From the NCBI GenBank assembly GCA_022360955.1, contig JAKSBV010000381.1:1-33986 (forward strand): a DNA stretch of 33,986 nucleotides, read 5' to 3'. Position 1 is the stretch's first letter. Each line of letters starts with the position of its first letter. This document shows, piece after piece, positions 1-33,986 of this stretch. This DNA is from Bacillota bacterium. Its GTDB lineage: Bacteria > Bacillota > Clostridia > SK-Y3. The notes under the pieces were generated by a model that did not search any database, had not been told where the DNA came from, and saw only the letters and a list, made by a program, of their open reading frames with translations. Made by a program: the position numbers and the translations under genes.

Positions 1-588
1 ACCTTCTCTAAAACCTTCCGGACAGGGAGCGGAGAGACAAAAGAAGTGATGATGATGAGCAGAAAAGGGGAGGTAGCTTACGGACAGGGAGATGATTTCA
101 AGGCGGTCAGACTGCCGTATGGCAACGAAAAGACGGCGATGTATTGTATACTTCCCGACGAAGCTGCCTCAATCAATCAATTCATAGCGGGGATTGATGA
201 TGCCAAGTGGAACACAATCAAGGAGAGTCTTTCAGAAACAGGGGATGTAACGGTTCAGATCCCGCGATTTAAAATGGAATACGGGATCAAGGATCTAAAG
301 GACAGCTTGACTGCGCTGGGCATGGGTGAAGCCTTTGGTGAGTCTGCCGACTTTTCCGGTATAAGGGGTGGTGTTTGTATAGAGAAGGTACTGCATAAAG
401 CGGTGATTGAAGTCAATGAAGAGGGCAGTGAAGCAGCAGGAGCAACCGTAGTTGCAATAAAAGAATCGGCAATGGAGGAACCGATCACTTTTATTGGGGA
501 CAGACCCTTCGTATTTGTGATCGCAGATGATAAGACGGGTACCGTGTTGTTTGTCGGAAAGTTATGGGATGTGGATGAAAAGCAATAA
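1..588 (+). CDS. Serpin-family protease inhibitor, 3' part (5' end outside window)
   Basis: The reading frame is open from base 1, so the gene starts upstream and only about the last 195 residues are here. The fragment has the serpin C-terminal order: a V-M-M-M strand with a downstream LPY, then a hinge and reactive-centre loop (EEGSEAAGATVV), then F-I-G-D-R-P-F-V-F near the end. The small-residue hinge fits an inhibitory serpin, whose loop inserts into the central beta-sheet after cleavage by the target protease. Lined up with antitrypsin, the P1-P1' bond falls near Ser-Ala in KESAME, but this assignment is approximate. Serpins are sporadic in bacteria and known in some cellulolytic or thermophilic Clostridia. 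Location (secreted, lipoprotein or cellulosomal) cannot be judged because the N-terminus is missing. Confidence 0.9.
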   Translation, partial: TFSKTFRTGSGETKEVMMMSRKGEVAYGQGDDFKAVRLPYGNEKTAMYCILPDEAASINQFIAGIDDAKWNTIKESLSETGDVTVQIPRFKMEYGIKDLKDSLTALGMGEAFGESADFSGIRGGVCIEKVLHKAVIEVNEEGSEAAGATVVAIKESAMEEPITFIGDRPFVFVIADDKTGTVLFVGKLWDVDEKQ

Positions 589-593
589 AAACC

Positions 594-622
594 TTGCGTT
601 TTCATCTAAAATTTGTTAAAAT
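594..622 (+). promoter_or_regulatory. Sigma-A-like promoter for the 630-819 RNA
   Basis: TTGCGT (594-599) and TAAAAT (617-622) are separated by 17 bp, which puts the transcription start near 629-630. No gene starts soon after, so the promoter fits the structured RNA that follows. It begins only six bases after the serpin stop codon. Inferred from sequence only. Confidence 0.5.
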
Positions 623-629
623 ATAAACA

Positions 630-819
630 AAGAGATACCAATTGAATACGGGTTTCTAACCTCAAGGGTATGTTCGTGACCTGAGAGCGAGGAAGGTTGA
701 TATATGATAGTAAGAAGTGGCTGAGGTTGGCGTTCGGCGGAATGTTTAATCCTGGCTGCCCTACTGTTTTATTGTGGTGTGTTAATAAACCCCTTTCCTG
801 TCTTGGGAAAGGGGTTTTT
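630..819 (+). ncRNA. Unidentified structured RNA or leader ahead of aspA-hyd
   Basis: About 190 nt lie between a good promoter and an intrinsic terminator, with no credible ORF. Pairings I can see are AGGGTA with TGCCCT closing the central part, AACCTCA with TGAGGTT inside it, and TTTATT with AATAAA directly abutting the terminator stem. The length, central open stretch and terminator would suit a 6S-like RNA. The position 28 nt before the aspA ribosome binding site would equally suit a riboswitch or attenuator. It lacks the T-box GGGTGGNACCGCG motif, and I do not recognise a known riboswitch core. Identity is unresolved. Confidence 0.4.
787..819 (+). terminator. Intrinsic terminator of the structured RNA
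   Basis: AAACCCCTTTCC (787-798) pairs with GGAAAGGGGTTT (806-817) around a 7-nt loop, a perfect 12-bp stem running into a T tract. It is strong enough to end transcription. It sits between the RNA and aspA, so aspA expression must involve readthrough, regulated antitermination, or a promoter I could not find. Confidence 0.85.
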
Positions 820-863
820 GTAGTTTAAAAGATTTTTTCTATAGTTACGGAGGGGGTGGCGCT

Positions 864-2282
864 ATGCATCATATCCCGAATAGGGCATATCGTGTGGAAA
901 AGGATTTGCTGGGGGAGAAACAGGTGCCGGCAGAGGCATATTATGGCATCCATACCGCCAGAGCGATTGAGAATTTTGCGGTTAGTGCAAAGCCGGTGAA
1001 TCCATATATGATTCAAGCAATGGCTGTGGTTAAAAAAGCTGCGGCAATGACGCACCATAAGCTGGGGCAGCTGCCGCCGGAGATCGCGGATGCCATTATT
1101 GCGGCTTGTGATGAGATTCTCGCCGGAAGCCTTGAAGACCAATTTGTGGTGGATGCATTTCAAGGGGGAGCCGGTACATCCACCAATATGAACGTCAATG
1201 AGGTGGTCGCCAATCGCGCCATTGAGATGTTAGGGGGACAAAAAGGCAATTATGAAGTGGTTCATCCCTTACATCATGTGAATTACTGTCAATCTACCAA
1301 TGATGTATACCCTACGGCCCTTCGAATTGCCGCTATCAATCTGTTGCGACCTTTGAGCGATGCCTTCGCGGCCTTGCAGGAAGCCCTGCAAGAGAAGGAA
1401 AATGAGTTTGCAGATGTGATCAAATTGGGACGCACACAGCTGATGGATGCCCTTCCTATGATGGCGGGCCAGACATTTGGGGCCTATGCAAAGGCCATTG
1501 CAAGAGACCGGTGGCGTCTATATAAGGTGGAAGAAAGATTAAGACAGGTAAATATTGGCGGGACGGCCATCGGCACCGGCATCAATGCGCCGCCGGAGTA
1601 TATATTTACAATGACAGATGTGTTGCAGGAACTGACCGGATTGGGTATTGCCCGCAGTGAATTTCCGATGGATATTACGCAAAACATGGATGTATTTGTG
1701 GAAGTGTCGGGACTTTTAAAAGCAGCGGCGGTTAATGTGATGAAGATTGCCAATGATTTGCGTCTTTTAGCATCCGGGCCGGCAGGAGGGGTTGGAGAGC
1801 TCATCTTGCCGCCGGTGCAGGCGGGTTCCTCTATTATGCCGGGTAAGGTGAACCCGGTCATACCGGAGATGGTGAATCAGGTGGCAATGAGGGTAATAGC
1901 AAACGATGCTTCCATTACGCACGCGGCTATGAGCGGTCAGTTGGAATTGAATGCCTTTGGTCCCCTTATTACGGAAGCACTGTTAGAATCCTTGGAAATG
2001 ATGACAAAGGCAATTGCCCTTTTTGAACATCAATGTGTGCGAGAGATAGGGATCAATGAAAAACAGTGCAAGCAATATGTAGACCGTTCCTCTGCCCTTG
2101 CAACAGCCCTTGTTTATCATATCGGATATGACAGGGCTTCGGAGATAGCCAAAAAGGCCCAAAAAGAACAGAAGACAATCCGGCAGGTGTTAATGGATGA
2201 AGAAATAATGACGGAAGAAAAGATAGAGCAGATTCTGAACCCTTATCAGGTGACCAAGCCGGGGATACCGGGAGGGGATTAG
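864..2282 (+). CDS. aspA: Aspartate ammonia-lyase (aspartase)
   Basis: The 472-residue product belongs to the fumarase/aspartase superfamily and would convert L-aspartate to fumarate and ammonium in the cytoplasm. Visible motifs are GTSTNMNVNEV, GRTQLMDALP, and the flexible catalytic loop GSSIMPGKVNP at residues 321-331. The loop is followed by VIPE, the aspartase-type continuation, where fumarases usually have TQCE. The length matches the family. The ATG follows a strong SD (GGAGGGGG) at a suitable distance. It heads the row aspA-hydF-hydG. An aspartase next to hydrogenase maturation genes recurs in Clostridia, and ammonium is a proposed nitrogen source for the dithiomethylamine bridge of the H-cluster, which gives a plausible reason for the linkage. 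A fumarase role is less likely. Confidence 0.88.
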   Translation: MHHIPNRAYRVEKDLLGEKQVPAEAYYGIHTARAIENFAVSAKPVNPYMIQAMAVVKKAAAMTHHKLGQLPPEIADAIIAACDEILAGSLEDQFVVDAFQGGAGTSTNMNVNEVVANRAIEMLGGQKGNYEVVHPLHHVNYCQSTNDVYPTALRIAAINLLRPLSDAFAALQEALQEKENEFADVIKLGRTQLMDALPMMAGQTFGAYAKAIARDRWRLYKVEERLRQVNIGGTAIGTGINAPPEYIFTMTDVLQELTGLGIARSEFPMDITQNMDVFVEVSGLLKAAAVNVMKIANDLRLLASGPAGGVGELILPPVQAGSSIMPGKVNPVIPEMVNQVAMRVIANDASITHAAMSGQLELNAFGPLITEALLESLEMMTKAIALFEHQCVREIGINEKQCKQYVDRSSALATALVYHIGYDRASEIAKKAQKEQKTIRQVLMDEEIMTEEKIEQILNPYQVTKPGIPGGD

Positions 2283-2374
2283 TTGATAGTGGGTGGTGGG
2301 TAGGATACAGGTGGATTGACAGGTCAAAGGAAGATAGAGGGATAGATAGAATCTAGTTGAGGGAGGAAAAGGAG

Positions 2375-3631
2375 ATGGGGTTGAATGAGACGCCTCGTGC
2401 CAACAGGGTGCATATTGCGATTTTCGGCAGGCGTAATGCCGGGAAGTCCAGTTTGATCAATGCCTTGACAGGGCAGGAGATTGCAGTGGTTTCCCCTGTG
2501 AAGGGGACGACTACGGATCCGGTTTACAAGGCGATGGAACTGCTGCCCATAGGGCCTGTGGTGCTGATTGATACTGCGGGGCTGGATGATGAAGGAGAGC
2601 TGGGTGCACTTCGCAGGAAAAAGACGCTGGAGGTATTGCATAAAACGGATTTAGCTGTTGTGGTGATTGATGCTGCTATCGGTGCGACGGATTTTGAACA
2701 GGCCATTGTGCGGCAAATAAAGCAAAAAAATATTCCCGTTGTAGGTGCTGTGAATAAAATAGATAAAGAGGACACGGCACAAGGGATGCTAAAAGACTAT
2801 GAAGCCCTATTGGGCATTCCGCTCAATGCTGTTTCCGCCATGAGCGGAAAGGGGATTTCTCAACTGAAAAAAGCCATTATTCAAGCGTTACCGGAAGATG
2901 AAGAAAAATTTAAAATTGTTGCGGATTTGATATCGCCGGGAGATTTTGTCGTGCTGGTCGTTCCGATTGACAAGGCGGCACCGAAAGGCAGATTAATTCT
3001 TCCCCAGCAGCAGACCATTAGGGATGTTTTGGAAAGTGATGCCATGGCTGTTGTGACAAAAGAATATGAACTTAAAGAAACACTGGAGAACCTGGGGAAG
3101 AAACCGCGGTTGGTGATCACGGATTCACAGGCATTTCTAAAGGTTGCTGCCGACACCCCTAAAGATATCCCGCTGACATCCTTTTCTATTCTTTTTGCAC
3201 GCAATAAAGGGGATTTGACGGAATTGGTGAAGGGCGCGAAAAGGATTGAAACCCTGCAAGACGGTGATAAAGTGTTAATTGCCGAAGCCTGTACCCACCA
3301 TCGCCAGGCCGATGATATCGGGCGAGTCAAAATTCCAAGGTGGCTCCGACAGAGGACAGGAAAGCGGCTGCAACTTGAGTTTGCCAGCGGAGTACAATTT
3401 CCGCAAAATATACGGGACTATGCTTTAATCGTGCATTGCGGCGGGTGCATGCTCAACAGGAGGGCCATGCAGTACCGCATAGAGCAAGCGGTTCGGGCGA
3501 ACGTGCCGATTGTCAATTATGGGGTTCTCATTGCTTATGTGCAAGGTATTTTGGGAAGGGCCATTGCTCCGTTTCCGTCGGCACAAATGGCATGGGAAAA
3601 GCGTGAGGAAGAGACTAAATATCATTCATAA
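2375..3631 (+). CDS. hydF: [FeFe]-hydrogenase H-cluster maturation GTPase HydF
   Basis: HydF is the GTPase scaffold that carries the 2Fe precursor and delivers it to apo-hydrogenase. The N-terminal GTPase domain has the P-loop GRRNAGKSS (residues 18-26), DTAG and NKID. The C-terminal cluster domain has the family ligands C306-T-H308 and H354-C355-G-G-C358. The 418-residue length is normal. I chose the ATG at 2375, preceded by GGGAGG eight bases upstream, over an in-frame TTG at 2357 that lies before that SD. It is separated from aspA by about 90 bp with no terminator, and hydG follows after 55 bp, so the three are probably cotranscribed. Confidence 0.95.
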   Translation: MGLNETPRANRVHIAIFGRRNAGKSSLINALTGQEIAVVSPVKGTTTDPVYKAMELLPIGPVVLIDTAGLDDEGELGALRRKKTLEVLHKTDLAVVVIDAAIGATDFEQAIVRQIKQKNIPVVGAVNKIDKEDTAQGMLKDYEALLGIPLNAVSAMSGKGISQLKKAIIQALPEDEEKFKIVADLISPGDFVVLVVPIDKAAPKGRLILPQQQTIRDVLESDAMAVVTKEYELKETLENLGKKPRLVITDSQAFLKVAADTPKDIPLTSFSILFARNKGDLTELVKGAKRIETLQDGDKVLIAEACTHHRQADDIGRVKIPRWLRQRTGKRLQLEFASGVQFPQNIRDYALIVHCGGCMLNRRAMQYRIEQAVRANVPIVNYGVLIAYVQGILGRAIAPFPSAQMAWEKREEETKYHS

Positions 3632-3686
3632 CATTTATGTTGCCGAATAGATGACCATAGGGGTTTAAAGTATAAGGGAGGGTTTT

Positions 3687-5090
3687 ATGATGGATCATGG
3701 GACGCAAAAAGCGGATTTTATCAAAGATGATGTGATTTTTGCTGCGTTGGAAAAGGGGAAGAGAGCAGGCGCTGAGGATGTTAAAAAAATTATTGAGAAG
3801 GGAAGAATGTCAAAAGGGCTAGAGGTTGAGGAAGTTGCGGCTCTTCTGCAAATCAATGACCCTTCTCTGGAAGAAAAGCTTTTTGAAGCGGCCAAAGAAG
3901 TGAAAGAAACCATTTACGGCACGAGGATCGTTATGTTTGCACCGTTATACGTTTCGAATTATTGTGTCAATAACTGTGCATATTGCGGCTATAAATGCGG
4001 TAATCGTTTTACAAGAAGACGGCTGACCGATGATGAAATCAGGAAAGAAGCAGAAATTATCGAAAATCTCGGACACAAAAGAATTGCTTTGGAAGCAGGG
4101 GAGGATGACCGAAACTGTCCCGTTGAGTATATTCTGCATGCCATGGATGTGATTTATAATACCAAGCTGCAAAACGGAAGTATTCGTCGCATCAATGTCA
4201 ATATTGCGGCGACAACGGTAGAAAACTACAAGGAGCTGAAGGAAGCGGGGATCGGCACGTATATTCTGTTCCAAGAGACATATCACCGGGCGACCTATGG
4301 GAAAGTGCATCCTGCCGGACCGAAAAGCGATTACGACTATCACCTCACAGCCATGGACAGAGCGATGGAAGCGGGGATTGACGATGTAGGAGTCGGTGCA
4401 TTATTCGGCTTATATGATTACAAATATGAAGTGCTGGGCCTTATGCTTCATAAAGAGCACTTGGAGCGCCAATACGGCGTAGGGCCGCATACCATTTCCG
4501 TACCTAGAATGAGACCGGCACAGGACGTATCGTTAGAAAATTATCCATATTTGGTATCGGATGACGCCTTCAAAAGAATTGTTGCCATTTTGAGATTGTC
4601 AGTACCTTATACGGGCATTATTTTATCTACCCGGGAAGAGCCGGGATTCAGAGAAGAAGTGATTAAACTCGGTGTTTCACAGATTAGTGCGGGTTCATGT
4701 ACCGGGGTCGGCGGCTATAAAGAGCACGAAGAGGGGAACGATGAACCCCAGTTTGAATTGGCGGACCACAGAACCCCTGATGAGATTATAAAGACCTTAT
4801 GCAAGCAGGGATATATGCCGAGCTATTGTACGGCATGTTACAGGACTGGCAGAACAGGGGACCGTTTTATGCAATTTGCCAAAAGCGGCAAAATTCATAA
4901 TCTCTGTTATCCCAATGCGATGATGACCTTCAAAGAATATCTGGAAGATTATGCCGATGATGAATTGAAGGCCTTGGGCAACAAGGTGATTGAAGAAAAC
5001 CTTGAGAATATTCCCCATGAAAAGATGAGAGAACAGACCAAAGATCGCCTGAAGCGGATTGAAAACGGAACGAGAGATCTGTTTTTTTAG
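3687..5090 (+). CDS. hydG: [FeFe]-hydrogenase maturase HydG, radical SAM tyrosine lyase
   Basis: HydG cleaves tyrosine to p-cresol and dehydroglycine and makes the CO and CN- ligands of the H-cluster as an Fe(CO)2CN-cysteine synthon. Both cluster sites are complete: the radical-SAM CX3CX2C at C93, C97 and C100 (CVNNCAYC), and the C-terminal CX2CX22C at C381, C384 and C407 that binds the auxiliary cluster with the dangler iron. The length (467 aa) is typical. The ATG at 3687 follows AAGGGAGG; a second ATG at 3690 is possible. The protein is cytoplasmic and oxygen-sensitive, which supports a strict anaerobe. No hydrogenase structural gene is in the window. Confidence 0.96.
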   Translation: MMDHGTQKADFIKDDVIFAALEKGKRAGAEDVKKIIEKGRMSKGLEVEEVAALLQINDPSLEEKLFEAAKEVKETIYGTRIVMFAPLYVSNYCVNNCAYCGYKCGNRFTRRRLTDDEIRKEAEIIENLGHKRIALEAGEDDRNCPVEYILHAMDVIYNTKLQNGSIRRINVNIAATTVENYKELKEAGIGTYILFQETYHRATYGKVHPAGPKSDYDYHLTAMDRAMEAGIDDVGVGALFGLYDYKYEVLGLMLHKEHLERQYGVGPHTISVPRMRPAQDVSLENYPYLVSDDAFKRIVAILRLSVPYTGIILSTREEPGFREEVIKLGVSQISAGSCTGVGGYKEHEEGNDEPQFELADHRTPDEIIKTLCKQGYMPSYCTACYRTGRTGDRFMQFAKSGKIHNLCYPNAMMTFKEYLEDYADDELKALGNKVIEENLENIPHEKMREQTKDRLKRIENGTRDLFF

Positions 5091-5280
5091 ATTAGTTCGG
5101 AGCGTGGGGCGCGGAGCCGGGCGTTTTGAGTTTGGAGGTTCAAGATAGCGGCTTTGATATCGGGTAGAGTATTTGAAGATGACGCGGGGGTCGTTTCATC
5201 GCTTTGCTTTTGATTTCTCGGCTATCCTTCGAAAAGGCCCAAATCTTGCGTCCCCATCACTCTGCTGCTTTGAGCTTGAC

Positions 5281-5326
5281 GGTAATGTGTTTAGTATTAT
5301 GTATGCTGTACACACAACACATTTCC
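5281..5326 (+). promoter_or_regulatory. Inverted repeat and possible promoter in the hydG-hydE gap
   Basis: GGTAATGTGTT (5281-5291) and AACACATTTCC (5316-5326) form an inverted repeat matching at 10 of 11 positions, with a 24-bp spacer. TTGACG (5276-5281) abuts its left arm, and a poor -10 (TATGTA, 5298-5303) could sit in the spacer. This could be an operator-covered promoter for hydE. The rest of the 5091-5360 gap holds no gene I can recognise. Confidence 0.35.
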
Positions 5327-5360
5327 AAACCCCAAACTATTAAAAAATGAGGTATGTCTT

Positions 5361-6437
5361 ATGCGAGCATTGCTGAATAAGTTATATGACGAAAATCATT
5401 TAACAAAAGAAGAAATCATTTATTTACTTCAAAACTTGGATGACGAACATCAAAAAATACTGTTTGAGTATGCCCGTCAGACGCGGTTAAAATATTATGG
5501 CAATAAAGTTTATATGAGGGGGCTCATTGAGTTTTCCAACATATGCAAACAGGAATGTCTCTACTGCGGTATTCGGGCGTCCAATACCAAGGCGGACAGA
5601 TATCGTTTATCGCCGGAAGAAATCATTCATTGTTGTGAAACGGGCTATCAATTGGGGTACAGGACCTTTGTATTGCAAAGCGGCGAAGATTTTTGGTATA
5701 CGGAGGAGAAATTAATTGAGATTATACAAAGCATCAAAGCATTGTTTTCGGATGCAGCGATTACCCTTTCAATAGGGGAGAGAAGCTATGAGGTGTATAA
5801 AAACCTTTTTGAAGCCGGGGTGGATCGGTTCTTATTGAGACATGAAACAGCGTCTCGGGGATTATACGAGAAATTACACCCGGGCATGAGCTTTGACAAT
5901 CGCAGAAACTGCTTACAGGTATTGAAAAAAATCGGCTATCAGGTAGGCGCGGGATTTATGGTTGGGCTGCCGGAGCAGACAGCCGAGGATTTGGCAGAGG
6001 ACCTGTGTTTTCTAAAACAGCTGGATCCCGACATGATTGGCATTGGGCCCTATATTCCCCATTGTGAGACACCCCTTAAAGGTTCAAAGGGCGGGACGGT
6101 GGACGATACCCTTGTCATGCTGGCCTTGACGCGATTATTGATACCGGAATGCTTATTGCCCTCTACTACCGCCATGGGTACGTTAGATCCGAAGGGCAGA
6201 GAGAAGGCGTTAAACGCAGGGGCCAATGTGGTTATGCCAAATCTTTCCCCCATAGCGGTCAGGGCCAAGTATGCGTTATATGAAAATAAAATATGTACGG
6301 GAGATGAAGCCGCCCATTGCAGACAGTGCATTGAGAGAAGAATTCGCTCAATCGGACTTGAGGTAGATATGGGCCGGGGAGACAGCCTAAAACACAAAAG
6401 GGGTCAGGCTTCACAATTACACAGTTATTTGATATAA
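5361..6437 (+). CDS. hydE: [FeFe]-hydrogenase maturase HydE, radical SAM; 3' end replaced by transposon sequence
   Basis: HydE acts on the HydG-derived Fe synthon on the way to the diiron core. The radical-SAM CX3CX2C is C62, C66, C69 (CKQECLYC). Near the C-terminus C312, C320 and C323 reproduce the CX7CX2C second-cluster site of Thermotoga HydE, which is not essential in all family members. The length is 358 aa. The last 14 or so codons, from K345 on, are encoded by the left end of the RAYT element inserted at 6398, and the TAA stop lies in element DNA. The conserved core ends just before, so the protein is probably functional with a foreign tail. The start ATG has a modest SD (TGAGG). A separate promoter from hydFG is possible. 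Confidence 0.94.
   Translation: MRALLNKLYDENHLTKEEIIYLLQNLDDEHQKILFEYARQTRLKYYGNKVYMRGLIEFSNICKQECLYCGIRASNTKADRYRLSPEEIIHCCETGYQLGYRTFVLQSGEDFWYTEEKLIEIIQSIKALFSDAAITLSIGERSYEVYKNLFEAGVDRFLLRHETASRGLYEKLHPGMSFDNRRNCLQVLKKIGYQVGAGFMVGLPEQTAEDLAEDLCFLKQLDPDMIGIGPYIPHCETPLKGSKGGTVDDTLVMLALTRLLIPECLLPSTTAMGTLDPKGREKALNAGANVVMPNLSPIAVRAKYALYENKICTGDEAAHCRQCIERRIRSIGLEVDMGRGDSLKHKRGQASQLHSYLI
6398..6422 (+). repeat. Left terminal inverted repeat of RAYT element 1
   Basis: 25 bp, exactly complementary to 7336-7360. Also found at 9025-9048 with the first base missing or changed. It lies inside the hydE reading frame. Confidence 0.9.
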
Positions 6438-6438
6438 T
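6410..6438 (+). promoter_or_regulatory. Promoter of the RAYT gene, partly inside the left repeat
   Basis: TTCACA (6410-6415, within the inverted repeat) and a perfect TATAAT (6433-6438) are spaced 17 bp. The transposase ATG follows at 6467 with AAAGGA upstream. The element therefore carries part of its own promoter in its end, and the -10 overlaps the hydE stop codon. Confidence 0.6.
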
Positions 6439-6466
6439 AGGAAAAAAAGATAAAGGATGAAAAGAT

Positions 6467-7354
6467 ATGGCGAGAAAACCAAGGATACATTACGAAGGGG
6501 CGTTATATCATGTGATGTGTAGAGGTAATAATAAAGAAAAAGTCTTTGAAAGCAGTGAAGATAAAAGGGAATATTTAAAGATTATCAAGATGTATAAGGA
6601 AAAGCTGGAGTTTAATTTGTATGCCTATTGTATTATGGACAATCATGCACATTTGTTAATACAAATACGGCATACGCCGCTTTCCGTTATCATGCAGAGA
6701 ATTCAACAGGTGTATACGCAAAGATATAATAAAAGGTATGAAAGAACAGGTCATGTATTTGAGCAGAGGTACCAAGCTAAGCTGTGCCAAGAAGATCAAT
6801 ATCTATTGAGTTTAATAAGATATATACATAAAAATCCAAAAGAAGCTAAGATAAAAGAGGGAATAAAATATAATTGGAGCAGCCACTTGGAGTATATAGG
6901 CGATCGGGAAAGGAATGTAACGGATATTGCCTTTCCCTTGTTATTATTTTCGAAAAATAGACAGAAGGCAGTAAAAGAATACCTGGCATTTATGGAAGAG
7001 GAAGAGAATGAGAATTTTAAAGAGTGGGAAGAAACAAATGCAGGCCAAGAGCAAAAAGAGAAGAAGGCAAAGAAAAGGGATAGTAAAGAATTAATCGAAA
7101 TCATAGAAAATAAAAGTGAAATTAAAATAGCAGATATAAGAGGCAGATCACTAAAAAGAGATGTAGCGGCAAAGCGGAAGATAGTTGTGTTTATACTTAA
7201 AAACTATAGCAATAGCACCAATAAGGAAATAAGTGAAATTTTAGGGTTAAGTCAGCAGGCAATAACAAATATATTAAATAGAGGTCTAGAAAACGTTGGC
7301 GTTTTTAGGGAAACCTATGATCGGTTAGTCGAATTGTGTAATTGTGAAGCCTGA
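6467..7354 (+). CDS. REP-associated tyrosine transposase (RAYT, Y1_Tnp family)
   Basis: This single-strand DNA transposase (295 aa) has the RAYT N-terminus YHVMCRGNN, the metal-binding HUH motif H60-A-H62 (MDNHAHLLI) and the catalytic tyrosine Y119 in YIHKNP. Residues about 180-215 are a charged linker. The last 90 residues resemble the DnaA-C-like helix-turn-helix seen in some members (EISEILGLSQQAITNIL). The gene looks intact and is the likely source of mobility for the 25-bp-ended elements here. Its final residues LCNCEA and stop are encoded in the right inverted repeat. Codon use is more AT-rich than in the neighbouring hyd genes, consistent with acquisition. Confidence 0.93.
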   Translation: MARKPRIHYEGALYHVMCRGNNKEKVFESSEDKREYLKIIKMYKEKLEFNLYAYCIMDNHAHLLIQIRHTPLSVIMQRIQQVYTQRYNKRYERTGHVFEQRYQAKLCQEDQYLLSLIRYIHKNPKEAKIKEGIKYNWSSHLEYIGDRERNVTDIAFPLLLFSKNRQKAVKEYLAFMEEEENENFKEWEETNAGQEQKEKKAKKRDSKELIEIIENKSEIKIADIRGRSLKRDVAAKRKIVVFILKNYSNSTNKEISEILGLSQQAITNILNRGLENVGVFRETYDRLVELCNCEA

Positions 7355-7360
7355 CCCCTT
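7336..7360 (-). repeat. Right terminal inverted repeat of RAYT element 1
   Basis: Exact reverse complement of 6398-6422. It encodes the transposase C-terminus and stop. A promoter starts seven bases beyond it. Confidence 0.9.
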
Positions 7361-7366
7361 CTTTTA

Positions 7367-7395
7367 TTGACTATACTCATTTTAAGTGATATGAT
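7367..7395 (+). promoter_or_regulatory. Promoter of the MFS gene
   Basis: TTGACT (7367-7372) and TATGAT (7390-7395) are spaced 17 bp, 35 bp before the MFS start. It begins seven bases after the transposon's right end. Confidence 0.65.
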
Positions 7396-7429
7396 TTCTT
7401 TTGAAAAGTAAAAATATGGGGGTTACACA

Positions 7430-8701
7430 ATGAAGAAACGATTATTGCTGGCGCAGTATTCCGGTTTTATAACGATTGGCATGGTATCAAGCATTATCGG
7501 ACCGATGTTGCCGCACATTGGCGCAGCCATTCCTATGGATTATGGACAGGCGGGGATGATATTGTCGGGGAAATTTTACGGAATGCTGCTGACTGTTATC
7601 ATTGGGGGAAGCTTGGCGGATAGATTCGGGAAAAAGGCATTTTTGCTGGTTGGGAGCGCTATCTTATTTGCCGGTTTGTTAGGGTGTGCATTAGCCCATA
7701 ATTATATTTCGCTGTTGTTGTGTATTATACTCAGCGGTGTTGGTTTCGGTGCTTATGAGATTGGTATCAATGCCTTATCGGTGGATACTACGGACACACA
7801 CAAAGGCAGCGCAATGAATGTATTGCACTTTTTTTTCGGAGTCGGAGCCATTTTGGGTCCGGTGGTGGCTACGTGGTATATGGGGAAAGATTACTTTTTG
7901 AACGTGGTAAAAGGTTCAGAAGGCCCGGTAGTGGCGACATTGCCCATACAGTCACAGTTAGTGGGCTGGAGAGGAGCATTTGTTTTTACGATGGTTTTAC
8001 CACTTATTGTGGGGCTTATATTGCTTTCTGTCAAAATCAAGCAATCAGATGGCGATACCCGGGAAGAAGCGTCAATGGGCTTGCTGTTAAAAAATAAGTT
8101 CCTTTGGCTATTAGGGTTAGTAGCCTTTATATATGTAGGCATTGAAGTATCGGTGTATGGATGGTTGTCTCAGTTTTGGCAGACAACTACTGGCGGGTTT
8201 ATGGTCAAGGCCTCGTTAATGCCGAGTATCTTTTGGATTTTTTTAACGGCTGGTCGTCTCCTATGCGGGAAAATAGCCGATCGCATAGGATTCTTGAACT
8301 ATCTTGTCGGCGTTGGTTCAGCCATTGTCGTTGTGTCTGCCAGTTGGTGGGTTGTACCTTTTGCGATATGGACAATGCTGGTTGTTCCGCTGTTAGGTTT
8401 GCTGTTAGCCGGCATATTTCCTATTATTATGGTGTCCGCGACAGCGGTCAATCCCCAAAAATCCGGTACCATTGCCGCCTTTATCTCGCTTTTTGCGTCT
8501 TTGGGAGGGGCGCTTATTCCTTCATTGGTAGGGCGTATGGCAGATTTGTTTAATATTGAAAGGTTACCGATATTTATTTTAGTGCCGGCAGTGATGATGT
8601 ATATCGGCGCTGTGGCGGCGAGAAAGGTGGGAAAGCATGAGGATAGAACATGTTGCCTTGTGGACAAAAAATTTGGAAAAGATGAGGAGTTTTTATGTTA
8701 A
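7430..8701 (+). CDS. Major facilitator superfamily transporter
   Basis: The 423-residue integral membrane protein has about 12 hydrophobic segments. The loop after the second helix (SLADRFGKK) matches the MFS motif A pattern, and the N-terminal half is rich in Gly-containing helices (GVGFGAYEIGINAL). It resembles sugar/proton symporter branches such as FucP-like or YfmO-like carriers, but the substrate cannot be deduced. The ATG follows GGGGG at a normal distance. The last 22 codons overlap the next gene by 65 bp, and their Cys-rich content (RTCCLVD...FLC) looks like read-through out of the true frame. The ancestral stop may have been near residue 402 and lost by a small indel. Transport function should not be affected. 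Confidence 0.85.
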   Translation: MKKRLLLAQYSGFITIGMVSSIIGPMLPHIGAAIPMDYGQAGMILSGKFYGMLLTVIIGGSLADRFGKKAFLLVGSAILFAGLLGCALAHNYISLLLCIILSGVGFGAYEIGINALSVDTTDTHKGSAMNVLHFFFGVGAILGPVVATWYMGKDYFLNVVKGSEGPVVATLPIQSQLVGWRGAFVFTMVLPLIVGLILLSVKIKQSDGDTREEASMGLLLKNKFLWLLGLVAFIYVGIEVSVYGWLSQFWQTTTGGFMVKASLMPSIFWIFLTAGRLLCGKIADRIGFLNYLVGVGSAIVVVSASWWVVPFAIWTMLVVPLLGLLLAGIFPIIMVSATAVNPQKSGTIAAFISLFASLGGALIPSLVGRMADLFNIERLPIFILVPAVMMYIGAVAARKVGKHEDRTCCLVDKKFGKDEEFLC

Positions 8702-9023
8702 ATTTTTCGGCGGGATAAGCAATGAGAAATATATCAACCGGAACACCCAATTCGAATCCTATTTTATACGGTTCGAATCGGGAGCAAGGCTTGAGTTGAT
8801 GGAAATGCCGTCTGTTGTTGCAAAGCAAAATAATATGCTGCATACGATCGGCTATGCGCACATTGCTTTTTCGGTGGGGAGCAAAGAAGAGGTTGATGCA
8901 TTAACGGCTCAACTGCAGGCGGAAGGGTATACCATCCACTCTCTGCCCCGTCAAACAGGTGACGGGTACTACGAAAGCTGTGTCCTTGACCCTGACGGCA
9001 ATTTGGTTGAAATCACCACATAA
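8637..9023 (+). CDS. VOC-family protein (glyoxalase/dioxygenase fold)
   Basis: The 128-residue cytoplasmic protein has paired beta-alpha-beta-beta-beta modules. It starts MRIEHVALW and ends DPDGNLVEITT, typical of lactoylglutathione lyase-like VOC enzymes. Candidate metal ligands are H5, E53, H75 and E125, in the usual order and spacing for glyoxalase I-like members. The reaction cannot be assigned: glyoxalase, fosfomycin-resistance-like and dioxygenase-like functions share this fold. It is translationally coupled to the MFS gene, whose ORF overlaps it by 65 bp; SD AAAGGTGGG precedes the ATG. The second RAYT element begins two bases after its stop codon. Confidence 0.88.
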   Translation: MRIEHVALWTKNLEKMRSFYVKFFGGISNEKYINRNTQFESYFIRFESGARLELMEMPSVVAKQNNMLHTIGYAHIAFSVGSKEEVDALTAQLQAEGYTIHSLPRQTGDGYYESCVLDPDGNLVEITT

Positions 9024-9048
9024 GAGGGGTCAGGCTTCACAATTACAC

Positions 9049-9600
9049 AATTGTTAATGCAAGTGCGGTATGCACCGCTTTCGATTACCATGCAGAGAAT
9101 TCAACAGGTGTATACCAACGGTATAAAGATAGTACACTGCAACCTAAAAATACGTGTGAATAAGGGTGTTTTAAAAAATACATTAGTCGTTTTACTAAAG
9201 ATAACCAGCTTTATACCTTAAAATACTATTTACACAAACAACGATGGTTCTGCGTTTTTTGTGTAAACATAAATTCGATTTTAAAGTTGGGTATCTATAA
9301 TGTACAATGAAAAAGGATAATAAAGAATTAATCAAAATCATAGAAAATGAAAGCCAAGTTAAGATAACCGATAGTTAAGAAGAAAATCGTTAAAAGGGGA
9401 CATAGTAGCAAAGCGGAATATTGTCGAGCTTATGCTTGAAAATTATAGTATAGTAATAGTACCAAAAAGGAAATAAGCAAAGCTCTAGGGTTAAGTCAGC
9501 AGGCAATCACAAATATATTAAACAGAGATATGAAAAATCTTGGTCATTTGGGAAAGACCTATAATAAGCTGTTGGAACTGTGTAATTGTGAAGCCTGACC
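9049..9600 (+). pseudogene. Remnant of a RAYT transposase gene
   Basis: Nucleotide stretches such as ATGCAGAGAATTCAACAGGT and TTAAGTCAGCAGGCAAT are shared with 6467-7354, but the start, the HUH motif and the Tyr motif are absent. The 3' end still encodes ELCNCEA and stop through the inverted repeat. The deletion joins the left end almost directly to mid-gene sequence. Confidence 0.8.
9200..9295 (+). repeat. Small palindromic element, copy A
   Basis: A 96-bp imperfect palindrome. The outer arms are GATAACCAGCTTTA and TTAAAGTTGGGTATC. The inner stem is TTTACACAAA (9229-9238) with TTTGTGTAAA (9258-9267). Its apex GATGGTTCT is shared with copy B (31475-31569). It lies inside the decayed RAYT copy. 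Confidence 0.7.
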
Positions 9601-9614
9601 CCTTTTTTGAAAAG

Positions 9615-9643
9615 TTGACATGTGCGGATCTTTATGTTATGCT
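9615..9643 (+). promoter_or_regulatory. metY: Promoter of the SAM riboswitch-metY transcript
   Basis: TTGACA (9615-9620) and TATGCT (9638-9643) are spaced 17 bp, with the start about 30 bp before the aptamer. It begins ten bases after the right end of the decayed RAYT copy. Confidence 0.75.
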
Positions 9644-9676
9644 ATTACCAAGAAAATATATAGGAATACTGAGAAA

Positions 9677-9826
9677 ACTCTTATAAAGAGTGGTGGAGGG
9701 ACTGGCCCGATGAAACCCGGCAACCGGCACATACCGTGCAGAGGTGCTAAATCCTGCAGCTTAACGCTGAGAGATAAGAGGAGATTTAGAGACAAACTCT
9801 CCTGTTATCTGCAGGAGAGTTTTTTT
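9677..9826 (+). promoter_or_regulatory. SAM-I riboswitch (S-box) with terminator
   Basis: The aptamer spans about 9677-9781 and has the SAM-I hallmarks: the P1 strand CTCTTAT, AGTGGTGGAGGGACTGGCCC, GATGAAACCCGGCAACC, the P3/P4 strands with AGGTGCTAAATCCTGCAG, and closing TGAGAGATAAGAG. The expression platform is visible. AACTCTCCTG (9795-9804) pairs with CAGGAGAGTT (9812-9821) followed by T's. The alternative antiterminator pairs ATAAGAGGAGA (P1 3' strand onward) with TCTCCTGTTAT. SAM binding holds P1, frees the terminator and shuts off metY. Confidence 0.96.
9795..9826 (+). terminator. SAM-dependent intrinsic terminator
   Basis: A 10-bp perfect stem with a 7-nt loop and at least six T's. 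It overlaps the antiterminator strand of the riboswitch. Confidence 0.92.
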
Positions 9827-9874
9827 AGTTGGGTGTTCGGAGTTTAACTAGCGTTTAGTGATCCTCACTCATAA

Positions 9875-11209
<1,335 letters not shown>

Positions 11210-11237
11210 AAAGCGCGGGGCATAGCGTAAAAAAAGA

Positions 11238-11285
11238 TAGAGAGTTGTAAATAATTACTTTTGCAGTAGTATTTATAACTCTCTA
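11238..11285 (+). terminator. Hairpin after metY, possible terminator
   Basis: TAGAGAGTTGTAAATA (11238-11253) pairs with TATTTATAACTCTCTA (11270-11285), 16 bp with one G-U. There is no clear T tract after it, so termination or RNA-end protection is uncertain. The rest of the 11210-11528 gap has a nested hairpin around 11330-11378 (CAGCC/GGCTG outside TAAGAC/GTCTTA) and repeat fragments, but no gene. Confidence 0.45.
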
Positions 11286-11470
11286 TTATATTGCATAAAC
11301 CTGTTTAAAATGTGGTATCTATATAAGTGCAGCCTAAGACATCCGAGGGGTCTGCGTCTTATTTCCGACGATGGCTGTAAAAAAAAAATAAAATGTTTGA
11401 ATAATTTGAAGGAAAATTATCTATAGATAGCGAATACAATTAAGGAAACTTGAATGCAATAAAGATAATA

Positions 11471-11513
11471 GACTCTAAACCTAAAAATAAATTCGCTTTT
11501 AAAGTTGAGTATC
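11471..11513 (+). repeat. Internally deleted copy of the small palindromic element
   Basis: Its right arm, AAATTCGCTTTTAAAGTTG plus AGTATC, closely matches the right arm of copy A. The left arm GACTCTAAACCTAAAAA pairs with it imperfectly. The element ends four bases before the mrpE SD, so it forms part of the mrp leader. Confidence 0.5.
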
Positions 11514-11528
11514 TATAAGGAGATGAAT

Positions 11529-12014
11529 ATGAAAAAAGTTTTATACTATTTGGAGATTATTATTATATGTGCCGTTGTTTGGGTGATTCTCAACGAGAAT
11601 CTTTCACTGGCTACGATTATGGCAGGCGGCGCGCTGGGTTTATTATCTGTTCTTATCACCGATCATCTTCTCTTATTAACAGATTACAAAAGCACTTATC
11701 AATTGCAGCCGACTGTGATGATAAAATATGTGCTATATCTTATTTATCAAATTTATTTCTCAGGATTTACCACTATTATAAAAATTATATCGGGTAAGAT
11801 TAGTCCGGGTATTGTAGAAATAGAAACGGAATTGGACAGTGATTTATATATCAGCATGCTTGCAAACTCAATTACTTTGACACCGGGGACCGTTACGATA
11901 GATAAAAAAGGTCGCAAACTTGTAATATTATGGCTTAATTGTGTTACCAAAGATAGTAAGAAAGCAGGTAAAATCATAAAAGGGAACTTTGAAAAAATTT
12001 TACTGAAGGGGTGA
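11529..12014 (+). CDS. mrpE: Mrp/Mbh antiporter subunit E (MbhA-like)
   Basis: Small membrane subunit (161 aa) of a multisubunit Na+(K+)/H+ antiporter. Two hydrophobic segments at the N-terminus (IIIICAVVWVIL and AGGALGLLSVLI) precede the family segment SITLTPGTVTID. I chose the ATG at 11529, six bases after AAGGAG; earlier in-frame starts at 11505 (TTG) and 11523 (ATG) lie before or on the SD. It is the first gene of an operon ordered E-F-G-MbhD-MbhE-B-C-D, with overlaps or very short gaps throughout. A fragment of a palindromic repeat directly precedes the SD and could influence translation. Confidence 0.9.
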   Translation: MKKVLYYLEIIIICAVVWVILNENLSLATIMAGGALGLLSVLITDHLLLLTDYKSTYQLQPTVMIKYVLYLIYQIYFSGFTTIIKIISGKISPGIVEIETELDSDLYISMLANSITLTPGTVTIDKKGRKLVILWLNCVTKDSKKAGKIIKGNFEKILLKG

Positions 12015-12022
12015 GGACCGGT

Positions 12023-12280
12023 ATGTTTATAGAGATCGCTCTCATTACGCTGACTTTATTAGGCGCGGCAAGTTTAGTAAGGGTTATCTTGGGCCCTACG
12101 ATATGGGATAGACTTCTTGGACTGAATCTTTTTTCTTCCAAAATTATTATGCTTATTGTATTGTTTGCGCTCATGATGAATGAGTCATACCTTTTGGATA
12201 TTGCGATTGTCTATGTGCTGTTAGGTTTTATAGGCGTTCTTTTTATTGCGAGATTTATCCAAAGAAAGGGAAGGATATAA
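12023..12280 (+). CDS. mrpF: Mrp/Mbh antiporter subunit F (MbhB-like)
   Basis: 85-residue membrane protein with three hydrophobic helices. It contains the family feature RVILGPTIWDRLLGLNL after the first helix. The ATG at 12023 has GAGGA five bases upstream; a GTG at 12011, overlapping the mrpE stop, is an alternative. MrpF pairs with MrpE and MrpG in the membrane arm thought to handle Na+. Confidence 0.9.
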   Translation: MFIEIALITLTLLGAASLVRVILGPTIWDRLLGLNLFSSKIIMLIVLFALMMNESYLLDIAIVYVLLGFIGVLFIARFIQRKGRI

Positions 12281-12579
12281 TGATGCTCAATATAGTTAGT
12301 AATATCATTATCGGGATCGGCATTGTTTTTGTTGCTTTCGGGGTATATGGGATTTTTAGGTTCAATAATTTCTATGCCAGAACCCTTATTGCTTCTAAAG
12401 TTGATACCGTAGGGTTTATAACAATTATGGCAGGGACCATTATGAAACAAGGGCTTAGCTTTTTTTCGCTAAAAGTGCTGCTTATTTTAATCATTATGAT
12501 TGTTATTAATCCGCTTACTACCCATGCCATTGCCCGGTCCGCTTTTTTGAGCGGGTATAAGGTGGAAAAGGAGGAGTAG
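12280..12579 (+). CDS. mrpG: Mrp/Mbh antiporter subunit G (MbhC-like)
   Basis: 99-residue membrane protein with three hydrophobic segments and the MrpG pattern FGVYGIFRFNNFYARTLIASKVDTVG. Its ATG shares one base with the mrpF stop (TAATG), so translation is probably coupled. The order E-F-G is the same in Mrp and Mbh operons. Confidence 0.9.
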   Translation: MMLNIVSNIIIGIGIVFVAFGVYGIFRFNNFYARTLIASKVDTVGFITIMAGTIMKQGLSFFSLKVLLILIIMIVINPLTTHAIARSAFLSGYKVEKEE

Positions 12580-12582
12580 GAA

Positions 12583-13128
12583 GTGACACGGTTTTTTCTA
12601 ATCTTGATGATCGTATTTGCCGTTTTGGCCGTTCGAACTCGAAAGCTGCGCAGAGCTGTTATACATATGGGGGTCTTTTCGCTCATCAGTTCTTTTGCGT
12701 ATCTTCTTTACAGTGCCCCGGATGTTGCAATTGCTGAGGCCGTTATAGGCAGTACGCTGGCTACTATACTGTATCTTGTAGCCTTGCAAAAGTACAAGGT
12801 GTTTACCATTTACTATACCAATGAAGATGCCTCCGGCATCAATGATAAGTATATCAGCAAAGGGCGCGGATATATTCTTAATATGATTGAAAAATTTTGT
12901 ATTTCGAGAGAATTGGAACCCCAGGTGATCTATACGACAGAAAGTCTTGAGCAGATTATATCGGAGCATCAATACGATTTAATTGTAAGACAAAGGGACA
13001 ATAGGGCGTTTATTTATGGACATAAAGAAAATTATCAATTAGATTCCTTGCAAGAATATATCTATACCAAAAGGGATCGAGATATTGATTTTCATTGCGT
13101 CATACAGAAAATCGAAGAGGAAGATTAA
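12583..13128 (+). CDS. MbhD-like antiporter subunit with extra C-terminal soluble domain
   Basis: Residues 1-70 match the MbhD/DUF4040 unit, the small piece that in full-length MrpA forms part of the C-terminal region: two to three helices with SAPDVAIAEAVIGSTLATILYLVAL. MbhD proteins usually stop near 90-100 residues, but this one has 181. Residues about 72-181 are polar (KFCISRELEPQVIYTTESLEQIISEHQYDLIVR in part) and probably cytoplasmic; I do not recognise the domain. The start is GTG at 12583 after AAGGAGGAG. In this operon it and the next gene replace the missing MrpA C-terminus. Confidence 0.82.
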   Translation: MTRFFLILMIVFAVLAVRTRKLRRAVIHMGVFSLISSFAYLLYSAPDVAIAEAVIGSTLATILYLVALQKYKVFTIYYTNEDASGINDKYISKGRGYILNMIEKFCISRELEPQVIYTTESLEQIISEHQYDLIVRQRDNRAFIYGHKENYQLDSLQEYIYTKRDRDIDFHCVIQKIEEED

Positions 13129-13130
13129 TA

Positions 13131-13391
13131 ATGAGAAGAAGAATTACGTTTATTTATATAACTTTAGTGGTTTTCCTATTCTTATGGATTTATGGTCAAA
13201 CAACTCAGATTCTGCCGAATGAGATATTTGAGTATTACAAGGAGTCCTTTTTTAAAGATACAGGTGCACAGAATGCGGTGGCAGCTATTTACTTAAACTA
13301 TAGAGTGTATGATACGTTGTTTGAGGCATTAATGCTGCTGATAGGTGTGATAGGCATTATTTATTTTTCCAGACATGAGGGAGGGCACTAG
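13131..13391 (+). CDS. MbhE-like antiporter subunit
   Basis: 86-residue membrane protein with two helices, one at the N-terminus (ITLVVFLFLWIYG) and one at the C-terminus (EALMLLIGVIGIIYF). Between them is the sequence GAQNAVAAIYLNYRVYDTLFE. This V-x-x-I-x-x-x-x-R-x-x-D-T-x-x-E pattern is characteristic of MbhE and of the matching end of MrpA. The ATG at 13131 follows GAGGAAGA. It sits between the MbhD-like gene and mrpB, the Mbh order. Confidence 0.85.
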   Translation: MRRRITFIYITLVVFLFLWIYGQTTQILPNEIFEYYKESFFKDTGAQNAVAAIYLNYRVYDTLFEALMLLIGVIGIIYFSRHEGGH

Positions 13392-13392
13392 T

Positions 13393-13779
13393 ATGAGAGA
13401 TCATTCCGAGATTATTTCTCACACAACCGGAATCCTGTATCCGTTTATCATCCTGTTCGGATTTTATATCATTTTAAACGGACATAATACGCCGGGGGGA
13501 GGCTTTCAAGGAGGTGCGGTTTTATCAGCCGTATTCATCAGCCGATATCTTGCTCTGCCCGTCAATGATATCAAGCTGAAAAACTTACAGATCCTTGAGA
13601 AAATATTTTATATTTTAATTGTTGGTATTCCGATGCTGTTTTTGTTCCTGCAATTTAATTTCAAGTATCCTTTTTGGAACGAACCTTATTTAATCGCAAT
13701 GAATGTTTTAATCGGAATGAAGGTAGCTTGTGGTTTAAGCATTATATTTTTTAGATTTGTTTTTTATGAAAGTAGGTGA
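13393..13779 (+). CDS. mrpB: Mrp/Mbh antiporter subunit B (MbhF-like)
   Basis: 128-residue membrane protein with four hydrophobic segments and the family signature NGHNTPGGGFQGGAVLSAV. The ATG at 13393 follows GGGAGGG; the ORF extends upstream to 13375 but that part overlaps mbhE. MrpB-type subunits lie beside the NuoK-like MrpC in the complex. Confidence 0.92.
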   Translation: MRDHSEIISHTTGILYPFIILFGFYIILNGHNTPGGGFQGGAVLSAVFISRYLALPVNDIKLKNLQILEKIFYILIVGIPMLFLFLQFNFKYPFWNEPYLIAMNVLIGMKVACGLSIIFFRFVFYESR

Positions 13780-14140
13780 ACCTTTGGAGTGGCTAAATGG
13801 TGAAACGGTAAGCATCCTATTATTTTTTATCGGCATTTACGGTATTATTGCGCGCAGAAATATTGTGAAAACGGTTATATCCATTGGCATTATGCAAACG
13901 GCTGTTATTTTATTTTTTATCACCATTAATTATAAAGAGGGCAGTGTACCGCCTATAGGCAATGTAACCCAGAGCAATATAGCGGACCCCATTCCCCAGG
14001 CCCTTATGATTACGGCTATTGTCATAGGTGTGGCAGTGACAGCAGTAAGCTTGACAATGTTTATTACCCTTTATCATAAATATGGTACTACTAATTGGGC
14101 AAAGATGACCAAAAGAAGGATGGATCAGGAAAATGATTAG
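13766..14140 (+). CDS. mrpC: Mrp/Mbh antiporter subunit C (NuoK-like, MbhG)
   Basis: NuoK-like membrane protein with three helices. The conserved segment DPIPQALMITAIVIGVAVTAVSL closes the last helix. The start is uncertain: ATG at 13766 overlaps the end of mrpB and lacks an SD, while TTG at 13784 has TAGGTGA just upstream and would give the usual short N-terminus (LEWLNGE). I list the ATG. The C-terminal end overlaps mrpD by 8 bp, so the two are probably coupled. Confidence 0.9.
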   Translation: MKVGEPLEWLNGETVSILLFFIGIYGIIARRNIVKTVISIGIMQTAVILFFITINYKEGSVPPIGNVTQSNIADPIPQALMITAIVIGVAVTAVSLTMFITLYHKYGTTNWAKMTKRRMDQEND

Positions 14141-15773
14141 ATTATATTTATTTATTTTGCTTCCCATGTTGCTGGCTACCGTTATGTACCTGTTTCCGAA
14201 CAAGCATATCAAACGCATAGCCATCCTATTTCAAGCGGGGTTGTTAGTTTGTGCGATTGTCAATTTTTTGTATGTGAAACAGTATGAAACGATATTTGAA
14301 AGATTGGGAGGCTGGGACGGTTATGTAGGTATCTCGTTAAGAGCGGACGCGCTGTCTTCCGTCATGTTGATGCTCACGGCAGTTTTATTTTTGGTAATGC
14401 TTATTTTTAATTATTCTAAGGACTATGTCAACAATTTGTTTCTATTTTTGTTTTTAGTACTGCAAGCTTTAATGATGGGGATTTTTCTATCCAATGACCT
14501 TTTCAATATCTACGTATTGATGGAGGTTTCTACAATCATCGTAAGCATATTGATTATGTTTAAAAAAGATAGTCAATCCATCTATGACGGTATGATCTAT
14601 CTGTTTGTAAACATTGTAGGGATGGCGTTCTTTCTTTTCGGGATAGGGTTTATTTATAAAATCTTCGGTGTATTGGATTTTAACGGTATTAAAGAGAAAA
14701 TGCACCTCATTGAACATTCTAAGACGCTGATTATACCCTATGCGCTGATGATTACCGCTGTCGGTCTGAAATCTGCCCTCATGCCACTGTTTAGCTGGCT
14801 GCCGAAAGCCCACGCCACACCCAGTGCACCGTCCATTGTATCTGCGATATTGTCCGGTTTATACGTAAAGACCGGGATATATCTTTTTATCCGAGTGCAA
14901 GAGATGTATATTGGCAGGATCGATATGTCCGAATATTTTATGGTAATGGGTTTTCTGACCGGTGTGATTGGGTTTATTCTGGCACTCTCTCAAACAGATA
15001 TAAAGTTGATACTTGCCTATCACACTATCTCACAAATCGGATTGATTATGATAGGCTTGAACTATCCGGACACCAACGCATATTGGGGTGCGGTCTATCA
15101 TATCATTAGCCATGCTTTCGTCAAATCCACTCTGTTTTTAACGGCCGGTATTATTATTGAAGAGTACAAAACCAGAAATATATGGGAAATTAAAGGCGTT
15201 TTTAAACGCCTGCCTATTGTAGCGACGTCCTCGATATTAGCAATACTGGGGATTACCGGTGCACCGTTTTTCAACGGAAGTATCTCGAAATATTTGATAG
15301 AGAGCGGTATAAAGGGGAATATGTTGGAGTACGGGGTGCTTTTAATCAATTTGGGTACCATTATTTACTTTATGAAATATTTATCCATGTTTTGGGGTAA
15401 GTGGGAAGGTCCGAAAGCCCGCGTGGATAAATACAGGAGAGTCATCATCATTATCCTAGGCCTCCTCTGTTTTATCGGGGGACTCTATGGTCAGGGACTG
15501 ATCAATTACTTGTTTAACCAAGATGTGGTGATCGACTTGCCTTCCTATATGCAAAAAATTATTGTTTATTTGGCGAGTCTCGTAGTAGGAGTCATCATTT
15601 ACAAAAGAATTGTATTAAAATCACAGATCTTGTACAAAGTACAGGAATTAAAAGTCGGATTCAATAATGTTTGTTTGTTGATTACCATATTTTTCAGTGT
15701 GACACTGCTTTATTTGGTTATGAAATATATGTTGTTAGAGCCGGCAGTGGCTTCAGTGGCACGGTTCTTTTAA
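14133..15773 (+). CDS. mrpD: Mrp/Mbh antiporter subunit D (NuoL/M/N-like, MbhH)
   Basis: 546-residue polytopic protein of the proton-antiporter family related to complex I NuoM/NuoN, with about 14 helices. Conserved regions include LMEVSTI (the glutamate of the fifth helix), GLKSALMPLFSWLPKAHATPSAPSIVSAILSG with its channel lysine and histidine, and LAYHTISQIGLIMIG. It is the only large antiporter-like subunit in the operon, since no full-length MrpA is present. It is the last gene of the operon; an inverted-repeat hairpin starts 11 bp after its stop. Confidence 0.95.
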   Translation: MIRLYLFILLPMLLATVMYLFPNKHIKRIAILFQAGLLVCAIVNFLYVKQYETIFERLGGWDGYVGISLRADALSSVMLMLTAVLFLVMLIFNYSKDYVNNLFLFLFLVLQALMMGIFLSNDLFNIYVLMEVSTIIVSILIMFKKDSQSIYDGMIYLFVNIVGMAFFLFGIGFIYKIFGVLDFNGIKEKMHLIEHSKTLIIPYALMITAVGLKSALMPLFSWLPKAHATPSAPSIVSAILSGLYVKTGIYLFIRVQEMYIGRIDMSEYFMVMGFLTGVIGFILALSQTDIKLILAYHTISQIGLIMIGLNYPDTNAYWGAVYHIISHAFVKSTLFLTAGIIIEEYKTRNIWEIKGVFKRLPIVATSSILAILGITGAPFFNGSISKYLIESGIKGNMLEYGVLLINLGTIIYFMKYLSMFWGKWEGPKARVDKYRRVIIIILGLLCFIGGLYGQGLINYLFNQDVVIDLPSYMQKIIVYLASLVVGVIIYKRIVLKSQILYKVQELKVGFNNVCLLITIFFSVTLLYLVMKYMLLEPAVASVARFF

Positions 15774-15783
15774 GTTAACGGCA

Positions 15784-15849
15784 AGTCGGGGGGACGGTTC
15801 TCTTGACTCATTTTCAGAAAAATGAGTCAAGAGAACCGTCCCTCCGACT
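15784..15849 (+). repeat. GGGACGGTTCT hairpin repeat, copy 1 (after mrpD)
   Basis: A long near-perfect palindrome. The left arm has GGGACGGTTCTCTTGACTC and the right arm has GAGTCAAGAGAACCGTCCC, with a short loop near TTTTCAGAAAAA. The variable triplet CTT/AAG in the stem is complementary on both sides. There is no T tract after the stem. Confidence 0.92.
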
Positions 15850-15862
15850 CGTTATTTTAGTA

Positions 15863-15928
15863 TTGACATATACAGTTTGACTGTATATAATAAGACTATA
15901 CAGTCAAACTGTATAGTCTTATTATATA
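15863..15928 (+). promoter_or_regulatory. Consensus promoter overlaid by two PadR-type palindromes
   Basis: TTGACA (15863-15868) and TATAAT (15886-15891) have an ideal 17-bp spacer. One palindrome fills the spacer: ATACAGT-TTG-ACTGTAT (15870-15886). A second, ATACAGT-CAA-ACTGTAT (15898-15914), is nested in a larger inverted repeat with perfect 21-bp arms (15884-15904 and 15908-15928) that includes the -10. A regulator bound here would block RNA polymerase; the PadR encoded next is the obvious candidate. Confidence 0.85.
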
Positions 15929-15950
15929 TATGAAGGGGTTAGGGAGTTGT

Positions 15951-16280
15951 ATGAGAAGAAACAAGCATTTACCGCTTACCGAAACAGTTTATTATATTCT
16001 TTTAGCATTGCTTGAGCCTGCACACGGATATCTGATTATGCAGAAAGTTGAAGAATTAAGCAATGGAGAGGTAAGACTGGCGGCAGGAACTTTGTATGGG
16101 GCGATTCAAAACTTATTAAAATTAAAGTTTATCCGGCCTGTCGAAAGCGACGACAGCAGACGTAAGGTGTACGCTATTACGGAGGAAGGAAAAGAAATAT
16201 TACGTCTTGATTTTGAGAGAATGAAGCATATGATCAAAGTGATGGAAGAGAATGGGGATAAAGCAGAGGTGTCGATATGA
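15951..16280 (+). CDS. PadR-family transcriptional regulator
   Basis: 109-residue winged-helix protein. The PadR pattern is clear: YYILLALLEPAHGYLIMQKVEEL, then GTLYGAIQNLLKLKFI, the wing SDDSRRKVYAIT and the C-terminal helix LDFERMKHMIKVM used for dimerisation. The ATG at 15951 follows AGGGAG; an ATG at 15930 lies next to the palindrome without an SD. It probably represses its own strong promoter. It overlaps the DUF2812 gene by 4 bp (ATGA), a standard PadR arrangement. The ligand or signal is unknown. Confidence 0.92.
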   Translation: MRRNKHLPLTETVYYILLALLEPAHGYLIMQKVEELSNGEVRLAAGTLYGAIQNLLKLKFIRPVESDDSRRKVYAITEEGKEILRLDFERMKHMIKVMEENGDKAEVSI

Positions 16281-16900
16281 GAAAATTTAGATTTTATATT
16301 GATTTGGAAAAAGAAGAAAAATGGCTGAATGAAATGGCCATGCAAGGCTGGGAATTGACCGGAAAATCTCTGCAATATGAGTTTCGCAAAATGACTTCCA
16401 AGGAAACCGTCGTCAAAATAGATTATCGCCACTTTAAGACAAAGGATGATTTTGAAGAGTATATTACACTTTTTAGAGATAGCGGATGGGCACACATTGC
16501 CGGCACAAAGACAGCGGGTAAACAATATTTTAAAAAAATAAACAGGGGGGGCGATACCGACATTTTTTCCGACGTTCCTTCCAAAGCAGCACGATATAAA
16601 AGATTATCGGATGTGTGTCTATGGGCGGCCATATCTTGTATGGTGTTTTTTATTCCCTTGATTACAACAAAAGCCATTAATAGTGCCGTGTTACTCAATC
16701 CAAAGCTATTGTATTTTACACCGGGGCTCTGGGAAAAGACCGGTGCAGCCTTTTGGCAGGCTTTCTTGTTTGAGACACCTTTTGCGGTAATGAGAGGGGC
16801 CGGTTGGTTCTTTTTTCCGATCATGATCATTTTATATGTTGTTTTTGTCCTCAAGGCCCAAAAACTTTACCGTAGAACAAGGGATGGTTCTTTGTTTTAA
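16277..16900 (+). CDS. DUF2812 membrane protein
   Basis: 207 residues. The N-terminal soluble DUF2812 part (KFRFYIDLEKEEKWLNEMAMQGWEL) matches proteins regularly found beside PadR genes in Firmicutes. Two or three hydrophobic segments follow (around residues 115-130 and 175-192). Function is unknown; because of the partnership with PadR it may sense the envelope or modulate the regulator. Translation is coupled to padR through ATGA. The last codons and the stop lie inside the left arm and loop of a hairpin repeat, so the gene end is encoded by repeat sequence. Confidence 0.85.
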   Translation: MRKFRFYIDLEKEEKWLNEMAMQGWELTGKSLQYEFRKMTSKETVVKIDYRHFKTKDDFEEYITLFRDSGWAHIAGTKTAGKQYFKKINRGGDTDIFSDVPSKAARYKRLSDVCLWAAISCMVFFIPLITTKAINSAVLLNPKLLYFTPGLWEKTGAAFWQAFLFETPFAVMRGAGWFFFPIMIILYVVFVLKAQKLYRRTRDGSLF

Positions 16901-16916
16901 AGCAAAGAACCGTCCC
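16881..16916 (+). repeat. GGGACGGTTCT hairpin repeat, short copy 2 (over DUF2812 stop)
   Basis: GGGATGGTTCTTTG (16881-16894) pairs with CAAAGAACCGTCCC (16903-16916), 14 bp with one G-T. It is the outer half of the longer repeats only. The DUF2812 TAA is in the loop. Confidence 0.85.
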
Positions 16917-16942
16917 GATGAAAATTGGATAGGAGTGACAGG

Positions 16943-17443
16943 ATGGTAAATATAAGATTGGCAAAGCCGGATGAGCAAGATATCTTAACGGAGATTTCTT
17001 TTGCTTCCAAGCGTTATTGGGATTATCCGGAGGAATATTTTGAAATTTGGAAAGATGAGCTGACCATTACCTCCGGATACATTGATAAAAATATCGTCTA
17101 TGTGGTTCAATGGGATGAACAGATCATCGCCTATTTCTCTATTGTATTTGTACCTGAAGATATGCAGACAAAGCATGTATTGGTACAAAAAGGGTGGTGG
17201 CTTGAGCATATGTTTGTCCTCCCCGAATATATCGGCAAAGGAATAGGCAGGCAAATGGTGCGTCATATGTTAAAGATATGCGGGCAAAAGCATATTGGGA
17301 GACTTAATGTATTTGCAGACCCTTTTGCCAAGGGATTCTATGAAAAAACGGGTTTTAACTATGTAGGAGAATACCCGTCAAGTATTGCAGGGAGGACAGT
17401 ATGTCTGTTTGAAGCGGGTCAGCTGAACCGCAATACAAAATAG
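16943..17443 (+). CDS. GNAT-family N-acetyltransferase
   Basis: 166-residue acetyl-CoA-dependent transferase. Motif A is HMFVLPEYIGKGIGRQM, with the acetyl-CoA pyrophosphate-binding IGKGIG loop, and the C-terminal GFYEKTGF motif is present. The substrate (small molecule, peptide or protein N-terminus) cannot be deduced. The ATG at 16943 has AGGAG seven bases upstream; an in-frame TTG at 16925 precedes that SD. It is in the same direction as the PadR and ABC genes but has its own spacing, so an operon is not certain. Confidence 0.88.
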   Translation: MVNIRLAKPDEQDILTEISFASKRYWDYPEEYFEIWKDELTITSGYIDKNIVYVVQWDEQIIAYFSIVFVPEDMQTKHVLVQKGWWLEHMFVLPEYIGKGIGRQMVRHMLKICGQKHIGRLNVFADPFAKGFYEKTGFNYVGEYPSSIAGRTVCLFEAGQLNRNTK

Positions 17444-17485
17444 TAAAAAAGATGCCCTACATGTTACACAAGGAGAGATTGGGAT

Positions 17486-18355
17486 ATGACGATCGTCATG
17501 AAAAATATATACAAACGTTATGATAAACAATATGTACTTAAGAATATAAGTTTAGAGTTAAGAGCGGGAAAAATAGTAGGGATTGTAGGAAAAAACGGCG
17601 CCGGGAAAACAACACTTATGAAAATATTATGTGGCAATATTGTTGATTTTGAGGGGTCGGTAAATTATCCCGACTCTTTATCAAACCGTCCTATTGGCTT
17701 TCTAATAGAGAGCCCTAAATTTTATCCGAATCAAACAGGATTTGAAAATCTCAAGTTTTTTTCACAATTATTTTCTATTGGACATAAGGAAAATATAGAT
17801 AATACGATTAAAGCCTTAGACATGGAAGCCTATATACATAAAAAATCAAAGAAGTATTCATTAGGCATGAAGCAGAGATTGGGAATCGCAATAGCGTTGT
17901 TGGGGAACCCGGAGTTTCTGGTTTTAGATGAGCCGACAAATGGCATGGACCCTAACGGTATAGAAGAAATACTGGCGCATCTAAAGTATTTGGCCGAAGA
18001 AAGACAGATAGGCATATTGATATCCAGTCACCAGTTGGATCATATACAAAAAGTAAGTGATTATATTTTGGTTATGGAAGAAGGAGAAGCCGTCAAATCC
18101 ATTGATAAAGACGATATTGTTTCCTATAAACACGTTACAATAGCAGTCAAAAGTACAGACCTGCAGAGAACAAAATTAATGCTGGAAAGGGAGGGGTTTG
18201 AGGTCCGCTTGGATCATCATTCACTAAGCTTTAAAGCAAAGAATATGAATCCGATTTTAAAGAAATTATCCCTAGAGAATATAGTTTTACAAGATATAGA
18301 AATGAAAGAGCATACATTAAAAGATATATACTTTGACGAAAGAGAGGCCAAATAA
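17486..18355 (+). CDS. ABC transporter ATP-binding protein (ABC-2 exporter type)
   Basis: 289-residue ATPase. It has Walker A GKNGAGKTT (residues 35-43), signature YSLGMKQRLGIA, Walker B LVLDEPTNGMDP and a switch histidine in ISSHQLDH. The shape matches BcrA/NatA-like subunits of drug, bacteriocin or Na+ exporters, with a C-terminal extension beyond the core. SD AAGGAGAG precedes the ATG. The permease gene starts one base after its stop and is frameshifted, so the exporter may be off in this strain or assembly. Confidence 0.94.
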   Translation: MTIVMKNIYKRYDKQYVLKNISLELRAGKIVGIVGKNGAGKTTLMKILCGNIVDFEGSVNYPDSLSNRPIGFLIESPKFYPNQTGFENLKFFSQLFSIGHKENIDNTIKALDMEAYIHKKSKKYSLGMKQRLGIAIALLGNPEFLVLDEPTNGMDPNGIEEILAHLKYLAEERQIGILISSHQLDHIQKVSDYILVMEEGEAVKSIDKDDIVSYKHVTIAVKSTDLQRTKLMLEREGFEVRLDHHSLSFKAKNMNPILKKLSLENIVLQDIEMKEHTLKDIYFDEREAK

Positions 18356-18356
18356 A

Positions 18357-19077
18357 GTGAAAGTCAGCAAAGTTTTGATGTTGGAAATGAAGAATATATT
18401 AAAAAATCGATGGCTGTACGTCAGTCTTATAATCTCTATCGTGTTGGCATTAGGGTTAGTGTATGCGATTAAATTTTTACAAGGCCCGTTTACAATAAAG
18501 GCAATAAGCGGATTTTACGGTATCGGATCAACGGTAGCGCTGGCCGTATTTTGTACAAAATTATACGTCGATGATTTGAGCAGCGGGACAGTAAGCTTGT
18601 TTTTTTCCAACAAAAAGAATCGCCGGTCCTATTTTCTTGGAAAATTATTAGCAGCGATTTTTCTAGGCATTCTATTTGGAGGGGTATGTGCAATAGTCCT
18701 GATAGGCGCCTCCTATTATTTGGGATGGCAGGTAAACCTTATAGGATATATCATTAAACCCATTTTGATATATGTGTTGTTTAGTGTGTTCCATATGGAA
18801 TTATTTTTTTTTAATTGGAATATTTTACAAAAACACGAATATGCTTATTGTAACAACATTAATTACAGTACTAGCTGTTCCCTCAGTTGTAGAGCGTATT
18901 AATGTAGAAAAAGCAAGTAATCTTGTAAAGCACATGATCCGTAATGTACCCGTATTTTTTATGGTGCAGGATACAAAGTATTTGCAGTTGAGTTTCTATA
19001 AAGTAATCGTATTGAGTATCTTTATAGTGGTGTTATTCGTGAGCAGTTACTACTGTATATGTAAAACCGACTATTAG
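18357..19077 (+). pseudogene. ABC-2 type permease, split by a frameshift in a T9 tract
   Basis: Reading from GTG 18357 gives about 150 residues of membrane protein: a first helix LIISIVLALGLVYAI, then DLSSGTVSLFFSNKKNRR, typical of ABC-2 permeases in small exporters. At nine T's (18804-18812) the frame fails and ends at 18902. The +1 frame continues the same protein to 19077 (NMLIVTTLITVLAVPSVVERI, then a final helix). Removing one T joins both parts into about 240 residues. The cause could be an inactivating mutation, transcriptional slippage or a homopolymer sequencing error. Confidence 0.82.
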
Positions 19078-19079
19078 GA

Positions 19080-19142
19080 GTCAAGGGGACGGTTCTTCTG
19101 ACTCATTTTCGGAAAATGAGTCAGAAGAACCGTCCCCTCGAC
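19080..19142 (+). repeat. GGGACGGTTCT hairpin repeat, copy 3 (after ABC permease)
   Basis: The left arm carries GGGGACGGTTCTTCTGACTC, the right arm GAGTCAGAAGAACCGTCCCC, and the loop is CG between CATTTT and AAAATG halves. The variable part is TTCTG/CAGAA. It begins three bases after the permease stop and lies just before the GH31 SD. Confidence 0.92.
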
Positions 19143-19161
19143 CCAGACAGGAGCTAAAAAA

Positions 19162-21171
19162 ATGATTCATTTGGAAACCAAAGATCGCAGGTTCGTATTG
19201 GAATATAATGGACTGAAGATTATTGTTCACACGCCTGAAAGTCCGTTTTTGTACGCAGGATGCGGCAAAGGGAGCTTTACGATGTATCATGGCAATTTTG
19301 ACATACAGGAAAATCTTGAGGAAAAATTAGCCTTGGCCGACTATCGTGTTCTGGAAAAAAATACGGACGCTTTCAAAATTGAATTTTCTAAAAAGGGGTT
19401 ATATGCCCTGGTTGTTCATTTCAAAGAAGTAAACGGAAGGCTGGAGGCCTCATTTGAAGATGCATCCGGGGATATAAACAGGGTGTGGATCAGGCTTCAT
19501 GCGGACAAAAAAGAACATATATATGGCTGCGGCGAACAGTTTTCGGAGCTTGACCTCAGAGGCAAAAAAGTCCCCCTTTGGGTTGAGGAGCAGGGGGTAG
19601 GCAGAAACAAAAAAGATTATATGACCTTTCAAGCAGATGTATTCCATAATGCCGGAGGGGATTGGTATACAACGTATTTTCCACAGCCGACCTTTGTATC
19701 CACCCAGCGCTATTTTTGTCATGTGGAAGACTCGCACTATATGGTATTCGATTTTAGGGCAGAAAGTTATCATGAACTTTCAGTGTGGGCGCTTCCCAAA
19801 AAAATCGTTATATCCCGAAGAGAAAATACTGCTGCGGTGCTTAAAGACTTAACGGCCTATTTAGGAAGACAGCCGGCGCTTCCCGATTGGACTTATGACG
19901 GTGTTTGGTTGGGGCTTCAGGGAGGCACGGAAACTGTTTTGCGAAAACTGCAAAATGCTGAAGAACACGGATTGAAGGTAGCGGCTTTATGGGTGCAAGA
20001 TTGGCAAGGAAAACGAGTCACTGCTTTTGGAAAGCAGTTGATGTGGGATTGGAAATACTCGGAAGAAATGTACCCGGGTTTACCCGAGACGATTAAGGAA
20101 TTAAGTAAAAAGGGAATCCGATTCTTAGGATATATTAATCCGTTTCTTGCCCTTGAAGGAGAATTATATCAAGAGGCTTCCGCAAAAGGATACCTCGTCA
20201 GGCAGAAAACGGGAGAAGAATATCACGTCGTCATCACGACATTTCCTGCTGCGATGCTTGATTTAACCAATCCGGCTGCCATAGCGTGGATAAAAGATGT
20301 TATCAAGGAAAACATGATGGGCATCGGATTAGCAGGATGGATGTCTGACTACGGCGAATATTTGCCCACCGATGCGGTGCTGTATTCCGGAGAAAGTGCC
20401 GAAGCTTTTCACAATAAATTACCGGTTGTATGGGCGAAAACCAACCGAGAAGCCGTAGAAGAGGCAGGTCAATTAGGAGAGGTCGTATTTTTCAGCCGTG
20501 CCGGTTATACGGGAATGTCCAGGTACTCGACCATTATGTGGGCAGGAGATCAGCTGGTGAATTGGAGTTTGGACGACGGATTGGCTTCCGTGATACCGGC
20601 GGCACTCTCATTAGGGATGAGCGGATTTGGTATTTCTCATTCCGATATCGGCGGTTTTACTACAATTTTGGATGTGAAGAGAACAAAAGAGTTATTCATG
20701 CGATGGGCGGAGTTGTCGGCATTTACGCCTATTATGCGAACCCATGAAGGCAACCGGCCCGACGACAACTGGCAATTTGATTCCGATGAAGAGACCCTTT
20801 TGCATTTTGCAAGGCTGAGCAGGATTTATAGCCATTTGAGGCCCTATCTCAAAAAAGCGGTACAGGAAAATGCAGAGAAGGGGCTGCCCGTCATGCGGCA
20901 TCCTTATATACACTATGAGAATGATGAAGTGGTTCATACCTTAAAGTATCAATACCTTTTGGGAAGAGATTTAATGGTGGCACCGGTATATCAGGAGGCA
21001 CAGAACAGCCAAAAAGTTTACCTGCCGGATGATCAATGGATTCATCTGTGGTCCGGTCAAGCGTACGGCAAAGGCTGGTGTGAGGTGAGTGCGCCGCTGG
21101 GACACATACCGGTATTTTATAGGCAGCAGTCGCAGTATGGTGATTTGTTTAAACAGATTCCTCAGCTATAA
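19162..21171 (+). CDS. GH31 glycosidase, YihQ (sulfoquinovosidase)-like, paralogue 1
   Basis: 669-residue retaining alpha-glycosidase closest to E. coli YihQ among proteins I know, with long shared segments (YGCGEQFSELDLRGK, PQPTFVSTQ, THEGNRPDDNWQFD). The nucleophile is D396 (GWMSDYGEYLP) and the acid/base D463 (WAGDQ), equal to YihQ D405 and D472. Of the YihQ sulfonate-recognition set, the two Gln and W295 are kept, but R301 is Q292 and Y508 is F499. Hydrolysis is safe to infer; sulfoquinovoside as substrate is not. There is no signal peptide, so it is cytoplasmic. SD is AGGAG. No promoter is visible between it and the ABC permease, so it may be read from upstream. Confidence 0.9.
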   Translation: MIHLETKDRRFVLEYNGLKIIVHTPESPFLYAGCGKGSFTMYHGNFDIQENLEEKLALADYRVLEKNTDAFKIEFSKKGLYALVVHFKEVNGRLEASFEDASGDINRVWIRLHADKKEHIYGCGEQFSELDLRGKKVPLWVEEQGVGRNKKDYMTFQADVFHNAGGDWYTTYFPQPTFVSTQRYFCHVEDSHYMVFDFRAESYHELSVWALPKKIVISRRENTAAVLKDLTAYLGRQPALPDWTYDGVWLGLQGGTETVLRKLQNAEEHGLKVAALWVQDWQGKRVTAFGKQLMWDWKYSEEMYPGLPETIKELSKKGIRFLGYINPFLALEGELYQEASAKGYLVRQKTGEEYHVVITTFPAAMLDLTNPAAIAWIKDVIKENMMGIGLAGWMSDYGEYLPTDAVLYSGESAEAFHNKLPVVWAKTNREAVEEAGQLGEVVFFSRAGYTGMSRYSTIMWAGDQLVNWSLDDGLASVIPAALSLGMSGFGISHSDIGGFTTILDVKRTKELFMRWAELSAFTPIMRTHEGNRPDDNWQFDSDEETLLHFARLSRIYSHLRPYLKKAVQENAEKGLPVMRHPYIHYENDEVVHTLKYQYLLGRDLMVAPVYQEAQNSQKVYLPDDQWIHLWSGQAYGKGWCEVSAPLGHIPVFYRQQSQYGDLFKQIPQL

Positions 21172-21172
21172 A

Positions 21173-21241
21173 GAGTCAAGGGGACGGTTCTTCCGACTCA
21201 TTTTCCTTCAAAATGAGTCAGAAGAACCGTCCCCTTGACTC
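21173..21241 (+). repeat. GGGACGGTTCT hairpin repeat, copy 4 (after GH31-1)
   Basis: Outer arms are GAGTCAAGGGGAC and GTCCCCTTGACTC. The inner arms are GGTTCTTCCGACTC and GAGTCAGAAGAACC, with one mismatch, and the loop contains CCTTC. It begins two bases after the stop codon. Confidence 0.92.
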
Positions 21242-21244
21242 ACG

Positions 21245-21265
21245 ATAATATCGTAAACGATATAT
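21245..21265 (+). promoter_or_regulatory. Operator-like palindrome, first of two identical 21-nt copies
   Basis: Contains the perfect palindrome ATATCGTAAACGATAT (21248-21263). The 21-nt block is repeated exactly at 21827-21847, where it overlaps a strong promoter. This copy has no evident promoter and lies beside the IS remnant. Confidence 0.6.
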
Positions 21266-21640
21266 TCTTATCTTTGACAGTTTTTAAAAACAAAAAGTCT
21301 AGAAAATCCTTATAGAATAGGGGTTCTAGGCTTTTGCTTATTTTGAAAGGGGTGAGTATTTTTTTGTTAAATTTCTTTTCAAGCCGCCTATAGAGGATAA
21401 GGGAGATAAAGCAGGCAGTAAAGTGAGCTTGTATTCTATCATCTGTTTGTAAGTATACTGGTCGTGCTTTGGATTTGGTTTTCATAATTCGGAAAGATTC
21501 TCCAATTCATTGAATTTTCGGTTAACATTTGAAGCAAGACCGGTGTCCGTACACACAACAAACGTGGAGATTTTAAAATCAGAAATGATTTTTTTCTCAA
21601 GAGGCTTTTAAGTATCAAGGGTAACAACTCCTATTATTTA
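21266..21640 (-). pseudogene. Remnant of an IS1634-like (IS4-type DDE) transposase
   Basis: On the minus strand two short coding fragments remain. One contains TFVVCTDTGLASNVNRKFNE (around 21500-21580), resembling the second catalytic Asp region of this family. The other has VYLQTDDRIQAHFTACFISL (around 21400-21470), resembling its C-terminal region. Between them the rest of the catalytic core is deleted, and stops interrupt the frame, so it is inactive. No inverted ends could be recognised. The family is assigned from memory of motifs. Confidence 0.65.
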
Positions 21641-21799
21641 TATGATAACGCAATACTATAAAATACTCGCTATAAAAATGTGAAATTTGACAAAAAATAA
21701 GCCTAAATGAAGGCTTTCCGGAGACTTTTCCTTTATACAGCTGTCAAAGACCCGAGACAGTCCACTCATTCAATATGCTTCCGAAGAAACGAAATACTA

Positions 21800-21847
21800 T
21801 TGACTTTTATTATGTTAAGGGATATAATAATATCGTAAACGATATAT
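21800..21847 (+). promoter_or_regulatory. Promoter and operator of the ABC-GH31 operon
   Basis: TTGACT (21800-21805) and TATAAT (21823-21828) are spaced 17 bp. The 21-nt block with palindrome ATATCGTAAACGATAT (21830-21845) begins in the -10 and covers the start site, a classic repressor position. The regulator is not in the window. The transcript has a leader of about 235 nt before the lipoprotein gene. Confidence 0.8.
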
Positions 21848-21849
21848 CA

Positions 21850-22072
21850 TTCGAGTTAAAGCAGCGTGTTTGCCCATTCTTTGTATGTTCTACATGAAGG
21901 TAATATCATTTTGTATCCTATAGAAAATTTTAGAATTCTACTTATTGTTAAATCATATTGCTTGTTATGTGTATTTTAATACCCGGAGATTCATAAAGAT
22001 TTTAGGGCTAAAGCCTTGAAATATATAGGGGTAGGTATCTCCTAATGAAAAAATATACGAGGAGGAGTATGA
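21850..22072 (+). promoter_or_regulatory. Long 5' leader of the sugar-importer operon
   Basis: No ORF is present. Near its 3' end GGAGAT (about 21985) can pair with ATCTCC (about 22037), enclosing a small GGGCTAAAGCC hairpin. The CTCCT of the latter strand can also pair with the SD AGGAG just before 22073. The two pairings are mutually exclusive, so translational control is possible. This is inference from complementarity only. Confidence 0.3.
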
Positions 22073-23386
22073 ATGAGTAAAAAGGTAGTTTTAGGCATGT
22101 TTGCAGTTGTGCTGGTATTAACGCTATTATTCAGCTTAACTGCATGTGGTGAGAAAAAGGTCCCCGCCCCCGATGAGGCAAAACAGACAGAACCATCTCA
22201 AAAAGAAGTTGTGATTAATTTTCCGAGTATTTGGGTTGGAAAGGATTCAAAAGCAAATGTTTTTGGAAGCTTCGTCAAAGAGTTTAATGAGAAAAACGCC
22301 GGCAAGATTAAAGTTGTTGTAGAGGAAATGGCCGACTATCAAGCGTATAGGGATAAAATGAAAACAAATATTGCTGCCGGGACCGTTCCCGATGTATTCT
22401 CTTTTAACAATGCGAAAGATTCGGTGTTGTATTATAAGTCGGGGAACCTGATGGATTTAACTCCGCACATGAATGGTGGGTGGAAAGAGGATTTTATAGC
22501 GGATGCCCTCAAGGAGGTTACATATCAGGATAAAATAATGGCAATGCCTTACGAATTTGCAGTGACTCCGTTGATGTATAATAAAAGGCTTTTAGACAAA
22601 GCCGGAGTTGCAGAATTTCCTAAAACCATGGATGCATTTATCGAAATGGCTGAAAAGTTAAAGGGGCAGGGTGTTATGGCGGCCTCTCAGATGACAGGAG
22701 AAAACGGATGGTTTTCAATGCTGTGGTATTCACATTTGCTGGTAGCACATGGCGGACCGGATGTGTTTGACCGGGGCTTGGATGATCCGGCTTTTTTGGA
22801 AGCGGCTAAATCGTTAAAGAAATTATTCCAATACACCACAGGTGATGCTGTGGGTGCCGGTGCAGCAGTGGCGGGCGGACATTTCTTGAGTGAAAAAACC
22901 GCTATCTTGGTGAACGGCCCATGGTTTATAGGGAGGATAGAAAAGGAAGCTGCCGAGGGAATGTATGAGCAGGTCAATGTTGCGCCCGCTCCGACTGTGG
23001 CCGGCGGAAAAGGCAAGCAGGGTTATTATGTCGGATTTATACAATCCAGTTTGGCAGCAGCAAAGCAAAAGGATAAGGCTAAAGAAGATGCTGTGGCAGC
23101 ATTTTTTAAATATATTTCCACACCGGAAAACGTAAAACGCTTATCATTGGATAGCGGTTCTTTATTTGTTATCAAATTCAAAACGGATGAAAATGACAAA
23201 ATGTCTCATATACAAAAGCAAATGATTGAGCAGTCTTCGTCGGCGCCGTCCATTACAAAGCATTTTAATGCCGCGATGGATACTGCGGTTGTGACTGAGT
23301 TTCCACAGGCTTTATCGGGGATGATTTTAGGAGAATTTACGCCTGAACAATTTGTTGAACAATTAAAGCAGAAGGCTGCGCAATAG
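22073..23386 (+). CDS. ABC sugar importer, substrate-binding lipoprotein (family 1)
   Basis: 437-residue extracellular solute-binding protein. A signal peptide with lipobox SLTAC puts the lipidated cysteine at residue 25. The mature protein has family-1 features such as FNEKNAGKIKVVVEE, GTVPDVFSFNNAKD and the hinge region AMPYEFAVTPLMYNKRLLDKAG. It would capture an oligosaccharide or glycoside outside the cell and hand it to the two permeases that follow. SD GAGGAGGAG is strong. The flanking GH31 enzymes suggest an alpha-glycoside. It is the first gene after the operator-controlled promoter. No ligand-binding residues can be assigned from sequence alone. Confidence 0.93.
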   Translation: MSKKVVLGMFAVVLVLTLLFSLTACGEKKVPAPDEAKQTEPSQKEVVINFPSIWVGKDSKANVFGSFVKEFNEKNAGKIKVVVEEMADYQAYRDKMKTNIAAGTVPDVFSFNNAKDSVLYYKSGNLMDLTPHMNGGWKEDFIADALKEVTYQDKIMAMPYEFAVTPLMYNKRLLDKAGVAEFPKTMDAFIEMAEKLKGQGVMAASQMTGENGWFSMLWYSHLLVAHGGPDVFDRGLDDPAFLEAAKSLKKLFQYTTGDAVGAGAAVAGGHFLSEKTAILVNGPWFIGRIEKEAAEGMYEQVNVAPAPTVAGGKGKQGYYVGFIQSSLAAAKQKDKAKEDAVAAFFKYISTPENVKRLSLDSGSLFVIKFKTDENDKMSHIQKQMIEQSSSAPSITKHFNAAMDTAVVTEFPQALSGMILGEFTPEQFVEQLKQKAAQ

Positions 23387-23402
23387 TAATGATGACAGTG
23401 TG

Positions 23403-23434
23403 GTAGGAGGGGAGCAAAATCCTTCCCCTCTTAC
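23403..23434 (+). other. Hairpin between binding protein and permease genes
   Basis: GAGGGGA pairs with TCCCCTC, with outer GTA/TAC, and no T run after it. Hairpins at this place in CUT1 operons commonly protect the upstream mRNA and raise binding-protein expression over the permeases; that role is inferred. Confidence 0.5.
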
Positions 23435-23502
23435 AATGCACCCTCATATTTTGGAGAAAATTACATTGGTAAATATTTATTTGCAAAGGGAGATATAGCG
23501 CT

Positions 23503-24384
23503 ATGAATAAAGCGATGAAAAATAATCTTGGAATTATCCTATTTCTAACACCTGCTTTGGTAATTTTCTTTGTGTTTTTTGTATATCCTGTTTTCTTCGT
23601 GGCAAGTACCAGTCTTGTCCGCTGGGATGGTATTACGGATATTACTTTTGTAGGAGTCAATAATTATATTAGTCTGTTTAAGGATGGTACATTTATAAAA
23701 TCCGTTACAAACAATTTGAAGTGGTCCATGTCGGGAGGCTTTATTCATGTACCGATGGCAATGTTTGTGGCACTGCTGCTGTCAAGCAAACCAAAAGGTT
23801 GGAAGATACTTAGAACGATATATTTCTTCCCCAATATTATCTCGATTATTGCGCTTTCTATGATGTGGATGGCAATGTACAACAATGAGTACGGAGCTGT
23901 CAATGCACTTCTGAGAGCTGTCGGATTAGAGCATTTACAGAGAAATTGGCTGGGAGATTTACATACGGCATTCCCCGCATTAATCGCTTACTGGATTTTT
24001 TATATCGGATATTTTATGGTTATTATTTTGGCTGAAATATCAACGATACCGGAATCGTACTATGAAGCTGCCAGCATTGATGGTGCCAATCGTATCCAGC
24101 AAACGATATACATTACGCTTCCGATGCTTAAAGGCATCATGGGTACATGCATTACGCTGTCAATGGTAAGTGGGTTAAAGCAGTTTGAACAGGTGTTTAT
24201 TATGACCAATGGAGGGCCTGCTAATAGGACTACATTGCTAGCTTTATATTTGTACAAGCAAATGATTAATTACAGGTATGGTTTAGCGAATGCAGCAGGT
24301 GTTATGCTGCTGACATTTGGCGTTATCGTTATATTCACGATTAAGAAAATATTCAGTACAAATAAAATAGAACAGGTTGGGTAG
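23503..24384 (+). CDS. ABC sugar importer permease 1 (MalF/UgpA-like)
   Basis: 293-residue inner-membrane protein with six hydrophobic segments. The EAA loop that docks the ATPase reads EAASIDGANRIQQTIYITLPM. It forms a heterodimer with the next gene product. SD AAAGGGAG precedes the ATG, and the stop overlaps the start region of permease 2. No ATP-binding subunit is in the operon. In Firmicutes CUT1 importers often share an MsmX/MsmK-type ATPase encoded elsewhere, which is the likely partner. Confidence 0.93.
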   Translation: MNKAMKNNLGIILFLTPALVIFFVFFVYPVFFVASTSLVRWDGITDITFVGVNNYISLFKDGTFIKSVTNNLKWSMSGGFIHVPMAMFVALLLSSKPKGWKILRTIYFFPNIISIIALSMMWMAMYNNEYGAVNALLRAVGLEHLQRNWLGDLHTAFPALIAYWIFYIGYFMVIILAEISTIPESYYEAASIDGANRIQQTIYITLPMLKGIMGTCITLSMVSGLKQFEQVFIMTNGGPANRTTLLALYLYKQMINYRYGLANAAGVMLLTFGVIVIFTIKKIFSTNKIEQVG

Positions 24385-24398
24385 TGAGGAGGAGTACA

Positions 24399-25301
24399 GT
24401 GAATGTCGAATTAAAAGGAATTGGCAACAGCAGCAAATCAGCTATATCTATGAGGCATATGACCAAGAAGCGGCTTTTGGGTAAAATTGCGGGAAAGACG
24501 GTGATGTGGTGTATCCTTTTATTTTTCTTGTTTTATACACTATTTCCTATGATATGGCTGGTGATTTCCTCATTTAAGACGAATGTGGAGTTATTTGATA
24601 ATCCCTTTAGTTTACCCAAGGTGTGGCAGTTTCAAAATTACAAGAATGCGTTTCAGGTTTCCGGCTTGGCAGTATTGTTTAGAAATTCAATTGTTATAAG
24701 CCTATGTGCCACAGCATTCAATCTATTTGTAGCATCAATGGCCGGGTTTGTCTTGGCAAGACAGCGATTTAAGCTAAGAGAGGCAATATTTGTACTTTTG
24801 ATAAGCGGTATTTTGATTCCTGTCAATGCTTTGATGGTGCCGTACTACAAAATAATTACCCAAATTAAATTATACGATTCTATTTTTGCGTTGATTTTAA
24901 CTTATGGTGCAATGGGGCTTCCGATTTCCGTATTTCTGGTCAGAGGTTTTATGAAAACAATTCCTTGGGAGCTGGAAGAGTCTGCAACCATTGACGGCTG
25001 CAATTTTTACCAAAGATTTTTCAAAATCATATTGCCGTTATCCAAGACAGGCTTAATAACGGCAGGAACCTTTCAATTTCTATTGAGCTGGAATGAATTT
25101 ATCTATGCGATGCTGCTGACATCATCCACAAGTTCACGCACTATCCAGCTAGGGATCAGATATTTTTCAAACCAGTTTACGACTGACTATACATCTATGT
25201 ATGCCGCAATTGTGATAAGCATTATTCCCAGTTTGACGGGATATGTTTTATTCCAGGAACAAATTATATCCGGACTGACGAGCGGAGCGGTTAAAGGATA
25301 A
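24399..25301 (+). CDS. ABC sugar importer permease 2 (MalG/UgpE-like)
   Basis: 300-residue inner-membrane protein with an extended N-terminus before six helices. The EAA loop reads EESATIDGCNFYQRFFKIILPL. I chose GTG at 24399, preceded by GAGGAGGAG; the first in-frame GTG at 24384 overlaps the SD itself. It ends with the MalG-like short tail LTSGAVKG. It completes the channel with permease 1. Confidence 0.92.
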   Translation: MNVELKGIGNSSKSAISMRHMTKKRLLGKIAGKTVMWCILLFFLFYTLFPMIWLVISSFKTNVELFDNPFSLPKVWQFQNYKNAFQVSGLAVLFRNSIVISLCATAFNLFVASMAGFVLARQRFKLREAIFVLLISGILIPVNALMVPYYKIITQIKLYDSIFALILTYGAMGLPISVFLVRGFMKTIPWELEESATIDGCNFYQRFFKIILPLSKTGLITAGTFQFLLSWNEFIYAMLLTSSTSSRTIQLGIRYFSNQFTTDYTSMYAAIVISIIPSLTGYVLFQEQIISGLTSGAVKG

Positions 25302-25546
25302 AATACGCATATCAAAATTTATTGTCGATAAAGCATGATTTTGATGTCTGAGGGTGCAATTGTAGGGTGCGAAAGAACTATAAACACAATCAAATATTAA
25401 ACGTTATATGCTGTAATGATGGTATGACGTCAACGGATATGGCAAATGCCGTAAGGACAGTTGTGAAAAGGAAGCAAGCTTCACAGCGGTGGAGTATTGA
25501 AATTGCAAAGGACTAAATATGAAGTTTACAGAGAGGAGTAAACAAG
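25302..25546 (+). other. Gap between permease 2 and GH31-2
   Basis: 245 bp with no terminator and no recognised gene. A short open frame (NDGMTSTDMANAVRTVV in part, ending near 25516) might be a gene vestige, but I could not assign it. The lack of a terminator lets GH31-2 be read from the importer promoter. Confidence 0.4.
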
Positions 25547-27556
25547 ATGATTTGCTTGCAAATAAAAGATCAGGGATTTACATTAAAATATAATGGGGTA
25601 GATGTCATTGTTCATACGCTTGAAAGCCCGTTTTTGTATGCAGGATATGGAAAAGCGGATTTTTCGATGTATCATGGCAATTTTGACATACAGGAAAATC
25701 TTCAAGAAAAATTAGCGTTATCGGACTATACCGTTTTGGAAGAAAGTACGGATGATTATAAAATTAGTTTTTCCAAAAAGGGGTTAAATGCGCTGACTGT
25801 TCATTTCAAAGAAGCAAATGGAAGGCTGGAGGCTGCATTTGAAGACGAATCCGGGGATATAAACAGGGTGTGGATTAGAATCCATGCGGATAAAGAGGAG
25901 TATATATATGGCTGCGGCGAACAGTTTTCGGAGCTTGATCTTAGAGGAAAAAAAGTGCCTCTTTGGGTTGCGGAGCAGGGTGTAGGCAGAAACAAGAAAG
26001 ATTACGTCAGCTTTCAAGCAGATGCAGCCGATAAAGCCGGTGGAGATTGGTATACAACGTATTGCCCGCAGCCGACCTTTGTATCCACCCAGCGATATTT
26101 TTGTCATGTGGAAGACTCACACTATATGGAATTTGATTTTAGGGCCGAAGATTATCATGAACTTTCGGTGTGGGCTGTTCCCGAAAAAATTGTCATATCT
26201 CAAAAAGAAAATGCTGTTGCAGTGCTTAAAGATTTAACGCACTATTTAGGAAGACAGCCGGCGCTTCCCGATTGGACTTATGACGGTGTTTGGTTGGGTG
26301 TTCAGGGTGGTACCGAGACTGTTCTGCAAAAACTGCAAAATGCTCAAGAGCATGGATTGAAGGTAGCGGCTTTATGGGTACAAGATTGGGAAGGAAAAAG
26401 AATCACTGCTTTTGGAAGGCAGCTGATGTGGGATTGGAAATATTCGAAAGAAATGTACCCGGGTTTACCCGAGACGATTAAGGCGTTAAGTGAAAAGGGT
26501 ATTCGATTTTTAGGATATATCAATCCGTTTCTTGCCCTTGAAGGAGAGTTATATCAAGAGGCTTCGCAAAGAGGATATATCGTCAGGCATAGGACGGGAG
26601 AGGAATACCACATCGTCATTACGACATTTCCTGCCGCGATGCTCGATTTAACCAATCCCGATGCGGTAGAATGGATGAAAGATGTTATCAAGGAAAACAT
26701 GATTGGGATTGGATTAGCAGGTTGGATGGCTGATTACGGTGAATATTTGCCTACCGATGCGCTTTTGTATTCGGGAGAAAGTGCCGAGGCTTTTCATAAT
26801 AGGTTACCGGTGGTATGGGCGCAAATCAATCGAGAAGCTGTAGAAGAGGCAGACAAATTAGGAGAGGTCGTATTTTTCACGCGTTCAGGTTATACCGGGA
26901 CATCCCGTTACACAACCGGCATGTGGGCCGGAGACCAGCTGGTGAATTGGAGTTTGGACGACGGATTGGCTTCCGTTATTCCGGCAGCGCTATCATTGGG
27001 TATGTGCGGGTCTGGCATTTCTCACTCCGATACCGGCGGCTTTACTACACTTTTTGGTGTGAAAAGGACAAAAGAACTATTCATGCGATGGGCGGAGTTG
27101 TCGGCATTTACGCCTATTATGCGAACCCATGAAGGCAACCGGCCCAACGACAACTGGCAATTTGATTCCGATCAGGAGACCCTTTTGCATTTTGTGAGGA
27201 TGAGCAGGATTTATACCCATTTGAAGCCCTATCTCAAAAAAGCGGTACAGGAAAATGCCGAAAAGGGGCTGCCCGTCATGCGGCATCCTTATATACACTA
27301 TGAAAATGATGAAATGCTTCATACCTTAAAGTACCAATACCTTTTGGGAAGAGATTTAATGGTGGCACCGGTATATCAGGAGGCACAGGACAGCCAAAAA
27401 GTTTACCTGCCGGACGATCAATGGATTCATCTGTGGTCCGGTCAAGCGTACGGCAAAGGCTGGTGTGAGGTGAGTGCGCCGCTGGGATACATACCGGTAT
27501 TTTATAGGCAGCAGTCGCAGCATGGTGATTTGTTTAAACAGATTCCTCAGCTATAA
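25547..27556 (+). CDS. GH31 glycosidase, YihQ (sulfoquinovosidase)-like, paralogue 2
   Basis: 669 residues and colinear without gaps with the enzyme at 19162. The catalytic pair is D396 (GWMADYGEYLP) and D463 (WAGDQ). It shares the same departures from YihQ: Q292 in place of R301 (GRQLMWDW) and F499 in place of Y508 (TGGFTTLF), with W295 kept. It also has T497 where YihQ and paralogue 1 have Ile (HSDTGG versus HSDIGG). The two genes differ clearly in the first 200 codons but are nearly identical at DNA level over the last third. SD is GAGGAG. It is the last gene of the importer operon. No signal peptide, so it would act on imported glycoside. Confidence 0.9.
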   Translation: MICLQIKDQGFTLKYNGVDVIVHTLESPFLYAGYGKADFSMYHGNFDIQENLQEKLALSDYTVLEESTDDYKISFSKKGLNALTVHFKEANGRLEAAFEDESGDINRVWIRIHADKEEYIYGCGEQFSELDLRGKKVPLWVAEQGVGRNKKDYVSFQADAADKAGGDWYTTYCPQPTFVSTQRYFCHVEDSHYMEFDFRAEDYHELSVWAVPEKIVISQKENAVAVLKDLTHYLGRQPALPDWTYDGVWLGVQGGTETVLQKLQNAQEHGLKVAALWVQDWEGKRITAFGRQLMWDWKYSKEMYPGLPETIKALSEKGIRFLGYINPFLALEGELYQEASQRGYIVRHRTGEEYHIVITTFPAAMLDLTNPDAVEWMKDVIKENMIGIGLAGWMADYGEYLPTDALLYSGESAEAFHNRLPVVWAQINREAVEEADKLGEVVFFTRSGYTGTSRYTTGMWAGDQLVNWSLDDGLASVIPAALSLGMCGSGISHSDTGGFTTLFGVKRTKELFMRWAELSAFTPIMRTHEGNRPNDNWQFDSDQETLLHFVRMSRIYTHLKPYLKKAVQENAEKGLPVMRHPYIHYENDEMLHTLKYQYLLGRDLMVAPVYQEAQDSQKVYLPDDQWIHLWSGQAYGKGWCEVSAPLGYIPVFYRQQSQHGDLFKQIPQL

Positions 27557-27630
27557 GCGAGTCAAAGGGACGGTTCTGCTGACTCATTTTTGAAGGAAAA
27601 TGAGTCAGCAGAACCGTCCCCTTGACTCGC
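27557..27630 (+). repeat. GGGACGGTTCT hairpin repeat, copy 5 (after GH31-2)
   Basis: Outer arms are GCGAGTCAA and TTGACTCGC. The inner arms are GGGACGGTTCTGCTGACTC and GAGTCAGCAGAACCGTCCC, with GAAGG in the loop. The loop is the reverse complement of that in copy 4, so the two lie in opposite orientation. It begins at the base after the stop codon. Confidence 0.92.
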
Positions 27631-27642
27631 AAAGAAAAAAAT

Positions 27643-27677
27643 AGGGAAAGAGGTTAAAATGACCTCTTCCCTTTTTA
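27643..27677 (+). terminator. Intrinsic terminator of the importer-GH31 operon
   Basis: AGGGAAAGAGGT (27643-27654) pairs with ACCTCTTCCCT (27662-27672), one bulged A, followed by five T's. Confidence 0.85.
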
Positions 27678-27727
27678 TGCAATCTCATGTACAATATACT
27701 TGATTGGAAACATTAAAAATCGATAAA

Positions 27728-27818
27728 GATAGCGCCCTTTAGACCTATCCATACATTTGAACAGACAGTGAGGATGCTCCGTTTTTTGTTCAAGTATGCC
27801 ATTTTAAAGTGCGATATC
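27728..27818 (+). repeat. Small palindromic element, divergent copy C
   Basis: About 91 bp. The arms GATAGCGCCCTTTA and TTTTAAAGTGCGATATC, with inner ATTTGAACA and TGTTCAAGT, follow the layout of copies A and B. It lies between the operon terminator and trkA, in the trkA leader region. Confidence 0.55.
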
Positions 27819-27878
27819 TGTATCTTGAGCATAACGGATTTTTGTAAAGCGTTTTTAATGAGTAAAGGGGTGTCTTGA

Positions 27879-29243
27879 TTGAAAATTATAATTGTGGGAG
27901 CCGGGGAAGTTGGTACCGAATTGGCCAAGAGGTTAACGCAAGAGAAGCATGATGTCATTGTTCTTGAAAAGAACATTAAGAAGGCTTCAAATATAATGAA
28001 TACGCTGGATGTGATGGTTATCGGCGAAAGCGGCCACCGGGTGTCGGCATTAGAACAAGCCGGGATAAAAAGTGCGGATGTGCTGATTGCTGCCACAGAT
28101 ACGGATGAAATCAATATTATGTCATGCATGATTGCAAAAAAATTATCAAGTATTAAAACCGTTGCAAGGGTTAGAAATCCCGAGTACGGCAGCAAGGGCC
28201 TGCTTTTTTCCAATGAACAGCTGGGGATAGATATCATGATTAATTCGGAAGAGGTAATGGCATCGGAAATTACAAAACTTATCAAAACCCCTGCTGTGAA
28301 TGAAATTGCCTATTTTGCAAATGGAAAAATAGAGCTTTTGTCCTTTAGTGTAAAAGAGGATTCGGAGCTTATAGGCAAGCAAATTAATACGCTGCGCAAA
28401 TCCCATGACTTTTTAATCATCGCCATTGTTCGTGTTACGGGAGAAGTGGTGATTCCCCATGGTAAAGATGAGATTTTGCCCAATGACAGTATTTATGTTG
28501 TGGGAAAGACCGGATTTATGTCCGAACTCAGCTGGCTTGTCCGGACGAAAAACAAACGTGCCAAGAGTGTAATGATCTTGGGGGGCGGCAAACACGGTTT
28601 AATGCTGGGAAAAATGTTGGAGAAAAATAAAAACGGGATGTCGTTAAAGCTGGTAGAAAAATCTGAGCAGAGATGTCAAGAGCTGAGTGAAGCGCTGTGC
28701 AAGACACTTATTCTGAATGGTGATGCAAGAGATTTGACCTTTTTAAAAGAACAGAATATGGAGCACATTGATATTTTGGTATCCCTAACGGGCAGCGATG
28801 AAATTAATATTTTAACGGCTGCATTGGCAAAAGAGCTTGGTGTTAAAAAGACCATTATAGAAATCAGCAGGCCGGATTATGAATTTGCCACCCGTGCCCT
28901 GAAAATAGATTCGTTTATTAGTCCCAGACATCTTGTGGCGAGTCAGCTTGCAAAAATATTCAGAAAACGCAATGTCGTATCTGAAACAATCTTGCGGGAA
29001 GGCAAAGCGGAAGTGCTGGAATTAATGGTACCTGCTAAATCCGTAGTTACCAACAAAAACTTGATAAACCTGAAGCTGCCTAAGGGGATTATTATCGGCG
29101 GCATAGTACGCAGAGGCAGAGTGATTATCCCTAAAGGTGAAGATAAGATTCTACCGGGCGACCGGGTGATTGTATTTACGGATTCCGAACTTGTTCCTGA
29201 AGTGGAGCTCTTATTTTCCGACGAAAAAATAGGGCAAGCTTAA
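27879..29243 (+). CDS. trkA: Trk potassium uptake regulatory subunit TrkA
   Basis: 454-residue cytoplasmic gating protein with two RCK modules. Each begins with a nucleotide-binding Rossmann motif (GAGEVGTEL at residues 7-15, and GGGKHGLMLG near 231-240) and ends with a TrkA-C domain (KIELLSFSVKEDSEL; KAEVLELMVPAKS). It would bind NAD(H) or ATP/ADP and control TrkH. The start is a TTG at 27879 with AAAGGGG eight bases upstream; no better ATG keeps the Rossmann motif. trkH follows after 19 bp. Confidence 0.94.
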   Translation: MKIIIVGAGEVGTELAKRLTQEKHDVIVLEKNIKKASNIMNTLDVMVIGESGHRVSALEQAGIKSADVLIAATDTDEINIMSCMIAKKLSSIKTVARVRNPEYGSKGLLFSNEQLGIDIMINSEEVMASEITKLIKTPAVNEIAYFANGKIELLSFSVKEDSELIGKQINTLRKSHDFLIIAIVRVTGEVVIPHGKDEILPNDSIYVVGKTGFMSELSWLVRTKNKRAKSVMILGGGKHGLMLGKMLEKNKNGMSLKLVEKSEQRCQELSEALCKTLILNGDARDLTFLKEQNMEHIDILVSLTGSDEINILTAALAKELGVKKTIIEISRPDYEFATRALKIDSFISPRHLVASQLAKIFRKRNVVSETILREGKAEVLELMVPAKSVVTNKNLINLKLPKGIIIGGIVRRGRVIIPKGEDKILPGDRVIVFTDSELVPEVELLFSDEKIGQA

Positions 29244-29262
29244 AGGGGAGGCGTTTAAGAGT

Positions 29263-30741
29263 ATGAATTTTAAAGCTGTTTTTTATATATTGGGAACGCT
29301 GTTAATCGTATTAGGTGTTTGCATGCTGTTTTCTTTAGGGTGGTCCCTTTATTACGGTGAAGACGACGTGCAGGCTTTGTTGATTTCTATAGGGATTACG
29401 TTAGCATGCGGATTTTTATTAAGGGCCTTTACTTCACTCAAAGGGACATTGGGGATTCGGGACGGATTTTTAGTTGTTACGTTGGGCTGGATATTGGCAG
29501 GGGTTTTTGGCGCCTTGCCTTTTGTCTTTTACGGCGCGGTTGATCATTTTATTGACGGTTTTTTTGAAACCATATCAGGTTTTACCACAACCGGAGCAAC
29601 TATAATCACCGATGTTGAGATCCTGCCCCATGGGATTCTTTTTTGGAGAAGCTTTACCCATTGGTTGGGGGGGATGGGGATTATCGTGCTGTTTCTTGCG
29701 CTGCTGCCTAAAATAGGCGCAGGTGCTATGAATTTATTCAAAGCAGAAGTGCCCGGACCGGTGGCAGAAAAAGTGTCCCCAAGGATTACACAGACGGCGA
29801 AAATGTTATGGTTTATTTATTTAGGTGTTTCCTTGTTGCAGACGATTTTATTAATGTTAACCGGTTTTAATCTTTTTGATGCGTTGACCCATACCTTCGG
29901 AACAGTTGCAACCGGCGGATTTTCCACGAGAAATCTCAGTGTAGGCGCCTTTCAAAATCCGGCCGCGGAAATCGTCATTATTATATTCATGGTGATTGCA
30001 GGAGCAAATTTCGGACTATATTATTTTTTGCTGCAGGGCCAATGGCGAAAAGTATTTAAAGACTCGGAACTGAGATTTTATATCGGTTTGATATTGCTTT
30101 GCACGGGATTGGTTGTATTTAATATCGGGCAAACCTTTCCTTCCTATTTTGACGGCTTAAGGACCAGTGCGTTTCAAGTGGTGTCGATTATGACAACAAC
30201 GGGTTTTGGGACTGCCAACTTCGACGCATGGCCGGAATTTTCCAGGCTGATGATGTTATTGCTGATGTTTTTGGGAGGATGTGCCGGTTCAACAGGAGGT
30301 GCAATGAAACAGATCAGGATATTAATCTTGTTCAAGTACGCCTATAGAGAGCTGCGTCAGATGCTTCAGCCTAAAGCCGTGATCCCGATTCGCGTTGGGG
30401 AAAAGACCGTACCGGATTCGGTTGCCAAAAATATATTAGGTTTTGTCATTATTTATATCGCTATTTTTATTGTTAGTTCTTTGTTTATGACATTGCTGGG
30501 CCTGGATTTGACAACAGCCATTTCGTCGGTTGCCGCCACCATAGGGAATATCGGACCCGGTTTAGGACAGGTAGGCCCGGTGTGCAATTATAGCGAAATT
30601 CCGCAAATCGGAAAACTATATCTAAGTATATTGATGTTATTGGGCAGGTTGGAATTATTTACGGTGGTGCTATGTTTTATCCCGGAATTCTGGCAAAACG
30701 TCAGATTTACGGTTTCGAGCCAGACCATGAGCATGGAATAA
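29263..30741 (+). CDS. trkH: Trk potassium uptake channel subunit TrkH
   Basis: 492-residue membrane protein with four pseudo-repeats of helix-P loop-helix. The four selectivity-filter glycines are seen in [27 protein letters not shown] and TIGNIGPGL. Additional N-terminal helices match TrkH rather than KtrB. Together with TrkA it forms a K+ uptake system that in many species is coupled to Na+ or H+. A functional link to the Mrp operon in the same window is plausible but not shown. SD GGGGAGG. Confidence 0.95.
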
Positions 30742-30775
30742 AAACCTTTTTTATACACCTTTTCAAGATTTCGTT

Positions 30776-30844
30776 CATGAAAGGGTGTATAAATTTTGGT
30801 TGAAGACAATAGTTTCTTCAACTATATTGAATGCACCCTTCATG
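30776..30844 (+). repeat. Palindromic repeat after trkH, with a half copy at 31435-31471
   Basis: Outer arms CATGAAAGGGTGTAT (30776-30790) and ATGCACCCTTCATG (30831-30844) enclose an inner stem GTTGAAGA/TCTTCAAC (30799-30806 and 30815-30822). The left arm can instead pair with TATACACC at 30752-30759, giving an alternative hairpin. The left half plus inner stem recurs diverged at 31435-31471. Confidence 0.6.
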
Positions 30845-30899
30845 AAAAGAGAGAATAATGTTAATGATATATATGAGGAATATTGAAGGTGGTGTTGTG

Positions 30900-31403
30900 A
30901 TGAAAAAGGCTATTTTTTTGGATCGGGACGGTGTGATCAACGATAATAGAAAACATGTGAACAAGCCGGAGGATTTAATCATTTATCAAGAAGCAAAAGA
31001 AGGATTGCAAAAGGTATATCAAGCAGGGTATGAGCTGTTTGTGGTTACCAATCAAGGCGGCATAGAATTAGGTCATTTGAAGAAAGAAGACTTGGAAAAA
31101 ATTCACCAAAGGCTAAAAGAGGTACTGGCCCCTTATTGTAAGCTGACGGACATTAGATATTGTCCCGATTTCCATAAAAAATCCCGATGCAGAAAGCCGG
31201 AACCGGGAATGATACTGGATTTGGCAAAAAAGTATGATGTGGATATCAAAGGAAGCTGGATGGTAGGGGATAGGGATACGGATATAACAGCCGGCATAAG
31301 GGCAGGGTGCAGAACTGCAAAAATAGGAGAAAAAAATCCTGAGGCGGATGTAAATGGAAAGCATTTGCTGGAGGTTGTAGAAGAAATTTTGAAAGTAGAG
31401 TAA
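30900..31403 (+). CDS. HAD-IIIA phosphatase (GmhB/histidinol-phosphatase-like)
   Basis: 167-residue haloacid dehalogenase superfamily phosphatase. It has motif I FLDRDGVIND (D8 nucleophile, D10), motif II VVTNQGGIE, the lysine in CRKPEPGM and motif IV WMVGDRDTDITAG. This set is that of heptose-1,7-bisphosphate 7-phosphatase and the HisB phosphatase domain. The zinc loop is incomplete: only C-x3-H and one following C (CPDFHKKSRC), where GmhB has CxHxH and CxC, so the exact substrate is doubtful. I chose the ATG at 30900 with GAAGGTGG upstream; the open frame extends to 30858 without an SD. Confidence 0.85.
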   Translation: MKKAIFLDRDGVINDNRKHVNKPEDLIIYQEAKEGLQKVYQAGYELFVVTNQGGIELGHLKKEDLEKIHQRLKEVLAPYCKLTDIRYCPDFHKKSRCRKPEPGMILDLAKKYDVDIKGSWMVGDRDTDITAGIRAGCRTAKIGEKNPEADVNGKHLLEVVEEILKVE

Positions 31404-31775
31404 ACTAACGTTGGGTGTCTATATAATAACGTACGGGTGTATCAATTCTGGTTGAAGAAAATTATTCCAACAAAGATACCGAACTTTATACCTTAAAATT
31501 CATTTGAACAAACAATGATGGTTCTACATTGTTTGTCCAAATATAAGTTCAATTTTAAAGTTCGGTATCCAACAACTGATATTCCAAGGCAAAAAAGTAG
31601 TTGAAAGCTGAGAGATGAGGGTTGAGAATGTCCCACCGTACATGACACCTCGCTATTGATTACTTTATGCTCCTGTTGGCTTAGGTTCAGACTTCCGTCC
31701 TCTGCCCTCCGACCTCCGGCGCATAAGGTTGCTTTCATACGATTATATTTCTAGTGTGCGTTATCTATATAAAAG
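31404..31775. other. Repeat-rich gap between convergent HAD and MBL genes
   Basis: No gene. It contains the half copy of the trkH-type repeat, palindromic copy B, and two short motifs ending TCTATATAA (near 31419-31426 and 31754-31762) like those at element right ends. The stretch 31575-31740 shows nothing I recognise. No T-rich terminator is visible for either gene. Confidence 0.5.
31475..31569 (+). repeat. Small palindromic element, copy B
   Basis: 95 bp with perfect 14-bp outer arms GATACCGAACTTTA and TAAAGTTCGGTATC. The inner arms are ATTTGAACAAACAATG and CATTGTTTGTCCAAAT, and the apex ATGGTTCTA is shared with copy A. It is the best-preserved copy in the window. Confidence 0.8.
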
Positions 31776-32531
31776 TCAGGTCTTATGGCTAAAATGCTGT
31801 CCCCTATGGGTGATGTGCATGATTTTTGAAGTGTAATCCTTTGTATTGCCATGCTTGAGCCAATCAAAAATGCTGTAGTCATTTCCAAAATGCATCGGAA
31901 ATACCTTGGCTGCACCTACGGTGTTCATAAAGTAATCCAGACCTAGAGAATAATACTCTTCAAGCCTTGGGTCAACGGGAATAAAGGCAAGATCAATCTT
32001 TTTGCCTTTTAGTAAGTTGATTTCTTTTTGATAGTCTATCTTCATTTGTTGATTCCATGTTTCGCTTTCGCCTTTCCAATGCCACCAATTCAAATCACCG
32101 GCATGGAATAGGGTTAACCCGTCTACACCGATAAGGAAGGATACGCCCAAATCCGTAGAGCCAAATACCTCTACCTGGACATCGCCTATGCGGTAGTTGT
32201 GATGTTCGTCAACGAACAGGACATCGTTCCTGCCGTCCTCTATTTCTATATCCGAAGAAAGGAGATAGTGTATGCGCTTAATCTCTTTCCGCCAGTTAAA
32301 AATGACGGGATTAAAGTGGTCATGGTGACTGTGAGAGGAAAACACCAAGACATTCCGATCTTTTATTTCTTCCGGGCAGATCACGCCGGCTGCCAAACAG
32401 CCCGGTTGTCGCGTAGGTGTGTTCAAGTAATAATCGAAAATGATAAAGTGGTTCGCGGTTTTAACGGCAAAACCGCTGTGAAACAAATACCATATTTGTG
32501 CTTCATGATAGGATAAAATGTCATTCGTCAT
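31776..32531 (-). CDS. Metallo-beta-lactamase-fold hydrolase (UlaG-like)
   Basis: 251 residues. The metal-binding HxHxDH motif is H67-S-H69-H70-D71-H72 (SSHSHHDHF), followed by further ligand candidates in LFHAGDLNWWHW and VFPMHFGND. The overall layout resembles UlaG-like or archaeal-type MBL proteins that act on phosphodiester or lactone bonds; the substrate is unknown. I chose the ATG at 32531 with GAGGTGA upstream; the in-frame GTG at 32540 falls in this SD. It is transcribed towards the HAD gene and away from the J-protein gene. Confidence 0.86.
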   Translation of the reverse strand: MTNDILSYHEAQIWYLFHSGFAVKTANHFIIFDYYLNTPTRQPGCLAAGVICPEEIKDRNVLVFSSHSHHDHFNPVIFNWRKEIKRIHYLLSSDIEIEDGRNDVLFVDEHHNYRIGDVQVEVFGSTDLGVSFLIGVDGLTLFHAGDLNWWHWKGESETWNQQMKIDYQKEINLLKGKKIDLAFIPVDPRLEEYYSLGLDYFMNTVGAAKVFPMHFGNDYSIFDWLKHGNTKDYTSKIMHITHRGQHFSHKT

Positions 32532-32682
32532 ATCCGTCACCTCGTCTCAAAGGATAGCAGTACTCCAATAGAAAAAACGTCGGTTCTGGCGTATCAATGT
32601 TTTTTCCCGCTCATCCCATTTTACCATAAAATGCTTACGATCCGGGAAGAAAAGGCAAAAATAATGCTAAATAAAATAGGTG

Positions 32683-32711
32683 TTGATTTTCTGAAAAAAA
32701 GGCAGTATAAT
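32683..32711 (+). promoter_or_regulatory. Promoter of the J-protein gene
   Basis: TTGATT (32683-32688) and TATAAT (32706-32711) are spaced 17 bp, with the start near 32718. Confidence 0.75.
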
Positions 32712-32719
32712 AAAATTAA

Positions 32720-32736
32720 AGTCAAAGAAAGTCAAA
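32720..32736 (+). promoter_or_regulatory. CtsR operator
   Basis: AGTCAAAGAAAGTCAAA matches the CtsR heptad direct repeat RGTCAAANANRGTCAAA exactly. A third partial heptad GTCAA follows. It covers the predicted start site of the J-protein transcript, the usual repressing position for this heat-shock regulator. Confidence 0.85.
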
Positions 32737-32772
32737 GTCAACACGATGTCCCTGGTGGAGGAGGGGGAAGGT

Positions 32773-33732
32773 ATGAAATATAAGGACTATTATGAAATAT
32801 TAGGGATAAAAAAAGATGCGCCCCAGTCGGAAATAAAAAAGGCCTATAGAAAGCTCGCCAAAAAGTATCATCCCGATGCCAATCCCGGCAATCAAGAGGC
32901 GGAAGAAAAATTTAAAGCGGCCAATGAAGCGTATGAGGTATTAGGCGACGAAGAGAAACGAAAAAAATATGACCGGTTCGGACAAAGCGGGGATTTTTAC
33001 AATGGTATGGATTTTGACCCTTCACAGTTTGGATATGGACATAACGTAAGGTATGAGTACCATACCGGGGGTCCAAATAAGGGTTTCAGCGATTTTTTTA
33101 ATATGTTTTTTGGCAGAGGCACTTCAACCATGGAGAATATGTTCGGTCATTCAGGTCGTCCGAATGAAGGCTTCGGAGGATTCGGCAGGCATTTTTCATC
33201 TAAAGGGGAGGACGTTGAGGCCGGGATAGCGATTACGCTGCAAGAGGGATATCATGGTGTGGAAAAGAATATATCGTTACAGGTGAACGGGAGACCTAAG
33301 CGGATTGCTTTTAAAGTGCCGGCAGGGATTCTGCCCGATGAGAAAATAAAATTTGCAGGACAGGGCAGGCCGGGTGCGAACGGTGGTCCCAAAGGGGATT
33401 TGTACTTGAAGGTGAATTTTAAACAGGACAGCAGTCTTACGCTGGATGGCGTAGATATCATTGCGGTTGTGGATTTAACTCCATGGGAAGCGGCTTTAGG
33501 GGATGAAGTAGTTGTTGACACTTTCGAAGGTAAAATTAAAGTGAAAATACCTGTCGGGATACAAACAGACGGAAAGATTAAAGTGGCCAAGAGGGGATAT
33601 AAGGATAAGAAGGGGAGACAAGGAAACCTTTATATCAAAATACGTATTGTAAATCCCAAGTCGTTGACGCCGGAGGAGAGAAAGCTATATGAAGAGTTGA
33701 AACAGGCATCCTCTTTTAATCCGCGGTGTTGA
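32773..33732 (+). CDS. DnaJ-family co-chaperone, CbpA-like (no zinc finger)
   Basis: 319 residues. The J-domain at residues 5-70 contains the HPD motif at 33-35, which stimulates DnaK ATPase. A Gly/Phe-rich linker ([17 protein letters not shown]) leads directly to the two C-terminal substrate-binding domains ([33 protein letters not shown]). The four CxxCxGxG zinc repeats of DnaJ are absent, so it is a class B protein like CbpA. I chose the ATG at 32773 after GAGGAGGGGG; the frame is open from 32746. The CtsR site indicates stress induction. Confidence 0.93.
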
Positions 33733-33785
33733 AGCCGGTACCTATGGCTCTAGACAGCAGGATGATCGCCGGGTACTGAGAAAAT

Positions 33786-33986
33786 CTAGGCCGGATTCAC
33801 ATGAACCACCACATCGCTGATATATTTGTTGGCCTTTAATTTTTCTTTTACGCGGGCTGCGATGCTGTGCCCCTGGTAAATTGTCAAATCGCCCGGGACA
33901 GAAATTTTGGCAATGATGATAAATTGAAAGCCTACCGGTTTTGCAACAACGCTGTCCACATGGTCTACGCCGTCAACGGTTAAAAT
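33786..33986 (-). CDS. Cation diffusion facilitator (CDF) transporter, C-terminal part
   Basis: The minus strand is open from the window edge to a TAG at 33786-33788, giving 66 residues. They fit the cytoplasmic dimerisation domain of CDF metal efflux proteins: VDGVDHVDSVVAKPVG, then ISVPGDLTIYQGHSIA, then VKEKLKANKYISDVVVHVNP. The membrane part lies beyond the window, so the metal (zinc, manganese, iron or cobalt) cannot be inferred. It is convergent with the J-protein gene, with about 50 bp between and no clear terminator. Confidence 0.85.
   Translation of the reverse strand: MLTVDGVDHVDSVVAKPVGFQFIIIAKISVPGDLTIYQGHSIAARVKEKLKANKYISDVVVHVNPA

Follow-up and report, generated by a model that had tools for sequence, protein, structure and literature searches.

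A YihQ-like GH31 pair with glutamine in place of Arg301, flanking ABC importer genes in a Bacillota genome, as a probable sulfoquinovoside import and hydrolysis cassette

Sulfoquinovose (SQ) is a sulfur-containing plant sugar, which is freed by the sulfoquinovosidase (SQase) YihQ. To our knowledge, Arg301 is held invariant in the SQase pocket signature (QQRWY or KERWY, according to the earlier note on this DNA), and a locus where two YihQ-like GH31 enzymes lack this arginine raises the question of whether they still act on sulfosugars. The analysed DNA, here called the window, comprises positions 1 to 33,986 (33,986 nt, forward strand) of contig JAKSBV010000381.1, assembly GCA_022360955.1, from a Bacillota bacterium (Bacteria; Bacillota; Clostridia; SK-Y3). 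It contains a cassette of five genes, all on the + strand, in which two GH31 genes stand on either side of the genes for an ABC lipoprotein and two permeases:

19162..21171, + strand: GH31 YihQ-like glycosidase A, with Q292, W295, T360, F499, D396 (nucleophile) and D463 (acid/base), from sequence alignment and an AlphaFold model
22073..23386, + strand: substrate-binding lipoprotein of a carbohydrate-type ABC importer (Pfam SBP_bac_8), with relatives in YihQ clusters
23503..24384, + strand: MalF-type permease (Pfam BPD_transp_1), 61% identical to the permease of the L018/L086 sulfo-TK-type cluster
24384..25301, + strand: MalG-type permease (Pfam BPD_transp_1), 72% identical to the permease of the L018/L086 cluster
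25547..27556, + strand: second GH31 YihQ-like glycosidase (B), a paralogue that shares Q292, T360 and F499 with A (dN/dS to A of 0.18)

Context and orthology lead us to read the five genes, with a probability of about 0.74, as a cassette that imports alpha-sulfoquinovosides and hydrolyses them through an alternative Gln301/Thr369 sulfonate pocket. The importer genes recognised earlier are real according to Pfam (one SBP_bac_8 and two BPD_transp_1 proteins), and no importer ATPase gene was found within the five-gene cassette, a point that the earlier note had omitted. Four REP-like inverted pairs (GGGACGGTTCTNNTGACTC) were found flanking or near the cassette genes, at 15791-15842, 19086-19136, 21181-21233 and 27567-27620. 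Exact REP-like half-sites number 17 in the 4.6 Mb draft, 7 of them in the window, which also encodes a Y1 transposase (IS200-like, possibly RAYT) at 6467-7351.

The sequence and fold of the GH31 SQase branch were present along the whole length of the window pair. In phmmer searches against the PDB, solved SQases ranked first (E values of 1e-187 to 1e-248) and the next GH31 proteins followed at about 1e-47; the best matches were EcYihQ (5aed, E=7.7e-248), BmSQase (8r56), E. rectale SftG (6pnr) and AtSQase (5ohy). The AlphaFold model of glycosidase A, built from 24 relatives (pLDDT 92.5), matched the solved SQases with Z scores of 58-59.5, against 42 or less for other GH31 structures. The pair shares with these four enzymes the whole-length fold, 43-52% identity, the catalytic Asp pair and W304, and with YihQ also Q262 and Q288, but it carries Gln, Thr and Phe in place of R301, E369 (in the FGEF motif) and Y508. 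Since the sulfonate triad R301/W304/Y508 is incomplete, the two proteins are described here as SQase-like, probably working as SQases do, and not as established members.

Residues were numbered from the YihQ chain of 5aed, which reproduces the published Q262, Q288, R301, W304, D405, D472 and Y508. Alignment to 5aed, 8r56, 6pnr and 5ohy confirmed the pocket as it had been described, with Q292 for R301 and F499 for Y508 in both enzymes, and with Q253 (Q262), Q279 (Q288), W295 (W304), D396 (D405) and D463 (D472) kept on a YihQ scaffold, the two aspartates separated by the same 67 residues as in YihQ. W304 is therefore the only triad residue that is kept. A larger linked change had gone unnoticed: the segment EFGEFYGG of YihQ (366-373) reads VITTFPAA in the window pair. 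A literature text search for the strings KERWY and QQRWY returned nothing relevant.

The extent of this change was examined in 48 YihQ-type sequences, 16 with R301 and 32 with Q301. No alignment column predicted residue 301 better than position 369 of the FGEF motif, which is Glu or Asp in 15/16 R301 proteins and in none of the 32 Q301 proteins, where it is Thr (30), Ser (1) or Ala (1). The Q301 proteins all fall in one large branch of the tree, comprising Thermotogota and several Bacillota, in which Q301 is the usual state; the view that the altered pocket is a conserved and not a random change is borne out. Inside this branch, four proteins (those of L029, L031, L032 and L066) combine R301 with Glu or Asp at 369, whereas L030, which belongs to the same small group, pairs Q301 with Ala369. 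The sole R301 protein without an acid at 369 (L018, with Ala369) branches near the base with weak support. Because R301 proteins with the acid are nested inside the Q301 branch, the pair of positions appears to have co-varied through more than one change. Kinship among the sequences inflates any p-value for this association, so the weight is carried by the within-branch changes. We infer from the sequences a salt bridge or structural contact between 301 and 369, and the coupling supports the SQ-glycoside reading. Phe508 turns up at separate places, in the window pair, in L032, in L053 and in L056/L060; Y508F arose several times in the tree and is a lesser change than that at 301.

Flanking genes were read for 28 Q301 loci, window included, some of them on short contigs. 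A locus was counted when it held at least one of four markers, namely a SqvD-like isomerase, a SqwGH-like split transketolase, a sulfofructose-transaldolase-like protein or a SuyAB-type lyase. Marker identities were checked by searches of Pfam, NCBIfam and the PDB. As SuyAB is a member of the galactarate/altronate dehydratase family, it was assigned by its split-gene architecture and its neighbours, as described in PMC9594981. Markers were present at 25 of the 28 loci, which are mostly from Thermotogota and hence not independent, and at 0/20 control regions (arbitrary 20-kb regions of genomes with YihQ homologues), which supports the SQ-glycoside reading. The exceptions were the window and two loci of one branch, L009 and L087, which had no marker gene within reach and no class II aldolase, SqvD-like or importer genes among their flanks. 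The markerless loci and the predominance of Thermotogota are counted against the reading. Further support comes from the transaldolases beside Q301 enzymes, which match BmSF-TAL far better than the next solved transaldolase (349 vs 165, 287 vs 157 and 228 vs 141 bits), and from L081 (genome G835), where an enzyme with exactly Q301 and F508 lies inside a cluster of SF-TAL, SuyA, SuyB, SlaB and isomerase genes.

Two types of cluster were found in Thermotogota, one sulfo-TK-like (transketolase, RpiB-like protein and Fe-ADH) and the other composed of transaldolase, SuyA, SuyB and a SlaB-like aldehyde dehydrogenase, corresponding to sulfo-TAL with C-S cleavage; both have been reviewed for Thermotogae (PMC9594981, PMC12890257). 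Most of the YihQ proteins read from these clusters share Q301 and TTFPA with the window pair, and one subgroup F508 too, but they sit within the pathway cluster, whereas the window pair stands apart from it, in company with an importer. The same sulfo-TK-type cluster carries R301/GEF enzymes in L077 and L078 and Q301/TTFPA enzymes in L010, L011, L067-L069 and L071-L074, which supports the SQ-glycoside reading; the R301/GEF cases suggest that a change of pocket need not alter the pathway. No paper commenting on the residue change at 301 in Thermotogae YihQ was found, nor was an assayed Q301 enzyme. A variant site has a precedent in the GH188 SQases, in which one sulfonate-site residue is altered and which also occur in sulfoglycolysis-like clusters, although they belong to another family with an NAD-dependent mechanism and make the contact through a backbone amide (PMC11465081).

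Two other genes of the Thermotogota clusters were observed. Six sulfo-TAL clusters (L080, at 5025-6260, L082, L084, L085, L089 and L090) have, between SuyB and SlaB, a gene for a nickel-dependent protein of the malate-racemase family (LarAH5 model, below cut-off), a candidate for the sulfolactate racemase that would supply the (R)-specific SuyAB. The sulfo-TK-type clusters share an EamA-family transporter (L010:6154-7071, L067-L069, L071-L074, L077 and L078), which is a candidate isethionate exporter replacing TauE/SqwE.

Other Bacillota supply the nearest relatives of the pair (63-68% identity). A class II aldolase gene was found near four of these close-relative loci (L029/L093, L030, L031 and L032), and L029/L093 and L030 also contain a SqvD-like isomerase and an ABC importer, gene sets that resemble sulfo-EMP2. 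A search for orthologues among six genomes of the window's family and seven of its order gave no other match.

The importer points in the same direction. Close relatives of the lipoprotein (E<1e-50) numbered three in the 390 other genomes sampled from the class, and 3/3 lie in YihQ clusters (hypergeometric p about 1e-6). The proposal that the GH31 enzymes belong with the importer they flank is upheld. In G198 (L018/L086), the lipoprotein (59%) and permeases (61% and 72%) adjoin transketolase, RpiB, DUF4867 and SqvD-like genes; in G200 and G241 a canonical R301 SQase gene lies directly downstream of the lipoprotein gene. At L018/L086, L019 and L020, the importer orthologues are accompanied by genes for an SQase and for the SQ pathway. 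An MsmX/UgpC-like ATPase (58%) is encoded on another contig of the same genome, which also supports the reading. In gene neighbourhood there is a likeness to the sulfo-TK clusters of Faecalicatena and Clostridium sp. MSTE9, where substrate-binding proteins and permeases are encoded among or close to the SQ-degradation genes (PMC11659671). PDB matches were uninformative for naming the lipoprotein ligand, the best being 4g68, a chain described merely as an ABC transporter, and proteins that bind chitin or xylo-oligosaccharides.

The absence of sulfoglycolysis genes had been taken as an argument against plain SQ use. It holds for the window, and there it is counted against the SQ-glycoside reading, but not for the importer's nearest relatives, which lie in sulfoglycolysis clusters, nor for the genome. 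Contig C112 of the same draft contains a canonical R301 SQase beside sulfo-TAL/TK-type genes for a BmSF-TAL-like transaldolase (2.3e-88 against BmSF-TAL), a SqvD-like isomerase, a split transketolase pair, an RpiB-like isomerase and an Fe-ADH. The argument for a substrate shift from missing pathway genes was dropped on finding this pathway. C112 could be a binning error, the draft consisting of 522 contigs with 4.4% contamination; its tetranucleotide profile fits, with a value of 0.755 against the window, closer than any foreign locus compared. A second transaldolase-family protein (360 aa, L023:7726-8808, - strand) is encoded in the C112 cluster beside the BmSF-TAL-like one.

Under the SQ-glycoside reading, the importer would take up the glycoside, most likely sulfoquinovosylglycerol to judge from context, with energy from a shared MsmX/UgpC-type ATPase whose gene lies elsewhere. 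The two GH31 enzymes would cleave it by the usual retaining mechanism, with D396 as nucleophile and D463 as acid/base, and the freed SQ would enter the sulfo-TAL/TK-type pathway of C112. In the putative alternative sulfonate site, R301/E369 would be swapped as a unit for Q301/T369, with W304 and neutral hydrogen-bond donors remaining.

Since the genome already has a canonical SQase, the pair may have a distinct substrate or aglycone. It is conceivable, though unlikely, that it cleaves the glycoside of a modified sulfosugar (another epimer, an acylated SQ or another aglycone), with Q301/T369 as a specialisation within sulfosugars; two pocket types would then coexist in one genome, and the linked change does extend beyond 301 to about 366-372. 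However, the equivalent sulfo-TK-type clusters around R301 and Q301 enzymes suggest the same product sugar.

Still less likely is the view of the earlier note that the pair abandoned sulfonates and hydrolyses an alpha-glycoside, neutral or carboxylated, delivered by the importer. The missing R301 and the missing hydroxyl of Y508 agree with it, as do the Phe at the 508 position in this genome's two non-YihQ GH31 proteins (motif DIGGF), the lack of a pathway gene in the window and the orphan loci L009 and L087. Against it stand the pathway on C112, the restriction of importer relatives to YihQ clusters in the 390 genomes and, above all for the step from R301Q/Y508F to a sugar without sulfonate, the presence of Q301 enzymes in sulfosugar-degradation clusters, including the exact double change in the SuyAB/SF-TAL cluster of L081.

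The identical double change in two paralogues had been offered as evidence for a shift. The two genes are 88% identical in DNA (dN/dS 0.18) and their products, each of 669 aa and 86% identical, group together in the tree of YihQ-type sequences; as the paralogues stem from a single duplication, their shared R301Q/Y508F is one inherited event and the two copies do not count as independent evidence. Gene identity is 77% at the 5' end and climbs to 98% at the 3' end, which suggests gene conversion. Decay of one or both copies into duplicates with no physiological role, an idea to which the canonical SQase elsewhere and the REP-like palindromes around the cassette lend some colour, is very improbable given two intact open reading frames, kept catalytic residues and the low dN/dS.

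More generally, it is fairly probable that GH31 SQases can recognise the sulfonate without Arg301, a large branch of Thermotogota and Bacillota using a coupled Gln301/Thr369 pair, and that the R/acid and Q/T pairs have interconverted. If so, the signature for calling SQases would need revising. The Q301 branch includes most of the YihQ-bearing Thermotogota sampled, and if it cleaves SQ glycosides, the Arg301 signature wrongly shuts a whole branch of anaerobes out of the SQ economy, and the branch would constitute a natural experiment in arginine-free sulfonate recognition by a glycosidase.
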